From: Isoptericola halotolerans
GTDB taxonomy: Bacteria; Actinomycetota; Actinomycetes; Actinomycetales; Cellulomonadaceae
Direction of reading: 5' to 3'
DNA length: 64,000 nt
Assembly: GCF_013149785.1 (NCBI RefSeq)
Contig: NZ_JABEZU010000002.1
Span: 186,001 to 250,000 of the forward strand
Made by a program: the position numbers and the translations under genes. The notes under the pieces are model-generated. The model was not told the origin of the DNA. It made no database searches and saw nothing but the letters and a program-made list of their open reading frames with translations. Positions 1 through 64,000 of the stretch are shown piece by piece (position 1 is the stretch's first letter; each line of letters opens with the position of its first letter).

Positions 1-261
1 GCCCCACGACCGTCGTCGGCGAACGCGATCGCGATGTCGCTGTACTTCCCGATGCTGCTCCTGGCCGGGCTGTGGACGCCGGGACCGATCATGCCCGACC
101 TGTTGCGTGACATCGGCCAGTTCACCCCGCTCGGCGCTGCTGCCCAGGCGCTGACGACGGGCTGGTTCGAGGCCGGCTTCCCGACGCTGCAGATGGTGGT
201 CATGGTCGTGTGGACGGCGGTGCTGCTCCCGCTCGCGATCCGGTTGTTCCGCTGGAGCTGA
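1..261 (+). CDS. ABC-2 type transporter permease, C-terminal end (5' truncated)
   Basis: The reading frame is open from the first base of the window, so only the last 86 residues are seen. They contain two hydrophobic segments, one starting at the AMSLYFPMLLLAGLW stretch and one at the extreme C-terminus. The G-LWTPGPIMPDLL pattern followed by a TPLGAAAQAL segment is the usual last-loop arrangement of ABC-2 permeases of drug or lipid exporters. An ATP-binding partner would be expected upstream, outside the window. The substrate cannot be inferred. Confidence 0.75.
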   Translation, partial: APRPSSANAIAMSLYFPMLLLAGLWTPGPIMPDLLRDIGQFTPLGAAAQALTTGWFEAGFPTLQMVVMVVWTAVLLPLAIRLFRWS

Positions 262-386
262 CACCACCCGGTGCCCTCGGAGGGCGGACCGGGACGTTCC
301 TTCTGCCGGCGACCCGCGCCGAGCACGTCGCCGCGTCGTGCGCGGGCCGGAGACGCCCGCGCTGGCGTGGTACCGCCGTCCGGGGG

Positions 387-923
387 TCAAACGGCGGTAG
401 GCGCGGACGCCTCCCCGGCGTCGAAGACCGACATGATGACGGTCGCCGTGCTGGTGAACCCGACGGCGAGGGCGAGAAGGAGGGAAGGGACGAAGTCGCT
501 CGGCGAGGGGATCCAGCCGCCGAGGATCCACGGCAGGACGACCAGGGTCACCACCGCGAGCGAGGTCAGGACCTCGTTCGCGGCGAGTGCGAGAGACTTC
601 CTCGTCGCGCCCACCCTCACGATGCGACGGGACGTGTCGACGGTGGCGGCCACGAGCGCCGCCGCCAGCACCAGGAACGCGACAGCCGCCCAGACCGGCC
701 CCACACCGACCAGGGCAAGAGCGACGATCAGGGGCAGGCTGTAGGCGGTGAGCACCCACCGGGCGCCCGCCCGCATGTACCGGTCCGACGTGCTGCCTGC
801 GGCGCCGCGGGCCCGGTGCAGCGCCGAGTCGAGGTAGAAGAACACCGCCAGCATGAACATGCCGACAAGGGTCGCTGCGATGCCCGCGAGGGCGAGCAGG
901 AAGGCATCGGTTGCTTCGGGCAC
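387..923 (-). CDS. Conserved membrane protein of unknown function
   Basis: This 178-residue protein has about five hydrophobic segments: residues ~5-30, ~55-75, ~78-98, ~115-140 and ~145-168. A basic patch containing SRRIVRVGATRK lies between the third and fourth. I recognise no catalytic motif. It is convergent with the upstream ABC permease and divergent from the amidotransferase gene. The start is an ATG preceded by a GAGGTG-like ribosome site. No function is assigned. Confidence 0.7.
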   Translation of the reverse strand: MPEATDAFLLALAGIAATLVGMFMLAVFFYLDSALHRARGAAGSTSDRYMRAGARWVLTAYSLPLIVALALVGVGPVWAAVAFLVLAAALVAATVDTSRRIVRVGATRKSLALAANEVLTSLAVVTLVVLPWILGGWIPSPSDFVPSLLLALAVGFTSTATVIMSVFDAGEASAPTAV

Positions 924-1075
924 GATCGTTCACCTCCTTCTCCCGGCGCGCCTGGATCACGGCGGGCGCCGAGTGCCTGTCGTCACATTCAAGACCCTGT
1001 GGTCACCACGCGCTCAAGAGCTCACCGCTCTGTCGTCCGCGGCGGCTGGCGCAGGAATCGGCCTACGCTGCAAGG

Positions 1076-1822
1076 GTGAAGCCGTTCCTGCTCCTGGCGA
1101 CGCGCGCCGAGGACGTCGCCGCCGACGGCGAGTACGAGGCGTTCTGCCGGTACGGCGCCCTCGCACCCGACCAGCTCCACCGTGTCCGCCTCGAGGAGCG
1201 CCCGATGCCGCGGCTCGACCTCGACCGGTACTCCGGGATCATCGTCGGCGGCGGCCCGTTCAACTCCTCCGATCCTGACAGCGAGAAGTCGGACACCCAG
1301 CGGCGCGTGGAGCGTGAGTTCACGACGCTGCTCGACGAGGTCGTCGACCGTGACTTCCCCTTCCTCGGTGCCTGCTACGGCGTCGGCACCCTGGGGCAGT
1401 ACGCCGGGGGAGTGGTCGACCGGCTCTACGGCGAGGCGGTCGGCGTCGCCACCGTCGAGCTGACCCAGGAGGGCATGGCGGACCCGCTGCTCGCCGGGCT
1501 GCCCCCGGCGTTCGCCGCCTACGTCGGGCACAAGGAGGCCATGCGCGGTCTGCCACCCGGAGCCGTGCGGCTCGCGCTCTCGCCCCGGTCGCCCGTCCAG
1601 ATGTTCCGCCTGCGGTCCCACCTCTACGCCACCCAGTTCCACCCCGAGCTGGACCTCGCCGGACTCACCCAGCGGGTGCAGGTCTACCGCGACTACGGGT
1701 ACTTCGCCGCCGACGAGGCCGACGACGTCGTCACCCGGGCGGCAGCCCGCCCCGTCACCGCGCCGATGCGGGTCGTGCGCAACTTCGTCGACCGCTACGG
1801 GCACCGCCCCGACGGCGGATAG
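1076..1822 (+). CDS. Class I glutamine amidotransferase (GMP-synthase-like GATase1)
   Basis: The 248-residue protein has the GATase1 fold signatures. The nucleophile elbow is GACYGVGTLG with the cysteine expected to attack glutamine, and the late FHPEL segment supplies the histidine of the catalytic triad. Proteins of this stand-alone type resemble GuaA N-terminal domains and release ammonia from glutamine or hydrolyse gamma-glutamyl compounds; the physiological substrate is unknown. I chose GTG 1076 because homologues begin close to the KPFLLLATR strand; the open frame upstream has no family similarity. The Nudix gene follows after 9 bases, so the two are probably co-transcribed. Confidence 0.85.
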   Translation: MKPFLLLATRAEDVAADGEYEAFCRYGALAPDQLHRVRLEERPMPRLDLDRYSGIIVGGGPFNSSDPDSEKSDTQRRVEREFTTLLDEVVDRDFPFLGACYGVGTLGQYAGGVVDRLYGEAVGVATVELTQEGMADPLLAGLPPAFAAYVGHKEAMRGLPPGAVRLALSPRSPVQMFRLRSHLYATQFHPELDLAGLTQRVQVYRDYGYFAADEADDVVTRAAARPVTAPMRVVRNFVDRYGHRPDGG

Positions 1823-1831
1823 GGTCGCGGC

Positions 1832-2332
1832 ATGCCGATCCCCGACCACGTCGCCTCTCTGCGCACCCGCGTCGGCACCGACCTGCTGTGGCTGCCGGGC
1901 GTGAGCGCGGTCGTGCGCGACGGCGACCACCGGCTGCTGCTCGGGCGGCGCACCGACAACGGCCGCTGGGCCCTGCCGAGCGGCATCCTGGACCCGGGCG
2001 AGCAGCCCGCCGCCGGGATCGTGCGCGAGGTGCTCGAGGAGACGGCGGTGGAGATCGAGGTCGTGGAGGTCGTCGGGATCTTCAGCACCCCCGTCATCGT
2101 GTACCCCAACGGCGACCGGAGCGCCTACCTCGACACCCTCTTCCGGGCCTGCCCGGTCTCGCCCGCAGCGGCCCGTGCCGCGCGCGTCGCCGACGACGAG
2201 TCGTCGGAGGTCGGCTGGTTCGGCGCCCACGAGCTGCCCGCCGACCTCGCCGACTCCACCCGGGAGCGGCTGGCGCACGAGCGCGACTTCCTGGCGGCCA
2301 CCGACCGGGCCGCGCTGTTCGAGCGACCCTGA
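1832..2332 (+). CDS. Nudix hydrolase
   Basis: This 166-residue protein carries a nearly canonical Nudix box, GILDPGEQPAAGIV followed by REVLEETAV, at about residues 50-73. The usual glycine of the final REUXEEXGU element is alanine. Such enzymes cleave nucleoside diphosphates linked to another moiety, with Mg2+ held by the glutamates. The short length and lack of extra domains do not tell which substrate it uses. It follows the amidotransferase gene by 9 bases and probably forms an operon with it. Confidence 0.9.
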   Translation: MPIPDHVASLRTRVGTDLLWLPGVSAVVRDGDHRLLLGRRTDNGRWALPSGILDPGEQPAAGIVREVLEETAVEIEVVEVVGIFSTPVIVYPNGDRSAYLDTLFRACPVSPAAARAARVADDESSEVGWFGAHELPADLADSTRERLAHERDFLAATDRAALFERP

Positions 2333-2364
2333 GGTCCGCCGTCGTGCCCGGATCGTGGACGCGC

Positions 2365-2393
2365 TGGACGCCGCTCGACGGCGCGCGTACTGT
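2365..2393 (+). promoter_or_regulatory. Candidate promoter for the aro leader transcript
   Basis: A TGGACG hexamer at 2365-2370 and a TACTGT hexamer at 2388-2393 are separated by 17 bases, a good housekeeping-sigma arrangement. Transcription would begin about 2400-2401, exactly at the GTG of the leader peptide. The leader peptide would therefore be read from a leaderless mRNA, which fits the absence of any ribosome-binding site before it. Confidence 0.5.
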
Positions 2394-2400
2394 CGTGGCC

Positions 2401-2466
2401 GTGAACATCCGTTGGTATTGGCGCTTTACGCCGGCTCCGCTGGGAGCTCGGCGGGCTCGCGCCTGA
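2401..2466 (+). CDS. Aromatic amino acid leader peptide (attenuator peptide)
   Basis: The 21-residue reading frame VNIRWYWRFTPAPLG... holds Trp-Tyr-Trp-Arg-Phe at residues 5-9, all three aromatic end products of the pathway. It lies 163 bases upstream of the DAHP synthase gene and is followed at once by a strong terminator hairpin. This is the classic layout of transcription attenuation: scarcity of charged aromatic tRNAs stalls the ribosome on this run and should prevent terminator formation. A comparable leader (aroR, Phe-Tyr-Phe) precedes aroF in Corynebacterium glutamicum. The GTG start has no Shine-Dalgarno sequence and may be leaderless. Confidence 0.75.
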   Translation: MNIRWYWRFTPAPLGARRARA

Positions 2467-2492
2467 CCGACACCTTCCACCGGAGCCAGCAC

Positions 2493-2526
2493 AGGGCCTG
2501 GGACGCACCATGCGTCCGGGCCCTTT
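2493..2526 (+). terminator. Attenuator terminator hairpin before DAHP synthase
   Basis: Bases 2501-2507 (GGACGCA) pair with 2511-2517 (TGCGTCC) around a three-base loop. After a small internal loop, 2493-2498 (AGGGCC) pairs with 2519-2524 (GGCCCT), and a short T run follows. The hairpin lies between the leader stop codon and the DAHP synthase start, so it would terminate transcription when leader translation is unhindered. A competing pairing of GGCTCCG (2433-2439) with CGGAGCC (2481-2487) is possible. Confidence 0.7.
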
Positions 2527-2629
2527 GTCGTCGGGGCTTCCGGTCGGGACCGGTCCGCCCCCGGCGACGCGCCGGACCGGCGACGTGCCGGACCTTCCCT
2601 CGACCGACCACTCACGACCAGGAGCCCCG

Positions 2630-3757
2630 ATGAGCCCCACGACCACGCCCGCCGCGCGCGGCACCGCGACCTCGGATGATACTGACCTGATGGCCGAGAC
2701 CTCTGACCTGCGCGTCCGCGCGCTCGACCCGCTGCCCGCCCCCCGGGCGATGCGCACCGCCCTGCCGCTGGGCACCCAGCGCAGCGACCTGGTGACGACG
2801 TCGCGCCGCGAGGTCCGCGACGTCCTGGTCGGCGAGGACGACCGTCTCGTCGTCATCGTCGGTCCGTGCTCGGTGCACGACCCGGCGGCCGCGCTCGACT
2901 ACGCGCGACGGCTCGCCCCTCTGGCGCGCGAGCTGTCCGACGAGCTGGTCGTGGTCATGCGGGTCTACTTCGAGAAGCCGCGCACCACGGTCGGCTGGAA
3001 GGGCCTCATCAACGACCCGCACCTGGACGGCTCGCACGACGTGCACCACGGCCTGCGGCTCGCCCGCGAGGTGCTGCTCGGTGTGCTGGACGCCGGTGTC
3101 CCGGCCGCGTGCGAGTTCCTCGAGCCGACCTCCCCGCAGTACATCGCCGACGCCGTGACCTGGGGCGCGATCGGTGCGCGCAACGCGGAGTCGCAGGTGC
3201 ACCGCCAGCTCGCGTCCGGCCTGTCGATGCCGATCGGCTTCAAGAACGCGACCGACGGCGACGTGCAGATCGCGGTGGACGGCTGCATCACCGCCGCCAG
3301 CGAGCACACGTTCTTCGGGGCGGACTCCGAGGGCCGCGCGGCCGCCGTCGAGACGGCCGGCAACCCGGACTGCCACGTGATCCTGCGGGGTGGGCGCGGC
3401 GGACCGAACTACGGCGTCGACGACGTCGCTGCCGCCCTGGGCGTGGCCCGCACGTCGGGACTGGGCGGGCCCGTGGAGCAGGGCGTGATCGTGGACGCCT
3501 CGCACGGCAACTCGGGCAAGGACCACGTGCGCCAGGCGGAGGTCGTGCGGGAGATCGCGGCGCGCCTCGCGGACGGTGAGCAGGGGATCACCGGTCTGAT
3601 GCTGGAGAGCTTCCTCGAGGCCGGGGCGCAGAAGCCCGGGCCGCTGGACTCGCTGGTGTACGGCCAGTCGGTCACCGACAAGTGCATGGACTGGGGCACG
3701 ACGGCGGAGCTGCTGGAGCTGCTGGCCGGCGCGGTGCGGTCGCGCCGGGACTCCTGA
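2630..3757 (+). CDS. aroF: 3-deoxy-7-phosphoheptulonate synthase, type I (DAHP synthase)
   Basis: This 375-residue enzyme catalyses the first step of the shikimate pathway, joining phosphoenolpyruvate and erythrose 4-phosphate. The type I family motifs are clear: VVIVGPCSVHDP for the phosphate site, MRVYFEKPRTTVGWKGLINDP, GARNAESQVHRQLASGLSMP, GFKNATDG, ILRGG and DASHGNSGK. The length matches the AroF/G/H group of about 350 residues plus a short disordered N-terminus. ATG 2630 is chosen because AGGAG lies five bases upstream. An aromatic leader peptide and terminator precede the gene, implying control by attenuation in addition to any feedback inhibition. Confidence 0.95.
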   Translation: MSPTTTPAARGTATSDDTDLMAETSDLRVRALDPLPAPRAMRTALPLGTQRSDLVTTSRREVRDVLVGEDDRLVVIVGPCSVHDPAAALDYARRLAPLARELSDELVVVMRVYFEKPRTTVGWKGLINDPHLDGSHDVHHGLRLAREVLLGVLDAGVPAACEFLEPTSPQYIADAVTWGAIGARNAESQVHRQLASGLSMPIGFKNATDGDVQIAVDGCITAASEHTFFGADSEGRAAAVETAGNPDCHVILRGGRGGPNYGVDDVAAALGVARTSGLGGPVEQGVIVDASHGNSGKDHVRQAEVVREIAARLADGEQGITGLMLESFLEAGAQKPGPLDSLVYGQSVTDKCMDWGTTAELLELLAGAVRSRRDS

Positions 3758-3772
3758 CGGCCCCCGCCCGTC

Positions 3773-3826
3773 GTGAGCGTCTCTGTTCGTCAGGAATCGA
3801 CGCCTGAATGCTGACGAACAGAGACG
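3773..3826. repeat. Hairpin repeat, copy 1 (left flank of the DUF559 gene)
   Basis: The first 34 bases are identical to those of the copy at 4881-4937. A 16-bp perfect inverted repeat (3778-3793 with 3811-3826) makes a strong hairpin. It lies between the convergent DAHP synthase and DUF559 genes and probably acts as a two-way terminator. Confidence 0.8.
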
Positions 3827-3834
3827 GTGGCGGC

Positions 3835-4866
3835 TCAACCGAGGCGGAGCACCGCCTCGGGGGGCCACGGGGCAGGCCGCCAGCCGGAGTAGCGGAGGAC
3901 CTTGGCGACCTCCACACCGACACGACCGTTCCACGCGTCGCTGCCGGTGAGGCGGCGCACGACGGTCCGCGAGGTGTCGAGGCGGTTCTGCCGTGCCCGG
4001 TCCCGATAGAGCGCTCGCGGGGTCGAGTGGACGTCCTGCCCGTCGATCTCCACGAGCAGCGTCGTGCCGTCCGGCAGCCGCCACGCCATGTCGACGCGAG
4101 CGAACACCTGCCCGTCGGGTCCGGCGACCTCGAGCTGGAGGGCGTCGGGCGGGAACCCGTCGTCGACGCAGGACAGGCGTGCCCAGGTCTCGGCCGGGGA
4201 CTCGGCGCGAGCGTCGGCCGACGACCACCAGTCGCGGGTGCGCCGCATGCCGCGACGGCGGGCGGCGTCCCGGTGCGTGGTCTCCAGCTCCTGCGGCGTC
4301 AGGAGGCCCTGGTGCAATGCCGAGTCCATGAGCGCGACGGCGTGGCGCCGCCCCACCTGCGGCACTGCCTCGACGAGCGCTCGGGCGACGGGGACGCAGC
4401 GGAAGCCGTCGACGTCGACCCACCGCGCCACCGCTGACCGCCGGAGGCGGACCGGTGGGCGCTCGGCACGGGGTGCGCCGGTCGGCATCGCGACCTCGGG
4501 CGTGATGTCCACCGGAGCGCCCTGGACGCCGTGGAGCACCAGGGCGCAGAGGCCGGTGGCCACCGAGCCAGGATGGGCCAGCAGCCCGAGGACGGCTGCC
4601 CGCCGACGTCGGAGGTCGAGGTCGATGCCGGTCCGTTCGCGCCCGGTCGGTGCGGTGTCGAGCACCCCGCGCACGGGCCGCTCCCACTCCGTGGTGCGCA
4701 GGCGGGCCTGGACCTGCTCCCTGTCCATGCCGGCGAGCAGGCACTGTCGGACGGACAGCAGGCCCTCCTGCCGGGCAGCCAGCGCGAGCAGTGACGCGGC
4801 GAGGGGCTGGGGGCGGCGCGGCACGGATCGAGGCAACCAGATCGCCGGGCGCGCTGCCGCCGCCAT
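3835..4866 (-). CDS. AbiEi-like antitoxin domain / DUF559 (Vsr-like nuclease fold) protein
   Basis: The 343-residue protein starts with a winged-helix type region (about residues 20-70) like AbiEi antitoxin-domain proteins. It ends with a DUF559-type domain around residues 255-325, whose core is LLVEIDGQDVHS followed by DRARQNRL. DUF559 belongs to the PD-(D/E)XK/Vsr-like nuclease superfamily, and the E-x-D-G-x-x-x-H pattern is its usual signature. Such genes are common and repeated in actinobacteria, with no settled function. No AbiEii toxin gene is adjacent. ATG 4866 sits just inside the right-hand hairpin repeat, so gene and repeats look like one cassette. Confidence 0.75.
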   Translation of the reverse strand: MAAAARPAIWLPRSVPRRPQPLAASLLALAARQEGLLSVRQCLLAGMDREQVQARLRTTEWERPVRGVLDTAPTGRERTGIDLDLRRRRAAVLGLLAHPGSVATGLCALVLHGVQGAPVDITPEVAMPTGAPRAERPPVRLRRSAVARWVDVDGFRCVPVARALVEAVPQVGRRHAVALMDSALHQGLLTPQELETTHRDAARRRGMRRTRDWWSSADARAESPAETWARLSCVDDGFPPDALQLEVAGPDGQVFARVDMAWRLPDGTTLLVEIDGQDVHSTPRALYRDRARQNRLDTSRTVVRRLTGSDAWNGRVGVEVAKVLRYSGWRPAPWPPEAVLRLG

Positions 4867-4880
4867 CCACAGCACCTGGC

Positions 4881-4937
4881 GTGAGCGTCTCTGTTCGTCA
4901 GGAATCGACGCCTGGTTCCTGACGAACAGAGACGCTC
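4881..4937. repeat. Hairpin repeat, copy 2 (right flank of the DUF559 gene)
   Basis: A perfect 22-bp inverted repeat (4883-4904 with 4916-4937) surrounds an 11-base loop. The first 34 bases are identical to copy 1. It lies in the 5' region of the minus-strand DUF559 gene and before the sigK promoter, so here it cannot simply be a terminator of the gene it flanks. Confidence 0.85.
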
Positions 4938-4971
4938 GTGCGGTGGGGGTGACGCGCGCCACGGCGGTCCT

Positions 4972-5002
4972 CACCCATCCAGGAAGCCGTCGGCACCGAA
5001 CC
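4972..5002 (+). promoter_or_regulatory. SigK-type promoter upstream of sigK-rskA
   Basis: CACCCATCC (4972-4980) is followed after 16 bases by CGAACC (4997-5002). The same two boxes with the same spacing occur before the fasciclin gene and before dipZ, while the spacers are unrelated. The boxes resemble the CCATCC/CGAA promoter reported for mycobacterial SigK. Its place before sigK implies autoregulation. Confidence 0.75.
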
Positions 5003-5043
5003 ACAGATGTCCCGGACGGTCCGGGACGTGCGACGCGCGACGG

Positions 5044-5652
5044 GTGCAGATCGACCGGATGACTCAGGTACGGCACACTGTGACGGTGCCGCCTTCCCTG
5101 CCGACTCCTGTCGACGATGCCCTCGTGGCGTGCGTCGACGGTGACCCGGCAGCGTTCGGCCCCGTCTACGACGCCCTGGCCCCGGTGGCCTACGGCACGT
5201 CGCTCGGCGTGCTCCGGGACCCGGACCACGCCGCCGAGGTGACCCAGGAGGTGATGGTCGAGGTGTGGCAGACAGCAGCCCGGTTCGACCCCTCGCGCGC
5301 CTCGGCGCGCACCTGGGTCGCGACCCTCGCCCGCCGTCGGGCGGTGGACCGCGTCCGCGCCGAGCAGGCGCGGCGGGACCGGGACCAGCGGGACATCGAC
5401 GGAACCGTCGGGGTCCCCGACCACGACCACGTCGCCGAGGACGTCGAGCGACGTCTCGAGGGCGCCGCCGTGCGCCGGTGCCTCGACTCGCTCACCGTCA
5501 CCCAGCGCGAGGCCGTCGTCGACGCCTACTACGGCGGCCGCACCTACCGCGAGGTCGCGGAGCGGCTCGGCGCCGCCCTGCCCACGGTGAAGTCCCGGAT
5601 CCGCGACGGCCTCGGCCGCCTGCGCGACTGCCTGGGGGTGTCCCGTGGCTGA
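5044..5652 (+). CDS. sigK: ECF RNA polymerase sigma factor, SigK type
   Basis: The roughly 200-residue protein has sigma region 2 (DPDHAAEVTQEVMVEVWQTAARFD) and region 4.2 (YYGGRTYREVAERLGAALPTVKSRIRDGLGRL). It directs RNA polymerase to a small regulon and is held by its membrane anti-sigma factor. The assignment to SigK rests on the adjoining RskA-like gene and on nearby fasciclin and dipZ genes with a shared promoter. GTG 5044, ATG 5059 and GTG 5080 are all possible starts. None has a strong ribosome site, and all lie downstream of the promoter at 4972-5002. It overlaps rskA by 8 bases. Confidence 0.88.
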   Translation: MQIDRMTQVRHTVTVPPSLPTPVDDALVACVDGDPAAFGPVYDALAPVAYGTSLGVLRDPDHAAEVTQEVMVEVWQTAARFDPSRASARTWVATLARRRAVDRVRAEQARRDRDQRDIDGTVGVPDHDHVAEDVERRLEGAAVRRCLDSLTVTQREAVVDAYYGGRTYREVAERLGAALPTVKSRIRDGLGRLRDCLGVSRG

Positions 5653-6430
5653 CAGCACCCGCGACTCCTGGGACCTGATCCCCGCCTACGCCCTCGACGC
5701 GGTCGACGACCTCGAACGCCGCGCGGTCGAGCGTCTCCTCGCGGACGACGCCGAGGCCCGCCGCGCGCTCGACGGGTACCGCGAGGTGGTCGCGGCCTTC
5801 GCCGTCGAGACCGAGCCGCCCGCCCACGTGCGCGCGGCTGTCCTGGACCGGATCGTGGCAGCCTCCGGAGGGACGACGAGCGCCGGTCACGCCGGCACGC
5901 GCGACACCGCCGGGAACGTTCCCGACGACGGCAGGGACGCGACCGGTGAGGCCGGCACGAACGTGGTGCCGATCGCGCCGCGCCGTCGGCGGTGGGCCGC
6001 GGTCGCCGTCGCGGCAGCGGCCGTCGTGGCCGTCGCCGTCCCCACGACCGTGGCGATCCAGGCCACCGTGGAGCAGAACCGCCTGCAGGAGCAGGTCGAC
6101 ACGGTCGCCGAGATGATGGCCGACCCGTCCGCGACCCTGCTGCGCGGCGACGTCGAGGGCGGCGGCTACGCCACGGTGCTCGCGGCGGGCGACGACTTCC
6201 TGTTCAGCGCGGGGGACCTGCCCGACGTCGGTGCCGAGTCCGTCTACCAGCTCTGGCTGGTGGGCGCCGAGGGCGACGTGACCTCGGCCGGCCTCCTCGA
6301 CGTGCAGGACGGCGAGACGGAGCAGCTCGTGCGCGACGCCTCGGGCATCGGCCTGGCGGTCTCCGTGGAGCCCGAGGGCGGTTCGGAGCAGCCGACCACC
6401 GACCCCGTCGTCGTCCTCGCCGAGGGCTGA
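5645..6430 (+). CDS. rskA: Anti-sigma-K factor RskA
   Basis: The 261-residue protein has an N-terminal cytoplasmic anti-sigma region (residues 1-70), beginning with the SWDLIPAYALDAVDDLERRAVE motif typical of RskA. A linker ends in PRRRRW, one transmembrane helix spans about 117-139, and an extracytoplasmic RskA C-terminal domain contains VYQLWLVGAEGDVTSAGLL. In mycobacteria the protein is cleaved in steps to free SigK. GTG 5645 lies inside the end of sigK, so the two are translationally coupled and co-regulated by the promoter at 4972. Confidence 0.9.
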   Translation: MADSTRDSWDLIPAYALDAVDDLERRAVERLLADDAEARRALDGYREVVAAFAVETEPPAHVRAAVLDRIVAASGGTTSAGHAGTRDTAGNVPDDGRDATGEAGTNVVPIAPRRRRWAAVAVAAAAVVAVAVPTTVAIQATVEQNRLQEQVDTVAEMMADPSATLLRGDVEGGGYATVLAAGDDFLFSAGDLPDVGAESVYQLWLVGAEGDVTSAGLLDVQDGETEQLVRDASGIGLAVSVEPEGGSEQPTTDPVVVLAEG

Positions 6431-6458
6431 TCCGAGCCGGGCTCAGAGGTTCAGGAAC

Positions 6459-6839
6459 TCAGAGATCGAGATGGCGGTCGTACCGCACGCCGAACCGGAC
6501 CTCGGTGAGACCGACCTCGTCGGTCCAGGTGCACACCCGGCGCAGGTCGACGACGCTGCGGACGCTGCACACCTCACCCTGCGGGGCGACGGCGTCCGCC
6601 AGCTCCTGAGGGGACGTCCCGGTCCGGGGGAGCACCGAGTACACGAGCCAGCACCCGCCGGAGCCGCAGCTCCTGTCGATCGCGGTGACCTGTGCTCCGT
6701 CGGGCAGGTCGGCGAGGGCGGAGATCGGGGGTGCTGCGGCTTCGTCGACCTCCAGCCAGGCCACCGGCGCGGCCAGGGCCAGCCCGGCGGCGAGGACGGT
6801 CGCGGCGGCGCCGACGACGAGGGTGCGGGTGCGGGGCAT
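6459..6839 (-). CDS. Small exported protein of unknown function
   Basis: The 126-residue product begins MPRTRTLVVGAAATVLAAGLALA, a signal peptide or N-terminal anchor, followed by about 100 residues. Four cysteines (CGSGGC, CSV and CTW) may form two disulfides. I recognise no family. It is convergent with rskA and divergent from the next gene. Its place inside the SigK cluster could be chance, since no SigK-type promoter precedes it. Confidence 0.6.
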   Translation of the reverse strand: MPRTRTLVVGAAATVLAAGLALAAPVAWLEVDEAAAPPISALADLPDGAQVTAIDRSCGSGGCWLVYSVLPRTGTSPQELADAVAPQGEVCSVRSVVDLRRVCTWTDEVGLTEVRFGVRYDRHLDL

Positions 6840-6880
6840 GGCTCGACCCTAGCTTCCGGGGGACGTGCGATCATCGCTCG

Positions 6881-7825
6881 ATGACGGCCATGCCCTGGAT
6901 CCCCGACCCTTCGTGCGGTGACTGGGTGCGCGCCGGCCTGGACCCTGAGGACAGCGACACCTGGACCATCCACGTCTTCGTCCCGCGGGGCTTCGAGGCC
7001 TACGCCAGGGTGCTCCACCCGCTGCGACGGGAGGCCGACGGCGTGGACGTCCGGTGGGCGCAGGTGGCGGCGGCGTTCGGCACGACGATGAGCCCGACGG
7101 CGAACCTGGACCGGCTGTGCCGGCGCCCCTGGTCCGGTGGCGAGGACGTCGTGACGCCGCAGGGCGAGGCGCTCGAGGCGCCTGCCGAGGGCGTCGTCCC
7201 GGCTGCCGTGCTTGCTGCCCTCTCCGAGCACCTCGCGCGGCACTCCACCACCCCGGGCAGCGGTGTCGTGGGCGTCTGGGAAGGGATCGGGGGGCTGGTG
7301 TCCTCAGGAGGCCGGGCCTTGTACGTGGCTCGGATCCCTGCGTGCTGGCTGCGGTGGCTCCTGGTGCCGTGGCGGAGGGTCGTCCGGGCGGCGGGGCGGG
7401 CCGCCTTCGAGCTCAGGCACCGGCGCTGGGCACGCGTCGAGTTCGGGCCCGCGCCGCCGGACCCCGACGCCCCGGCCCCCGGCACCGGCATCCTCGCCGC
7501 CGACGTCGCGGCGGGTCCGCGTCTCGACCTGCCTCACCGGAGCCACATCCTCTTCGCGGCGGGGATCGAGCAGTTCACGGGTCGGGACTGGGCCGACGAC
7601 GCGCCGTGGCTGGACGACGTCGACCGGAGCCAGCGGGACCCGCGGACCCCCGCGATCCTCTGGCCCGAGGATCGCGCGTGGGTGGCGGCGAACGACACGG
7701 ACGACGCGTGGACCCTGGTGGGCGGTTCCCGGGCGCTCGTGGACGCCCTCGTCGCGGACCCGGCGCTCGAGGCGCTGGAGCTGACCGAGGGCGCCGTGCT
7801 CGAGCATGCCGAGCCGGAGCGGTAG
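6881..7825 (+). CDS. Hypothetical cytoplasmic protein
   Basis: The 314-residue product has no signal peptide or membrane segment and no motif that I recognise. The central part is rich in Trp and Arg, and the C-terminus is acidic. ATG 6881 is chosen because it lies 41 bases from the divergent small exported protein and the composition upstream is not protein-like. The gene has no SigK-type promoter although it lies between rskA and the fasciclin gene. It ends before a double hairpin terminator. Confidence 0.65.
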   Translation: MTAMPWIPDPSCGDWVRAGLDPEDSDTWTIHVFVPRGFEAYARVLHPLRREADGVDVRWAQVAAAFGTTMSPTANLDRLCRRPWSGGEDVVTPQGEALEAPAEGVVPAAVLAALSEHLARHSTTPGSGVVGVWEGIGGLVSSGGRALYVARIPACWLRWLLVPWRRVVRAAGRAAFELRHRRWARVEFGPAPPDPDAPAPGTGILAADVAAGPRLDLPHRSHILFAAGIEQFTGRDWADDAPWLDDVDRSQRDPRTPAILWPEDRAWVAANDTDDAWTLVGGSRALVDALVADPALEALELTEGAVLEHAEPER

Positions 7826-7841
7826 GCGACCGCGCACGACG

Positions 7842-7917
7842 GAGCCGGACCGCCTCGTCGGATGACGAGACGGCCCGGCTCGATGGTTCCCGGACACCCC
7901 CTGCGTGCCCGGGAACC
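7842..7917. terminator. Double hairpin terminator between convergent genes
   Basis: Two inverted repeats stand in tandem. The first runs 7842-7881, with GAGCCGG pairing CCGGCTC and CTCGTC pairing GACGAG. The second runs 7885-7917, with GGTTCCCGG pairing CCGGGAACC. They separate the plus-strand hypothetical gene from the minus-strand fasciclin gene and probably work both ways. Confidence 0.7.
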
Positions 7918-7934
7918 GGACCGGGGGGTGACGG

Positions 7935-8642
7935 TCACATGGACGGCATCAGCACCGCGTCGACGAGGTACACGGTCGCGTTCTGCGTCATGACACCACC
8001 GCAGATCACGTTGGCGTCGTTGACCATGAGCTCGTCGCCCGACCCGGTGACCTCGACGGTCTCGCCCTGGACGGTCTCGTGCTCACCCTCGATGTCGGCG
8101 GGCAGGATCTGCCCGGGGACCACGTGGTAGGTGAGGACCGTGGTGAGCAGGTCGGCGTCGGTGGACAGGGTGTCGATCGTGTCGGCGTCGACCGCCGCGA
8201 AGGCGTCGTCCACGGGCGCGAACACGGTGAACTCGTCACCGTTGAGGGTGTCGACCAGGTTCACGTCGGGGTTGAGCTCGCCGCTGACGGCCGACACGAG
8301 CGTGGTGAGCAGCGGGTTGTTGGACGCGGCCACGGCGACCGGGTCGGTCGACATGCCGGTGATCGAGCCGTCGCCCTCGGGGACCTCGTCGGCATAGGCC
8401 TCGCAGCCGGGGCCCACCAGGTTGGCGGCGGGGTCCATGGCCATGTCGTCGCCCATGTCCTCGTCGTCCATGTCGTCCTCCATGTCCTCGGACATGTCGT
8501 CCTCGGGCATGGGTGCCTCTTCGGTCATGGTGTCCTCCGTGGTCTCCGGCATGTCGGAGTCGTCGGAGGAGCACGCGCTGAGGGCCAGCAGGGCCAGGGT
8601 GGCGAAGCCGGCGGCGGCGGTGCGGGTACGAACGTTCTTCAT
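7935..8642 (-). CDS. Fasciclin (FAS1) domain lipoprotein, MPT70/MPT83-like
   Basis: The 235-residue protein has a lipoprotein signal peptide ending LLALSACSS, so it should be anchored outside the membrane at the cysteine. Residues ~25-70 form a Met/Asp/Glu-rich linker. A single FAS1 domain covers ~90-235, with [24 protein letters not shown] and [13 protein letters not shown]. In mycobacteria, FAS1 proteins MPT70 and MPT83 are the main SigK targets. A SigK-type promoter lies at 8695-8725 and an AAGGAGA ribosome site precedes the ATG. The acidic linker is unusual in its regular D/E-D/E-M pattern. Confidence 0.92.
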
Positions 8643-8694
8643 CGGTCTCTCCTTGCCTCGTCGCCCCGACCTCGTCCCGGGGCGCTTCACCAGG

Positions 8695-8725
8695 GGTTCG
8701 AAGCCCGGGCGCCGGTGGATGGGTG
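8695..8725 (-). promoter_or_regulatory. SigK-type promoter upstream of the fasciclin gene
   Basis: Read on the minus strand, CACCCATCC (8725-8717) is followed after 16 bases by CGAACC (8700-8695). Both boxes and the spacing are the same as before sigK and dipZ. The start codon lies about 50 bases downstream. Confidence 0.75.
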
Positions 8726-8790
8726 ACGGACGGAACTTTTTTCGCCGGACGTGCCGCGCGCCCTGGCGGGCGTGGCAGCAGACTCGGAGG

Positions 8791-9411
8791 ATGGGCGACG
8801 AGCAGCGGTTCCGCGGCCAGATCCTGGGGTGCGGCACGACCTCCGGCACGCGGGTGGTGGTGGGGCATTGGAGGGAGTCACCGTTCGGTGCGTTCGCCGA
8901 TGCGATGGTCGAGGACGCCACAGGGCACCGTGTGCTGGTGGCGCCGCCGCAGGTGGCGGGCTTCGTCGCGACGACGTACCGGTTCGACGACGTCGTGGAG
9001 ACGGCGGTGACCGTGCGCGTGGAGGGGCCTCGTGCCGGCCGGGGAGTAGGCCACGTCGTGGTGGAGGCCGGTCCGCTCCGGCTGCGTGCCGCCGTCGGTC
9101 GGCGCACGGCTCTGGGCCGGGTGCTGCGTCTGGTGCCGCCGCGGCTCGCCGCCGCGCCGCAGTTCGCGCTCCTCAGCGACCCGGTGGCACGGGTGCTGCT
9201 GCGCGGTGTGCGGACCCGGGGCAGCGCCGGCAACGGGCGGCACGAGACCTACGGGGCCACGGACATGCATGCCCTCTCGGCGCTGCGGGCGAGCTGGGAC
9301 GGGGGCGACCTGGGGGAGCTGGCGGACGTCGACCCGCCGGTGCGCTTCGGGTTCGGGTCGACGCCGCGCCAGCCGTCCCTGACGCAGGTGGTCACCACCG
9401 TCCGGGGGTGA
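8791..9411 (+). CDS. Hypothetical protein between the fasciclin gene and dipZ
   Basis: The 206-residue protein is mainly predicted beta/alpha with no membrane segment. It contains the phrases [21 protein letters not shown] and [10 protein letters not shown], which I cannot tie to a named family. Small conserved proteins of this kind occur in actinobacteria with a role in neither transport nor signalling that I know of. The ATG lies directly after GGAGG, too close for a normal ribosome site, so the start is uncertain. No SigK-type box precedes it. Confidence 0.6.
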
Positions 9412-9425
9412 GCCCGGAGGCCCCG

Positions 9426-9456
9426 CACCCATCCGTGCGGGCCGCTGCTCCGAACC
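9426..9456 (+). promoter_or_regulatory. SigK-type promoter upstream of dipZ
   Basis: CACCCATCC (9426-9434) is followed after 16 bases by CGAACC (9451-9456), identical to the boxes of sigK and the fasciclin gene. The dipZ ATG at 9463 lies only 6 bases after the -10 box, so transcription should start at or next to the A of ATG and give a leaderless mRNA. Confidence 0.75.
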
Positions 9457-9462
9457 TGCGGC

Positions 9463-11460
9463 ATGGAGACCTTGATCATCATCGGCCTGCTCGGCGGCCT
9501 CATCACCGGGATCTCACCGTGCATCCTGCCGATGCTGCCGGTGATCTTCTTCGCCGGGGGCGTCGAGGGTGCACGGGACCGCGGCACGGGCAAGGACGCG
9601 GACGACGGCGGCCCGGACGCCGCGCAGGACGCTGAGGCGGACGCTCGGGGCGGCGAGAGCGAGGGCGTCAGTCCGGCGCTGTTCGCGGGCGCCCCGTCGG
9701 CGGTGCAGATCGGCCGCTCCGGTCAGGTCACCAGCGGCCCGCCGACCGGCCGTGCCGGCACGGTGACGCTGCCGCTCTCGGTGGACGAGCCGCCCTCGTC
9801 CTCGCGGCGTGGTCGTGCGTCGGGAGGAGGCGGCCGCAGCACGGGCCGGCCGGGCCGGTCGTGGCGCCCGTACCTGGTGATCGCGGGCCTGGTGCTGAGC
9901 TTCAGCGTCTTCACGCTGCTCGGCTCGCTGCTGCTCACCGCCCTCGGTCTGCCGCAGGACCTGCTGCGCTGGCTCGGGATCACGCTGCTCACCGCGATCG
10001 GTGTGGGCATGATCGTGCCCCGCTTCGAGGAGGTCCTGGAACGACCGTTCCAGCGCATCGCCGCCTTCGGTTCGCGCAAGGGGGCGGCCCGCCAGGACCG
10101 GGGGGCGTTCCTGCTGGGGCTGGGCCTGGGCGTGCTGTACGTGCCGTGCGCCGGGCCGGTGCTGGCGGCCATCACGGTGGCGGGCGCGACGGGGAACATC
10201 GGGCCGGGCACGGTCGCCCTGACCGTGAGCTTCGCCGTCGGCGCCGCGATCCCGCTCCTGGTGTTCGCGCTGGCCGGCCGTCGCGTCGCCGAGCGGGTCC
10301 GCGGGTTCCAGCGCCACCAGCGGGGGATCCGCGTCACGGGCGGCGTCGTGATGATCGTCCTCGCCGTGGGGCTCGCCTACGACGTGCCGGCCCAGATCCA
10401 GCGGGCGCTGCCGGACTACACCGGCGCCCTGCAGCAGCAGGTCGACCAGAACGAGTCGGTCCAGGAGGCCCTGGAGCTCGGCGGCATCGTCACCGACGTC
10501 AACCGGGAGCTGTCGAACTGCACCACCGGGTCGCCCGAGCTGGCGGAGTGCGGCACCGCCCCGCCGCTGACGGGCATCACCCAGTGGCTGAACACCCCCG
10601 GGGACCAGCCCGTCGAGCTGGAGGACCTGCGCGGCAAGGTGGTGCTCATCGACTTCTGGACGTACTCGTGCATCAACTGCCAGCGCGCCATCCCGCACAT
10701 CGCCGACTGGTACGAGAAGTATCAGGACGCCGGGCTGGAGGTGATCGGGGTGCACACCCCCGAGTTCGCGTTCGAGCGCGAGACCCGCAACGTGGTCGCG
10801 GGCGCGGAGGACCTGGGCGTGGTGTACCCGATCGCGCAGGACAACTCCTACTCGACGTGGACGACCTACCGGAACCGGTACTGGCCGGCGGAGTACCTCA
10901 TCGACGCGGACGGCACCGTGCGCTACCTGAAGTTCGGTGAGGGGGACTACGACGTCACCGAGCAGCACATCCGTGACCTGCTGCAGGCGGCAGACCCGGA
11001 CGTCGAGCTGCCGCCGCCCTCCGAGGTGCTCGACACGACCCCGGAGGACGAGACGACGCCCGAGACGTACCTGGCGCTGAACAAGGTGTTCAACTACGCG
11101 GGCCCGACGCCGTACGGCAGCGGCGAGGCGGAGTTCGAGCCGGCGCAGGAGCAGCTTCAGGACACCTTCTCGCTGGACGGCACGTGGGAGCTCGACTTCC
11201 AGGGTGCGACGGCGGTGTCCGACCACGCCACGTTGCGCCTGGCCTACCAGGCGACCGACGTGTTCACGGTGCTCGGCGGCGAGGGCACCGTCACCGCCCG
11301 GGTGGTCGCGCCCGACGGGACGGTGCGCTCCGAGGAGGAGATCGCCGTCGGCGGCAACCCGACGCTGTACGAGGTGGTGCGGGGCGACGGCCCGAGCGAG
11401 GGCCTCGTCGAGCTCGACGTCCCCGCCGGGGTGTCGGTGTACACGTTCACCTTCGGGTGA
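9463..11460 (+). CDS. dipZ: DipZ: DsbD/CcdA-type thiol transporter fused to thioredoxin-like domain
   Basis: The 665-residue protein begins with a CcdA/DsbD membrane region whose two redox cysteines are in SPCILPMLP (Cys20) and VPCAGPVLA (Cys229). A TlpA/thioredoxin-like domain follows with DFWTYSCINCQRAIPHI (Cys403, Cys406), and a C-terminal beta domain from about residue 530 is typical of DipZ. It should carry reducing equivalents across the membrane to extracytoplasmic disulfides. A low-complexity segment of about 90 residues (~40-130) separates the first and second membrane helices, longer than usual. dipZ is a SigK target in mycobacteria, and the promoter at 9426 supports that here. Confidence 0.92.
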   Translation: METLIIIGLLGGLITGISPCILPMLPVIFFAGGVEGARDRGTGKDADDGGPDAAQDAEADARGGESEGVSPALFAGAPSAVQIGRSGQVTSGPPTGRAGTVTLPLSVDEPPSSSRRGRASGGGGRSTGRPGRSWRPYLVIAGLVLSFSVFTLLGSLLLTALGLPQDLLRWLGITLLTAIGVGMIVPRFEEVLERPFQRIAAFGSRKGAARQDRGAFLLGLGLGVLYVPCAGPVLAAITVAGATGNIGPGTVALTVSFAVGAAIPLLVFALAGRRVAERVRGFQRHQRGIRVTGGVVMIVLAVGLAYDVPAQIQRALPDYTGALQQQVDQNESVQEALELGGIVTDVNRELSNCTTGSPELAECGTAPPLTGITQWLNTPGDQPVELEDLRGKVVLIDFWTYSCINCQRAIPHIADWYEKYQDAGLEVIGVHTPEFAFERETRNVVAGAEDLGVVYPIAQDNSYSTWTTYRNRYWPAEYLIDADGTVRYLKFGEGDYDVTEQHIRDLLQAADPDVELPPPSEVLDTTPEDETTPETYLALNKVFNYAGPTPYGSGEAEFEPAQEQLQDTFSLDGTWELDFQGATAVSDHATLRLAYQATDVFTVLGGEGTVTARVVAPDGTVRSEEEIAVGGNPTLYEVVRGDGPSEGLVELDVPAGVSVYTFTFG

Positions 11461-11463
11461 CCG

Positions 11464-12846
11464 CTACCAGGACCAGCCGTCCACGGCCTGCGCCCACGGT
11501 CCCTGCCGCACCTCGGCGCCGTCGAGCACGTCCAGCGTGACGGGCTCGCCGTCCGACGGTCCTGCCAGGTCCGGCGCGCGCGGCACGAGGGCCACGGGAT
11601 CGGCGCCGGGGACGGCGACGATCTCGACCTCCGTGGTGACCTCCGGGTCGTTCGTCGTGGACATGGCCCGCCAGGCCAGCGTGGCGAGCACCTGCTCGCC
11701 GGCGGGGACGACCACCCGCTCCGCGACCAACCCGGGGGAGTGCGGCACGATCGTCACGTCCCGCTGCGCCCGCCCGTCCGCGTCGCGGAAGACGACGTGG
11801 GGGAAGCCGTCGACGGCGCACGGCTCGCCGGACACGTTGCGCGCGTGCACCGCCAGGTAGCGCGCGCCCGTGGCGGCGTCGGGGGTGCCGAGCGAGAGCT
11901 CGAGGTCGGCACCGGTGCACTCGGCCGCGGCGTCGTCGGTGGGCCAGGCCTCCGTGCCCTCGGGCATCCGGACGGGGTGCGGTTCCGGCTCGGGCGGTGC
12001 GAACCCGCCGACCCAGCCCTCGGCGAGAGTGTCGTAGCCGGGCGAGAGGAGTGTGTAGGGCACGGGTTCATCGCCCGCCACCGTACGGGCCCGGAGCCAG
12101 TCGACGAGGGCGGCGGTCGTGCTCGCCGTGTCGTCCGCGAGGTACACGCTCAGGCCCCTCTGACCCGTGGAGAACGCCGACTCGACGCGATCTTGCTCCG
12201 CAGCCTCGACGGCGAGGCGGACCAGCGCGACGTCGACGACGACGGGGATGCCCGGCTCATAGCGGACCGTGCCGTCGAGCGTGGCGAGCCCGGCCACGAA
12301 GCCGCGCCGCTCCGCGAAGTCGGCCAGTGCGAGGAGCTCGTCAGGGGTGCTCGTCTCCGCGGAGTGGGCGGAGGCACGAGCGGCACCCGCCTGCCACAGC
12401 TCGTACGCCTTGGTGACGCCGGTGTCGAGGTCGGTACTGCCGAGGGTGTGCACGCTCAGCGGATAGGTGGCCACGGAGCCGCTCTCGTCCGGTGTGCCGG
12501 CCACGATCGATATCGACCAGGTCAGGTCGACACCGGGGACCGGGGCCGCGGTGAACAGCGCTGACACCTGGCCGGCCGCATCTCCGGCGGCCTGCGGAGT
12601 CAGGTCCTCCTCGAGCCGGACCTCGAGCCGGGCCACGGCGGTGTCGCCGTCCTTGGCGTCATGGTGGAGCACGTCGTAGCCGACCTCGGCGCTGACGACG
12701 CCAGGTACGGACTCGATCGGGCCGACGGCGTCCCGCAGGGCGTCCGGCACGGTGTCCCACGGGCGCCACACGCCGAGCATGACGCCTGCACCGACCCCGG
12801 CGACGACCAGCGCCAGCACCCACCCGAGGACGACGCGACGTGACAT
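11464..12846 (-). CDS. Membrane-anchored DUF4232 domain protein
   Basis: The 460-residue protein has an N-terminal membrane helix (residues 5-27). A central region of about 250 residues includes a VPGVVSAEVGYDVLH segment resembling the small BON-like repeats seen in actinobacterial exported proteins. A C-terminal DUF4232 domain runs from about residue 310, with ECTGADLELSL, YLAVHARNVSGEPCAVDGFP and VVVPAGEQ. DUF4232 is an immunoglobulin-like extracytoplasmic domain of unknown role. It is convergent with dipZ with only three bases between the stop codons. Confidence 0.75.
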   Translation of the reverse strand: MSRRVVLGWVLALVVAGVGAGVMLGVWRPWDTVPDALRDAVGPIESVPGVVSAEVGYDVLHHDAKDGDTAVARLEVRLEEDLTPQAAGDAAGQVSALFTAAPVPGVDLTWSISIVAGTPDESGSVATYPLSVHTLGSTDLDTGVTKAYELWQAGAARASAHSAETSTPDELLALADFAERRGFVAGLATLDGTVRYEPGIPVVVDVALVRLAVEAAEQDRVESAFSTGQRGLSVYLADDTASTTAALVDWLRARTVAGDEPVPYTLLSPGYDTLAEGWVGGFAPPEPEPHPVRMPEGTEAWPTDDAAAECTGADLELSLGTPDAATGARYLAVHARNVSGEPCAVDGFPHVVFRDADGRAQRDVTIVPHSPGLVAERVVVPAGEQVLATLAWRAMSTTNDPEVTTEVEIVAVPGADPVALVPRAPDLAGPSDGEPVTLDVLDGAEVRQGPWAQAVDGWSW

Positions 12847-12898
12847 GTGCCGATCGTGCCAGAGCGGGGCTCACCTCTCGGAAAGCGTCCGGTCCGGC

Positions 12899-14095
12899 TC
12901 AGACGAACGCGTCCAGCGCGGCGCGGTCCACGGGCCCCTCGGCGCGGATCAGGTCCTCGACGTCGTCCATGCGGTCCCAGACGTTGATCCCCATCCCCGC
13001 CTGGACGCGGTCGCCGTCCACCCAGAACGCGACGCACTCGCGGTCCGCGGCCGAGCCGCTGATCACCACCTCGCCGCTCGTGACGCCCTTGACCTCCATG
13101 CCCAGGTCGAACTGGTCGGTGAAGAAGTAGGGCAGGACGTCGTAGGGCTCCGCGGATCCGAGCATCGCGCGGGCGGCGTGCTTGCCGGTCTCGTCGGCGA
13201 ACGCCCAGTGCTCCACCCGCAGGGCTCGGCCGTAGCGCACCGAGGGCACCGAGGCGATGTCGCCGGCCGCCCACACGCCGGGCGCGGAGGTCCGCAGCGT
13301 CCCGTCCACGGCGACCCCGTCGCCGTCGGCCGCGGAGCGCAGCTCGATGCCGGCCTCCGCGGCGAGGTCGCACCGCGGGGTCACGCCGACACCGACGACG
13401 ACGGTGCTCGCCTCGAGCGTGGTGCCGTCGTCGAGCTCGACGCCGGAGACGCTGCCGGTACCGGTCAGGGCGGTGACCGCCGTCGCGCGGAGCAGCCGGA
13501 CACCGTTCTCCTCGTGGAGGTTCGTGAAGATCTCGCTCACGCGCGCTCCGAGCCCGTGCAGAGGGTGGGGCGATCTGCCGACGACGGTCACGTCGCGGCC
13601 GAGCTGCCGGGCCGACGCCGCGACCTCCATCCCGATCCAGCCGTCCCCGACGACGACGAGCGGCCCGTCGTCACCCAGTGCGGTCCGCAGACGGTCGGCG
13701 TCGTCGATCGTGCGCAGGTGGTGCACACCGTCCAGGTCGTTGCCGGGGACGTCGAGCCGGCGGACCTGCGAGCCGGTGGCCAGCAGCAGGCGTGAGTAGC
13801 GCAGCGACCCGCCGGGTGCCGTCTCGATGGCCGAACCGGCCACGTCCAGGCCGACCGCCGTCGTCGACGTCCGCAGGTCGACGCCGCGGTCGGCGTACCA
13901 GTCGGCGTCGTGAGGGAACAGGGCGTCGGTGCCGGCCTCGCCGCGCAGGTAGTCCTTGGACAGGGGCGGGCGCTCGTACGGTGGGAAGGCCTCGGCGGTG
14001 AGGACGACGAGGTCGCCGTCGTATCCCTGGTCGCGCAGCGTCTGGGTGGCGCGCGCGGCGGCGAGACCGCCCCCGACGACGACGATCGGCTCCAT
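12899..14095 (-). CDS. FAD-dependent NAD(P)H oxidoreductase (ferredoxin/rhodocoxin reductase family)
   Basis: The 398-residue protein has an N-terminal FAD-binding IVVVGGGLAAARATQTLR, the second dinucleotide motif PLVVVGDGWIGMEVAASAR, the WAAGDIASV FAD motif and a C-terminal reductase domain with HWAFADETGKHAA and LPYFFTDQF. These are the marks of reductases that pass electrons from NAD(P)H to ferredoxins or cytochrome P450 systems. No ferredoxin or P450 gene is nearby. ATG 14095 is chosen because AGGAGG lies five bases upstream. Confidence 0.88.
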   Translation of the reverse strand: MEPIVVVGGGLAAARATQTLRDQGYDGDLVVLTAEAFPPYERPPLSKDYLRGEAGTDALFPHDADWYADRGVDLRTSTTAVGLDVAGSAIETAPGGSLRYSRLLLATGSQVRRLDVPGNDLDGVHHLRTIDDADRLRTALGDDGPLVVVGDGWIGMEVAASARQLGRDVTVVGRSPHPLHGLGARVSEIFTNLHEENGVRLLRATAVTALTGTGSVSGVELDDGTTLEASTVVVGVGVTPRCDLAAEAGIELRSAADGDGVAVDGTLRTSAPGVWAAGDIASVPSVRYGRALRVEHWAFADETGKHAARAMLGSAEPYDVLPYFFTDQFDLGMEVKGVTSGEVVISGSAADRECVAFWVDGDRVQAGMGINVWDRMDDVEDLIRAEGPVDRAALDAFV

Positions 14096-14197
14096 CGTTC
14101 CTCCTGGTGTGTGACCTGAGGCACAGCCTGTCACGTCGAGCCGTGCTGCGCTGTCGTGAGGGTGTCAGGAGTCGACCGCAGCAGGAGGAGGGGCATC

Positions 14198-14944
14198 ATG
14201 AGGATCGCAGTCGCCGGTGGGACCGGAGTCGTCGGACGTCACGTCGTGGACGCGCTGGACCGGGCCGGGCACGAGGTGGCGGTGCTGACCCGTGGCCGGG
14301 GCGTGGACGTGGCGACCGGGGACGGCCTGGACGCCGCGCTCGACGGCGTGGAGGCCGTCGTCGACACGCTGAACCTGATGAACCTCAGGGAGAAGGCGGT
14401 CACGGAGTTCTTCACCACCACCTCGCGCCACCTGCTGGAGGCCGGCCGCCGGGCCGGCGTCGGGCACCACGTGCTGCTCTCGATCGTGGGCGTCGACCGG
14501 GCGCCGGGGTACGGGTACTACCGGGCCAAGCTGGCCCAGGAGGCGGTGGTGCGGTCCGGGGACGTGCCGTGGTCGGTGGTGCGGGCCACGCAGTTCCACG
14601 AGTTCCCCGGGCAGGTGCTGGGGGCGATCCCCGGGCCGGTGGGGATCGTGCCGCGGATGCGGTGCCGGCCCGTGGCGGCCGCCGAGGTCGGTGACTACCT
14701 GGCGGAGGTCGCGGCCGGACCTGCGATGGGGTGGGCGCCGGAGATCGCCGGGCCGCGCGAGGAGCAGCTGGTCGACATGGCGCACCGTCTGCTGCGCGCG
14801 CAGGGCCGACGGCGGTGGGTGCTGCCCGTCGACTTCCCCGGGACCGGCAGGGACTTCCGGGGTGGGGCGATGCTGCCCGACGGCGAGGCTCGGTGCGGGG
14901 TGGTGACCTTCGACGAGTGGTTGGCGGACGTCACGGTCCCGTGA
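14198..14944 (+). CDS. NAD(P)-binding (NmrA/atypical SDR) protein
   Basis: The 248-residue protein opens with the Rossmann motif MRIAVAGGTGVVGRHVVDAL and continues with VDTLNLMN, HHVLLSIVGVD and YYRAKLAQE. This is the pattern of atypical SDR/NmrA-like proteins in which the YxxxK pair is preserved as YYRAK. Members bind NAD(P) and act as reductases or redox sensors. ATG 14198 follows a strong GGAGGAGG ribosome site. It is divergent from the flavin reductase gene, with 102 bases between the starts. Confidence 0.85.
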   Translation: MRIAVAGGTGVVGRHVVDALDRAGHEVAVLTRGRGVDVATGDGLDAALDGVEAVVDTLNLMNLREKAVTEFFTTTSRHLLEAGRRAGVGHHVLLSIVGVDRAPGYGYYRAKLAQEAVVRSGDVPWSVVRATQFHEFPGQVLGAIPGPVGIVPRMRCRPVAAAEVGDYLAEVAAGPAMGWAPEIAGPREEQLVDMAHRLLRAQGRRRWVLPVDFPGTGRDFRGGAMLPDGEARCGVVTFDEWLADVTVP

Positions 14945-15034
14945 CCGCTCGCGGGTCTCGACGTGGTGCTGCCCCGGATCCGAGCCCTCGACGAGCAGGC
15001 GCTGAGAGCGCTGACGGTGTCTCGTCGTGCCGGG

Positions 15035-15667
15035 TCACGGGTGATCACCCCGTTCCTCGATTCCCTCGAGGAGTGACGTCGAGTCGGCGTCCTTCTGGCG
15101 CGTGGTCGTCGCCAGGCCGCCCACGAGGACGACCGCACCGGAGAGCAGCAGGTAGAGCGCCAGGAGCAGGGCGACGACGGTCATGTCGTCGGTGGGCCGG
15201 GCGAGCATGACCGCGCCGAGCACCAGCCAGAGCGCTGCGTTCACCAGCTGCCAGTCCCAGGCGATCGTGCGTGCCGCGCGGCCTCGGAGGCCGCCGATCA
15301 GGGCCATCACACCGGCGACGCACGCCCAGACACCGACCACGAGGAAGAGCAGCGGCGCCGTCATCGACGGCCAGACGACGACCGCCACACCGGCCACGAC
15401 GCTGACGATCCCCGCGACGAGCCGCGCGTTGAGGTCCTCGCCGGCCGTGCCGCCCTGGGCGCGCCGGTTCTCGATCACCAGCAGCGCGCCCTGGACGGCG
15501 ATCGCGAGCCCCACCAGCCAGCGCAACCACGTCAGGCCGTCGTCGGGACTCACGAAGAGGACGACGCCGGCGACGACGGACACCGCGCCCCGCAGGTAGA
15601 CGAGGCCCCACAGCCGCCGTGCGGTGCCGACGGTGCGGTGGGACATCGGTGCGTTCGCCTCTGACAT
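15035..15667 (-). CDS. HdeD family (DUF308) membrane protein
   Basis: The 210-residue protein has six hydrophobic helices in three pairs, such as WGLVYLRGAVSVVAGVVLFV and LLFLVVGVWACVAGVMALIGG. The repeated G-x-x-x-x-x-G-x-x-x-x-x-P pattern is that of HdeD/DUF308. In enterobacteria HdeD is linked to acid resistance, but the biochemical role of the family is unknown. The ATG is preceded by AGGGGA. It is a single gene, convergent with the SDR gene. Confidence 0.85.
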   Translation of the reverse strand: MSEANAPMSHRTVGTARRLWGLVYLRGAVSVVAGVVLFVSPDDGLTWLRWLVGLAIAVQGALLVIENRRAQGGTAGEDLNARLVAGIVSVVAGVAVVVWPSMTAPLLFLVVGVWACVAGVMALIGGLRGRAARTIAWDWQLVNAALWLVLGAVMLARPTDDMTVVALLLALYLLLSGAVVLVGGLATTTRQKDADSTSLLEGIEERGDHP

Positions 15668-15736
15668 CGCTGGTCCCCTCGTCGCGCGGCTCCCTGCTGC
15701 GATGCTACGAGCGTTGCCGCCGGAGCGCGCCCGGGG

Positions 15737-16750
15737 TCAGTCGAACAGGTCGGCCGTGGCGCCGATGACCGGCCACGCCCCCTCGGAGGTGTTGCCGAGC
15801 ACGCTGACCGTCGTCGACGTCGCCGCGTCGTGCGTGGTCCGGAACGAGACGCCCGCGTCGTAGCCCTCGAGGACGACGGCGGGCCCGGTCGCGTGGAGCC
15901 AGAAACCCATCCCGTAGCGCAGCCCCTCGGACGGGACGTCGTGACGAGGTCGGATCATGGCCTCCAGGGTCGGCTGCTCGACGATCCGACCGGCGAACAG
16001 GGCGAGCCAGAACCGGTGCAGGTCTTCGGCGGTCGTGAATGCGCCGCCGTCGCCGTTGCCCAGGACCGGCAGGTGCAGCACGTTGGTCCGGTCACCCGTC
16101 TCCTCCAGGTAGCCGAGCGCGGCGTCACCGGGCAGCTCGTCGGAGCGCAGGTAGCGGGTCTGATCCAGGCCGGCACGGTCGCACACCTCCCGGTGGACCA
16201 GGTCGTGGAAGGTCTGCCCGGAGACTCGTTCCGCGACCAGCGCCAGCACGACGTAGCCACCGTTGTTGTAGGCGAACACCTCGCCCGGCGGCGTCGTCTG
16301 CGGGAACCCGTCGAGCTCGGGCAGGAACGCCTCCGCGGTGAGGAGCGTGTGCACCGGCCGGCGCAGGATGTAGTCGGTGATCTCGCCGCCCGCCTCCTCG
16401 TCGAGGTAGTCCCCGATGCCCGAGGTGTGGGTCAGGAGGTGCTCCACCGTCACCGCGTCGTCGATCAGGGGAAGGTCCGAACCCAGCACGTCGCGCACGG
16501 GTGTGGTCAGCCGGAGCGCGCCGTCCTCCACGAGGCGCATGACCGTGAGAGCGGTGAACCCCTTGCTGCCGCTGGCGACGGCGAACCGGTGCGCGACGGT
16601 GTTCGGCACCTCCAGCGCGCGGTGCGCATGTCCGAAGGCACGCTCAAGGATCCGCTCGTCGCCGACGTCCACCGTGACGACGCCGGAGAAGGTCGCCTCG
16701 ACGGCGGCCTCGGTGACGGCAGGGTCGAGCTGCTCCACGTCGATGTGCAT
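15737..16750 (-). CDS. Serine hydrolase (class C beta-lactamase / penicillin-binding-like)
   Basis: The 337-residue protein has the beta-lactamase class C fold motifs: the SxxK nucleophile in FAVASGSKGFTAL, the YxN motif in FAYNNGGYVVLALV, and the conserved HLLTHTSGIGDYLDEE and TPPGEVFAY segments. There is no signal peptide, so it is likely a cytoplasmic esterase or D-aminopeptidase-like enzyme. ATG 16750 is chosen where homology begins. The gene lies 50 bases downstream of the ECF41 sigma gene on the same strand and may be co-transcribed. Confidence 0.88.
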   Translation of the reverse strand: MHIDVEQLDPAVTEAAVEATFSGVVTVDVGDERILERAFGHAHRALEVPNTVAHRFAVASGSKGFTALTVMRLVEDGALRLTTPVRDVLGSDLPLIDDAVTVEHLLTHTSGIGDYLDEEAGGEITDYILRRPVHTLLTAEAFLPELDGFPQTTPPGEVFAYNNGGYVVLALVAERVSGQTFHDLVHREVCDRAGLDQTRYLRSDELPGDAALGYLEETGDRTNVLHLPVLGNGDGGAFTTAEDLHRFWLALFAGRIVEQPTLEAMIRPRHDVPSEGLRYGMGFWLHATGPAVVLEGYDAGVSFRTTHDAATSTTVSVLGNTSEGAWPVIGATADLFD

Positions 16751-16800
16751 GCCTCGACGGTAGGCGGGTGTCGGGGCGCGGTCCAGCGGTTTTCCGGCGT

Positions 16801-17703
16801 TCACGGTGCGAACCGCTCGAGCTTGTCGGGGTTGATCTGGACGAACACCTGCTCCACGCCGGCTCCGGTCACCTCGAGGAGCACGAGCGCGCGGGACGTT
16901 CCTTCCTGCAGCAGCATCGCGGGCAGCCCGTTCGCCTCGACCAGACGCGCCTCGACCTCGGCGCCGGACCAGTACTTGCGCGCGATCTTCGCGAAGAACG
17001 ACGACACCCGCGCCGGTCCCGCGAGCTCGATGCGGGCCGCGTGCACGCGGCCGCCCCCGTCCGTGCGCGCGACGACACCGTCGACGAGGAACTGCTCGAA
17101 GCGGGCCAGGTCCCCGTCGCGGGCCGCGCTGACGAACTCCCCGAGCAGGCGGCGGTGCTCCTGCGGGTCCACCCTGGCCGCCTCGCGACGACCGAGGCGG
17201 TCACGCGAGCGGTGCGCGAGCTGGCGCGTGTTCGCTTCCGTGAGATCCAGGATCTCCGCGACCTGCCGGTAGGGATAGCCGAAGGCCTCGCGCAGCACGT
17301 AGACGGCCCGCTCGGTGGGGGTCAACCGCTCGAGCAGGACGAGCACGGCGAGCTCGAGCGCCTCCGCCCGCTCGGCGCCGAGGGCTGGGTCCGCGCTCGT
17401 GTCGACAGGCTCCGGCAGCCACGGCCCGACGTAGGTCTCACGGCGGGCATACGCCGACGTCGCCGCGTTGATCGCGAGGCGGGTGACGACAGTGGTCAGG
17501 AAGGCCGCGGGGTTCTCGACGACACTCCGGTCGGTGCCCTGCCACCGGATCCACGCCTCCTGCAGGACGTCGTCCGCGTCGGTGACGCTGCCCAGCATGC
17601 GGTACGCGATACCGAACAGCTGCGGCCGGGCGGTCAGGAAGGCGTCGAGCGCTTCGGAGGTCTCGCCACCGGTGCCCTCCGGCAGGTCTCGGGGCGGCGT
17701 CAT
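16801..17703 (-). CDS. ECF41-family RNA polymerase sigma factor with SnoaL-like C-terminal domain
   Basis: The 300-residue protein has sigma region 2 (FGIAYRMLGSVTDADDVLQEAWIRWQ), the GPWLPEP linker of ECF41 factors and region 4 (YRQVAEILDLTEANTRQLAHRSRDRL). A SnoaL_2-like domain extends to the C-terminus and ends in the signature NPDKL. In this family the C-terminal domain controls the activity of the sigma factor, so no separate anti-sigma gene is needed. The usual ECF41 partners (carboxymuconolactone decarboxylase-like or oxidoreductase genes) are not adjacent. The serine hydrolase downstream may be the target. ATG 17703 lies just outside the left island repeat. Confidence 0.9.
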   Translation of the reverse strand: MTPPRDLPEGTGGETSEALDAFLTARPQLFGIAYRMLGSVTDADDVLQEAWIRWQGTDRSVVENPAAFLTTVVTRLAINAATSAYARRETYVGPWLPEPVDTSADPALGAERAEALELAVLVLLERLTPTERAVYVLREAFGYPYRQVAEILDLTEANTRQLAHRSRDRLGRREAARVDPQEHRRLLGEFVSAARDGDLARFEQFLVDGVVARTDGGGRVHAARIELAGPARVSSFFAKIARKYWSGAEVEARLVEANGLPAMLLQEGTSRALVLLEVTGAGVEQVFVQINPDKLERFAP

Positions 17704-17753
17704 GGGGTCACGGTACGACAGGCGGCTATCGCGCCAGCCCGCCCTGGGGATGA

Positions 17754-17849
<96 letters not shown>

Positions 17850-18452
17850 GCTCGCGCAGCACGCAGGCGACTTCGAGGGCGGCGAGCTCCTGTGTTGAAG
17901 CGTCGATGGAAGTCCGTCGACGTCGGTAGAGCAGTGAGCAGGTTGGCACTCCCTTTGGGACTCAGCGCGCCGGGCAGGTGACGGTGGGGACACTCGGAGG
18001 CGCTGGACCCATAGCGGAGCACGAGAGCCTTCCGGAGGCCGGGCCAGGGGTGACCGTAGGTCATCGCGTGCGACGCCGGAGGCGCCCTTGACGCGGGGTG
18101 GAGACGGCTGGATGCTCAGCGGTCGGTCCGGTGCCGGATGGTGAGGCGGCTTCGAGAACTCTCGGGGCTGTCTTTCGTCATGTCGGGGGAGGCCGACCCG
18201 CGCGGCGGAGCCGCGCGCTTGAGTCAGTAAAGAAAGTTATCACGACGCCCGACGCAGGGTACCGACGCGGGGCATCGATCCAGTAGTAGATGTACTGGCC
18301 CGTGACATCATTCACCCGGTCGATGGGGCGAAGCCGACGACGCCGGCACGGTGACGTTCCCGCCGGCATGGTCATGAATCTGGCACAGGTGACGTGTAGC
18401 CGGAGAAACCGCGTGGGTGGCCTGTCTTCGTGGAGATGGGGGGCTTCGTCGG
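17850..18452. other. Left part of the island without a convincing gene
   Basis: Short open frames exist on both strands, but none has a plausible composition, ribosome site or recognisable motif. The stretch has a mixed base composition with a lower-GC patch around 18225-18310. It may be debris of a lost integrase or other island genes. I see no tRNA, repeat array or clear promoter in it. Confidence 0.5.
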
Positions 18453-20489
18453 TCAGCTAGCCGCCTCGTGCTCGTCGGCGTCCCCGTCCCCGGGCTTGGG
18501 CGAGTCTTCGATCGAACCGAGCAATTCGTCGAGTTGGCGCGCCTGGGCGGACGCCTTCAAGTACTCCTCGTACTGTGCCAGCGCATTGGTGATGAGTTGG
18601 TCGTATTGGCGGATCCGCCCATTGATCATGGCCAGTGACCAGTCGATGTAGTCCTTGTCCTTTTGGGGGACGGCGGCCGTAACTCTGGGCGGCTTGCCAA
18701 GGACGAAGACGACCTCGATGTCGGGGTCCTCGACTCCCTGGGCGGCGAGCACCTTCTGCAGGGCCACCGCATACTTCCCGCCCTGCACCTTCAGGTCGTC
18801 AATGTCTGGCTTGACGTTGTATCGCTTGAGCTCGACGATGATGTGCTTGCCGCCGGTTGTCGCATAGCGGATGTCGATGCGGTCACGCGCGTTCATCCCT
18901 GCCTGGTCCAGGTCGAACTCGCCGGCGGCCATCCTTTTGAGGCTCTGCTCCATGTGGTCGCTTCCGACGGCGCGCTCCCATGAAGCGTCAAGGAGCCACA
19001 GGTGGTCGAACAGGTGCTCCTGGAGCACACGCTCCTTCTCGTTCTCGTTCGCGAGGTGCTGGAACTGCTCGATGGCCTCGACGCGCGACTTGAGAATGTC
19101 AACCCAGAGCCCGGCTTCGTACTCCGCCTGCTTGCCGAGCAACGGCAGGATGTCCTCGGCGGTGACCTTCGACAAGGCGTCGAGGTCGCTGGTTGCCTTC
19201 CTGAGTCCGACGCGCGCGAACGCCAGGATGCCAGACCGGAACAGATCGGTGCGCTGCTCCTCGGCGCCCGGCTCAAAGTCTAGGCTTGCGATGGTTCCGA
19301 CCATTGTCTCCGCGTACTGCTTCTGGTAGTCGTCGAGGCCATCGACCCATTCCCTGATCTTAGGGTACCGGTCCATTACATCCGGCACTTCCTTCTTCGG
19401 CCTGCGCTCCGACCAGGTGTCGGCTGCGCTGACGAAGGCCTTGCGAAGGAAGTCCTGGAGGGCCTGGACGCGAGGGTCGTCCTCAATCAGGCGCTGGCGG
19501 TCGCTGGTCGCGATGTCGTCGAGATCGTTGTCGTCGAGGAAGTCAGCCTCGATCTGCCCAGTCACATAGTTGCCGAAGACCCTGCTGAAGTCGAGTTTCT
19601 CGATGATGCCCTCCTGGATGGGCCGCTTCCGCGCCAGGACGATGATGTTCTTGAGAGAGCCGGCCTCGAGGTCGTCTGTCAGGTCGGTCGGCTTCTTCGC
19701 GGTGCCGAACCACCCCGAGATCTTCCATCCAGCCGACGAGTCGATCACGCCGGGTAGTTCGAAGCGCTCGATCCCCTTCGGCAGGACGCTCGCGGGCAGC
19801 CGATCATCGCCGAACTCCCAGATGAACTGCAGGTTCTTGAGTTCCTGCCGGTCCACCCAATTGATTCGGTTGCCGTTGATCGCGATCGCGAAGCCACCCT
19901 CCGTCGGAGGGGTCTGGTCAAGCACGTCAAAGCGGCGGGCCAGCCGCTTCCGTAGGGAGTTTATCGTCAGGTCCATGCGCTTTGAGCGGAGCGAGGTGAG
20001 TTCCAAGACGGTGCCCTGGGTAGAGTAGGCGCTCGGGACGTCGGTGACATCAACGGGCTCGTACTCCTCTCCCTTGTCGATCTTCTCCCGCAGGTCGTCC
20101 ACGTCGATGCTAAAGGCGTGCGTCTCACCATCCTTAGTGGAGTAGACGGTTACGACGTTGGCGATCGAAAAGACCGAAAGTTTTCCGATGCCCTTGCGTC
20201 CCATGAACTGCCGACCCCATGTCGGCGAAGTGTTGCCCTCATTCTTCGGGTCCCGTTTGCGGTAGCCGACGGTCAGGAAGCGCTCGTTCATCTCCTTGAC
20301 CGACATGCCGCAACCGTTGTCCTGAACAACAACTTTGTCGCCCCGGTCCCAGTCGATGTCGACCTGGGTCGCGTCGGCGTCGTAGGCGTTGGCGACCAGT
20401 TCGGACAGCACTGCCGCGGCGTTGCTGTACAGGTTGATTCCGAGTGAGTCGAGGACCGATAGGTCGACCCGCATCTTGTACTTGCCCAT
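18453..20489 (-). CDS. GHKL (MORC/MutL-like) ATPase with C-terminal PD-(D/E)XK nuclease motif
   Basis: The 678-residue protein opens with a GHKL ATPase: N-box Glu30-x3-Asn34 (LSELVANAYDAD), D57-N-G-C-G for the adenine contact, and the lid GRKGIGK (97-103). A middle region of about 350 residues with helical stretches follows. The C-terminal region has Asp539, then Glu553-x-Lys555 in IIVELKR, matching the D-(E/D)xK core of restriction-type nucleases. MORC/MutL-like GHKL ATPases are known partners of 5mC methyltransferases in bacterial restriction-modification systems. It lies 26 bases after the methyltransferase gene, with AGGAGG nine bases before ATG 20489. Cleavage activity and target are unproven. 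Confidence 0.85.
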   Translation of the reverse strand: MGKYKMRVDLSVLDSLGINLYSNAAAVLSELVANAYDADATQVDIDWDRGDKVVVQDNGCGMSVKEMNERFLTVGYRKRDPKNEGNTSPTWGRQFMGRKGIGKLSVFSIANVVTVYSTKDGETHAFSIDVDDLREKIDKGEEYEPVDVTDVPSAYSTQGTVLELTSLRSKRMDLTINSLRKRLARRFDVLDQTPPTEGGFAIAINGNRINWVDRQELKNLQFIWEFGDDRLPASVLPKGIERFELPGVIDSSAGWKISGWFGTAKKPTDLTDDLEAGSLKNIIVLARKRPIQEGIIEKLDFSRVFGNYVTGQIEADFLDDNDLDDIATSDRQRLIEDDPRVQALQDFLRKAFVSAADTWSERRPKKEVPDVMDRYPKIREWVDGLDDYQKQYAETMVGTIASLDFEPGAEEQRTDLFRSGILAFARVGLRKATSDLDALSKVTAEDILPLLGKQAEYEAGLWVDILKSRVEAIEQFQHLANENEKERVLQEHLFDHLWLLDASWERAVGSDHMEQSLKRMAAGEFDLDQAGMNARDRIDIRYATTGGKHIIVELKRYNVKPDIDDLKVQGGKYAVALQKVLAAQGVEDPDIEVVFVLGKPPRVTAAVPQKDKDYIDWSLAMINGRIRQYDQLITNALAQYEEYLKASAQARQLDELLGSIEDSPKPGDGDADEHEAAS

Positions 20490-20515
20490 GCGTGCAAGCC
20501 TCCTATGGGCTCTGA

Positions 20516-21580
20516 TCAGTCGAGGTGATTTTCTCGGACATGGGCGAGGAGATGGTCGCCGGCCACCCTCGCGATCGGAGGAGGCACCGCGTTGCCGATC
20601 ATCCGGCCGACCGTGGACATGCGGATAGGCTCGCCCGGAGCGACGAACGTGTAGTTCGTCGGGAAACCCTGCAGGACCGCAGCTTCGCGGAGTGTGATCG
20701 CACGGTCCTGTTCCGGATGGCCGAAACGGCCCGTCCCGAAGTTGTGTGCAAGCGTTGTGATCGTTGGAGACGGGTCGTCCCAAGTCATCCTGGCATAGAC
20801 GTTCCGGAATGTGGCGCCCGAACTCTTCCGGTGGCACGGCGCGCGTAGGTCCTCGGGCCAGTCCTGCCAGGTGCCGCCTGGCGTGCTTGCACGGATTCGC
20901 TTGAGGTTAACGGCTGACAGACCTCGTGCCTTGTGCATCGGGTCAGACGGGTCGCTTGCCCCGGCATTGACGGGCGGCAGGCCCGCGATGGCGGCTCGTA
21001 CGGACACCTCGGCCGCGTCAGGGTTCGTCGGTGCGGGCCCGTCGATCGGGCCGAGAAGCGATGCGAGGAGCACAAGTCGTCTACGATGTTGAGGTAGGCC
21101 GAACAGCGGGCCGTAGCAGATCTCCCACGCGACGTGGTAGCCGAGGGAGCGGAGGCTAGCCACGAAGCGCTCAAAGACGACCGAACTGCCGATCCGTGGG
21201 ACGTTCTCCATCGTGACGAGCTCCGGGCGTGACTCCTCGACCAGCCTCGCGAATTCGTCAAGCAGCGGCCAACTGGCCTCACGGCTCGTGTCTGCGCCGC
21301 GGCGGTAGGCCGAGAACGGCTGGCACGGCGCGCACCCAGCGAGCAGGCGGGTATGGCCAGGCGCCCAGGTCCGGTTCAGCATTTCGCCTGTCACGTCGCG
21401 CACGTCGGCTGCCAAGAACGGTGCTTCGATGTTGGTCTCGTAGGCGAACCGACACGACTCCTCGATGTCGATGCCGGCGGCGATCTTCATCCCTGCCTGC
21501 CGAAGGCCTAGGGACAGGCCGCCTGCTCCGCAGAAGAGGTCGATCACGGACACGTCCTGGGTGCCCGTGGTCGTCACCAC
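20516..21580 (-). CDS. DNA (cytosine-5)-methyltransferase
   Basis: The 354-residue enzyme has all core C5-methyltransferase motifs: motif I DLFCGAGGLSLG for S-adenosylmethionine, motif IV GCAPCQPFS with catalytic Cys86, motif VI ENV (125-127), motif VIII QHRRRL, and motif X GNAVPPPIA near the end. The target-recognition region between VIII and IX holds SAVNLKRIRASTPGGTWQDWP and a CHRKSSG segment. It would methylate a short site and protect it from the partner nuclease. It lies upstream of the GHKL ATPase gene in the same transcript. GTG 21580 or 21577 is the start; it overlaps the stop codon of a leaderless 10-residue reading frame. Confidence 0.95.
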   Translation of the reverse strand: MVTTTGTQDVSVIDLFCGAGGLSLGLRQAGMKIAAGIDIEESCRFAYETNIEAPFLAADVRDVTGEMLNRTWAPGHTRLLAGCAPCQPFSAYRRGADTSREASWPLLDEFARLVEESRPELVTMENVPRIGSSVVFERFVASLRSLGYHVAWEICYGPLFGLPQHRRRLVLLASLLGPIDGPAPTNPDAAEVSVRAAIAGLPPVNAGASDPSDPMHKARGLSAVNLKRIRASTPGGTWQDWPEDLRAPCHRKSSGATFRNVYARMTWDDPSPTITTLAHNFGTGRFGHPEQDRAITLREAAVLQGFPTNYTFVAPGEPIRMSTVGRMIGNAVPPPIARVAGDHLLAHVRENHLD

Positions 21581-21606
21581 GCACCGCCCGCCGCCACTGA
21601 CATCAT
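21574..21606 (-). CDS. Possible leaderless upstream micro-ORF coupled to the methyltransferase start
   Basis: A 10-codon frame (MMSVAAGGAW) starts at ATG 21606, the expected transcription start of the promoter at 21613-21641. It ends in TGA at 21574-21576, overlapping the GTG GTG start of the methyltransferase. The methyltransferase has no convincing ribosome site, so reinitiation after this peptide is a plausible way to translate it. This is inference from position only. Confidence 0.35.
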   Translation of the reverse strand: MMSVAAGGAW

Positions 21607-21612
21607 CTGGCC

Positions 21613-21641
21613 ATCGTAGTGAAAAAATCGGCGCGCGTCGA
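21613..21641 (-). promoter_or_regulatory. Candidate promoter of the methyltransferase-ATPase operon
   Basis: On the minus strand TCGACG (21641-21636) is followed after 17 bases by TACGAT (21618-21613). An A/T-rich run of T residues lies in the spacer. This is the best housekeeping-type promoter upstream of the methyltransferase gene. Confidence 0.45.
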
Positions 21642-21950
21642 CGACGCGTTGGCCCACCTCGAGGGCAGTCTGGACCGCCTTCGGGTCTGTTTGACGATCG
21701 GCGCGGAGACGGTCGTCAGGCCGCCCCTGTGGTCCATCGGTTATCTCAACCTCGGCCGGAGTGCTGCTGCACACTCGACGGTAGTGTCGAGTCATGATCA
21801 GCCCTTCGGGGTGCGACCTTCACCGCAACCGCACTCGCGAGGCGATCGCGCGTCAGAAAGAGGCTGCCACGCGGGAACGAGAGGCGCGGGGTGGCCCGCG
21901 ATGTTGAGGTCCTGGCACTCAGCGGCTTCGGACAGTCCATTCGTGCAAAG
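21642..21950. other. Right part of the island without a convincing gene
   Basis: No open frame here has a recognisable family or a good ribosome site. The stretch lies between the methyltransferase promoter and the tRNA terminator, and it may hold regulatory DNA or remnants. I see no repeat array. Confidence 0.45.
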
Positions 21951-22077
<127 letters not shown>

Positions 22078-22167
22078 AAGGACTGCCTCCGCAGCATCGA
22101 ACATCGTCCGTCTGCGGGAGCCTGCCCAGAATAGCCGACGATCGGCCGGGAACGAAAACGGGATCCG

Positions 22168-22947
22168 CTACCTCGCGGTGAACGTGATCAAGGTCGCCTC
22201 CGGGCGGCACGCGAAGCGCACCGGCGCGTACGGCGACGTGCCCGCGCCCGCCGAGACGTGCAGCCACGTGGACGCCGCGCCGTCGGCGGTGTCCGGCCGG
22301 GCACCGGGCCAGCCGTGCAGGCCCTTGGCCCGCCGCTGGTCGATGTCGCAGTTCGTCACCAGCGCCCCGTAGAACGGGACGCAGAGCTGCCCACCGTGCG
22401 TGTGCCCCGCGATGATCGCGTCCGCGCCGTCGGCGTACATCTCGTCGAGCACGCGGGTGTACGGCGCGTGCGTCACGCCGAGGCGGAGCAGCGCGCCGTC
22501 GTCGTGCTCGGGCGCGGGGGCCGGGAACTCGTCGAGCCCGAGGTGCGGGTCGTCCACCCCGGCGAAGGCGATACGGCGCCCGCCGACGACGACGGCGTCC
22601 CGCCGGTTCGTCAGGTCGGCCCACCCGGCGCTCGTCATGGCGGCGGCGAGCTCGCGGGCCGGGAGGTTGGGCTTGCTGCGGGTGCGGGGCCCGGAACGCG
22701 TCCACAGGTAGCGGGCCGGGTTCTTCGGCCTCGGCGCGTAGTAGTCGTTCGACCCCATGACGAAGGCGCCCGGAGTGCTCTCGAGCAGGGGGCCGAGTGC
22801 GTGGAGCAACGGCGGCAGGGCCTCACGGTGGGCCAGGTTGTCGCCGGTGTCGATCACGAGGTCCGGCTCGAGGTCGGCGAGCGACCGCACCCAGGCGATC
22901 TTGCGGTGCTGCGTCGGCGTGAGGTGCAGGTCCGAGACGTGCAGCAC
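22168..22947 (-). CDS. Metallophosphoesterase
   Basis: The protein holds the calcineurin-like phosphoesterase motifs: HVSDLHL, DTGDNLAH, GSNDYYAP, a histidine-bearing THAPY and GHTHGGQL. It probably hydrolyses a phosphoester outside or at the membrane. The coordinates use GTG 22947, but the frame stays open upstream. The extra 46 codons encode a membrane helix (GGAAAVTAAGLAYAHLETK) and the family's usual TVRHVTVPALP strand. The extended protein of 305 residues would start at CTG 23085, which overlaps the TGA of the penicillin-binding protein gene. The longer form is probably real. Confidence 0.88.
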   Translation of the reverse strand: MLHVSDLHLTPTQHRKIAWVRSLADLEPDLVIDTGDNLAHREALPPLLHALGPLLESTPGAFVMGSNDYYAPRPKNPARYLWTRSGPRTRSKPNLPARELAAAMTSAGWADLTNRRDAVVVGGRRIAFAGVDDPHLGLDEFPAPAPEHDDGALLRLGVTHAPYTRVLDEMYADGADAIIAGHTHGGQLCVPFYGALVTNCDIDQRRAKGLHGWPGARPDTADGAASTWLHVSAGAGTSPYAPVRFACRPEATLITFTAR

Positions 22948-23081
22948 CCGCAGGTCGGCCTCACCCCGGGGCAGGGCCGGGACGGTGACGTGCCGGACGG
23001 TGAAGAGCTTGGTCTCCAGGTGGGCGTAGGCGAGCCCGGCTGCCGTGACCGCGGCGGCGCCGCCGAGCAGCGCGCGGGGGC

Positions 23082-25457
23082 TCAGTCGTCGTCCCCGTCG
23101 TTGCCGCCGCCGTTACCGCCGCCGTTGTCGCCGCCGCCGTTACCGCCGCCGTTGTCGCCGCCGTCGTTGCCGCCGCCGCCGTTACCGCCGCCGTTGCCGT
23201 TACCGCCGCCGCCGGAGGAGTCCGAGTCGGACGAGCCGGAGCTCGAGTCGGAGGAGCTGGATCCGGAGGAGCTCGAGCTCGACGAGGGCGGCGCGGGTGC
23301 GCGGCCGATGAGGTTCGGGTCCGGCGCGCCGAAGCGCTGGATGGGCATGCCCTCGATGGCGACGTCCATGTACTCCTTCCACATCGGTGCCGCGACGGTG
23401 GAGCCGTACAGGATGCGGTGGTACTGGCCGTTCACGGTGATGCCGTTGGTGTGGTTCTCCAGAGGGCTCTCCACGGAGCCGACCCACGCAGTGGTGGCCA
23501 GCTGCGGGGTGATGCCGGAGAACCAGGTCTGGGCCGAGAGCTGCGAGGTGCCGGTCTTGCCGGCGACGGGTCGGCCGTCGGCCAGCCCACCGAGTCGACG
23601 CGCGGTGCCGTCGCTGAAGGCGCGCTCCATGGCGTGAACCACGGTGTTGGCGATGTTGGTCGGCAGCGCGTTCTTGTCGCACTCGGACTGCGTGACGTCG
23701 TACTCCTCGCCGTCCGGGCCCGTGACCTCGGTGATGGCGACCGGCGTGCAGTAGGTGCCGCCCGAGGCGAAGGTCGCGTACATCGCGGCCATGTTCAGCG
23801 GCGACGACTCCTGCGTACCAAGGACCATCGGAGCGACGATCTCGATGTCGTCCTTCGTGACGGTGCCCGTGTTGAGCGGGCCGACGCGCGACTTGCTCGT
23901 CGGGCGGAAGCCCATGTCCCAGGCGGTGTCGCGCAGGTCGCAGAGGTTCAGCCTCGACCCCATCGACGCGTAGGCGGTGTTGACGGACTCGTAGGTCGCG
24001 CGCAGGACGCTGATCTGACCGCTCAGGACGCCCTCGGCGTTGCGCGGTGTCCAGACGTCGCCGCCGAGGCTGCCCACGCACGGCGTGCTGAAGTTGCCGA
24101 CGGTGTACGACTGCTGCGACGCGTTGACGGTGTCGTTCAGGGTGTTCCCCGCACGCAACCACTCGGCCAGCACGACGGGCTTGAAGTTCGAGCCGGGCTG
24201 GAAGCCGCCGGAAGCACCGTGGATGTAGTCGGCGTTGTAGTTGACGGTCGTGTCGCGCCCGGAGTCCGTGGTGCCGCTGTAGGGCACGTTCTGCGCCATC
24301 GCCAGGATCTTGCCCGTACCAGGCTCGACCGTGACGATCGAGGCCTCGAGGTTGCTCGGGTCGTTGGCGGGCACGGCGTCCTTCACCGAACGGTTCGCCT
24401 GGCGCTGCATCTTCATGTCGAGCGTGGTGTGGATCTCGAGGCCACCGCGGTACAGCAGCTCGTTGCGGTCCGCGCGGGTCTCGCCGTACGTCGGGTCGAG
24501 GAGGATCTCCTTGATGACGTAGTCGCAGAAGAACGCCGAGCCCTTCGCGGACTGGCAGCCGGCCGAGACCGGGGTGACGTCGAGGGTGTCCTCGAGCGGG
24601 GTGTCGAGGGCCTCGTCGCGCTCGTCGGTGGTGATGTAGCCGAGCTGCCACATCTTGTTGATGACGGCGTTGCGGCGCTTCTCGGCGTTCTCCGGGTTGC
24701 GCGTGGGGTCGAACTGGCTCGGGGCCTTCGTGACTCCCGCGATGGTCGCGGCCTCGACGACGGTGAGGTCGGAGGCCGACTTGTCGAAGTAGTACCGGGC
24801 GGCCGTCTCGACGCCGTAGATCTGGTTGCCGCCGTACTGCGCGATGTTGAGGTAGCCCTGGAGGATCTCGTCCTTGGACATCTTCTTCTCGAGCGCGATG
24901 GCCATCTTGGCCTCGCGCAGCTTGCGGTTGAGCGTGTCCTCGTGGGCGTCGATGACCGCGAACGGGTCGTCCTCCTGCAGCGCCGCCTCGATGAGCATGT
25001 TCTTCACGTACTGCTGGGTGATGGTGGAGGCGCCCTGGGTCGCCGCGCCACCGGCGTTGTTCACCGCCGCACGGGTGATGCCGCGCACGTCGACGCCGTG
25101 GTGCTCGAAGAAGCGCTCGTCCTCGATCGCGATGGCGGCGTTCTTCATGTGGTCCGAGATCTCGTCGAGGGAGACCACGATGCGGTTCTGGTAGTAGAAC
25201 GTCGCCAGGAGCCGGCCGTTGTCGGCGTAGATGCGCGACTGCTGCGACAGCGGCTGCGGCTCGAGCTCGGCAGGGAACTCGTCGTACATCTCGACGGTGC
25301 TGTCTGCCGCGATGTTGGCGCCGGCTACCGCGGGGATGACGAACCCGGCCGCCAGCACGCCGCCGGTCCCTGCGGCGAGCAGGAAGGCGAGCAGGAGTGC
25401 GACCATCTGGGTGGCGGGGATTGTCCGCGTGATGCGGCGGGGCTCAGAGTTCGCCAT
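23082..25457 (-). CDS. Bifunctional penicillin-binding protein (PBP1A class: transglycosylase/transpeptidase)
   Basis: The 791-residue protein has an N-terminal cytoplasmic stretch and one membrane helix (~18-45). A GT51 glycosyltransferase domain follows with catalytic Glu in IEDERFFEHHGVD and QGASTITQQYVKN. The transpeptidase domain has SNFK (in FQPGSNFKP), SVN and KTGTS. It polymerises and cross-links peptidoglycan at the cell surface. The C-terminal ~70 residues are Ser-rich and then Gly/Asn/Asp-rich repeats, encoded by simple-sequence DNA at 23085-23290. Such tails are common in actinobacterial PBPs and are prone to length variation. Confidence 0.95.
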   Translation of the reverse strand: MANSEPRRITRTIPATQMVALLLAFLLAAGTGGVLAAGFVIPAVAGANIAADSTVEMYDEFPAELEPQPLSQQSRIYADNGRLLATFYYQNRIVVSLDEISDHMKNAAIAIEDERFFEHHGVDVRGITRAAVNNAGGAATQGASTITQQYVKNMLIEAALQEDDPFAVIDAHEDTLNRKLREAKMAIALEKKMSKDEILQGYLNIAQYGGNQIYGVETAARYYFDKSASDLTVVEAATIAGVTKAPSQFDPTRNPENAEKRRNAVINKMWQLGYITTDERDEALDTPLEDTLDVTPVSAGCQSAKGSAFFCDYVIKEILLDPTYGETRADRNELLYRGGLEIHTTLDMKMQRQANRSVKDAVPANDPSNLEASIVTVEPGTGKILAMAQNVPYSGTTDSGRDTTVNYNADYIHGASGGFQPGSNFKPVVLAEWLRAGNTLNDTVNASQQSYTVGNFSTPCVGSLGGDVWTPRNAEGVLSGQISVLRATYESVNTAYASMGSRLNLCDLRDTAWDMGFRPTSKSRVGPLNTGTVTKDDIEIVAPMVLGTQESSPLNMAAMYATFASGGTYCTPVAITEVTGPDGEEYDVTQSECDKNALPTNIANTVVHAMERAFSDGTARRLGGLADGRPVAGKTGTSQLSAQTWFSGITPQLATTAWVGSVESPLENHTNGITVNGQYHRILYGSTVAAPMWKEYMDVAIEGMPIQRFGAPDPNLIGRAPAPPSSSSSSSGSSSSDSSSGSSDSDSSGGGGNGNGGGNGGGGNDGGDNGGGNGGGDNGGGNGGGNDGDDD

Positions 25458-25588
25458 GTTCCCAGCCTAGAGGGTCGCGTCGAGCCGACCGGCTGTTCCG
25501 GGCGGCGTGGGTGTGCAGGTCCTGTGGAGCGCTCGTCGGGGCGTGCTCACGGGCGCGAGGTTTCACCCGGTCGGGCTACGATCGCCGC

Positions 25589-25750
25589 ATGGCTACCACG
25601 TGGGAGTACGCGACGATCCCCCTCCTCATCCACAACACCAAGGCGATCCTCGACCAGTGGGGTGCGGACGGCTGGGAGCTCGTGCAGGTCGTGCCCGGCC
25701 CGGACGGCACCGGGCTGGTCGCCTACCTCAAGCGGCCCTCGGGCGAGTGA
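25589..25750 (+). CDS. DUF4177 family small protein
   Basis: The 53-residue product MATTWEYATIPLLIHNTK... with the DQWGADGWELVQVVPG core is a DUF4177-type domain, a small beta/alpha protein of unknown function. In actinobacteria it often precedes a RidA gene, as it does here. Its stop overlaps the GTG of the next frame (GTGA), suggesting coupled translation. Confidence 0.85.
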   Translation: MATTWEYATIPLLIHNTKAILDQWGADGWELVQVVPGPDGTGLVAYLKRPSGE

Positions 25751-26226
25751 CCCCGGGCATGAGCATCGACGCCCGCCTCGCCGAGCTCGGCATCACGCTG
25801 CCCGACGTCGCGGCGCCCGTCGCGGCGTACCAGCCCGCGGTGCGCTCCGGCGTCCACGTCTACACGGCCGGTCAGCTCCCGTTCGTCGACGGCGCCCTGC
25901 CGGTCACGGGCAAGGTGGGCGACGGCGAGGGTCTCGTGGACCCCGCCACGGCAGCGGACCTGGCGCGCATCTGCGCGCTGAACGCCCTCGCGGCGGTGCG
26001 TTCCGTCGTCGGCTCCCTCGACGACGTCCGGATCGTCAAGGTGACCGGCTTCGTCGCGAGCCACGCGTCGTTCACCGGTCAGCCCGCCGTCCTCAACGGC
26101 GCCAGCACGGTGCTCGGGGAGATCTTCGGCGACGCCGGCACCCACGCGCGCTCCGCCGTCGGCGTCGCGGTCCTGCCGCTGGACGCCCCCGTCGAGGTCG
26201 AGCTGATCGCGGAGCTCACCGCGTAG
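25747..26226 (+). CDS. RidA family protein (YjgF/YER057c/UK114)
   Basis: The 159-residue protein has the RidA trimer fold signatures, such as YTAGQLPFVDG, LNALAAVRSVVGSLDDVRIVKVTGFV and a late VGVAVLPLDAPVEVE. Long actinobacterial members of about 155 residues form a distinct subgroup, and not all have the enamine/imine deaminase arginine. GTG 25747 overlaps the DUF4177 stop; ATG 25759 is the alternative. The gene ends before a strong hairpin. Confidence 0.88.
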   Translation: MTPGMSIDARLAELGITLPDVAAPVAAYQPAVRSGVHVYTAGQLPFVDGALPVTGKVGDGEGLVDPATAADLARICALNALAAVRSVVGSLDDVRIVKVTGFVASHASFTGQPAVLNGASTVLGEIFGDAGTHARSAVGVAVLPLDAPVEVELIAELTA

Positions 26227-26233
26227 CACCGCT

Positions 26234-26277
26234 CGTCGCCTCCCCGCTCCGGGTGCGCAGGGAGCGGGGAAGCGACG
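26234..26277. terminator. Hairpin terminator between ridA-like and crp genes
   Basis: The arms at 26234-26250 and 26261-26277 pair over about 16 bases (core CCCCGCTCC with GGAGCGGGG). It lies between two convergent genes and may serve both. Confidence 0.75.
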
Positions 26278-26288
26278 GCCGACGCGGC

Positions 26289-26966
26289 TCAGCGAGCCCG
26301 TCGCTCCAGGCGGTCCAGGTCGAGCAGGACGACGGCGCGACCCTCCCGGCGCACCCAGCCGCGGGTGGCGAAGTCGGCGAGAGCCTTGTTGACGGTCTCG
26401 CGCGAGGCCCCGACGAGCTGCGCGAGCTCTTCCTGGGTGAGGTCGTGCGCGACGCGGACGCCCTCGTCGTTGGGCTCTCCGAAGCGGTTGGACAGGTCCA
26501 GCAGCGCCTTGGCGACGCGACCCGGGACGTCGGAGAACACGAGGTCCGCGAGCGTCTCGTTGGTGCGGCGCAGCCGGCGGGCCAGGGCGCCGAGCAGCGT
26601 GGTCGCCACGTTGGGGTGGGCGGCGATCCACTGGACCAGCGCCTGGTGCCGCAGCTCGTAGCAGAGCGCGTCCGAGACGGACGAGGCCGTGGCGGTGCGC
26701 GGGCCCGGGTCGAACAGGGACAGCTCACCGAACATCTCGCCCGGCCCGAGGATCGACAGCAGGTTCTCGCGGCCGTCGCTGGAGCGGCGACCGAGCTTGA
26801 TCTTGCCCTGCGCGATCACGTAGAGGCGGTCGCCCGGCTCTCCCTCGCGGAACAGGACGTCTCCGCGGGTCAGCTCGACGGGGACCATGGACTCGAAGAG
26901 CGCCTTCGACTCTTCGCTGTCCATGTCCGCGAAGAGGGGGGCGGAGAGCACGACGGTGTCGTCCAC
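26289..26966 (-). CDS. crp: Crp/Fnr family transcriptional regulator (Crp/GlxR type)
   Basis: The 225-residue protein has an N-terminal cyclic-nucleotide-binding domain with [33 protein letters not shown] (the cAMP phosphate-binding cassette), and a C-terminal helix-turn-helix, [24 protein letters not shown]. It matches the global actinobacterial Crp/GlxR in length and layout and should bind cAMP. GTG 26966 is preferred over 26978 because AGGA lies just upstream of it and family members begin VDDVL-APLF. Confidence 0.92.
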
Positions 26967-27166
26967 AGGATTCCTCACGTTCTCAGGTCGCGTCCGCGCG
27001 GGACGGTGCTGTCTCGAAATGTGTTCCAGGTCTCAGTCTGCCTCACGCAGGGCTTTCGTGCCTGGAGGCCTGGCTCGGGTGGCTCCTCGGCGAACGAACG
27101 GGGGAGGTCCGCGGTTCCTGGCAGGGTCGCCCGGTGTTGTCGGAGAGTGGCCGATACGCTGCCGAG

Positions 27167-27898
27167 ATGACCGCCGTGAAGCCCCAGCAGCCTACCCCGA
27201 CGGGGGAGTCGCCCCTGGCACTCGTCCGGCGGGCTCGCCGGATCGACCGCGTCCTCGCCGAGACGTACCCCCAGGCGCGCGCCGAGCTGGACTTCACCAC
27301 CCCGCTCGAGCTGCTGGTCGCCACGGTCCTGTCGGCGCAGACCACGGACGTGCGGGTCAACGCCACGACGCCGGCGCTGTTCGCCCGCTACCCGGACGCG
27401 CCCGCCCTGGCGGCCGCCGAGCCGGCCGAGATGGAGGAGATCCTGCGCCCGCTGGGCTTCTACCGCGCCAAGACCCGGGCCGTCATCGGCCTGGGCCGGG
27501 CGCTCGTGCAGAGGTTCGACGGCGAGGTCCCGGCCCGCCTGCAGGACCTCGTCACGCTGCCCGGCGTGGGGCGCAAGACGGCGAACGTGGTGCTGGGCAA
27601 CGCGTTCGGGGTCCCGGGCATCACCGTGGACACGCACTTCGGGCGACTCGCCCGCCGGCTCGGGTTCACCGAGGAGACCGATCCGGTCAAGGTCGAGCAC
27701 GCGGTCGGCGAGCTCTTCGCCCGCAAGGACTGGACGATGCTGAGCCACCACCTCGTGTGGCACGGTCGGCGGGTCTGCCACGCGCGACGGCCGGCGTGCG
27801 GTGCCTGCCCGGTCGCGCGCTGGTGCCCGTCGCGCGGCATGGGGGAGGTCGACCCCACCGCGGCGCAGGCGCTCGTCCGCACGGGCGGGCGGGCCTGA
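27167..27898 (+). CDS. nth: Endonuclease III (DNA glycosylase/AP lyase)
   Basis: The 243-residue enzyme excises oxidised pyrimidines and cuts abasic sites. It has the helix-hairpin-helix [12 protein letters not shown] with the catalytic lysine, the catalytic aspartate in [12 protein letters not shown], and the C-terminal 4Fe-4S loop Cys-x6-Cys-x2-Cys-x5-Cys ([17 protein letters not shown]). Its position divergent from crp is the common order in actinobacteria. ATG 27167 fits the start of homology. Confidence 0.96.
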
Positions 27899-27925
27899 GC
27901 GCCACGGTGTCCGGCGGGAGGAGCG

Positions 27926-28864
27926 CTATCTCGCGTCGAGGGCGTGGGGGAGCCAGTCGGCGAGCAGCGCGGTGACCGCTCCCGGGTCCTCCTCGGCGAG
28001 GTAGTGGCCCGCACCGTCGACCACCTCGAACCGGAAGTCGCGGGCCAGGGCCGCGCCGTCGACGTCGGCCGTGGCGGTCCGGACGAACCCGTCCCGCGCG
28101 CCGTGCACCTGCAGGACCGGGACGTCGATGCGGCGGCGCAGCGCCGAGAGGAACCGCCGTCCGCTGGGGCGGACGGCGTAGCGCGTCAGCCATCGCACCG
28201 AGTCCACCGCGCTGTGCGCCGCGAACGGCACGCGCATGACCTCCCGGTACCGGTCGACGGCGTCGGGAGCGATCGGTCGGGCGGCGCCCGCGCCGAGCAC
28301 CCGCTCCACCTCCTGGCCGTCCGTGAGGCGGCGCTCGGCCACCGAGGGCACCTGGTAGAGCGCGAGGGTCCGCCGCGCGAGCGGGGTCAGCAGCCGGCGC
28401 CCGGGCACGTGCAGACGCAGCGGGTGGGGTGCGGCCAGGGCGGCGACCCCCGCCGTCACCGCGGGCTGCAGGGCGGCCATCGCCCAGGCCAGGACGCCAC
28501 CGGTGCCCGAGCCGACGACGACGGCACGGTCGTGACCGAGCGAGCGGACCACCCCGGCGACGTCGCGGGTGCGGGTCGGGACATCGTGCCCGGACGGCGG
28601 CTTGTCGGAGGCGCCGACCCCTCGCAGGTCCATGGCGGCCACCCGCACGCCGTCGTCGGCCAGGGCTACGAGCTGGTGACGCCAGGCCCACCAGAACTCC
28701 GGGAAGCCGTGCACGAACAGCACGAGGGGGGCCTGGTCGGTGCCGGTGCGTGCCGGTCCGGCCACCGCGACGTGGAAGCGTGATCCGTTCGCCGGGACGA
28801 ACTCATGACGCCACGGACCCTCCACGAGGGCGGACGTGTAGTCGGTGTCGGGCATGGCGGTCAC
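27926..28864 (-). CDS. Alpha/beta-hydrolase fold protein (epoxide-hydrolase-like) lacking the usual nucleophile
   Basis: The 312-residue protein has the epoxide/haloalkane-hydrolase layout: the oxyanion HGFPEFWWAWRHQL, DLRGVGASDKP, an acid residue in GARDGFVRT and the late histidine VDGAGHYLAEED. The nucleophile elbow reads VVGSGTGGVLAW, so residue 120 is glycine where relatives have Asp or Ser (GHDWGG). It may be an inactive or altered enzyme. GTG 28864 or ATG 28855 is the start. It is convergent with nth. Confidence 0.82.
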   Translation of the reverse strand: MTAMPDTDYTSALVEGPWRHEFVPANGSRFHVAVAGPARTGTDQAPLVLFVHGFPEFWWAWRHQLVALADDGVRVAAMDLRGVGASDKPPSGHDVPTRTRDVAGVVRSLGHDRAVVVGSGTGGVLAWAMAALQPAVTAGVAALAAPHPLRLHVPGRRLLTPLARRTLALYQVPSVAERRLTDGQEVERVLGAGAARPIAPDAVDRYREVMRVPFAAHSAVDSVRWLTRYAVRPSGRRFLSALRRRIDVPVLQVHGARDGFVRTATADVDGAALARDFRFEVVDGAGHYLAEEDPGAVTALLADWLPHALDAR

Positions 28865-28881
28865 GCGCCGAACCTACCGGC

Positions 28882-29628
28882 TCAGCCGCCGGAGGACACT
28901 CGCGCGGAGCCCTTCGCGCCGGAACCCGGGTCGTCGCCCTCGTCGTCGCGGGGCTCCTTCGGCGGGTCGAAGCGGTAGCCGACGTTGCGGACCGTCCCGA
29001 TGAGCTGCTCGTGCTCGGGACCGAGCTTGGCCCGCAGACGCCGCACGTGCACGTCGACCGTGCGGGTGCCGCCGTAGTAGTCGTAGCCCCAGACTTCCTG
29101 CAGGAGCTGGGCGCGGGTGAAGACCCGGCCGGGGTGCTGCACGAGGTACTTGAGGAGCTCGAACTCCTTGTAGGTCAGGTCGATCGGTCGGCCGCGCAGC
29201 CGGGCCGTGTAGCCGCCGGCGTCGATCGCGAGCTCGCCCGCAGAGATCTCCTGCGGGGCGTCGTCGGCGGGCCCGTGGGCGGACTTCTCGATGACGAGCC
29301 GCAGCCGGGCCTCCACCTCGGCGGGCGAGGCGTTCTCGAGCAGCAGGTCGTCGGCGCCCCACTCGTGGTTGACCACCGTCAGGCCGCCCTCGGTCAGCAC
29401 CAGCACCAGGGGCACGGTGAGCCCGGTCGCGTGCAGCAGGCGGCACGTGGTGCGCGCGGCGACCAGGTCACGGCGTGCGTCGAGGAGCACGACGTCCGAG
29501 TCGGGGGCGTCGACCAGCGCGGACGGCTCCATCGGCAGCACGCGCACCTTGTGCGAGAGCAGACCGAGCGCAGGTAGTACCTCGACCGACCCGCCCGTCG
29601 CGGGCGTCAGGATCAACAGCTCGGCCAC
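28882..29628 (-). CDS. glnR: GlnR-type winged-helix response regulator (nitrogen regulation)
   Basis: The 248-residue protein has a receiver-like domain beginning [13 protein letters not shown] with VLLDARRDL (conserved Asp but atypical receiver pocket). An OmpR-type DNA-binding domain contains [54 protein letters not shown]. This is the GlnR signature of actinobacteria, an orphan regulator of nitrogen assimilation that has no cognate kinase. GTG 29628 follows AGGAGG by a normal distance. A hydrophilic tail of ~25 residues extends past the DNA-binding domain. Confidence 0.92.
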
Positions 29629-29715
29629 GCGTACCTCCTCCCGCCACCGGTGGTGGCCAAGGTACCGTGCCGTGCGCCGCAGGTCACAACGGGTCGGCAT
29701 GCGAGACTCTTCGAC

Positions 29716-30450
29716 GTGACCGTGACGACCCGTGCCGTGACGACCGCTGCGCTCGCTGCCTTCGTCGCTGCGGCGGCGTACCTGGGACCGCTGTGGACGA
29801 CGGCGGCCGCCGCGGTCCTCGTGGTCCTCGTCTCCGTCGGGTGGGCCGCTCTCCTGCGCCTGCCCGCCGACGGCGCGACCGTGCTCGTCGTCCTGATCGC
29901 CGGTCTCGGCGGGGTGGCGGTCGCCTGGGCGACGCCCGACGAGCCCGTGCTGCGGCACGTCCCCGTGGTCATCGCGATGGCCCTAGTCCTGGCGTTCGTG
30001 GCTCAGATGCTCCGGCGAGGGGGTCGCCCACGCCTGGTGGAGTCGGTGAGCGGCATGACCGCGGGCATCGTCGTCGCCGTGTCCGCCTCCGGGTGGGTGG
30101 CCACGGGGCGCTCGGACGCCGGGGCGGCCCTGGTGCTGACCGGCGCGGTCGCGTTGGCCGTGGCGTCGGCCGTCTCGGCCCTCCCCCTCGCGGGCGGGTG
30201 GACCGGGTCGTTGCTCTCCGTGGCGTTCGGTGCGGCGGCAGGGGCTGCAGCGGGGGCGGTCGTGCCCGACGTCGAGCCGTCGACCGGTGCTCTGGCGGGG
30301 CTCGTCGCCGGGCTCGTCTCGGCGGCGCTGCGGTTCCTCTTCGAACGGCAGCCGGCGCTGTCCCGCCGCCGGGCGGGCCTGTCCGCGTCGGCGGTCCCCG
30401 TCGTGGTCACGGGGATCCTGGTCTTCGTGGTGGGGCGCGTCGTCATCTGA
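29716..30450 (+). CDS. Multi-pass membrane protein of unknown function
   Basis: The 244-residue product has about eight hydrophobic segments separated by short loops, with no motif that I recognise. GTG 29716 is 87 bases from the divergent glnR start, so the two may share a control region. Its stop codon overlaps the end of the convergent YceI gene by 8 bases. Confidence 0.7.
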
Positions 30451-31099
30451 CGCGGACGGCTTCTCCGGCGATCTCGATCCGCACGGTCTTGGCCACCAGC
30501 ACGCCACCGGCCTCCAGGGCCACGTTCCACAGCAGGCCGAACTTCTCCCGCTCGAAGTCCGCCGTCGCGCTGAAGCCGAAGAGGTGGCGGCCGGTGGGGT
30601 CGGTGCCGACACCGCCGAACTCGGCGTCGAGCGCGATCGGGTGCGTGATGCCGCGGATCGTCAGGTGGCCGTGCAGCACGAACCTGGTCCTCGAGCCGGC
30701 CGTCGCCCGGCCGGTGTCGATGTCCCGGCCGGGAGTGCGGCCCTTGAGCGCCGCCCACGAGAAGATCGGGTCCGGCGCGGGGTTCCACTCCACCCCCGTC
30801 GAACGGAACTCGATCGTGGGGAAGTTCTCGACGTCCAGGAAGTCCGGGCTCCGCAGGTGGGCGTCCCGGTCGGGGTGGGCCGTACCGATCGACGCGGCGT
30901 CGATGGTGGCGGTGACGGTCGAGGCGAGCGGGTCCTGCCCGACGTGGATGACCGCGCTGCCGGTGTCGAACTGGCCCCGGACGGGGCTGACCATCATGTG
31001 CATCGCCAGGAAGCCGATGCGCTGGTGGGCGACGTCGAGCTCGTACGTGCCGGCGGCCGGGATCACCAGGTCGTTCCACTGCCGGGTGGGTGCGGTCAT
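30443..31099 (-). CDS. YceI family protein (isoprenoid-binding lipocalin-like)
   Basis: The 218-residue protein has the YceI beta-barrel pattern: GTYELDVAHQRIGFLAMHMMVSPVRGQFDT, AHLRSPDFLDVENFPTIEFRST and GHLTIRGITHPIALDAEFGG. YceI proteins bind long isoprenoids such as polyprenyl chains. No signal peptide is present, so this one is cytoplasmic. AGGAGG precedes ATG 31099. Confidence 0.92.
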   Translation of the reverse strand: MTAPTRQWNDLVIPAAGTYELDVAHQRIGFLAMHMMVSPVRGQFDTGSAVIHVGQDPLASTVTATIDAASIGTAHPDRDAHLRSPDFLDVENFPTIEFRSTGVEWNPAPDPIFSWAALKGRTPGRDIDTGRATAGSRTRFVLHGHLTIRGITHPIALDAEFGGVGTDPTGRHLFGFSATADFEREKFGLLWNVALEAGGVLVAKTVRIEIAGEAVRVR

Positions 31100-31270
31100 G
31101 AGGTCCTCCTGGATACCCGACGGTGCCGGGCACCTGATGTCGGGTGCGGGGCGGCTGTGCCGGGATCGGAGCGCGTACGCTACGGGCGCACGCCACGACC
31201 ACGGTAGCGGGAACATTCATGCAAACCGATCTGTTCCCGTCGACGACCGCACCCACGAAAGGAGGTCGGC

Positions 31271-31723
31271 ATGGCCCAGCAGACAGCGGTCCTCGTCGCG
31301 CTCGTCGTGCTGACCGCTGCCGTCGCGCTCGTGTGGCGCCGTCGACAGGGGCAGGTCCGCGTCGGTGCCGCTCGTGCCGTCGCGTCGACGGCCTGGCACG
31401 AGGACCTCGCGGCCCTCGGCGCCGCGCCCGGCGCGCGGGCCACCTTCCTGCAGTTCTCGGCGCCGGTGTGCGCGGCGTGCCGCTCCACCGCCCGCACCCT
31501 CGCGGCGCTCGCCGGCCCCGACGTCGCGCACGTCGAGGTGGACGCCACCGAGCATCTCGATCTCGTGCGCCGCGCCCAGGTGCTGCGCACCCCCACCGTG
31601 ATCGTGCTCGACGCCGCCGGGGCCGAGGTGGCCCGGGCGTCCGGCGCGATGACACCCGACCAGGCGCGTGCCGCGCTCGACGCCGCCGCACCCACCGACC
31701 TGCCTTCCGGGAGGAACGCATGA
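31271..31723 (+). CDS. Thioredoxin family protein, membrane-anchored
   Basis: The 150-residue protein has an N-terminal membrane helix (VLVALVVLTAAVALVW) and a thioredoxin-like domain with active site CAAC in FSAPVCAACRSTARTL and a cis-proline segment RTPTVIVLD. AAAGGAGG stands upstream of the ATG. It overlaps the DUF4395 gene by four bases, so the two are made together and probably act on extracytoplasmic thiols or sulfur compounds. Confidence 0.88.
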   Translation: MAQQTAVLVALVVLTAAVALVWRRRQGQVRVGAARAVASTAWHEDLAALGAAPGARATFLQFSAPVCAACRSTARTLAALAGPDVAHVEVDATEHLDLVRRAQVLRTPTVIVLDAAGAEVARASGAMTPDQARAALDAAAPTDLPSGRNA

Positions 31724-32190
31724 CCTCGACGGACCGACCTGGCCCGCAGACCGCGCCGCCGGCGGGCATCGACCCCCGAGGACCCCGCGTCGGCGCGGGC
31801 ATCACCGCGGTGCTGCTCGCCGTCGTCGTCCTGATCGGTCCGCGGACCGAGGCGCTCGTGCTGCTCGCCGTCGTCGCGCTCAGCTTCCTGCCCGGGGCGC
31901 TGGTCGGCACGCACGCGACGTGGCAGGGCTTGCTGTTCCGTGTCCTCGTCAGGCCGCGCCTGGGGCCCCCGGAGCACCTGGAGGACCCGCGACCGCCCCG
32001 GTTCGCCCAGCTCGTCGGCCTCGTCGTCACCGGCACCGGTGTCGCGCTCGGTCTCGGCGGGGTTCTCGCGGCCGTGCCCTGGGCGGCCGGGATCGCGTTC
32101 CTGGCGGCGGCGCTCAACGCGACCGTGGGCCTCTGCCTGGGGTGCGAGCTGTACCTGCTCGGCCGACGCTTCCGGGGCGCCCGGGTCTGA
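31720..32190 (+). CDS. DUF4395 membrane protein
   Basis: The 156-residue protein has four hydrophobic helices and the GLCLGCELYLLGRR ending of DUF4395, where two cysteines lie near the membrane. Genes of this family sit beside thioredoxin-like or sulfurtransferase genes, as here, which suggests a thiol/sulfur role. ATG 31720 overlaps the thioredoxin stop (ATGA). Confidence 0.88.
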   Translation: MTSTDRPGPQTAPPAGIDPRGPRVGAGITAVLLAVVVLIGPRTEALVLLAVVALSFLPGALVGTHATWQGLLFRVLVRPRLGPPEHLEDPRPPRFAQLVGLVVTGTGVALGLGGVLAAVPWAAGIAFLAAALNATVGLCLGCELYLLGRRFRGARV

Positions 32191-32233
32191 CGCCGGCGCG
32201 GGGCGTCGGCAGCGACGCGTCGGTAGCGATGCG

Positions 32234-32611
32234 TCAGTAGACGAGGGCCTGGGCCCCCGGGCGCAGCGTCTCCTCGACGAACACCGGCGCGCCCGCGATC
32301 CGCACACCCGGGACGACGTCGTCGGGGCCGATGCCCCGCCGCGCCGCGCACTGGGTGCACAACGTGACCGTGCCGGCCGCGAGGACCGCCTCGAGGAGGT
32401 CCGCGGCCGGCGCCGCGTGCTCCAGCTCGAGATCGGCCGCCCTGCCGGGCAGCGCGAACCACGCCGACTCCCCGGTGAGCCACAGCGAGACGTCGACCCC
32501 GGACGCGACGGCGGCGGCCGCCACCGTCAGCGCCTGGTTCGTCGCCTCGGGCCGCTCCGTGCCGGCCGTGGTCTTGACGACGAGGGAGCGCGGCGATGTG
32601 GTCTCGGTCAT
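32234..32611 (-). CDS. DsrE family sulfur-relay-like protein
   Basis: The 125-residue protein has the DsrE fold, with VVKTTAGTERPEATNQALTVA at the N-terminus and TLCTQCAARRGI carrying the cysteines expected to bind sulfur. DsrE-like proteins handle sulfane sulfur or act as peroxiredoxin-like factors. It is convergent with the thioredoxin/DUF4395 pair, which fits a local sulfur theme. Confidence 0.88.
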   Translation of the reverse strand: MTETTSPRSLVVKTTAGTERPEATNQALTVAAAAVASGVDVSLWLTGESAWFALPGRAADLELEHAAPAADLLEAVLAAGTVTLCTQCAARRGIGPDDVVPGVRIAGAPVFVEETLRPGAQALVY

Positions 32612-32652
32612 AGCGTCGACCCTAACCGTGCGTCGGTGGGTACGATCGAGCC

Positions 32653-32766
32653 ATGTCGGTCCACGCACTCGAGATCTTCTTCACCAGCCTCCTGGTTGTC
32701 ACGGTCGGCGTGATCACCTGGTTCGCGGGCTACGTCGTCTACAAGCTGTTCCAGGGCCAGCGCTGA
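32653..32766 (+). CDS. 37-residue single-pass membrane protein
   Basis: The frame encodes MSVHALEIFFTSLLVVTVG..., a single helix of about 20 residues followed by a short basic tail ending FQGQR. Its stop overlaps the ATG of the next gene (TGATG), so it is almost certainly translated as the first gene of the nitrobindin-YgfZ operon. Small proteins of this kind are easily missed. Function is unknown. Confidence 0.7.
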   Translation: MSVHALEIFFTSLLVVTVGVITWFAGYVVYKLFQGQR

Positions 32767-33329
32767 TGCCTTTCGCCTTCCCCGAGGGCCTCGCCCCCGA
32801 GGTGTACCCGCTCGCCTGGCTCGTGGGCCGGTGGACGGGCGGCGGTGTCATCAAGTACGAGGGCATCACCGAGACGCCGTTCCGCCAGGACCTGGTGTTC
32901 GACCACGACGGCGGCCCGTACCTGCGTTTCACCTCGACGCTGCGCGTGCAGTCCGGCGCGGCCGCGGACGGCGAGACGACCGGGGGCGACGACGCCTTCG
33001 ACACCGTGTGGTCCACCGAGACCGGGTACTGGCGCGTCTCCAGCGAGCGCCCCGACGACGTCCCGGAGGGCAAGCAGCCGCTCGAGGTGCTCGTCACGGA
33101 CGCCTCCGGCCGCCTCTCGCTGTTCCTCGGCATCGTGGGCGACGGCCGGGTCGACCTGGCCACGGACTTCGTGGCGCGCACGTCGACCGCCTCCGAGGTC
33201 ACCGCCGCCAAGCGGCTCTACGGCAACGTCGAGGGCCGCCTGCTGTGGCTCGAGGAGCTGGCCGCCTTCGGTCACCCCATGGGGTCCTACGCCTCCGGCG
33301 AGCTCGACCGGGTCGACGACGCCTCATGA
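32766..33329 (+). CDS. Nitrobindin / FABP-like (DUF1794) heme-binding beta-barrel protein
   Basis: The 187-residue protein starts with PEVYPLAWLVGRWTGGGVIKYEGI, the opening strand and GxWxGxG motif of bacterial nitrobindins. A typical C-terminal segment LWLEELAAFGHPMGSYASGEL follows. Nitrobindins hold ferric heme and convert peroxynitrite or bind NO. Coupled to the small membrane protein upstream and to ygfZ downstream by overlapping stop/start codons. Confidence 0.88.
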   Translation: MPFAFPEGLAPEVYPLAWLVGRWTGGGVIKYEGITETPFRQDLVFDHDGGPYLRFTSTLRVQSGAAADGETTGGDDAFDTVWSTETGYWRVSSERPDDVPEGKQPLEVLVTDASGRLSLFLGIVGDGRVDLATDFVARTSTASEVTAAKRLYGNVEGRLLWLEELAAFGHPMGSYASGELDRVDDAS

Positions 33330-34495
33330 CGTACCGCAGCCCGTTCCTCGCCCGGACCGGTGCCGTCGCCGCGACCGGGCCGGACGAAGGCATCGCCTGG
33401 CACTACGGCGACCCGGTCGCCGAGCAGCGGGCGCTCGACCGCGGTGGCGCCGTCGTCGACCAGTCGCACCTGGGCGTGGTCCGCCTCACCGGGCCCGACC
33501 GGCTGAGCTGGCTGCACTCGATCACGTCGCAGGACGTCGAGCACCTCGCTCCGCGCACCTCGACCGAGCTGTTCGTGCTGTCCCCGCAAGGGCGGATCGA
33601 GCACGCGCTCGCCGTCGTCGACGACGGCACCTCCACCTGGCTGGTCACCGAGCGTGACCACGTGGAGCCGCTGGTCGCCTGGCTGACGCGCATGCGCTTC
33701 ATGATGCGCGTGGAGATCGACGACGTCACCGACGACTACGCCGCGCTCGGCGAGCCGGTCGCCGCCGAGGGCACGCAGGACGAGCCCGTCACGTGGTGGG
33801 ACACCTGGCCGCGCGTCGCCGTCGGCGGCACCCGGTACGGTCCGGCCGAGCAGGAGCACCCCGGGGCCGACCGGCACTGGCGGCTCGTGCTCGTGCCGCG
33901 CGACACGCTCGACGACGCGGTCGCCGCGCGGGAGGCTGCCGGCTGGCGACTCGCGGGCACCTGGGCGACCGAGGCGCTGCGGGTCGAGGCGTGGCGACCG
34001 CGGCTCGCCCGCGAGGTCGACGACCGCTCCGTCCCGCACGAGCTCGACTGGCTGCGCACCGCCGTCCACCTGCACAAGGGCTGCTACCGCGGCCAGGAGA
34101 CGGTGGCCCGGGTGCACAACCTGGGCCGGCCGCCGCGCCGCGTGGTCATGCTGCACCTCGACGGGTCGCAGCACGTGGTGCCCGACGCCGGCGCCGAGGT
34201 CAGGCGGGACGGCGTGGACGGCAAGGTGGTCGGCACGGTGACGTCCGTCGCGCGCCACCACGAGCTCGGGCCGGTGGCGCTCGCCGTGGTCAAGCGGAGC
34301 CTGCCGGACGACGCCCCGCTCGTGGTGGTGGGGACCGTCGGCGCGGGTGCCGACGCCCAGCAGCTCGTGGTCGACGCGACCCAGGAGACCATCGTCCCCG
34401 GCGAGGGGGTCTCGGCCGACCGGCCGGAGGGGCGTGGCGCGACGATGCGGGGGCTGACCCCGCGCAGTGGCGACGGAGCCCCCGGCCTGCTGTGA
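33326..34495 (+). CDS. ygfZ: YgfZ/GcvT family folate-binding protein (Fe-S cluster maintenance)
   Basis: The 389-residue protein has the YgfZ signature HKGCYRGQETVAR around residue 250, with the conserved cysteine, and a GcvT-like N-terminus (LTGPDRLSWLHSITSQDV). YgfZ binds tetrahydrofolate and helps maintain certain Fe-S enzymes. It overlaps the nitrobindin gene by four bases. The pairing of heme and Fe-S related functions is conserved in actinobacteria. Confidence 0.92.
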   Translation: MTYRSPFLARTGAVAATGPDEGIAWHYGDPVAEQRALDRGGAVVDQSHLGVVRLTGPDRLSWLHSITSQDVEHLAPRTSTELFVLSPQGRIEHALAVVDDGTSTWLVTERDHVEPLVAWLTRMRFMMRVEIDDVTDDYAALGEPVAAEGTQDEPVTWWDTWPRVAVGGTRYGPAEQEHPGADRHWRLVLVPRDTLDDAVAAREAAGWRLAGTWATEALRVEAWRPRLAREVDDRSVPHELDWLRTAVHLHKGCYRGQETVARVHNLGRPPRRVVMLHLDGSQHVVPDAGAEVRRDGVDGKVVGTVTSVARHHELGPVALAVVKRSLPDDAPLVVVGTVGAGADAQQLVVDATQETIVPGEGVSADRPEGRGATMRGLTPRSGDGAPGLL

Positions 34496-34502
34496 TCGTG
34501 CG

Positions 34503-35636
34503 GTGAGACCCCCGGACCCGCGCGAGGCGGGCGCTGCGGCGGGTGCTGCGGTGCGCACGCTCGTGCGACGGATCCGCATCCGCCAGGGCGTCGCGCGGGT
34601 ACGGTCGGGATTCTGGCCGATCGTCCAGGCGTCCCTGGCCGCCGGTGTGGCCTACCTGCTGGCCCGGCTGGTGCTCGGGCACGACCAGCCGTTCTTCGCG
34701 GCCGTCGCGGCCTGGGTGTGCCTGGGCTTCTCGTTCGACCGGGAGCTCCGCAAGGTCGCCGAGGTGGCGGTCGGGGTCGCCGTCGGCGTCGGGATCGGTG
34801 AGGTCATCGTCGAGCTCATCGGTACCGGCTGGTGGCAGCTCACCGTCGTGCTGCTGCTGTCCGCGGTGCTGGCCCGGTTCATCGACCGAGGTCCGCTGCT
34901 GGTCACCCAGGCCGGGGTGCAGGCCATCGTGGTCGTGGGCCTGCCGGCCGCCGTCGCGCACGACGGGGCGTTCGGACGGTGGACGGACGCCGCCGTCGGC
35001 GGCCTCGTGGCGCTGGCCGTCACCCTCCTGCTGCCGAGCGACCCCCTGCGGCGGTTGCGGTCGTTGGCGTACGAGGCCACGACGGAGCTCGCCGAGACCC
35101 TGGAGGCCGTCGGCCGCGGGCTGCGCGACCACGACATGGAGGATCTGGGCGGGGCCCTGGTGCGCGGCCGCGCGTCGGAGGCGGTGCTGGCCGACTGGAG
35201 CGCCACCGCCCGCAAGGCCGAGGAGATCGCGCGGATGGGTGTCAACCGGGGGCAGCGGGGAGACATCCACCAGCTCGTCGCGCAGGCGGTGCTGGTGGAC
35301 CGCGCCATGCGCAGCGTGCGGCTGCTCGCACGGCGCGCCCCGACCGTCGTCGGGCCGGACGGGACGTGGCCCGAGGTCGGGGTGCTGGCCGACGAGGTGG
35401 AGCGGTTCGCCGGCGGGGCGCGGCTGCTGGCCTCCGCCGTCGGCGGGGGAGGCTCGTTCGAGGAGGCCCGGGAGGTGCTGGCGGCCGTGGCCGAGGCGGC
35501 CGACCCGCACGCGCTGGGCGACGGGGACCTGCGGGTGGCGTCGCTCGTGGTGCTGCTGCGATCACCGGTGGTGGACGCCCTCGAGGCGAGCGGGCTCGAC
35601 CCGCGGGCCGCGCGCGACCACCTCCCGGAGCTCTGA
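34503..35636 (+). CDS. FUSC family membrane protein (aromatic acid exporter-like)
   Basis: The 377-residue protein has about six membrane helices in the first half (FWPIVQASLAAGVAYLLARLVL, VAVGVAVGVGIGEVIVELI, LLLSAVLARFI and others). A long cytoplasmic helical region follows in the second half, with RASEAVLADWSATARKAEEIARMGV. This is the FUSC-like layout linked to export of aromatic acids and other compounds. GTG 34503 lies eight bases after the ygfZ stop. Confidence 0.85.
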   Translation: MRPPDPREAGAAAGAAVRTLVRRIRIRQGVARVRSGFWPIVQASLAAGVAYLLARLVLGHDQPFFAAVAAWVCLGFSFDRELRKVAEVAVGVAVGVGIGEVIVELIGTGWWQLTVVLLLSAVLARFIDRGPLLVTQAGVQAIVVVGLPAAVAHDGAFGRWTDAAVGGLVALAVTLLLPSDPLRRLRSLAYEATTELAETLEAVGRGLRDHDMEDLGGALVRGRASEAVLADWSATARKAEEIARMGVNRGQRGDIHQLVAQAVLVDRAMRSVRLLARRAPTVVGPDGTWPEVGVLADEVERFAGGARLLASAVGGGGSFEEAREVLAAVAEAADPHALGDGDLRVASLVVLLRSPVVDALEASGLDPRAARDHLPEL

Positions 35637-35656
35637 CCTCACCCGGGACCTGTGCG

Positions 35657-37651
35657 TCAGTCGGTGGCGTCGGTGAAGATCAGCGCCGTGACCTCGTCGG
35701 CGAGCGCGTCGACCTCGGGCTCGTCACCGGGCCACTCGGCGACGAGCTGCTGGAGGCGGCGGCGCTCGGCCTCGCGCAGGATCTCCGCCGAGAGGTCCGT
35801 CTGGTCGTTGGCGGTCACGGTGTCCCCGTCGACGACGACGAGACCTCGCGCCGCGAGCCCCGCCGCGACGTGCCGGACGGTCTGCTCGGAGACGTGGCTG
35901 CGTTCCGCCATGACCGCCACCTCCCGCGACCGTTTCAGCGAGACGCGGGTGACCATCCAGGCCTCCTCGGGGGAGAGGTCGGCGTCGGAGGCCGTGACCT
36001 CGTAGACGCGTAGCGGGTCCTGCGCGCCGACCCGGCGCCAGAGGATCATCCGCAGCTCCTCGAGCGAGGTGCGGCTGGACGGCAGGGCGAACGACTCGCC
36101 GGCGGCCTGGCCGGCGGCGACGCCGGGCTCGGCGTCCCGCGTCGCGGTGCGCAGCTCGACCTGGGGGAGCAGCCACGCCAGGGCGAAGGCGACGACCGCG
36201 ACCGGCACGGCCCACAGGAAGACGGTCTGCAGGGTGTCCGCGTACCCGTCGAGGAACCAGCCCTGGACCTCGGGCGGGCACTGGGCGAGACCTTCGACCG
36301 ACGCCCCGAGGGCGGCGGGGGCGCACGATCCCTCCGCAGACGCCGGGACGCCGGCCGAGAGGTTCGTGACGAGCTGGTTGGCGAAGATCGTGCCGAACAC
36401 CGCGACGCCCACGGACGACCCGATGGTGCGGAAGTACGTGGCGCCCGAGGTCGCCGTGCCGAGGTCCCGGTAGGCGACGGCGTTCTGCACGGCGATGACC
36501 AGGACCTGCGTCACCATGCCGAGCCCCGTGCCGAGCACGAACATGCTCAGGCTCGACTGGAGGGTGGTGGTGTCGCGGTCCATGAGGGAGAGCAGGTAGA
36601 GCCCGACGGTGGTGATCGCGGTGCCGACGATCGGGAAGACCTTGTACCGACCGGTGCGGGTGATGAGCTGCCCGGAACCGATCGAGGTGAGGAGCAGCCC
36701 CAGCATCATCGGGGTCATCTCGAGGCCGGACATGGTGGGGGTGGAGCCCTTGACGGTCTGCAGGTAGAGGGGCAGGTAGGTGATGGCGCCGAACATCGCG
36801 AACCCGACGACGAACCCGACGACGGCCGCGACGGAGAACACCCGGTTGCGGAAGAGGTGCAGCGGCAGCACGGGCTCGGGGGCGTGGCGCTCGACGAGCA
36901 CGAAGGCCACGATCCCCACCACGGCGACGGTGACCAGGGAGTACACCTGGACCGAGCTCCAGCCCCACGTCGTGCCTCCGAGGCTGGTCGTGAGCACGAT
37001 CGCGGTGGAGACGACGGCGAGCAGGACGATGCCGGCGTAGTCGATCTTCGGCCGGTCGCGCGGGGTGACGGGTGGCAGCACGGCCGCGACGACCACCAGT
37101 GCCACGATGCCGAGGGGGACGTTGATGTAGAAGACCCACTGCCAGGACAGGTTGTCCACGAACCAGCCGCCCAGCAGCGGTCCGGCGACCGACGAGACGC
37201 CGAAGACGGCACCGAACAGACCCTGGTACCTCCCGCGCTCGCGCGGGGAGACGACGTCGCCGATGATCGCCTGGCTGAGGACCATCAGGCCGCCACCGCC
37301 GACGCCCTGCAGTGCTCGGAAGGCGACGAGCTCGCCCATCGAGCTCGACGTGCCGCACAGCATCGAACCGCCGAGGAAGATGACGATGCAGACGATGAAC
37401 AGCACCTTGCGGCCGAGCAGGTCACCGAGCTTGCCCCACAGCACGGTGGTCGCCGTGGTGGCCAGCATGTAGGCGGTCACGACCCAGGACAGGTGCTCGG
37501 CGCCACCCAGGTCGGAGACGATGGTGGGCAGCGCGGTGGCCACGATCGTCTGGTCGAGGGCCGCGAGCAGCATGGCGAGCATGAGTCCGCCGAAGATCGC
37601 CCAGATCTTCGACTGCGGTAGCGCCTGCGGGTCGGTGCTCTGCGCCGTCAC
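35657..37651 (-). CDS. DHA2-type MFS multidrug transporter with C-terminal winged-helix-like extension
   Basis: The 664-residue protein has a 14-helix EmrB/QacA-type transporter. Marks include LDQTIVATALPTIVSDLG, WGKLGDLLGRK and GVGGGGLMVLSQAIIGDVVSPRERGRYQG. After the last helix (~residue 505) there are about 150 cytosolic residues. Their part EEAWMVTRVSLKRSREVAVMAERSHVSEQTVRHVAAGLAARGLV looks like a MarR-type helix-turn-helix. Such transporters expel drugs by proton exchange. The PadR operator at 37732-37746 lies between this gene and the divergent PadR gene, so the pump may be the target of PadR. Confidence 0.9.
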   Translation of the reverse strand: MTAQSTDPQALPQSKIWAIFGGLMLAMLLAALDQTIVATALPTIVSDLGGAEHLSWVVTAYMLATTATTVLWGKLGDLLGRKVLFIVCIVIFLGGSMLCGTSSSMGELVAFRALQGVGGGGLMVLSQAIIGDVVSPRERGRYQGLFGAVFGVSSVAGPLLGGWFVDNLSWQWVFYINVPLGIVALVVVAAVLPPVTPRDRPKIDYAGIVLLAVVSTAIVLTTSLGGTTWGWSSVQVYSLVTVAVVGIVAFVLVERHAPEPVLPLHLFRNRVFSVAAVVGFVVGFAMFGAITYLPLYLQTVKGSTPTMSGLEMTPMMLGLLLTSIGSGQLITRTGRYKVFPIVGTAITTVGLYLLSLMDRDTTTLQSSLSMFVLGTGLGMVTQVLVIAVQNAVAYRDLGTATSGATYFRTIGSSVGVAVFGTIFANQLVTNLSAGVPASAEGSCAPAALGASVEGLAQCPPEVQGWFLDGYADTLQTVFLWAVPVAVVAFALAWLLPQVELRTATRDAEPGVAAGQAAGESFALPSSRTSLEELRMILWRRVGAQDPLRVYEVTASDADLSPEEAWMVTRVSLKRSREVAVMAERSHVSEQTVRHVAAGLAARGLVVVDGDTVTANDQTDLSAEILREAERRRLQQLVAEWPGDEPEVDALADEVTALIFTDATD

Positions 37652-37731
37652 GCCGGGTCCTCCCTGGGGGGCTCGCCTGCCGAGCAGCCTGCCACGGTCG
37701 ATCAGGCCGCGCGCGGCGACAAGTAGTTGAT

Positions 37732-37746
37732 CAGGTACAGTACCTG
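37732..37746. promoter_or_regulatory. Palindromic operator, probably for PadR
   Basis: CAGGTACAGTACCTG is a perfect inverted repeat of seven bases around a central A. It ends two bases before the GTG start of the padR-type gene and lies in the 97-base space from the divergent MFS pump. PadR regulators bind such dyads over their own promoters. Confidence 0.7.
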
Positions 37747-37748
37747 CT

Positions 37749-38126
37749 GTGATCCATCCCTCTCAGCGCCCCGCGGCGGAGGAAGCGTTCTCCGCCGACC
37801 TCCTCCGCGGCCACACCGACACGATCGTCCTCGCGACCCTGCGTCGCGGCGATCGCTACGGCTTCGAGATCTACAAGACGATCCGCGACGCCACCGGTGG
37901 CACGCACGAGATCAAGGAGGCCACCCTCTACGCGACGTACCGCCGCCTCGCCAAGGACGGGCTGGTCGAGGCCTACTGGGGAGACGAGTCCCAGGGCGGG
38001 CGCCGCAAGTACTACCGGATCACCGACGCCGGACGCGCCGTGTTCCGCCGCAACGTCGCCGCGTGGGTCGCCACGCGCGACGTCGTGGACACCCTCCTGC
38101 TGACAGACAAGGAACCACGCTCATGA
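37749..38126 (+). CDS. PadR family transcriptional regulator
   Basis: The 125-residue protein has the PadR winged helix: LRGHTDTIVLATLRRGDRYGFEIYKTI, EIKEATLYATYRRLAKDGLVEAYWG and GRRKYYRITDAGR. It is a short (subfamily-2-like) member that senses ligands or antimicrobials. A palindrome touches its start, pointing to autoregulation. It overlaps the membrane-protein gene downstream by four bases, the common PadR-plus-permease-prefix pairing. Confidence 0.92.
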   Translation: MIHPSQRPAAEEAFSADLLRGHTDTIVLATLRRGDRYGFEIYKTIRDATGGTHEIKEATLYATYRRLAKDGLVEAYWGDESQGGRRKYYRITDAGRAVFRRNVAAWVATRDVVDTLLLTDKEPRS

Positions 38127-39040
38127 CCGCCGTCCACCGCCTCCTCGACGACGCCTTCGCCGGCGTCGAGCTCACCGCAGAGGTCCAGGACCTCAAGGAG
38201 GAGATCCGGACGAACCTCGTCGCCCGGGCCGCCGAGATCGAGGCCGCAGGCACGGCACCCTCGGAGGCCGCCCGGCGCGCCGTCGACGAGCTCGGCGAAC
38301 TGCACGCCGTCATCGCCGATGCTGCCGGGACGATGGAGCCGGACGCCCCGACGGGCTCGAGGTCGTCCCCGGTCGCCTACACCTCGACGGCACAGGCCGT
38401 GCTGGCGAACAGGGTGCGCCCGCGACCCGCCTTCGTCGTGAGCCTCGTGATCGCCGCGGCCGGCACGGCGGCGCTCCTGGTCCTGATCGTCCTCGGCCTG
38501 AGCGGGGTTCTCGCGGCCCCTGTCGGCGGGCTCGCCGGATGGGTGCTGGGTGCGGGGCTCGGGACCGGGTGGATCGTGGGCAGCTCCCTCGCCCAGGAGA
38601 CCACCACCCGCCACCCGGCCCCCGCTCCACGGGCCGCCGGGTACGGGCTCGCCGCCGGGCTGGTCGTCGTCGGCCTGGGGTTCGTCGGCGTCGCCGTGAC
38701 CTCCGGGCAGCTGTGGCTCACGGTGCTCGCCGCGCCGTCGGTCGTCGCCGGGGCTGCCCTGTTCGCCGGGCTCGGCGCCACGCAGACCAACCGCAGGAAG
38801 GCGTGGTTCCGGGAGGTCGTGAGCGCGCACGGCACCGTCGGCGACCGGTTCGACCGTGATCCGCAGGCCGCCGCACGGTTCGGCATCCTCACCGTGGTGA
38901 TCTGGGTGGCGGCCTTCGTCGCCTTCGTCGTCGGTGGGTCGACGCTCGGATGGGCGTGGGCGTGGCTGGCGCTGGTGGTCGGGTGGATCGGTTTCATGCT
39001 CCTGCTGGTCCGGATGCTCTTCGGGGGCCACGAGCGCTGA
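38123..39040 (+). CDS. Permease-prefix-domain membrane protein (PadR partner)
   Basis: The 305-residue protein has an N-terminal helical permease-prefix domain (residues 1-65: LKEEIRTNLVARAAEIEAAG and SEAARRAVDELGEL). About six membrane helices follow. Such proteins are regularly encoded after PadR regulators and respond to cell-envelope stress, but the mechanism is unknown. ATG 38123 overlaps the PadR stop (ATGA). Confidence 0.82.
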   Translation: MTAVHRLLDDAFAGVELTAEVQDLKEEIRTNLVARAAEIEAAGTAPSEAARRAVDELGELHAVIADAAGTMEPDAPTGSRSSPVAYTSTAQAVLANRVRPRPAFVVSLVIAAAGTAALLVLIVLGLSGVLAAPVGGLAGWVLGAGLGTGWIVGSSLAQETTTRHPAPAPRAAGYGLAAGLVVVGLGFVGVAVTSGQLWLTVLAAPSVVAGAALFAGLGATQTNRRKAWFREVVSAHGTVGDRFDRDPQAAARFGILTVVIWVAAFVAFVVGGSTLGWAWAWLALVVGWIGFMLLLVRMLFGGHER

Positions 39041-39083
39041 CTGCCCTGTTCGGTCGCCGCCCGTGGGTGTACCGTCGCTGGTC

Positions 39084-39368
39084 ATGGAGGTCTCCGTCAG
39101 CGCCCTGCGCGCCGAGCTGAAGTCGTGGATCGAGAAGGCTCGCGACGGCGAGGACGTCGTCATCACCGAACGCGGGGTGCCCGTCGCACGGCTCACGGGC
39201 GTCGGGAGCGCAGACCTGGTCAGCGAGCTCGTCCGGGACGGCCTGCTCACGCCGGCGCAGGCCGAGCGGCCCCACCACGCGGTGCCGACGACGGCGCAGG
39301 CGGTCGGGGCGGGCAACGGCACCTCACGCTCCGGCCTGTCGGGCCTCGTCCGCCGCATCCGTCGCTGA
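39084..39368 (+). CDS. Phd/YefM-type antitoxin (VapB-like)
   Basis: The 94-residue protein starts MEVSVSALRAELKSWIEKARDGEDVVITERGVPVARL, the DNA-binding Phd/YefM domain. A C-terminal tail rich in Arg should wrap the toxin. It stands 13 bases before a PIN-domain toxin gene and will both neutralise it and repress the pair. No good palindrome was found before it by eye. Confidence 0.88.
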   Translation: MEVSVSALRAELKSWIEKARDGEDVVITERGVPVARLTGVGSADLVSELVRDGLLTPAQAERPHHAVPTTAQAVGAGNGTSRSGLSGLVRRIRR

Positions 39369-39381
39369 ACCCGGGGAACCG

Positions 39382-39804
39382 ATGGCACTCGTCTACTTCG
39401 ACGCCAGCGCGCTCGTGAAGCTGTGCGTCGCCGAGCAGGGGTCCGCGCTGGCGAGCGCCCTGTGGAACCGCGCGGACGTCGTCGTCACCTCCCGGCTGGC
39501 CGACACCGAGCTGCGGGCCACGCTCGCCGCGGGCGAGCGGGCCGGCGTCCTCGATCCTGTCGCCCGCCGTCGGGCGCTCGACCGTTGGACGGCCCTGTGG
39601 TCGGCGCTGCACGTCGTGGAGCTGACCGCGCAGGTGGCCGACGCGGCCGCCGAGCTGGCCTCCGGGCCGCACCCGTTGCGCGGGGGCGACGCGGTGCACG
39701 TGGCGAGCGCGCTCACGGTCGCGCACGACGACACCCTGGTCGCCGCCTGGGACGAGCAGGTCGCCCTCGCCGCGCGGGACCGGCGTCTGCGCGTTCTCCC
39801 GTAA
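39382..39804 (+). CDS. vapC: PIN-domain ribonuclease toxin (VapC family)
   Basis: The 140-residue protein has the PIN-domain acidic residues: Asp7 in VYFDASALVK, a Glu in RLADTELRATL, Asp in GGDAVHVASAL and an Asp late in AWDEQVALAAR. VapC toxins cleave tRNA or rRNA using Mg2+. The antitoxin is upstream. The module is placed between the PadR locus and the DUF2516 gene in an otherwise ordinary chromosomal stretch. Confidence 0.92.
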   Translation: MALVYFDASALVKLCVAEQGSALASALWNRADVVVTSRLADTELRATLAAGERAGVLDPVARRRALDRWTALWSALHVVELTAQVADAAAELASGPHPLRGGDAVHVASALTVAHDDTLVAAWDEQVALAARDRRLRVLP

Positions 39805-39813
39805 CCTGGGGCC

Positions 39814-40143
39814 GTGATCGCGTCCCTTCAGCTCTTCGTGCTCGCCGGCCTGGCGATCGTCGTCTTCGTCGTGCAGGTGTGGGCCCTCGTGGATGCGGCC
39901 CGTCGGCCCGCGCACGGTTTCACGTCCGAGGGCAGGCTCAGCAAGCCGATCTGGCTGTTGATCCTCGGCGTCGCCGCCCTGCTCGGCTTCCTCGGTCTCC
40001 CGGCGGGCGGGAGCCCGGGCCGGCTGGGCTTCCTCAACATCATCGCGGTGGTCGCGGCCATCGTGTACCTGGCCGACATGCGCCCGAAGCTGCGGCCCTA
40101 CGGCAACGGCAAGGGTCGCCGCCAGGGCCCGAGCGGCTGGTGA
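39814..40143 (+). CDS. DUF2516 small membrane protein
   Basis: The 109-residue protein has three hydrophobic helices, QVWALVDAARRPAHGF after the first, and WLLILGVAALLGFLGL. This is the DUF2516 pattern of actinobacteria. It begins with GTG and overlaps the asparaginase gene (GTGA), nine bases after the VapC stop. Function is unknown. Confidence 0.88.
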   Translation: MIASLQLFVLAGLAIVVFVVQVWALVDAARRPAHGFTSEGRLSKPIWLLILGVAALLGFLGLPAGGSPGRLGFLNIIAVVAAIVYLADMRPKLRPYGNGKGRRQGPSGW

Positions 40144-41174
40144 GCGCCTCGATCGCCCAGGGTGCGGTCCCGCTCGCGGAGGTCGTGCGCGGCGACCTCG
40201 TCGAGTCGGTGCACCTGGGGCACCTCGTCGTGCTGGACCCTGCCGGGGACGTCGTGGTCGCTGCCGGGGACCCGACGGTGGAGATCTGGCCGCGCTCGGC
40301 CGTCAAGCCATTGCAAGCCGTGGCGATGGTCAGGGCCGGCCTCGACCTGCCGCCGGACCTGCTGGCGCTCGTGGCGGCGAGCCACAACGGGGAGCCGGAG
40401 CATCGCGACGGCGTCCGGGCGATCCTCGCCCGTGCCGGGCTGGACGAGGGTGCGCTGGCGAACACGCCGACCCTGCCGATGTACCCGCCCGCGGCCGCGG
40501 ACTGGTTGCGTGCCGGGCGGGTCGCGGCGTCGATCACCCAGGACTGCTCGGGCAAGCACGCCGGCATGCTGGCGACCTGCCTCGCCGCGGGGTGGACCAC
40601 CGACGGGTACCTGGACCCGGACCACCCGCTCCAGCGGGAGGTGCGGGCCGCCGTCGCGGAGCTCACCGGGGTGGAGCCCTCCCAGGTCACGACCGACGGG
40701 TGCGGGGCGCCGTTGTTCGCGACGACGCTGGCCGGCCTGGCACGGGCCTTCGGCCGGCTGGCGGGTGCGGCGGCGCGTGGCGGCGAGGAGTCGACGGCGC
40801 GGGTGGCGCGAGCGATGAGCGCGCACCCGCAGATGGTGGCCGGCACGGGGCGTGAGGACACGCTGGCGATGCGGGCTGTCCCGGGGCTGGTGGCGAAGAT
40901 CGGTGCCGACGGGGTCTGCGCGGCCGGTCTGCCGGACGGGTCGGCACTGGCGTTCAAGGTGCTGGACGGTGCGGCGCGTCCGCGTCCGACGGTCCTGGCG
41001 GCGGCTCTGCGACGCGCGGGAGCGCTCGAGACCCCGGGCGCGGACGCGGAGGCGTTGGCCGCCGTGGGGGACGTCCCGGTGCTGGGCGGGGGGCGCCCGG
41101 TGGGCGAGGTCCGCCCGGCGTTCGAGGGCGCGCTGCGTGCAGGTTCCGCCGTCGGGCAGCAGGAGCAGGCATGA
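40140..41174 (+). CDS. L-asparaginase II family (thermolabile, R. etli type)
   Basis: The 344-residue protein matches the PF06089-type asparaginase: [44 protein letters not shown] and GCGAPLF with the catalytic Ser-Lys pair in SxxK (RSAVK). It hydrolyses asparagine to aspartate and ammonia. It is unrelated in sequence to E. coli AnsA/AnsB. The start overlaps the DUF2516 stop and its end overlaps dtd, so the three are coupled. Confidence 0.9.
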
Positions 41175-41596
41175 GGGCTGTGCTGCAGCGGGCCTCGCGG
41201 GCGAGCGTGACGGTCGCGGGCGAGGTGGTCGGTGCGTTCGACCGTCCGGGGATCGTGGCGCTCGTGGGGGTGACGCACGACGACGGGCCCGACGACGCCG
41301 CGACCGTGGCCCGGAAGATCGCCGAGCTGCGGATCCTGCGCGACGAGCGGTCGGTGACCGACGAGGGTGCACCGGTGCTCGTGGTCAGCCAGTTCACGCT
41401 GTACGGGGACGTGCGCAAGGGGCGGCGGCCGACGTGGCAGGGGGCTGCGCCCGGGCCGGTGGCGGAGCCGTTGGTCGACGCGGTGGTGGCCGACCTGCGG
41501 GGGCGCGGGATCGAGGTGTCCACGGGGGTCTTCGGGGCCGACATGGCGGTCGAGCTGGTGAACGACGGACCGATCACTATCATGGTGGAGACCTGA
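41171..41596 (+). CDS. dtd: D-aminoacyl-tRNA deacylase
   Basis: The 141-residue enzyme removes D-amino acids from mischarged tRNAs. The [15 protein letters not shown] motif and the C-terminal [11 protein letters not shown] (the Gly-cisPro region) are present. Length equals that of bacterial DTD. ATG 41171 overlaps the asparaginase stop, placing dtd in the same coupled operon. Confidence 0.95.
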
Positions 41597-41674
41597 CGGG
41601 AGTCGGGGACCTAACAAATCCGCCCTGAGCTGCTGACCTGCACCGATCGGTGACGGTCGCCCCGGAGGTTGACG

Positions 41675-43342
41675 ATGACCTCGCACCGGATCGCCGAGGT
41701 GCTCGCCGGCCTCGGTGCCGAATCTCGCACGCCGGTCGCACCGCACGTCGCCGCCCGGCTCGACCGGGCGGTCGGCGGGGACCTCACCGCCCTCGCGCAG
41801 GTCGCCGCCGTGCTGCGTCCCGAGCACCTGGCCGGCACCGCGCTCCTGCCGGACCCGTTGCCGACCGTGCCCGCGGGCCGGTCGGGCCGGTCGGGTGCGG
41901 CCCTCGAGGCGGACGGGCGACGGGTCCTGCTGTGCGCCGCGGTCGCGGTCACCGACCGGGCCGACGTCCTGGTCCGGGCCGTCGGGCCGTCGGTGAGGTC
42001 CCTGCTCGACGGTCCCGCAGCGGCCGGCATCGAGCTCGCGGACGGGCGGTTCCGGGTGGTCGACGCACCCCTGCGGTGCCTCGTGCACGACGACGCCGAC
42101 CTCGCGGCGCGGACCGCGGCGCACGTGGCGCTGGCCCGGGCGTCGCGCGAGTGCGGCGAGCACGGCGCGGCCCTGTGGCACACCGCGCTCAGCACCGTGG
42201 CGGGTGACGCGCTCCTCGCCGACGGGCTGGTCGAGCTGGCTGCGGCCCTCGCCGACCGGGGGGCCGTCGAGGCCGCCGAGGAGGTCGCCCGGGAAGCAGC
42301 GAGCCACGGCACGGGGGAACGTCGGGCCCGAGCCTTCCTCGCCGCGGGACGTGCTGCGCTGTGGGGTGGTCACCTCGTCGACGCCGAGGACTGGTTGCGC
42401 CGGGCCGCCGGCTGCGACGTGCCGTCGGTGGCGCGGGCTGCCGAGCACTGCGCGGCCGCCGTCGGGGCGCTGCGCGCCGGCAGCACGGTCGCGGGGGCGG
42501 CGTGGGCCGCCGTCCGGCCCGCCGGCCCGGGAGCCCGGCTCGCTCGACTGGTCGAACCGCTCGTCCACGTCACGGCCTCCCGCGCCGACCGTGCGGCGAT
42601 GACGGGGATCGTCGGGTGCCTGCGCGTCCTCGACACCGACGCCCAGGCGGCCGCGGAACGGCTGGCCGGGCTGGTCCTGGGGCTCGAGCCGGCCCCGCCC
42701 CGACCGGGGCGCTGGCCGCGAGCGACCGGTGCGCTGTCCCCGACGGCGGAGGCGCACGTGCGCGTGGTGCAGGCGCTGCTGCTGCTGCGGACCGCTGCCG
42801 TCGAGGAGGCCGCGACGGTGCTGGACGACGCCGTGGTCCGGTTGCCCGTGGCGCACGTCGCCGGTGGCCTGGCGGCGGTGCTCTGCCGTCGGCTCGACGC
42901 GCTGGACCCGGCCCGGACGGACGCGGTGGCGACCGCGCTGGAGAGCACCGGTCCGCGCTGGACGGAGGCCGCCGTCGCGGCGGCCGGTGGCGCGGCGCCG
43001 GCGGCGAGGGGTGCGGCAGGCAGGACGTCCGGGCAGATGACGGGCCGGCCCCCGTTGCTGGCGATCGCCACCAGCCGGCGGGCGGCAGGGGCTGCGACCA
43101 CCCGCGCCCGGCCCGGCCGGTCCGGCTGGTCGAGCCTGCTCACGGCCCGTGAGGAGGAGGTGGCGGGCCTGGTCGCGGCCGGGATGACCAACCGGGAGGT
43201 GGCCGCTGCGTTGTGCGTGTCGGTGCGGACGGTCGAGGTGCACCTGAGCCGCGCGTTCCGCAAGCTCGGCGTCCGGACACGGTCCGAGCTCGTCGTGCTG
43301 GCGCTCACGCCCGCGGGATGGCCGGTTGTGGAAAACACCTAG
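41675..43342 (+). CDS. LuxR-type transcriptional regulator with long N-terminal domain
   Basis: The 555-residue protein has a C-terminal LuxR helix-turn-helix from about residue 490, LTAREEEVAGLVAAGMTNREVAAALCVSVRTVEVHLSRAFRKLGV. The N-terminal 480 residues are Ala-rich helical, perhaps TPR-like as in LAL regulators, but no Walker ATPase motif is visible. ATG 41675 follows GGAGG by six bases. It lies directly before the first chitinase gene, 105 bases away and on the same strand, so a role in chitinase control is possible but not shown. Confidence 0.85.
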   Translation: MTSHRIAEVLAGLGAESRTPVAPHVAARLDRAVGGDLTALAQVAAVLRPEHLAGTALLPDPLPTVPAGRSGRSGAALEADGRRVLLCAAVAVTDRADVLVRAVGPSVRSLLDGPAAAGIELADGRFRVVDAPLRCLVHDDADLAARTAAHVALARASRECGEHGAALWHTALSTVAGDALLADGLVELAAALADRGAVEAAEEVAREAASHGTGERRARAFLAAGRAALWGGHLVDAEDWLRRAAGCDVPSVARAAEHCAAAVGALRAGSTVAGAAWAAVRPAGPGARLARLVEPLVHVTASRADRAAMTGIVGCLRVLDTDAQAAAERLAGLVLGLEPAPPRPGRWPRATGALSPTAEAHVRVVQALLLLRTAAVEEAATVLDDAVVRLPVAHVAGGLAAVLCRRLDALDPARTDAVATALESTGPRWTEAAVAAAGGAAPAARGAAGRTSGQMTGRPPLLAIATSRRAAGAATTRARPGRSGWSSLLTAREEEVAGLVAAGMTNREVAAALCVSVRTVEVHLSRAFRKLGVRTRSELVVLALTPAGWPVVENT

Positions 43343-43447
43343 GCCTCGCCGGGATCGTGTGGGATTTCCTGATGCCTTAAATGGCAAGACTCCTTACTTT
43401 TGAGCGACCGATGCAACGCGGCATCGGCTCGACCCAGGGAGACTCCG

Positions 43448-45982
43448 ATGCGATCACCGTCCCCCCGCCGACGCCGGCTCGGCGCGGCAGTCCTCGCGGT
43501 CGTCCTCGGCAGCACGGGCCTGGCGGTCGCCGCCGTGGCACCGTCCGCCGTGGCGGCCACCGAGTGCGCCCCCGCCTGGGCCCCCGGCGCGGTCTACACC
43601 CAGGGCGACGTCGCCTCGCACGACGGCGTGAACTACTCCGCCTCGTGGTGGACGCAGGGCGACGAGCCCGGCGCCTCCGCCTGGGGTCCGTGGGCCTCGC
43701 AGGGGGCGTGCGGTGGTCCCGCCCCGGAACCGACCGAGGAACCCGAGCCGGAACCGACCGCGACCCCGACCGACCCTGCGACCGGCAACCCGGACGAGGT
43801 CTGCCGACCGGACGGCATGGCCCCGACGCCGGGCACCGACACGCCCTACTGCGACGTCTACGACACGGACGGTCGCGAGATCCTGCCGAACGGCCTCGAC
43901 CGCCGGGTGATCGGCTACTTCACGAGCTGGCGCACCGGCAAGAACGGGCAGCCCGCCTACCTCGCGAACGACATCCCCTGGGAGTCGCTGAGCCACATCA
44001 ACTACGCCTTCGCCCACGTCGGCCCCGACGACAAGGTCTCGGTCAACGCCCACGTCGAGGGCAACCCCGCGACCGACATGACCTGGCCCGAGGTCCCCGG
44101 CGCGGAGATGGACCCCGACCTGCCGTACACGGGCCACTTCAACCTGCTGGCCCAGCACAAGGCCGAGAACCCCGGCGTCAAGATCATCCCCGCCGTCGGC
44201 GGCTGGGCCGAGACGGGCGGGTACTTCGACGGTGACGGCGAGCGCGTCGCCTCGGGCGGCTTCTACACGATGACGGAGTCGCAGGAGCGGATCGACGTCT
44301 TCGCGGAGTCGGTCGTGGACTTCGTGCGCGAGTACGGGTTCGACGGCATCGACATCGACTACGAGTACCCGACGTCGAACAACGACGCCGGCAACCCGGA
44401 CGACTTCGAGTTCTCCAACGCCCGGCGCGGGCAGCTCTTCGACGGCTACGTCGACCTGATGCGGACGCTGCGCGAGCACCTGGACCGGGCCGGCGCCGAG
44501 GACGGCCAGTACTACCTGCTGACCACCGCCTCGCCGTCGTCCGGGTGGCTGCTGCGCGGCATGGAGGTGCACCAGATCACCGAGTACGCCGACTTCATCA
44601 ACATGATGACGTACGACCTGCACGGGGCCTGGAACGAGTACGTGGGCGGGAACGCGGCCCTGTTCGACGACGGCAAGGACCCCGAGCTCGCCGCCGGAGG
44701 CGTCTACGGCGCCTACGACGGCATCGGCTACCTCAACGGCGACTGGGCGGCCCACTACTTCCGCGGGGCGATGCAGGCCGGCCGGATCAACCTCGGCGTC
44801 CCGTTCTACACCCGCGGCTTCCAGGACGTGACCGGGGGCGTGCACGGGATGGGCGGCCGTGCGCCCGCACCGGCCGGCTTCGCGTGCCCCGCCGGGACGA
44901 ACAACAAGTGCGGGTACGGGGCGGAGGGGATCGACAACCTCTGGTACGACTCCGACCCCCAGGGCAACGCCGTCCCGGCCGGGGTCAACCCGATCTGGCA
45001 CGTGCTCAACCTGGAGGACGGCGTGGTGGGCGACTACGCCGAGTCCTACGGGGTCCCGACCACGATCGAGGGGTCGTACACCCGGCACTTCGACGACGTC
45101 ACGAAGAACGAGTGGTGGTGGAACGCCCAGACCCGCACGTTCCTGTCCGGCGACGCCGACGAGGCGATCGCGGCCAAGGCCGACTACGTCGCCGACACGG
45201 GGCTGGGCGGACTGATGATCTGGGAGCTGGCAGGGGACTACGCCTACGACGAGTCCGCCGGCCAGCACGAGATGGGCAGCACGCTCGTGGACCTCATGCA
45301 CGACAGGTTGTCGTCCGCCGGCCCGTATGGCGCCACCAAGGCCGAGGGGCCGATGCCCACCGAGGCGCTGGACATCACGCTGGAGTACACCGAGTTCGCG
45401 CTCGGGGACAACAACTACCCGATCGCTCCCAAGGTCGTCTTCCACAACCACGGCGCCCGGGACGTCCCGGCCGGGTCGACGATCACGTTCCAGCACTCGG
45501 TCACCGACACCGGCACGATGTCTGACTGGTCCGGGTACGGGACGACGACGACCCCGGGCCGCACCGGTCCGAACGTCGGCGGTCTCGGCGCCACCTTCCA
45601 CACGGCCTCGTTCCAGGTGCCCACCGGTGGCATCCCGTCCGGTGGCTCGATCACCAACCAGCTGAAGTGGGCCCTGCCGGTCGCGCAGTTCTCCAACGTG
45701 GTCGTCACGGTCGACGGGGTCGACTACGCGACCACCGGCGACCACCCGCGCGGTGTGACCGTCGTCGACGTGCCGGCGGGCAGCGGCGGGGGCGACGGCG
45801 GAGGAAGCGGCGGGGGCGGTGCCGGGGCGCTGTGCGACGCACCGGCGTGGAGCTCGACCGCCGTCTACACCGGCGGCACCCCCGTGACCCACGGCGAACG
45901 GGCGTGGACCGCCCGGTGGTGGACCCAGGGCGACGTGCCGTCGAGCGGCACGGGTCCGTGGACCGACGAGGGCTCCTGCTGA
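43448..45982 (+). CDS. Secreted GH18 chitinase with two CBM5/12 modules
   Basis: The 844-residue protein has a twin-domain signal region (RSPSPRRRRLGAAVLAVVL ... AVAA). An N-terminal CBM5/12 is between CAPAWAP and SQGAC, with WWTQGDEPG. After a Pro/Glu linker comes a GH18 catalytic domain with DGIDIDYEYP, whose final Glu is the acid. A ChiC-type beta domain is at ~residues 635-770 (LDITLEYTEFALGDNNYPIAPKV), then a Gly-rich linker and a second CBM5/12 with the same WWTQGD core. It cleaves chitin outside the cell. AGGGAGA precedes the ATG. Confidence 0.95.
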   Translation: MRSPSPRRRRLGAAVLAVVLGSTGLAVAAVAPSAVAATECAPAWAPGAVYTQGDVASHDGVNYSASWWTQGDEPGASAWGPWASQGACGGPAPEPTEEPEPEPTATPTDPATGNPDEVCRPDGMAPTPGTDTPYCDVYDTDGREILPNGLDRRVIGYFTSWRTGKNGQPAYLANDIPWESLSHINYAFAHVGPDDKVSVNAHVEGNPATDMTWPEVPGAEMDPDLPYTGHFNLLAQHKAENPGVKIIPAVGGWAETGGYFDGDGERVASGGFYTMTESQERIDVFAESVVDFVREYGFDGIDIDYEYPTSNNDAGNPDDFEFSNARRGQLFDGYVDLMRTLREHLDRAGAEDGQYYLLTTASPSSGWLLRGMEVHQITEYADFINMMTYDLHGAWNEYVGGNAALFDDGKDPELAAGGVYGAYDGIGYLNGDWAAHYFRGAMQAGRINLGVPFYTRGFQDVTGGVHGMGGRAPAPAGFACPAGTNNKCGYGAEGIDNLWYDSDPQGNAVPAGVNPIWHVLNLEDGVVGDYAESYGVPTTIEGSYTRHFDDVTKNEWWWNAQTRTFLSGDADEAIAAKADYVADTGLGGLMIWELAGDYAYDESAGQHEMGSTLVDLMHDRLSSAGPYGATKAEGPMPTEALDITLEYTEFALGDNNYPIAPKVVFHNHGARDVPAGSTITFQHSVTDTGTMSDWSGYGTTTTPGRTGPNVGGLGATFHTASFQVPTGGIPSGGSITNQLKWALPVAQFSNVVVTVDGVDYATTGDHPRGVTVVDVPAGSGGGDGGGSGGGGAGALCDAPAWSSTAVYTGGTPVTHGERAWTARWWTQGDVPSSGTGPWTDEGSC

Positions 45983-45997
45983 CCCCGTCCCAGACCG

Positions 45998-46025
45998 CCG
46001 GCCGTGCGCACCCGCGCACGGCCGG
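45998..46025 (+). terminator. Hairpin between the two chitinase genes
   Basis: CCGGCCGTGCGC (45998-46009) pairs perfectly with GCGCACGGCCGG (46014-46025) around four bases. There is no T run, so it may be a partial terminator or an mRNA-stabilising stem between the two chitinase genes. Confidence 0.65.
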
Positions 46026-46076
46026 TGCCCCCCGGCCCGGCAGAGAGCAGTCGGGCCCCGCAGAGAGGAAGGCACC

Positions 46077-47750
46077 ATGTCCAGACCAGCACGCAGAGGG
46101 CGCCGGCTGACGGCGGCCCTCGCCGGGACGGCGATCGCGCTCACCGGGGCGCTCGGCGCCGTCGCCAGCAGCGCGAGCGCGGCGCCGTCGTCGTCCGGCG
46201 ACAGCGCGATCAACGGCTTCCGCAACGTCGGCTACTTCACCCAGTGGGGCGTCTACGGACGCGACTTCCAGGTCAAGGACCTGGTCACCTCGGGCGCCGC
46301 GGAGACCCTGACCCACATCAACTACTCCTTCGGCAACATCCATCACCAGAGCCTCGAGTGCTTCATCGCCAACAAGGCCCAGGGCACCGGGCCGAACGGG
46401 TCGGACGGTGCCGGCGACGCCTGGGCGGACTTCGGCATGGGCTACACGGCGGCGAACTCCGTGGCCGGCGTGGCCGACACCTGGGACCAGCCCCTGGCCG
46501 GGTCGTTCAACCAGCTCAAGCAGCTCAAGGAGATCCATCCCGACCTCAAGGTCATGATCTCGCTCGGCGGGTGGACGTGGTCGAAGAACTTCTCGCGTGC
46601 CGCGGCGACGCCCGAGTCCCGCCAGAAGTTCGTCTCGTCCTGCATCGACCTGTACCTCAAGGGCAACCTGCCGACGATCGACGGCCGGGGCGGCCCCGGC
46701 GCTGCCGCCGGCGTCTTCGACGGCATCGACGTCGACTGGGAGTGGCCCGGGACGAACAGCGGGCTGGAGGGCAACCACGTCGACGAGGAGAACGACGCCG
46801 AGAACTTCCGGCTCCTGCTGGAGGAGTTCCGGTCCCAGCTCGACGACTACGGCACGCAGACGGGCAAGGACTACCTGCTCAGCGCCTTCCTGCCGGCCAA
46901 CCCGGAGGACATCGCGGCGGGCGGGTGGAACGATCCCCGGATCTTCGACTCCCTCGACTTCGGCAACGTCCAGGGCTACGACCTGCACGGCGCCTGGGAC
47001 CCCGCGCTGACGGGTCACCAGCTCAACCTCTTCGACGACCCGGCGGACCCGCGCCCCGCGCACCGGCAGTTCTCCGTCGACAAGGCCGTCGGTGAGTACG
47101 TCTCAGCCGGCATCGACCCCGCCCAGCTCGGGCTCGGGATGGCGATGTACGGCCGCGGCTGGCAGGGAGTGACGTCCGCGCAGCCGTGGGGCACCGCGTC
47201 CGGTGCCGCCCCCGGCACGTGGGAGGCGGGCAACGAGGACTACGACGTGCTGCGCAGCCTGGGCACGGGGTACTACGACGCCGAGGTGGGCGCTGCGTGG
47301 CGCTACGACGGCAACCAGTGGTGGACGCTCGACACCCCCGAGACCGTCGCGCAGAAGGCGGCGTACATCCGTGACGAGGGCCTCGGCGGCGCCATGTGGT
47401 GGGAGCTGTCGGGCGACGAGGACGCGCACCTGCTCGACGCCGTCGCCGCCGGTCTGTTCAGCGGGCCCGCCGGACCCGTCGAGCCGGGGACCCCGCCGGA
47501 CCCCGACCCGACGCCGGACCCCGACCCGACGCCGGACCCTGACCCGACGCCGGACCCTGACCCGACGCCGGACCCTGACCCGACGGACCCGGGCTGCGCC
47601 AGCGCCGCCTGGGCCGGCGCCAGCGTCTACACCGGGGGCGACGTCGTCTCGTGGGACGGGCGCGAGTGGCGGGCCAAGTGGTGGACGCAGGGCGAGGAGC
47701 CCGGCACCACCGGCGAGTGGGGCGTCTGGGCGGAGCTCGGCGCCTGCTGA
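46077..47750 (+). CDS. Secreted GH18 chitinase with C-terminal CBM5/12
   Basis: The 557-residue protein has a signal peptide ending ASSASAA. The GH18 domain runs from NGFRNVGYFTQWGVYGRDF to WWELSGDEDAHLL, with the catalytic DGIDVDWEWP. A PDPDPT linker repeated five times leads to a CBM5/12 (CASAAWAGASVY ... WWTQGEEPG). It differs from the first chitinase in having no N-terminal binding module and no ChiC domain, so the two may cut chitin in different ways. GAAGG stands before ATG 46077. Confidence 0.95.
   Translation: MSRPARRGRRLTAALAGTAIALTGALGAVASSASAAPSSSGDSAINGFRNVGYFTQWGVYGRDFQVKDLVTSGAAETLTHINYSFGNIHHQSLECFIANKAQGTGPNGSDGAGDAWADFGMGYTAANSVAGVADTWDQPLAGSFNQLKQLKEIHPDLKVMISLGGWTWSKNFSRAAATPESRQKFVSSCIDLYLKGNLPTIDGRGGPGAAAGVFDGIDVDWEWPGTNSGLEGNHVDEENDAENFRLLLEEFRSQLDDYGTQTGKDYLLSAFLPANPEDIAAGGWNDPRIFDSLDFGNVQGYDLHGAWDPALTGHQLNLFDDPADPRPAHRQFSVDKAVGEYVSAGIDPAQLGLGMAMYGRGWQGVTSAQPWGTASGAAPGTWEAGNEDYDVLRSLGTGYYDAEVGAAWRYDGNQWWTLDTPETVAQKAAYIRDEGLGGAMWWELSGDEDAHLLDAVAAGLFSGPAGPVEPGTPPDPDPTPDPDPTPDPDPTPDPDPTPDPDPTDPGCASAAWAGASVYTGGDVVSWDGREWRAKWWTQGEEPGTTGEWGVWAELGAC
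47496..47585 (+). repeat. Five 18-bp tandem repeats encoding the PDPDPT linker
   Basis: The unit CCGGACCCCGACCCGACG is repeated five times with only a C/T change in the later copies. It encodes Pro-Asp-Pro-Asp-Pro-Thr and is in frame, so copy number changes would only alter linker length in the second chitinase. Confidence 0.9.
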
Positions 47751-47767
47751 CGTCGCCAGGACGCACG

Positions 47768-47801
47768 GAGGGGGCCCTCAGCAGCAGCTGGGGGCCCCCT
47801 C
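47768..47801. terminator. Terminator after the chitinase genes
   Basis: GAGGGGGCCC (47768-47777) pairs with GGGCCCCCTC (47792-47801) across a 14-base loop. It stands between the second chitinase and the convergent LPETG protein gene. Confidence 0.75.
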
Positions 47802-47808
47802 GGTCCGA

Positions 47809-48924
47809 TCAGTCGGCGTCGGTGGTGGTGCGGCGCCGCCGGACCACCATCACGGTCCCCGCCCCCACGACGAGCAGCCCGACGGCCACGGCGACCAGGC
47901 GCAGCATGTCGGCTCCCGTCTCGGGGAGGAACGTCACCGATGACGCGCTGCCTCCCGGCGGGACCGCCGACCCGTCCCCGGGCGGGACCGCGGCGCCCGG
48001 CGGGACGGCGGTCCCGGGCGGCGTGCCCTCGTCGACACAGCCCGAGGTGTCCGTCGGGAACGTCACCGGCACCGTGACATCGGGGTTGACCCCGAAGGTG
48101 ACGTCGATCGTCCCGACGGCCCAGCCGAAGTCACGCGTGTTCTGCCACATGTTGTTCACGAGCTCCCAGCCGTCCTCGGCCGACAGCTCGACGAACCGCT
48201 CCGGGTAGGCGCCCGGCCACAGTGCCCGTCCGCGCAGCGGCTGGTCGGCCTGGACGAAGTCCTCGCCGTCCGGGTTGTTCCACGTGAGGGTGACGGTGTC
48301 GGCGGGGATGCCGTCGACGGTGACCCCGTAGTCGAGATAGGCCACCCCGTCCACGCACACCGGGGTCAGCACGTCGACGTCGATCGCAGGCTCCTCGGAC
48401 CCCGGCGGGTTCGTGTCGCAGCTCGGCGACGACGGCGGGTAGGCGACCGTCCGGCTCACCGTCGGGTTCACCTCGAAGAGGACCTCGACGGAGGGCCGGA
48501 CCCAGTCCCACTCGTCCCCGACGACCCACTCGCCGTCGACGAGGCTCCACCCCGGCCAGTCCACCGGGTTCCCGGAGCCGTCGACCTCGGCACCGGGCCA
48601 CAGGACGCGCCCCGACAACGGCTGGTCCGCGAGCACGTAGTCGCTGCCCGACGGGTTGACGAACGTGATCGTCACCGTCTCGGGGGCGGGATCGAGCCCT
48701 TCGACGACGGCGGCGTACTGCAGGTACGGCACGTCGCCGTCGCAGATCGGGTCGAGGATCTCGAGCTGGAGGTTCTCCTCGGGCTCCTCCGGGTACCCGG
48801 AGGTGCTCTCGGCCGGGTCGTCCTCCGTGTCGGCCAGGGCGAGGCTCGGTCCGCCGAGCACGACGACGGTGCTCAGCCCGAGCGCCAGCAGTGCGCCTCG
48901 CCGCGCGCGTGGTGCCGAAGTCAT
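47809..48924 (-). CDS. LPETG-anchored surface protein with two repeated beta domains
   Basis: The 371-residue protein has a signal peptide and then two copies of a ~100-residue domain. Each has I/L-x-P-x-C-x-DG-x-x-YL-x-Y, then TVT-x-x-NPxGxDxVxADQPL-x-GR-x-LWPGA. A PPG-rich linker follows, then LPETG, a hydrophobic helix and RRRR. This is a complete sortase signal, so the protein should be attached to peptidoglycan. I do not recognise the repeated domain. No sortase gene is in the window. AAAGGGG precedes the ATG. Confidence 0.82.
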   Translation of the reverse strand: MTSAPRARRGALLALGLSTVVVLGGPSLALADTEDDPAESTSGYPEEPEENLQLEILDPICDGDVPYLQYAAVVEGLDPAPETVTITFVNPSGSDYVLADQPLSGRVLWPGAEVDGSGNPVDWPGWSLVDGEWVVGDEWDWVRPSVEVLFEVNPTVSRTVAYPPSSPSCDTNPPGSEEPAIDVDVLTPVCVDGVAYLDYGVTVDGIPADTVTLTWNNPDGEDFVQADQPLRGRALWPGAYPERFVELSAEDGWELVNNMWQNTRDFGWAVGTIDVTFGVNPDVTVPVTFPTDTSGCVDEGTPPGTAVPPGAAVPPGDGSAVPPGGSASSVTFLPETGADMLRLVAVAVGLLVVGAGTVMVVRRRRTTTDAD

Positions 48925-49054
48925 GGGTCCGTCCCCTTTGGTCTCGCCGTCCGCCTCAGGCTGCGGCCTGCCGCGTGGTTGCGACTTTCACGCTAGCCAC
49001 GGCGGGTCGTAGCGGGTATGGCTGGTCCGGGTGAAAGCGGGCGGACGGCCGATT

Positions 49055-50926
49055 TCACCCGCAGAACGGGACGTCGACGACGCGCAGCCCGGCCGCGCTG
49101 ATCGTGGGGGTGGACCACACCTCGAGCGTGCCGGGCCGGCCGGCACCCGCACCGCGCGCGGCCGCCGCCGAGGAGGGCGCCGTGACCTCGATCGTGGTGC
49201 TGCGTCCGGGCCGCAGCGTCACGGCGACCGACGTGCTCCCCCGCCCGCCCACGGTCAGCGTGGAGCCGCCGACGGGCGTGCCGTCCCGGGTCAGGGTGGG
49301 CGCGGGGCCGCCCTGGACGCCGGCAGCGGTGAGGTTGACCTCGATGGTCCCGCGGCGTGGGGCGTCCTCGGGGCCGGCGACGTAGAAGGGCAGCTCGCGG
49401 GCGGTGGCACGGTCGAGCGTGTTCGTCAGGGTCACCTCGACGGTGTCGTGCCGGACCTCGCCGGTGCAGACGGACGAGGCCGGCGCCATCTCGGCGTCGA
49501 GATAGGCGGTCATCTTGCCCGCCCGCGTGTCGTCGAGGAAGACGCCGATGGCGTCCGCCGCCCGCTCCGCGTCGAACGTCCCGGCGATCAGGGTGCCGGT
49601 GAGCAGGTCCTGCTCGTCGGGCCGGGGCGACCAGACGACGAACCGGTGCTGCTGGGCAGCCCGTTCGAACGCGGGCAGGACCGTGGCGGGGTCGACGTCG
49701 CCGCCGGCCAGGGTCTCGAAGACGGCGGCGGCCACCGCCGCGAACAGGGCGTCGGCGTCCTCGGGCTGGAGCGTCTCGTACACGCGGCGCAGCAGCAGGT
49801 CGACCACGTTCTGGGCACCGACCTCCAGGCTGTCGAGACCGACGGCGGCGGCCACGTCCGCCGGCAGGGGCACCTGGACGGGACCGGTCGCCTCGAGCAG
49901 GAACGACAGCGCCACCGGGTCGGTGGCGACCACGCCGTCGACCGTGCCGCCCCTGGCCCGTGACCACATCTCGGCGGCGATCTCACCGGTCGTCGGGAAC
50001 TGCGGGGTGGCCGTCACGTCCTGCACGAACCGCCCGAGGCGGTCCGAGTACGCGGCCTCGTCCTCCGGGTCGAGCGCCACCACAGGCTCGTCGAAGGGGC
50101 CGACCTCCCCGCTGGACGCCTGGTCGTCGATCGTCACCCGGCCGTCCTCGACGGTCAGCAGCGTGAGCGAACCGACGATGCCGCCGGCGGTGCGCAGCTC
50201 GGCGTTGTTGAGTCCGAGCAGCAGGTAGCGGCGCGGTTCGTCCGCCCCCAGCAGGAGCGGCAGCAGCGTGGTGGCACGCTCGGCGGTCGCCGCGAGCCCG
50301 GCGAGGACGTCGAGCCGGGACCGGAGCGTCACCAGCGGGTCCACGAGCTCGGGGCGGATCTCCTGGGGGTCTATCTGGTCCAGGTCCGCCCGGGCGACGT
50401 CGAGGGCCTGCCGGGCGTCCGACGCGGGTGCGGCAACCGCGGCCAGCGTCGACAGGTCGATCCCGCCGTCCTCCGTCCGCGTGGTCGCGGCCGCGGCGTC
50501 GCCGGTCGCTGCGAGGGCGGGCAGCACCTCGTCCGCGACGTCGTCGAGCGCGGCGGCCACGGACTGCACCGCCTCCACCGAGGGTCCGATCACCGGGAGG
50601 AAGGCGGCCAGGTCCCACAGGACCCCGTCGGTGGCGTCGCGCGCGGCGGTGGTCTGCTCCTGCAGCGAAGCCAGCTCGGGCGAGTCCGTGAGCGACCCGC
50701 CGGGGCCGTCGATCAGGCCCTCGCGCAGGGCCTGCTCGACGGCGGGGATCTGGACGGCAGCCTCCTCGAGGGCGTCGCGTGCGATCAGCGCCTCGCGGAC
50801 CATGACGACCGCGGCGACGGCGGTGGCGACCACGAGCACCACCATGGACAGCAGCACCCAGCGCAGGACGTGGCGACGCGGACGAGCTGCCGGCGGACCT
50901 GCCGTACCGCTGGCCTCGACGGTCAT
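49055..50926 (-). CDS. DUF4012 domain membrane protein
   Basis: The 623-residue protein has one N-terminal membrane helix (~22-45), a helical stalk, and the DUF4012 domain from about residue 235. That domain contains RRYLLLGLNNAELRTAGGIVGSLTLL, as in other actinobacterial surface proteins. A C-terminal beta-rich region ends in CG. DUF4012 function is unknown; members are thought to act at the cell surface. A hairpin at 49029-49060 overlaps the stop codon. Confidence 0.88.
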   Translation of the reverse strand: MTVEASGTAGPPAARPRRHVLRWVLLSMVVLVVATAVAAVVMVREALIARDALEEAAVQIPAVEQALREGLIDGPGGSLTDSPELASLQEQTTAARDATDGVLWDLAAFLPVIGPSVEAVQSVAAALDDVADEVLPALAATGDAAAATTRTEDGGIDLSTLAAVAAPASDARQALDVARADLDQIDPQEIRPELVDPLVTLRSRLDVLAGLAATAERATTLLPLLLGADEPRRYLLLGLNNAELRTAGGIVGSLTLLTVEDGRVTIDDQASSGEVGPFDEPVVALDPEDEAAYSDRLGRFVQDVTATPQFPTTGEIAAEMWSRARGGTVDGVVATDPVALSFLLEATGPVQVPLPADVAAAVGLDSLEVGAQNVVDLLLRRVYETLQPEDADALFAAVAAAVFETLAGGDVDPATVLPAFERAAQQHRFVVWSPRPDEQDLLTGTLIAGTFDAERAADAIGVFLDDTRAGKMTAYLDAEMAPASSVCTGEVRHDTVEVTLTNTLDRATARELPFYVAGPEDAPRRGTIEVNLTAAGVQGGPAPTLTRDGTPVGGSTLTVGGRGSTSVAVTLRPGRSTTIEVTAPSSAAAARGAGAGRPGTLEVWSTPTISAAGLRVVDVPFCG

Positions 50927-51093
50927 GACCGCAGAGTACGTCGTCGGCTGACCGAGAGGTCAGTGCATCCGGGGGTGAAACACCGGCGAGCCTGCAAGAC
51001 CGGGTGCAGCCGGGACATAGTGCAGGTGGCCGGCGGCGTCCGGCCGGGCTCCGGCATCCTGTCGGGGCGCGACCACCGATCGCAGGAGGCACT

Positions 51094-51669
51094 GTGACCC
51101 CCGACGAGGCGACCCACCACGACGACGCGTGGTTCGACGCGCTGTTCGCCGCGCACGCGGTGGCCGTCCACCGGTACTTCCTGCGGCGTCTGCCCGGGGG
51201 AGACGGGTCGCGGGACGAGGCGGAGGACCTGGCGGCGGAGGTGCTCGCCACCGCCTGGCGACGGCGCACGGACGTCCCGCACGGTGCGGAGCTGCCCTGG
51301 CTCTACCGGACGGCGGGGTTCGTGCTGGCCAACCATCGCCGCAAGCACCGCGCCCTGCCGGTCGCGGTCGTCCCTGACGAGCCGGACGACGTCGACCCGG
51401 CCGCGCTCGCCGTCGTCGACGACCGGGTCCGGGCGGCGCTGGCCCTGCTCTCTGCGCGCGACCGCCGCATCCTGCTGCTGGTCGCGTGGGACGGGCTCGG
51501 CGGGGACGACCTCGCCGAGGTGCTCGGGGTGACCCGCGGCGGGGCGGACGCCGCGCTGAGCCGGGCACGGTCGAGGCTGCGCGACGCCTGGGAGCAGGCC
51601 GACGACGACGGCGCGGTCGCGGCCGGGACGCCGGAGAGCGCCGGTGGAGCGCAAGGTGGCGGCGCGTGA
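51094..51669 (+). CDS. ECF-type RNA polymerase sigma factor
   Basis: The 191-residue protein has a region 2 with HRYFLRRLPGGDGSRDEAEDLAAEVLATAWRRR and region 4 ARDRRILLLVAWDGLGGDDLAEVLGVTRGGADAALSRARSRLR. It belongs to the ECF group with a membrane partner encoded just downstream. GTG 51094 follows AGGAGG. It is divergent from the DUF4012 gene. Confidence 0.9.
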   Translation: MTPDEATHHDDAWFDALFAAHAVAVHRYFLRRLPGGDGSRDEAEDLAAEVLATAWRRRTDVPHGAELPWLYRTAGFVLANHRRKHRALPVAVVPDEPDDVDPAALAVVDDRVRAALALLSARDRRILLLVAWDGLGGDDLAEVLGVTRGGADAALSRARSRLRDAWEQADDDGAVAAGTPESAGGAQGGGA

Positions 51670-51715
51670 CGACACAAGCAGGGTGCCAGACCGAGAGCGA
51701 CCCGAGGAGGCCGTG

Positions 51716-53083
51716 ATGAACACCGAGGACGAGGCCTACCAGCGGCTCGCCGCAGCAGATCCTGCCGCCGACGCCGAGCCGAGGGCGGAGGTGCTGCGAG
51801 CCAAGGCCGACGCGCTGGCCGCCGCACCCGCACAGGACGTGCCGCCGGGCGGCGACGAGGTGTCCGTCCGTCGGTCCCGCCGGCGGACACCGTGGCTCGT
51901 GGCGGCGGGCGTGGCCGGGGCGGTGGCTCTCGGAGGTGGTGGGTACGCGTTGGGGGCCTCCGGTGCGGGGGAGATGCTCGTCGCCGGTGACCGCGTGGCG
52001 GACCAGGCGCTGCCTCCCATCACTCTCGGTGGTGGCCGGGCCGGCGCGGAGTCGGGGGCGGACAGCGCTGCCGGTGCCACCGAGGAGGGTGCGAGCGACG
52101 CCGCGACCACGGACATCGGGCTGCCCGGCTGGTACGACGGTCGGGCGGTGTTCAGCGCCCGCGGGCTGTCGGGCGAGGCCGGGGCCGCGACGGCCTACGC
52201 CTACGACGCCCGCGAGGTCGGCACCGCGGAGGGCGCGGCCCGGCTGGCGGAGGCGCTCGGGGTCGAGGGCGAGCCCCGCTGGGAGTGGGGTGCGTGGCAC
52301 GTGGGGCCGCGTGACGGCCAGGGCGCCGGCATCTGGCTCTCGGCGGACGGGACGGCGTACTTCAGCTACAACGACCCGGCGGCCGACCCCTGGCGGTGTG
52401 ACGACCTGGCCGCCGAGACGCGGCAGCAGGACGCCGAGGGCGGCACGGACGACATGATCCTGCCCGCGGACTGCGGCGAGCCCGCCGCTCTGACGATCTC
52501 GCCGCAGGACGCGGTCGACGAGGTGCGCGACCTCATGGAGAGGGTCGGCGTCGACCCGGAGGGCTTCGTGTTCGACGCCCCCGACGACTCCGACGAGGGT
52601 GCGGTGTGGGTGACGGCCGAGCAGGTGGTGGACGGCCAGCGCACCGGCTCGTCCTGGAGCGCGACCGTCGGCGACGCGGGCGTGTCGTGGCTCGACGGCT
52701 TCCTCGCCGAGACGGTCCCGCTCGGCGACTACCCCGTCGTCAGCGCGGCGGAGGCGGTCGAGCGGCTCGGTGACCCGCGGTTCGGGGGCTCGTCGTGGCC
52801 GGTGACGTACGCGGCCGGGACCGAGGTGATGCTCGAGGAACGCTACGAGGACGAGGACGGCAGCGAGCCGAGCGCGCCGCCGGCGCCGCCGTCGTCGGGC
52901 AGCGACCTGCCGTGGCCCGTGTCCGACGTGGTGATCACCGACGCCCGGCTCGGGCTCACCCAGCATCACGACGACGGCGGCTCGGTGATGCTGCTGCCCG
53001 CGTACGAGCTGAGCGACGCCGCGGGCAACACCTGGTCGGTGCTCGCCGTGGCGGAGGAGGCTCTGGACACGACCTCGTCCTGA
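51716..53083 (+). CDS. Membrane-anchored partner of the ECF sigma factor
   Basis: The 455-residue product has an N-terminal cytoplasmic stretch of ~65 residues, a membrane helix (PWLVAAGVAGAVALGGGGYAL) and a large acidic outside domain. Two segments of that domain share VSAAEAVERLGDPRF-like pattern. Its place after the sigma gene suggests a regulator or sensor, but no classic anti-sigma zinc motif (HxxxCxxC) is seen. GAGGAGG precedes ATG 51716; a longer frame from GTG 51644 would overlap the sigma gene. Confidence 0.7.
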   Translation: MNTEDEAYQRLAAADPAADAEPRAEVLRAKADALAAAPAQDVPPGGDEVSVRRSRRRTPWLVAAGVAGAVALGGGGYALGASGAGEMLVAGDRVADQALPPITLGGGRAGAESGADSAAGATEEGASDAATTDIGLPGWYDGRAVFSARGLSGEAGAATAYAYDAREVGTAEGAARLAEALGVEGEPRWEWGAWHVGPRDGQGAGIWLSADGTAYFSYNDPAADPWRCDDLAAETRQQDAEGGTDDMILPADCGEPAALTISPQDAVDEVRDLMERVGVDPEGFVFDAPDDSDEGAVWVTAEQVVDGQRTGSSWSATVGDAGVSWLDGFLAETVPLGDYPVVSAAEAVERLGDPRFGGSSWPVTYAAGTEVMLEERYEDEDGSEPSAPPAPPSSGSDLPWPVSDVVITDARLGLTQHHDDGGSVMLLPAYELSDAAGNTWSVLAVAEEALDTTSS

Positions 53084-53133
53084 GGGCGGGGTACGGTCGG
53101 GACGTCCCTGCCGTACCCGTGAAGGAGAACTCC

Positions 53134-53577
53134 ATGTCCACCCGTACCGCACGCACCGCCTGGAACGGCACCCTGCAGGAGGGGACGGGCCAGACCGAGC
53201 TGAGCAGCTCGGGGGTCGGGACGTTCCCGGTCTCGTTCCCCCGTCGCACGGCCGACGCCGCCGAGGGTGTGACGAGCCCCGAGGAGCTCATCGCCGCGGC
53301 CCACTCGTCCTGCTTCGCCATGGCGTTCTCGGGCGAGCTGGGCAACTCCGGTGCCACGCCCGAGCAGGTCGAGGTCTCCGCGGACGTCACGCTGACGCCG
53401 GACCCCGCCGGTGGGCTGAAGATCGCCAAGATCGCGCTGAGCGTGCGGGGCTACGCCTCCGGTACCGACGAGGCAGGCTTCCGCCAGGCCGCCGAGGCGG
53501 CGAAGGTCGGCTGCCCGGTGTCCAAGGCGCTCGGGGCCGTCGAGGAGATCACCCTCGACGTCTCCTACGAGGGGTAG
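53134..53577 (+). CDS. OsmC family peroxiredoxin
   Basis: The 147-residue protein has the two reactive cysteines of OsmC in AAHSSCFAMAFS and GCPVSKALG. It reduces organic hydroperoxides in the cytoplasm. Length matches OsmC proteins. AAGGAG precedes the ATG. Confidence 0.95.
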   Translation: MSTRTARTAWNGTLQEGTGQTELSSSGVGTFPVSFPRRTADAAEGVTSPEELIAAAHSSCFAMAFSGELGNSGATPEQVEVSADVTLTPDPAGGLKIAKIALSVRGYASGTDEAGFRQAAEAAKVGCPVSKALGAVEEITLDVSYEG

Positions 53578-53592
53578 GAGCTCAGGCCACCT

Positions 53593-54708
53593 CTACTTGG
53601 TGAGCGGCGGGGTGTCGGCGTGGGCGCCGTCGAGCACCCCGCCGAGCACCTCCAGGAGCACCTCGCCCTGGCTCCGGGTGGGCTGCCAGCGCAGCAGGTC
53701 CCGGGCGCGCGAGGCGTCCATGACGATGTTCGCGGCGGCCATGTCGAGCCACCCGGCGTCGATCGGCACGAGCCGGGCGCGGGAGGCCAGGTCGAGCCCG
53801 CGCCGCAGCAGGCCCACGGGCAGCTCGAGCACGCGGCCGTCGGCGAGCAGGTCGGCGAGGTCCTGCCCGGTGAGCCCGCCGTCGGGGGCGAGGTTGAAGG
53901 CCCCGGGGTGCCGGCCGACGATCGCGGCGCGGACGGCGCCGGCCGTGTCGTCCGGGTGCAGCACCTGCAGGCGCAGCCCGCGGGGGAACGGCACGAGAGG
54001 GAACAACGGCGGGTCGGCGGGCTGCGGCGGTGCGTCGCTCTGCCAGCCGCGGAGCAGCCCGCCGACGGCCTTGCCCAGCGGGCCCGCCGCGACCTTGAGC
54101 CCGACCTTGCCGATCGGCCCGAGGAAGTAGCGGCCGATCTCTGCCCCGGCCTCGCGCTGCAGCATGATCGCCGGACGCATCCGGGTCACCGTCAGCCAGG
54201 GCTCGGCGTCCTCGACGTCGTCGAGCAGGTGCTCGACCTCGGCCTTGTCCAGGGCGTAGGGCGAGCCGGGCACGCCGCCGGTGGGCCAGTCCTCGTCGAC
54301 GGGGCTCCCGTCGGCGGGGCCGGGCGAGTAGACGCCGGACGCGGACATGAACAGCAGGTGCGGCACGCGCTGGCGCACGACGGCGTCGACGACGGCGCGG
54401 GTCCCGTCGACGTTGATGTGGTGCAGCACGTCGGGCTTGCGGGCGGGCTGGATCGCCCAGACGAGGTGGACGACGGCGTCGGCACCGGCCACGGCCACGT
54501 CGAGGCGCTCGGCGACGGTGACGTCGTCCGCGAGGTCGGCACGCACCCACTCGGCGGTGTCGAACGGTGGGGTGACGGTGCTGCTGCCGTCGGTGCGGGG
54601 CACCCGGCGAGCCACCCCGACGACCGACGTCACCGCCGGTTCGGCGGCGAGCGCTCGCAGCACGGACATCCCGACGTTCCCGGTGGCACCTATCACGACG
54701 ACTCGCAT
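53593..54708 (-). CDS. NAD-dependent epimerase/dehydratase-like SDR
   Basis: The 371-residue protein begins MRVVVIGATGNVGMSVLRAL, the Rossmann motif of extended SDRs. It also has DAVVHLVWAIQP and FMSASGVYSPGP; the usual YxxxK appears as YALDK. It may be an epimerase or reductase of unknown substrate. A perfect 16-bp palindrome lies 30 bases before its ATG. It is convergent with the OsmC gene. Confidence 0.88.
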   Translation of the reverse strand: MRVVVIGATGNVGMSVLRALAAEPAVTSVVGVARRVPRTDGSSTVTPPFDTAEWVRADLADDVTVAERLDVAVAGADAVVHLVWAIQPARKPDVLHHINVDGTRAVVDAVVRQRVPHLLFMSASGVYSPGPADGSPVDEDWPTGGVPGSPYALDKAEVEHLLDDVEDAEPWLTVTRMRPAIMLQREAGAEIGRYFLGPIGKVGLKVAAGPLGKAVGGLLRGWQSDAPPQPADPPLFPLVPFPRGLRLQVLHPDDTAGAVRAAIVGRHPGAFNLAPDGGLTGQDLADLLADGRVLELPVGLLRRGLDLASRARLVPIDAGWLDMAAANIVMDASRARDLLRWQPTRSQGEVLLEVLGGVLDGAHADTPPLTK

Positions 54709-54737
54709 GCCCCGACGCTATCGGCGTCGTGTCGACG

Positions 54738-54753
54738 TGCAACCTAGGTTGCA
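54738..54753. promoter_or_regulatory. 16-bp palindrome upstream of the epimerase gene
   Basis: TGCAACCTAGGTTGCA is a perfect 16-base palindrome positioned 29 bases upstream of the minus-strand epimerase ATG, where an operator would be. The regulator is not in the neighbourhood and is unknown; MerR- or TetR-type proteins use such sites. Confidence 0.6.
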
Positions 54754-54912
54754 AGATCCTCCATGTTTGTTACAAGGTCCCTCGGTGCGTGACGCTGGGC
54801 GGGCAGCTGTCGGCGTGGTGTGCGAGCGGTGGGCGCTCGTTGGCTCATGGCGGAACGGCAGCGTGAAGCGGGGCGACCGGAGCGAGGACTCAAAGCGGGG
54901 TGACACTGGATC

Positions 54913-55443
54913 GTGCCCGCCTTTGACCCGGCGGAGTCGACTCCGCCGTTCGACTTCGTCCTGATGCAGAACGGGGCCGTGAGTCTCTACTGGGATCTCG
55001 CGGTACTTGATGATGCGTGCATCAGGCTGTCGGCGCTCGGCTACCGCGTCGTCCGCATCGAGGCTGACGCATGGTGCGACGCGGCGTCCATGTTCGACGC
55101 CCTTGCCGTGGCGCTGGAACTCCCCGGCCACTTTCGCAGGAACTTCGACGCACTGAACGACTGTCTCTCCGACGTGGCGGCCGGGGACTACGGCCTGCCT
55201 GCTGATGCCATAGGCCTCGCGCTGGTCCTGACCGGCTACGACTCGTTCGCTGCGACGGAGCCCGTCGCGGCGCAGGCGTTGGCGGATCCGTTTGCGGACC
55301 AGTCGCGAACCGCATTGCTGTTCGGCCATCGGTTGATTTGTCTGCTCCAGAGCGATAATCCGCGGTTCGACCTTGCTCCGGTCGGCGCCCAGGCCGTCGC
55401 CTGGAACCCCGCAGAGTGGCTGGACTCTCAGCGCGGAGTCTGA
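54913..55443 (+). CDS. Barstar-family (barnase inhibitor-like) protein
   Basis: The 176-residue protein has the barstar core LPGHFRRNFDALNDCLSDV, corresponding to the helix of barstar that plugs the ribonuclease active site, followed by GLALVLTGYDSF. Barstars inhibit secreted or contact-delivered ribonucleases. No barnase or toxin gene is adjacent, so it is an orphan immunity gene or belongs to a distant polymorphic toxin. It begins with GTG 54913. Confidence 0.85.
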   Translation: MPAFDPAESTPPFDFVLMQNGAVSLYWDLAVLDDACIRLSALGYRVVRIEADAWCDAASMFDALAVALELPGHFRRNFDALNDCLSDVAAGDYGLPADAIGLALVLTGYDSFAATEPVAAQALADPFADQSRTALLFGHRLICLLQSDNPRFDLAPVGAQAVAWNPAEWLDSQRGV

Positions 55444-55615
55444 GTTGAGTGCTTGCGGCGAACCTCCCTCTTGAGCCACCGATGCCTGCGCTGCCATATT
55501 CTGACCAGAACCGCCTGTACCCAGTGCAGCGGCTGCGCCAGGGCTCCCAGTCAGGGCCCGCATCGTGATGCGGGGCCCGACCCTGCCAGCAGGCGACAGT
55601 GGGGTATGGAGGCAG

Positions 55616-56578
55616 TCAGGCGATCGAGATCACGAGTTTTCCTTGCACGCCCCCCGACTCGAGCCGCCGGTGAGCTTCGCGGATGGAGGCCAGGGGGTAG
55701 ACGGTGTCGACGACGGGACGGACGGCCTCCCGGTCGGCGAGCGAGGCGACCTCGGCCAGCAACTCGGTTCTCGGCGCGCCGCGGAAGAACCGCACACGCT
55801 GGCGACCGTGGACGGCGGACCACGCGATCGCACCGAGCTCCCGGGCGATGTGATCAAAGTCGACGGAGAGAGCGATGAACCGGCCACCCGGAGCGAGCCG
55901 CTTCCGGTATGCAAGGTGCCTGCCCGCACTCGACGCGTCGACGATCACGTCAAAGAGTCGGAGATCCGAGGGTGGGGTCGCGTAGTCGATGACTTCGTCG
56001 GCACCGAGCCCTCGCACGTAGTCGGCGCTCGAAGGTCGGGCCAGTCCCGTCACATGCGCTCCCAGTACTCGGCCGAGCTGGACGACGACGCTGCCCACAC
56101 CGCCTGCGGCCCCGCGCACGAGAAGGCGCTCTCCCCGCCTGATGCGGGCTTCATCTCGCAGGGCACGAAGGCCCGTCGTGCCCCCGGCGAGCAATGTGGC
56201 GGCCTCGAGCTCGCTGATGCTTTTGGGAGCAGCAGACAGGTGGTCCTCGGGGACGACGACGTACTCGGCGGCGCTGGAGAAACCGCCCTTCTCACGCACG
56301 GTGCCCCAGACCTGCTGCCCAGCAGCGAGGGTCGGTTCCCCCATGCCGTGCCCGACGACCGTCCCGACGAGATCGAGCCCAGTCTGACGAGGCGTCGTTC
56401 GGCCCGTGAGGAGCCTGAACCGACCGGCACGGTCGAGCAGCTCGCTGCCGTTGACCGAGACTGCTCCTACCTGCACGAGCACCTCCCCAGCAGCAGGCTC
56501 TGGGACAGGGATGCGGTCGATCTGCAGTACCTCGGGGCCGCCGAACTGGTGGAACCGGGCAGCGCGCATGTCGTTCAT
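55616..56578 (-). CDS. Zinc-type alcohol dehydrogenase family (quinone oxidoreductase-like)
   Basis: The 320-residue protein is an MDR-superfamily NADPH oxidoreductase: MRAARFHQFGGPEVL, TGLDLVGTVVG, VRGAAGGVGSVVVQLGRVLGAHVTG and GADEVIDYAT. No structural zinc cysteines are seen, so it is a quinone-oxidoreductase-type member. ATG 56578 (MNDMR) is chosen; ATG 56611 is possible. It is divergent from a TetR gene and may be its target. Confidence 0.92.
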   Translation of the reverse strand: MNDMRAARFHQFGGPEVLQIDRIPVPEPAAGEVLVQVGAVSVNGSELLDRAGRFRLLTGRTTPRQTGLDLVGTVVGHGMGEPTLAAGQQVWGTVREKGGFSSAAEYVVVPEDHLSAAPKSISELEAATLLAGGTTGLRALRDEARIRRGERLLVRGAAGGVGSVVVQLGRVLGAHVTGLARPSSADYVRGLGADEVIDYATPPSDLRLFDVIVDASSAGRHLAYRKRLAPGGRFIALSVDFDHIARELGAIAWSAVHGRQRVRFFRGAPRTELLAEVASLADREAVRPVVDTVYPLASIREAHRRLESGGVQGKLVISIA

Positions 56579-56698
56579 GGGAATGTCTGTCTCCTCGTCA
56601 TCGTGGATCATGACCGTAGGAGTCGAGACGTTCGACGGCGTCCGTTTCCGGTCGAAGTGAGACTGATCAGCAGCGGGACCTCTCAGAACGGTGGGCAG

Positions 56699-57280
56699 AT
56701 GCGGGGAGCGGCGAGGAGCGACGCCCGTCGAAATCACGACAGGCTCGTGGCGGCCGCACGGCAGGTGTTCGCTGAACGAGGCCTTGATACGCCGATGGCA
56801 ACCGTCGCACGCACAGCCGGTCTGGCCCCGGCGACCCTGTATCGGCACTTCCCCAGCCGCGCCGCGCTGACCGCGGCGGTCTTCACCGGCGACCTCGAAG
56901 GATGCGCGACCCTTGTCGAGGAGGCTCTGGCCGACACCGACCCTCGGCGAGGGCTGGTGATGCTGCTTGACGAGGTGGCCAAGCAGCAGATCCAGAACCG
57001 TGCGTTCGCAGACGCCTTCCTCGGTCAGGCGCCAGCGTTGCCCGCGTTCGACGCGCTTCGCAGACGAACCCTCGACCTGCTCGGTGATCTTGTCCGTCGG
57101 GCCAAGGCGAGCGGCGGTCTCCGCGAGGACTTCTCGCCCGGCGACGTCTTCGTGATGCTGTACGCCAACCGAGGTTTCGCGGCGATGCCACAGGAATCCG
57201 CTGAGCGCGCTTCCAACAGACTGACCGCCTTGTTCATCGAAGCGTGCTTCATCCAGCCTCGCGCACTCCAGAAGGCATGA
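56699..57280 (+). CDS. TetR family transcriptional regulator
   Basis: The 193-residue protein has the TetR DNA-binding domain: ARRNHDRLVAAARQVFAERGLDTPMATVARTAGLAPATLYRHFPSRAALTAAVF. A ligand-binding half follows. ATG 56699 is chosen; GTG 56657 is an in-frame alternative. It is divergent from the oxidoreductase gene, with about 120 bases between them. Confidence 0.92.
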   Translation: MRGAARSDARRNHDRLVAAARQVFAERGLDTPMATVARTAGLAPATLYRHFPSRAALTAAVFTGDLEGCATLVEEALADTDPRRGLVMLLDEVAKQQIQNRAFADAFLGQAPALPAFDALRRRTLDLLGDLVRRAKASGGLREDFSPGDVFVMLYANRGFAAMPQESAERASNRLTALFIEACFIQPRALQKA

Positions 57281-57442
57281 CCACGCCTTCTACCTAGTAC
57301 GTCGCGGACGCCACGGGACCTGGTAGGTCACCGCGACGGGGCGGGACCTCGACGCGTCCGGTTCCGGTGACGAGGTGCTGCGCGCGCATCGCTCCGAGGT
57401 GTAGGACTGCAGCAAGAAGCCGCGGTGCGGTTCGGTCTGTGG

Positions 57443-58177
57443 CTACAGGCGCGCCGCGTCGCGCCTGTACATCGCCGCGTGCTCGAGGAGATGGTGCGCG
57501 CCGGTCGTGCGGGCGTGTTCCTCGGTCCACGCCGCGAGCTCGTGGAGCCTCTGGCGCATCGCGCTCCGTGCATCGGAGGCGGACGGCGCAGCGTCGGCCC
57601 CGTAGCTGTCGAGCAGGTGGGTCAGCCGTGCTTCCGGTGGTGGTCCGTCTGTGGGTGCGGGCATGTCTTCGCACCAGCCGCAGATCCGGTATGCGAGGTA
57701 GGCGAGGTCCCATCCCCGTGGCCCCGGGGAAGCCATGTCCATGTCGATGAAGCCGACCAGCTGTTCGCCGTCGTGGACCATGTTGTAGGGCGCGACGTCG
57801 TTGAGGCAGATCACCTCGGCCGGCTCATGGGCTGGCATCCGCCACACGGCCCTGGTGAGACAGAAGTTCTGGGTCGCGTCGTGCCAGGACCGCAGCAGCT
57901 TCCCGGCGTCCCTGGCGGTCCCGGACTCCCACACCCAGGCAGGCACCGGCCACCCCGCCGTCTCACCGGCCAGGTAGCTGAGTACCTCTCGTCCTTGATC
58001 GTCCACCCCCAGCGGCGTCGGGACGCCCTGGACTCCTTGGGCGCGGACCCAGGCGAGCAGCGCGTGAATCGTCGGAGTCCACGGCCCAGCGGTGCGGCGG
58101 ACCGTGTCGCCGACCCTCACCACTTCGTTGACGTTGCCGCCAGTGAGGTCGCTTCCGATCTCATCACCCGTGCCCAT
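57443..58177 (-). CDS. Aminoglycoside phosphotransferase-like protein with altered catalytic loop
   Basis: The 244-residue protein has the APH/choline kinase-type catalytic region. The HxDxxxxN loop appears as CLNDVAPYN (Leu125 in place of His, Asp127 and Asn132 kept), and the metal-binding D-x-D is FIDMDMASPGPRGWDLAYLAYR. Because Asp127 and Asn132 remain, it may still act on a small hydroxylated substrate, but the missing histidine is unusual. It is a single gene. A role in antibiotic resistance is not shown. Confidence 0.82.
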   Translation of the reverse strand: MGTGDEIGSDLTGGNVNEVVRVGDTVRRTAGPWTPTIHALLAWVRAQGVQGVPTPLGVDDQGREVLSYLAGETAGWPVPAWVWESGTARDAGKLLRSWHDATQNFCLTRAVWRMPAHEPAEVICLNDVAPYNMVHDGEQLVGFIDMDMASPGPRGWDLAYLAYRICGWCEDMPAPTDGPPPEARLTHLLDSYGADAAPSASDARSAMRQRLHELAAWTEEHARTTGAHHLLEHAAMYRRDAARL

Positions 58178-58228
58178 CGCTAGATGTTCGCACGTGAGCG
58201 TCCCAGGGATCGCCGCTCGGAGCTCTTC

Positions 58229-59272
58229 CTACGTGAAGTCTGCCCAGATCCGTTGCTGCGCACCGTCGACGGTCATCGAGCCACCGTGGGGAAGGATCCA
58301 CTGCGGACGTGTGTGGCCGAACGGTACGCCGACGGCGATGACGGCGTCGGAGTTGTAGCGCTGCACCGTCTCGATAGCGGCGTCGCGCTGCTCGGCACGC
58401 TTGGCGGCTCGCTCGGCCGCTGTGCGGTGGACCTCGAAGGAGGAGGTCGGCGGCCGGGCGACGACGACAGCGTCGAGGGCCTCGAGGAGTCCGCGTTCGC
58501 CGAGCGAGCGGACGATCCAGCCGAACTCCCGAGCGGGAGTGAGTAGTTCGGAGCCCTCGAGCAGCAGGACGCCGCCCTGCAGAGCGGCCGGGTCGGCGGG
58601 GAACCGGCCAGCGGTGAGAATCCACTCGATCACCTCGATGCAACCTCCCCAGGTGCGGCCGGTGACGGACCGCTCGGGTCCGGCCCACGTCCACGGCTCG
58701 GTGGGTTCGCGGTCGCCGTAGCTGGTGAGCGCCGCGGGGTCCTGCCAGTCCTTTCCGAAGTCCTCGGACTCGCCCGGTTCGGTAACCTCCAGGCGCCCGC
58801 CGGTGAGCAGGGCGGCACGCAACGCAGCAGCGTGCACCGGGTCGACGGCGGGCCCGGGGCCGAGGTGGACCTGGGTGGAGCCCCCGTAGAACCCTGCCAC
58901 GCCGTGGGTCCACAACCAGTTCAACAGGTTCGTGTTGTCGCTGTATCCGAGGAACGGCTTCGGGTCGGCCCGCGCCAGGTCGGCGTCGAGGTGGGGGATC
59001 ACGGTGATCTGGTCCTCGCCAGCGATGGTGGCCAGCACCGCGCGGATCTCGGGATCACCGAACGCGGCGTTCAGGTCCGCTGCACGCTCTTGCGGCGTCG
59101 CGCCGAGCTTTCGGGTCGTCGGATACTCGATCGGCACCAGACCCGTGAGCTCGGCGAGTCGCGCCATGGCCTGCTCGTGCACGGCGGGCGCGAAGCCCGG
59201 CGCGGCGAACGACGGCGAGACGACAGCGACCTTGTCCCCGGGGGCGGCCTTGCGGGGCGACGTGAGCTCCAT
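58229..59272 (-). CDS. Peptidase family S66 (LD-carboxypeptidase / MccF-like)
   Basis: The 347-residue protein has the S66 nucleophile Ser in FLGYSDNTNLLNWLW, plus GGCIEVIEWILTAG and the late FGHTRPQWILP containing the catalytic His region. S66 enzymes cut LD-peptide bonds in murein tetrapeptides or acylated microcin C. Sequence resembles MccF-type members as closely as LdcA, so both names are plausible. ATG 59272 is chosen at the start of similarity. Confidence 0.88.
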   Translation of the reverse strand: MELTSPRKAAPGDKVAVVSPSFAAPGFAPAVHEQAMARLAELTGLVPIEYPTTRKLGATPQERAADLNAAFGDPEIRAVLATIAGEDQITVIPHLDADLARADPKPFLGYSDNTNLLNWLWTHGVAGFYGGSTQVHLGPGPAVDPVHAAALRAALLTGGRLEVTEPGESEDFGKDWQDPAALTSYGDREPTEPWTWAGPERSVTGRTWGGCIEVIEWILTAGRFPADPAALQGGVLLLEGSELLTPAREFGWIVRSLGERGLLEALDAVVVARPPTSSFEVHRTAAERAAKRAEQRDAAIETVQRYNSDAVIAVGVPFGHTRPQWILPHGGSMTVDGAQQRIWADFT

Positions 59273-59606
59273 GACGGACAAGGTGCCACACAGGAAGGCG
59301 GACGGCAGACGACTTTTCTCCTGACCTGTGCCGGAGCGCCGAAGTGACCGCGACATTTCGAAACCGCCGGGCGACGGGCGGCAAGCGCCCACAGCGGTCG
59401 GTTAAGCGCGACGATACGACCCACACTGCGCGACTGGCACGGCACGCCCGAGGTCGAGCAAGGTAGGCGGGCGTGTATGCGCAATCTGTGCCGCACGTCG
59501 ACACGTCGGGGGCAGGGCGCGCGATCTGCCACCGCGGGCTCGTGCGACGCGCCTCGCGACGCGGACCATTCGTCGTCAGCGGCGTCAGCGGTGGCACAAT
59601 CGCTCC
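59273..59606. other. Intergenic stretch between S66 peptidase and dehydrogenase
   Basis: These 334 bases separate two divergent genes. I see no RNA gene, repeat or strong hairpin. It should hold the promoters of both. Confidence 0.5.
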
Positions 59607-62600
59607 GTGTCTGCCCAGTCGACGACCTCACCCTCCGGCAACCACGCGCCGGCGGACGCCGCGCCGTCCGCCGCGGACGCGCAGGTGGCGGCGCTCGCCG
59701 CCCAGCGGGAGGCTGAACGGGAGGCGCAGCAGGCTGCCGCGGAGGCTCGCGAGGCGGTCGCCACCGCCCTGCGCACGGTCATGGCGGGCACGGTCGACAC
59801 GACCACGCGTCGTCGGGCCGAGTACTCCACCGACGCCTCGAACTACCGGGTGGTGCCCGACGTGGTCGCCTTCCCGACCTCGACCGACGACGTCGTGGCG
59901 GCGCTCGACGTGCTGCGCGAGCTGGGCGTGCCGGTCACCGCGCGCGGCGCCGGGACCTCGGTGGCGGGCAACTCGGTGGGCCCGGGCGTCGTGCTCGACC
60001 TCTCCCAGCACCTGCACGGCATCGGGGCGATCGACCCGGACGCCCGTACCGCCGTCGTCGAGCCGGGCGTCATCATGTCGTCGTTGCAGGGTGAGGCGGC
60101 ACCGCACGGGCTGCGGTTCGGCCCGGACCCGTCCACGCAGAACCGGGCCACCCTCGGCGGCATGATCGGCAACAACGCCTGCGGGCCGCACGCGGTGGCC
60201 TACGGCCGCACGGCGGACAACGTGGTGTCCCTGGACGTCGTGGACGGGCGCGGTCGGCGCTTCGTGGCCGGCAAGGGCGACCCGACGTTCGCGGCGGTCC
60301 CCGGCCTCGCCGACCTCGTGCGGGAGAACCTCGCACTCATCCGCACCGAGTTCGGCCGGTTCGGCCGCCAGGTGTCCGGGTACTCGCTGGAGCACCTGCT
60401 GCCGGAGAACGGCTCGGACCTGGCCAAGATGCTGGTCGGCACGGAGGGCACGCTCGTCACGGTGCTCGGTGCCACGCTCGAGCTGGTCCCGGTGCCGAAG
60501 GCCCCCACGCTGGTGGTGCTCGGCTACCCGGACATGCCCTCCGCGGCCGACGACGTCCCGGTGCTGCTGCGGCACGACCCGCTGGCGATCGAGGGCCTCG
60601 ACGCGCGGCTCGTCGACGTCGTGAAGCGCGCCAACGGCGCGGACTCGGTGCCGGACCTGCCCGACGGCGCGGGCTGGCTGATGATCGAGGTCGGTGGCAC
60701 CTCCCCGGGGGAGGCACGCGAGATCGCCGAGATGATCGTCGGGGCCTCGGCAGCGATCGACGCCGCCATCTACCCGGCAGGCCCGGAGGCGACGCAGATG
60801 TGGCGGATCCGGGCCGACGGCGCGGGGCTGGCCGGGCGGACTCCCGCCGGGGAGCAGGCGTGGCCCGGGTGGGAGGACTCCGCGGTGCCGCCCGACAAGC
60901 TGGGCGACTACCTGCGCGACCTGGACGCGCTCATGGCGCGCTACGGCGTCGACGGCCTGCCGTACGGGCACTTCGGCGACGGCTGCATGCACCTGCGGAT
61001 CGACATCCCGCTGGAGTCCTCCGGGTCGGTGCTGCGCACCTTCATGGTCGAGGCGGCCCAGCTCGTCGCGAAGTACGGCGGGTCGCTGTCCGGCGAGCAC
61101 GGCGACGGCCGGGCCCGGTCCGAGCTGCTGCCGGTCATGTACTCGCCCGAGGCCATCGCGCTGCTGGAGCAGGTCAAGGCGCTGTTCGACCCGCACGACG
61201 TGCTCAACCCGGGCGTGGTGGTGCGTCCGGCGGCGGTCGACGCCGACCTGCGCCGACCGGCCGCCCAGTCCGTGCCGTCGACCGCCCCGATCGGGGACCG
61301 AGGCCTGCTGGGCTCCGGCACGCTGCGGGGCGTCGCGAAGAAGAGCGGCTACGCGGGGTTCAGTTTCGCCCACGACCACCACGACCTGACGACGGCGGTG
61401 CACCGCTGCGTCGGCGTCGGCAAGTGCCGGGCCGACAACAGCGCCGCGGGCGGGTTCATGTGCCCGAGCTACCTGGCCACCAAGGACGAGAAGGACGTCA
61501 CCCGGGGCCGGGCGCGCGTGCTGCAGGAAGCGGTCAACGGCTCGCTCGTCGGAGGGCTGACGGCCCCCGAGGTGCGTGAGTCGCTCGACCTGTGCCTGAG
61601 CTGCAAGGCGTGCTCCTCGGACTGCCCGGCCGGCGTCGACATGGCGCAGTACAAGTCGGAGGTGCTGCACCGTACGTATCGCGGGAAGCTGCGCCCGATG
61701 GACCACTACGCGCTGGGCTGGCTGCCCCGCTGGGCACGGCTGGCGGGCCTCGCGCCGAGGGCGATCAACAAGGTGCTGTCGGTCGGCTGGGTGCGCAAGG
61801 CCGTGCTGTGGGGCGGGGGCATGGACACCCGCCGCGACGTGCCGCACTTCGCCGAGCTGCCCTTCCGCACCTGGTGGCGCCGCGGGTACGCCACGCACGG
61901 CGTGCCGGGCCTGCCGCACCGCGACATGCCGGGCAAGCCGGCGTCGGCGGCGCGACCGAAGGTGGTGCTGTGGACGGACTCGTTCAGCGACTCGCTCTCC
62001 CCGTCGGTGCCCCAGGCGGCGGTGAAGGTCCTCACGGCCGCGGGCTACGACGTCGTCGTCCCCGACCAGCAGGCGTGCTGCGGGCTGACCTGGATCTCCA
62101 CGGGCCAGCTCGACGGCGCGCGGCGCCGGCTGTCCTCGCTGCTGTCCGTCCTCGGCCCGTACGCGGTCAACGGGATCCCGATCCTCGGCCTGGAGCCGTC
62201 GTGCACGGCGGTGCTGCGCTCGGACCTGCTGGACCTGTTCCCGGACGACCCGCGCGCCACGGCCGTGGCCGGGGCGACGAAGACCCTCGCCGAGCTGCTG
62301 ACCGACCCCTCCACGGCCCCCGCCGAGGACTCGGGCTGGGAGCTGCCGGACCTCAGCGACATCACCGCCGTCGTGCAGCCGCACTGCCACCAGCACTCGG
62401 TGATGGGCTTCGGCGAGGACCGTTCGCTGCTGGCCGACGCCGGGGCGACGGTCACCGAGCTCGCCGGGTGCTGCGGGCTGGCGGGGAACTTCGGCATGCA
62501 GAAGGGCCACTACGACGTGTCGGTCGCCGTGGCGGAGAACGCGCTGCTGCCGGCGCTGCGGGCACGGGGCGACGGCGAGCAGTACATCGCGGACGGGTTC

Positions 62601-62678
62601 TCGTGCCGTCTCCAGGCGGTCCAGCTCGAGGGCGTCGAGGGCAAGGCGCTCGTGGAGGTCCTCGCCGAGCGGCTCTGA
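59607..62678 (+). CDS. FAD-linked oxidase fused to Fe-S/CCG domain (D-lactate/glycolate dehydrogenase type)
   Basis: The 1023-residue protein has an FAD-binding PCMH domain (~75-300) with VPVTARGAGTSVAGNSVGPGVVLDLSQHL, an FAD-oxidase C domain with HFGDGCMHLRIDIPL and SLSGEHGDGRARSELL, a 4Fe-4S region with CVGVGKC and CLSCKACSSDCPAGVDM, and two C-terminal CCG domains with QACCGL and GCCGLAG. It is like the long actinobacterial GlcD-GlpC fusion, which oxidises D-2-hydroxy acids at the membrane. Substrate is uncertain. GTG 59607 begins a disordered Ala-rich start. Confidence 0.92.
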   Translation: MSAQSTTSPSGNHAPADAAPSAADAQVAALAAQREAEREAQQAAAEAREAVATALRTVMAGTVDTTTRRRAEYSTDASNYRVVPDVVAFPTSTDDVVAALDVLRELGVPVTARGAGTSVAGNSVGPGVVLDLSQHLHGIGAIDPDARTAVVEPGVIMSSLQGEAAPHGLRFGPDPSTQNRATLGGMIGNNACGPHAVAYGRTADNVVSLDVVDGRGRRFVAGKGDPTFAAVPGLADLVRENLALIRTEFGRFGRQVSGYSLEHLLPENGSDLAKMLVGTEGTLVTVLGATLELVPVPKAPTLVVLGYPDMPSAADDVPVLLRHDPLAIEGLDARLVDVVKRANGADSVPDLPDGAGWLMIEVGGTSPGEAREIAEMIVGASAAIDAAIYPAGPEATQMWRIRADGAGLAGRTPAGEQAWPGWEDSAVPPDKLGDYLRDLDALMARYGVDGLPYGHFGDGCMHLRIDIPLESSGSVLRTFMVEAAQLVAKYGGSLSGEHGDGRARSELLPVMYSPEAIALLEQVKALFDPHDVLNPGVVVRPAAVDADLRRPAAQSVPSTAPIGDRGLLGSGTLRGVAKKSGYAGFSFAHDHHDLTTAVHRCVGVGKCRADNSAAGGFMCPSYLATKDEKDVTRGRARVLQEAVNGSLVGGLTAPEVRESLDLCLSCKACSSDCPAGVDMAQYKSEVLHRTYRGKLRPMDHYALGWLPRWARLAGLAPRAINKVLSVGWVRKAVLWGGGMDTRRDVPHFAELPFRTWWRRGYATHGVPGLPHRDMPGKPASAARPKVVLWTDSFSDSLSPSVPQAAVKVLTAAGYDVVVPDQQACCGLTWISTGQLDGARRRLSSLLSVLGPYAVNGIPILGLEPSCTAVLRSDLLDLFPDDPRATAVAGATKTLAELLTDPSTAPAEDSGWELPDLSDITAVVQPHCHQHSVMGFGEDRSLLADAGATVTELAGCCGLAGNFGMQKGHYDVSVAVAENALLPALRARGDGEQYIADGFSCRLQAVQLEGVEGKALVEVLAERL

Positions 62679-62714
62679 CCTACCGGTCAGGCGGCCTCCT
62701 GGGAGGATGCGGTC

Positions 62715-63320
62715 ATGGAGTTCCGTGACGTGGTCCGACAGCGGCGCATGGTCCGCCGCTTCAGCGGTGAGCCGGTCGACCCGGAGACGGTCGACCGGCT
62801 GCTGGACCATGCGGTCCGGGCCCCGAGCGCCGGGTTCACGCAGGGCTGGTCGTTCCTGGTGCTGACCACCGACGAGGAGCGTGACCGGTTCTGGGCGGCA
62901 GCCACCCCGCCGGACTCGGCCCGCGACCTGTCGACCTGGCTGGCCGGGATGCGCACGGCGCCGGTGCTGATCGTGGCCCTGACCTCGAAGACGGCGTACG
63001 TCGGCCGGTACGCCGAGCCGGACAAGGGCTGGACGGACCGGGACGAGGCGCGCTGGCCCGTGCCGTACTGGCACGTCGACGCGGGCATGGCGTCGCTGCT
63101 CATGCTGCAGACCGCCGTGGACGAGGGTCTCGGTGCGTGCTTCTTCGGTGTCGACGGCGGCCGGGTGGCTGCCTTCCGGGACGCGTTCGACGTGCCGCAG
63201 GAGTGGTCGCCCACCGGGGTGGTCGCCGTCGGGCACCCGGAGGCCGGGGGAGCGAAGGGCTCCCCGGCACGCCGCCGCCGCAAGCCGATGGACGACGTCG
63301 TGCACCGCGGGGCCTGGTGA
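62715..63320 (+). CDS. Nitroreductase family protein
   Basis: The 201-residue protein has the FMN-binding MEFRDVVRQRRMVRRFSGEPVD and VRAPSAGFTQGW motifs, plus VDAGMASLLMLQTAVDEGLGACFFG. It is an NAD(P)H-dependent flavoenzyme of the nitroreductase type. The C-terminus is basic. It lies 36 bases after the dehydrogenase stop and may be co-transcribed. Confidence 0.92.
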   Translation: MEFRDVVRQRRMVRRFSGEPVDPETVDRLLDHAVRAPSAGFTQGWSFLVLTTDEERDRFWAAATPPDSARDLSTWLAGMRTAPVLIVALTSKTAYVGRYAEPDKGWTDRDEARWPVPYWHVDAGMASLLMLQTAVDEGLGACFFGVDGGRVAAFRDAFDVPQEWSPTGVVAVGHPEAGGAKGSPARRRRKPMDDVVHRGAW

Positions 63321-63324
63321 GGCG

Positions 63325-64000
63325 TCAGACGCACGACGCCAGCCGCGCCACCGCCTCCTCCAACCGGGCGTCGACGAGGTTGCCGTAGCCGAGCACCAGC
63401 GTCCGCGACCGGGCAGAGGGCCGCACCTGGTAGCGCCGCAGGTCCACGACGCCCACGTCGTGCGCCGCGGCGGCCCGCACCACCTCGGCCGCGTCCGGCG
63501 CCGACGCGGGAAGGTCCAGCACGGCGTGCAGCCCCGCGGCCATCCCGCCGAGCCGGGCACCCGGCAGCGCCGCACGGACGGCCGCGGCGAGCGCGTCGTG
63601 CCGACGCCGGTACCGTCCCCGCGCGGCACGCAGGTGGCGGTCGTAGCCGCCGTCGGTGAGGAACCGGGCGAAGGTCAGCTGCTCCACCACCGACGGCGGC
63701 CCGGCCTGCCCGGCCCCGGACACCGCCGCCCGCCACGTCTCGGGCAGCACCATCCACCCGATCCCGAACGCCGGTGACATCGTCTTGCTGACCGACCCGA
63801 GGAGGACCACCCGGTCCGGGTCGAGCCGTTGCAGGGCCGCGACGGGCCGACGGTCGTAGCGGAACTCGGCGTCGTAGTCGTCCTCGATCACCAGCCCGTC
63901 CACCGATCGAGCCCAGCCCAGCACGGCGTCCCGGCGGTCCCCGGCCAGGGCGACCCCGGTCGGGAACTGGTGCGCGGGGGTGAGCAGCAGCGCCCGCGCG
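63325..64000 (-). CDS. MocR/PdxR-type GntR regulator, aminotransferase domain (5' end outside window)
   Basis: The reading frame runs off the right edge, so only the C-terminal ~225 residues are seen. They are a PLP-dependent aminotransferase-like domain with LVIEDDYDAEFRYDRRPVAAL and the PLP lysine in LLGSVSKTMSPAFGIGW. These are the marks of MocR regulators (PdxR, TauR type), in which a GntR winged helix would precede, outside this window. Its stop is five bases from the nitroreductase stop. Confidence 0.88.
   Translation of the reverse strand, partial: ARALLLTPAHQFPTGVALAGDRRDAVLGWARSVDGLVIEDDYDAEFRYDRRPVAALQRLDPDRVVLLGSVSKTMSPAFGIGWMVLPETWRAAVSGAGQAGPPSVVEQLTFARFLTDGGYDRHLRAARGRYRRRHDALAAAVRAALPGARLGGMAAGLHAVLDLPASAPDAAEVVRAAAAHDVGVVDLRRYQVRPSARSRTLVLGYGNLVDARLEEAVARLASCV

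Follow-up and report, generated by a model that had tools for sequence, protein, structure and literature searches.

The window analysed here, a stretch of 64,000 nucleotides of DNA from Isoptericola halotolerans, contains genes for a sigma factor, an adjoining anti-sigma factor, a fasciclin-domain lipoprotein and a DipZ-type membrane protein, together with three copies of a two-part, promoter-like box. The features of the locus, in window positions, are as follows.

4972..5002, plus strand: putative SigK box before sigK-rskA, core CCATCC at 4975-4980 and CGAA at 4997-5000
5009..5027, plus strand: inverted repeat within the leader of sigK; as RNA it has a stem of 8 bp and a loop of 3 nt (z -0.29, unexceptional)
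5059..5652, plus strand: sigK, predicted ECF sigma factor SigK (Pfam Sigma70_r2/r4; a GTG at 5044 is an alternative start)
5645..6430, plus strand: rskA, predicted anti-sigma-K factor, overlapping the end of sigK (Pfam RskA_C, RskA_N)
7935..8642, minus strand: gene for a fasciclin-domain lipoprotein, MPT70/MPT83-like (Pfam Fasciclin, E 1.9e-27)
8660..8685, minus strand: hairpin in the fasciclin mRNA leader, kept in relatives (z -1.3 from the window sequence alone)
8695..8725, minus strand: putative SigK box of the fasciclin gene, with 54 nt between CGAA and the ATG
9426..9456, plus strand: putative SigK box of dipZ, with exactly 8 nt between CGAA and the ATG
9463..11460, plus strand: dipZ, CcdA-type membrane domain fused to a TlpA/thioredoxin-like ectodomain (Pfam DsbD_TM, AhpC-TSA, Thioredoxin_10)

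The sigma factor scored 226.7 bits against the NCBIfam SigK model NF007228 (cut-off 226), and its best match in the PDB was SigK of Mycobacterium tuberculosis (Mtb; 4nqw_A, E 2.6e-41). Both of its redox cysteines (Mtb positions 133 and 183) align with cysteines of 4nqw_A; the meaning of these conserved residues is treated in PMC7509140. The protein is assigned by these comparisons to the SigK type. The product of the adjoining gene is likewise predicted to be RskA, with 74.1 bits for RskA_C (cut-off 29.4), 26.0 bits for RskA_N, just under the cut-off of 27, and a weak match to the RskA chain 4nqw_B (E 0.0013). The fasciclin protein, which is the only one of MPT70 type in its genome, has MPT70 (1nyo, E 3.1e-58) as its best PDB match; it was called a lipoprotein by eye from a lipobox-like LSAC, and its linker is rich in Met, Asp and Glu, with nine Met in residues 24-75. 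For DipZ the best match was Mtb DipZ (5cyy, E 1.5e-115).

The mycobacterial SigK promoter has the form CCATCC...CGAA. An earlier note on this DNA had described three copies of CACCCATCC-N16-CGAACC, identical in their bases and spacing, and had seen no other when the window was scanned by eye. An exact search recovered the same three copies, on the strands listed above, and no further one; the copies agree in each of the 15 box bases and in the spacing of 16 nt, and 100 dinucleotide shuffles of the window contained none. When the core CCATCC-N16-CGAA was searched with up to one mismatch, the window held five sites against 3.44 expected, the two beyond the known three both being mismatched. A scan of the 3.97-Mb genome, put forward earlier as a check with one mismatch allowed, returned three exact sites and no one-mismatch site; with up to three mismatches there were 154 sites, against 72 for the reversed-pattern control, and besides the three exact ones 10 had two mismatches and 141 had three. 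The bare core occurs nine times in the genome and once in its reversed control. The statement that only the boxes are conserved, the spacers being unrelated, holds in part: the spacers differ, but GC at spacer positions 13-14, near the -10 box, is common to all three copies. This dinucleotide is 81-96% conserved in the sigK and fasciclin promoters of the family, and in the dipZ promoters G reaches 92% and C 61%. The outermost C of CACCCATCC, previously counted as part of the conserved box, is outnumbered in relatives by G (57-67%); the nearly invariant flanks of the family promoters are the C before CCATCC and the CC after CGAA. A literature search found no paper joining CCATCC with a sigK promoter.

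Boxes at orthologous genes were then counted in 101 genomes of the Cellulomonas family. In stretches fetched around sigK, the exact core box stands at all 42 fasciclin genes and near 45 of the 59 sigK genes, the other 14 being without a proximal exact box. Among the dipZ loci (37 with a DipZ match), the gap between CGAA and ATG is 8 nt in all 35 with a located N-terminus, 30 of which have the exact core and five a single mismatch; CGAA lies at -12 to -9 in 36/36 ATG-anchored genes. Since the ATG follows the -10 element by only 8 nt, the dipZ mRNA is probably leaderless; no paper treating leaderless, sigK and dipZ together was found in a literature search. The pattern CCATCC-N16-CGAACC occurs 184 times in the 58 genomes with sigK and 19 times in the 43 without it (3.17 against 0.44 per genome, as raw genome counts that ignore kinship), compared with eight occurrences of the reversed pattern in all 101. 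Fasciclin and DipZ relatives were found in 43 and 38 of the 101 genomes, respectively, and every one of these genomes carries sigK.

The locus is very probably a SigK-RskA regulon, in which SigK would read the boxes and transcribe sigK-rskA, the fasciclin lipoprotein gene and dipZ. The name is justified by the identity of the sigma factor, by the boxes at orthologous genes, by the way in which these follow sigK and by published promoters, as mpt83, mpt70 and dipZ of Mtb each have a SigK-dependent promoter (PMC9861118) and SigK sites are described as highly conserved in Actinobacteria (PMC7509140). Of the three-member SigK regulon proposed earlier, the assignment to SigK is thus supported by sequence, while the number three counts the strict boxes in this genome and is a lower bound; relatives carry more members.

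It is possible, although somewhat doubtful, that the boxes are real promoters but that the regulon of this genome exceeds three members, the others having boxes that are degenerate or have another spacing. Boxes with N17 spacing, CCGTCC or CAATCC are in use among relatives, in which boxes also stand before genes for a secreted CHRD protein (29 of 30 genes; relatives in 27 of the 101 genomes) and for DUF4383 membrane proteins. Furthermore, besides the ten two-mismatch sites, three of the six additional core sites in the I. halotolerans genome (L002, L003 and L008) lie 10-15 nt before an ATG that opens a frame of at least 220 codons, encoding a PAS-ANTAR protein after L002, a flavin monooxygenase after L008 and a protein without assignment after L003. 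Against a larger regulon, one-mismatch sites are absent from this genome, and none of the six additional sites has the C before CCATCC or the CC after CGAA. L008 was rejected as a member because 0/13 genus orthologues of its gene carry the box; L002 and L003 are disfavoured by their flanks only. No CHRD relative was detected in the genome, and one DUF4383 query, run with no positive control from the genus, found none.

It is improbable that the boxes are read not by SigK but by a repressor or a different ECF sigma factor. Promoters of different ECF sigma factors can overlap, and genomes without sigK hold a few boxes, still more than the reversed control; one of these genomes, G047, has an exact core box before a CHRD gene. 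However, the I. halotolerans genome encodes only one SigK-like protein at E 1e-20, and the number of boxes, fasciclin and DipZ all follow the presence of sigK; the two-part layout, the fixed spacing and the fixed distance to the dipZ ATG are those of a promoter and not of an operator. It is more improbable still that the three boxes, for all the identity of their 15 bases, arose by recent duplication of a single promoter fragment and have no functional meaning, as spacers and flanks differ among them and as in the 36 ATG-anchored dipZ loci the boxes have been kept (CCATCC 98%, CGAA 100%) while the spacer (66%) and the upstream sequence (45% top-base frequency) have drifted.

Under the SigK-RskA reading, RskA would hold SigK at the membrane, and an envelope signal would release SigK to join RNA polymerase; in Mtb, RskA release is by proteolysis, with Rip1. 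SigK would then recognise ACCCATCC(G)-N16-CGAACC and transcribe its own operon, a positive autoregulation suggested by the box before sigK, as well as the genes for dipZ and the MPT70/MPT83-kind fasciclin lipoprotein. DipZ is likely to carry reducing equivalents through the membrane to thiols on the extracytoplasmic side, one plausible client being the fasciclin disulphide.

Leader hairpins were compared with upstream controls as stems of at least 6 bp. The excess is clear for fasciclin (38/42 against 23/42) and CHRD (11/15 against 5/15) leaders, weak for sigK (25/46 against 14/46, p 0.019) and a trend for DUF4383 (7/8 against 4/8, p 0.11). One hairpin common to the whole regulon is ruled out by the dipZ leaders, in which the controls are higher (14/36 against 23/36), and by those of a lipoprotein of no nameable family, which show no excess (2/10 against 2/10). 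Of the cells in the alignment of fasciclin leaders, 92.2% pair, a share that falls to 45-59% when the partner is slid; 15 cells have changed on both sides. The covariation support is nevertheless moderate, because neither the three pairs with a double change (138/500 shuffles as high) nor the nine further pair types (251/500) exceed shuffles. Rfam gave no match in 3700-9600 at gathering thresholds.

The unnamed lipoprotein, duplicated and histidine-bearing, replaces fasciclin and DipZ in nine relatives, and none of the loci of the DipZ scan matched it. It may tentatively be proposed that the targets of SigK in the Cellulomonas family form an exchangeable envelope module, comprising either fasciclin and a leaderless dipZ or the duplicated lipoprotein together with the secreted CHRD and DUF4383 membrane proteins, and that the fasciclin and CHRD mRNAs carry hairpins in their leaders. 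If so, this cargo and the isolated box sites at one CopC and one DUF1775 gene would suggest that the signal of SigK is a thiol or metal (copper) stress outside the cytoplasm. The copper link is only a lead; for iron, Mtb SigK is reported to make no contribution to homeostasis (PMC10449499). The added targets were not found reported in the portions available of the literature on sigK with rskA and copper, on fasciclin with anti-sigma factors and on DUF4383.

SigK controls known mycobacterial antigens. Full-length DipZ was also found in records named as Microbacterium, Arthrobacter and Streptomyces, which are environmental isolates. PMC3078919, with a 2008 work as its source, describes full-length DipZ as confined to pathogens; these records and the 38 family genomes show that it is not. 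The locus appears to be the known mycobacterial SigK-RskA (ECF18/19) regulon in a new host, a Cellulomonas relative. The SigK signal is called unknown (PMC7509140) or obscure (PMC9861118), and the compact regulon with its recurrent extra targets in the family offers a non-mycobacterial system in which to seek this signal and the function of SigK.

The locus resembles the regulon of the Mtb complex (sigK-rskA and mpt83-dipZ-mpt70) in its SigK with both redox cysteines, its adjoining rskA, a fasciclin protein nearest to MPT70, a full-length DipZ and separate SigK boxes before the fasciclin and dipZ genes. It differs in that all three units lie within one 6.5-kb stretch, that a single MPT70-type gene stands in place of the mpt70/mpt83 pair, that the box is directly upstream of sigK, whereas autoregulation in Mtb runs via the Rv0449c promoter, and that it has fewer members than the eleven genes of Mtb (both PMC7509140). 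With the minimal mpt83-sigK-rskA cassette of Actinobacteria and Yersinia (PMC7509140) it shares a fasciclin gene with a SigK box near sigK-rskA; unlike that cassette, it includes dipZ with a box of its own, and the interval between rskA and dipZ holds three other genes besides the fasciclin gene.

The three copies of CACCCATCC-N16-CGAACC from which the earlier note had read a SigK regulon were recovered at the positions and on the strands that it gave:

4972-5002, plus strand: box before sigK-rskA
8695-8725, minus strand: box before the fasciclin gene
9426-9456, plus strand: box before dipZ

An exact count found no fourth copy in the window, in agreement with that reading by eye, and 0/100 shuffles of the window gave any. 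The sigK product reaches NCBI's SigK model, and its closest solved relative is Mtb SigK, with both redox cysteines aligned. In the rskA product, the C-terminal domain of RskA is present, and the N-terminal one scores slightly below the cut-off. The minus-strand gene encodes a fasciclin protein (closest solved relative MPT70, E 3.1e-58), whereas the gene at 9463 encodes a DsbD/CcdA membrane domain and a thioredoxin-like ectodomain, as in DipZ, and is closest among solved structures to Mtb DipZ.

The genome-wide scan that the earlier note had proposed with one mismatch was performed, allowing up to three, on the 3,968,934 bases (six contigs; the window is contig 2, 186001-250000) of the host genome. 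Three exact sites were found and none with one mismatch; the counts at two and three mismatches were 10 and 141, and the reversed-pattern control gave 72 sites up to three mismatches. A gap of this kind, from zero to two mismatches, is expected of a closed set. The ten-base core alone (CCATCC-N16-CGAA) occurs nine times, versus once in the reversed control. Three of the six remaining core sites lie 10-15 nt before an ATG without the flanking C residues; one of the three was rejected, as its box is conserved in 0/13 genus orthologues. The other two, candidate sites that likewise lack the conserved flanking bases, precede a PAS-ANTAR protein gene (L002, 10 nt before ATG) and an unassigned 317-codon frame (L003, 14 nt before ATG).

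Among 101 genomes of the family, taken to be that of Cellulomonas, 58 contain a SigK relative (E 1e-20). In the 59 stretches examined around sigK, accepting N15-17, an exact core box lies near the start of 45/59 sigK genes and 42/42 fasciclin genes. A dipZ match was present in 37 stretches, and in all 35 with a located N-terminus the gap from CGAA to ATG is exactly 8 nt (30 exact core boxes, five with one mismatch). With ECF promoters, the transcript begins roughly 6-9 nt downstream of the -10 element, so that the dipZ start would fall at or next to the ATG. Furthermore, when 36 dipZ genes were anchored on the ATG, with no selection by motif, column conservation was 98% and 100% in the two boxes, 66% in the spacer and 45% upstream. 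The extended consensus, ACCCATCCG...GC..CGAACC, modifies the earlier description: the outermost C of the box is not conserved in relatives, and the view that the spacers are unrelated overlooks a conserved GC near the -10 element, which is also present in all three window spacers.

The box follows sigK across genomes. The 58 genomes with sigK contain 184 copies of CCATCC-N16-CGAACC and the 43 without it 19, the reversed pattern giving eight in all 101. Fasciclin relatives (43/101 genomes, E 1e-20) and DipZ relatives (38/101, E 1e-100) occur exclusively in genomes with sigK. However, boxes in genomes without sigK still exceed the reversed control. Two such genomes are G033, where the box precedes a lipoprotein gene of the type described below near a contig end, so that an assembly gap is possible, and G047, in which an exact core box precedes a CHRD gene. 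The direction of the association is clear; since the genomes are related, p-values for it and for the CHRD test below overstate the evidence.

Further targets were found in relatives. Where fasciclin and dipZ are missing, nine stretches have instead a box-preceded gene, upstream of sigK, for a lipoprotein of 429-440 residues:

8789-10075 of L106: box-preceded lipoprotein gene; also in L107, L109, L115, L117, L118, L121, L122 and L124

The lipoprotein has an internal duplication and conserved histidines, with no significant Pfam match in three scanned and no NCBIfam match in two. No fasciclin or DipZ relative was found in those nine genomes (E 1e-20 and E 1e-100), which suggests that the lipoprotein and fasciclin/DipZ may be mutually exclusive, the former as judged from the fetched stretches around sigK. 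Among 41 distal boxes, a selection among the matches listed, 27 precede genes for CHRD (15), DUF4383 (nine, one a weak 30-residue match), lipoprotein, DUF1775 and CopC proteins (one each); among these rows, those of DUF1775, CopC and one to three members of the CHRD and DUF4383 groups are the query proteins themselves, with families from Pfam. The control, 1000 nt upstream of these boxes, gave one match. The gene-first test on CHRD is stronger because it involves no selection by box: a protein search listed 31 rows in 27/101 genomes, and 29 of the 30 genes fetched (L263-L292, secreted CHRD-domain proteins) have a SigK box, 26 of these boxes being exact and the others differing at one base. In the host genome no CHRD relative was detected at E 1e-5, and a single distant query, run without a positive control, found no DUF4383 relative there. 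The relatives have a single box each before genes for a DUF1775, a CopC and a Rieske-domain protein (L154, L165 and L168), for which a metal or redox link is possible.

In most relatives, a hairpin with some compensating changes starts about 12 nt after CGAA in the fasciclin leader; in the window sequence alone it is not exceptional (z -1.3). CHRD leaders carry a hairpin of different sequence, and in leaders of the remaining targets it is weak or absent. The fasciclin hairpin could conceivably act as a 5'-end stabiliser.

Two neighbouring elements were also observed. A minus-strand gene directly upstream of the sigK promoter lies between two copies of a hairpin repeat of about 50 nt (3777-3826 and 4885-4935), which have 30 identical bases; a third copy, with two mismatches, is at contig 2, 81316. 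The gene itself matches a restriction-endonuclease-like domain and an AbiEi-type regulator weakly, with scores that miss the Pfam cut-offs. The second element, 8791-9411, is located between the promoters of fasciclin and dipZ and encodes a protein of 206 residues that belongs to no Pfam or NCBIfam family. Relatives of it are near sigK in 4/5 stretches of the genus and in four from another genus; no box was found before their genes.

Two papers (PMC7509140, PMC9861118) already describe the SigK-RskA system, the SigK dependence of the mpt83, mpt70 and dipZ promoters and the fact that SigK sites are conserved in Actinobacteria; the present locus therefore adds to a known kind of system. No mention of the CHRD, DUF4383 or lipoprotein targets or of the fixed dipZ spacing was found in the literature searched, though they may be published. 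For 80 named dipZ loci, mostly of other actinobacteria, the N-terminus could be placed in 70. A box with no more than one mismatch lies within 90 nt in 33 of those 70, and in 12 of these 33 the start codon follows CGAA by 8-9 nt (three from the family, seven Mycobacterium/Mycolicibacterium, one Lentzea and one Sinomonas), while Microbacterium and others have longer gaps, the value depending on the start codon picked. With such gaps in 12/33, the putative leaderless dipZ layout is one that some mycobacteria share with the family, and it is not universal.
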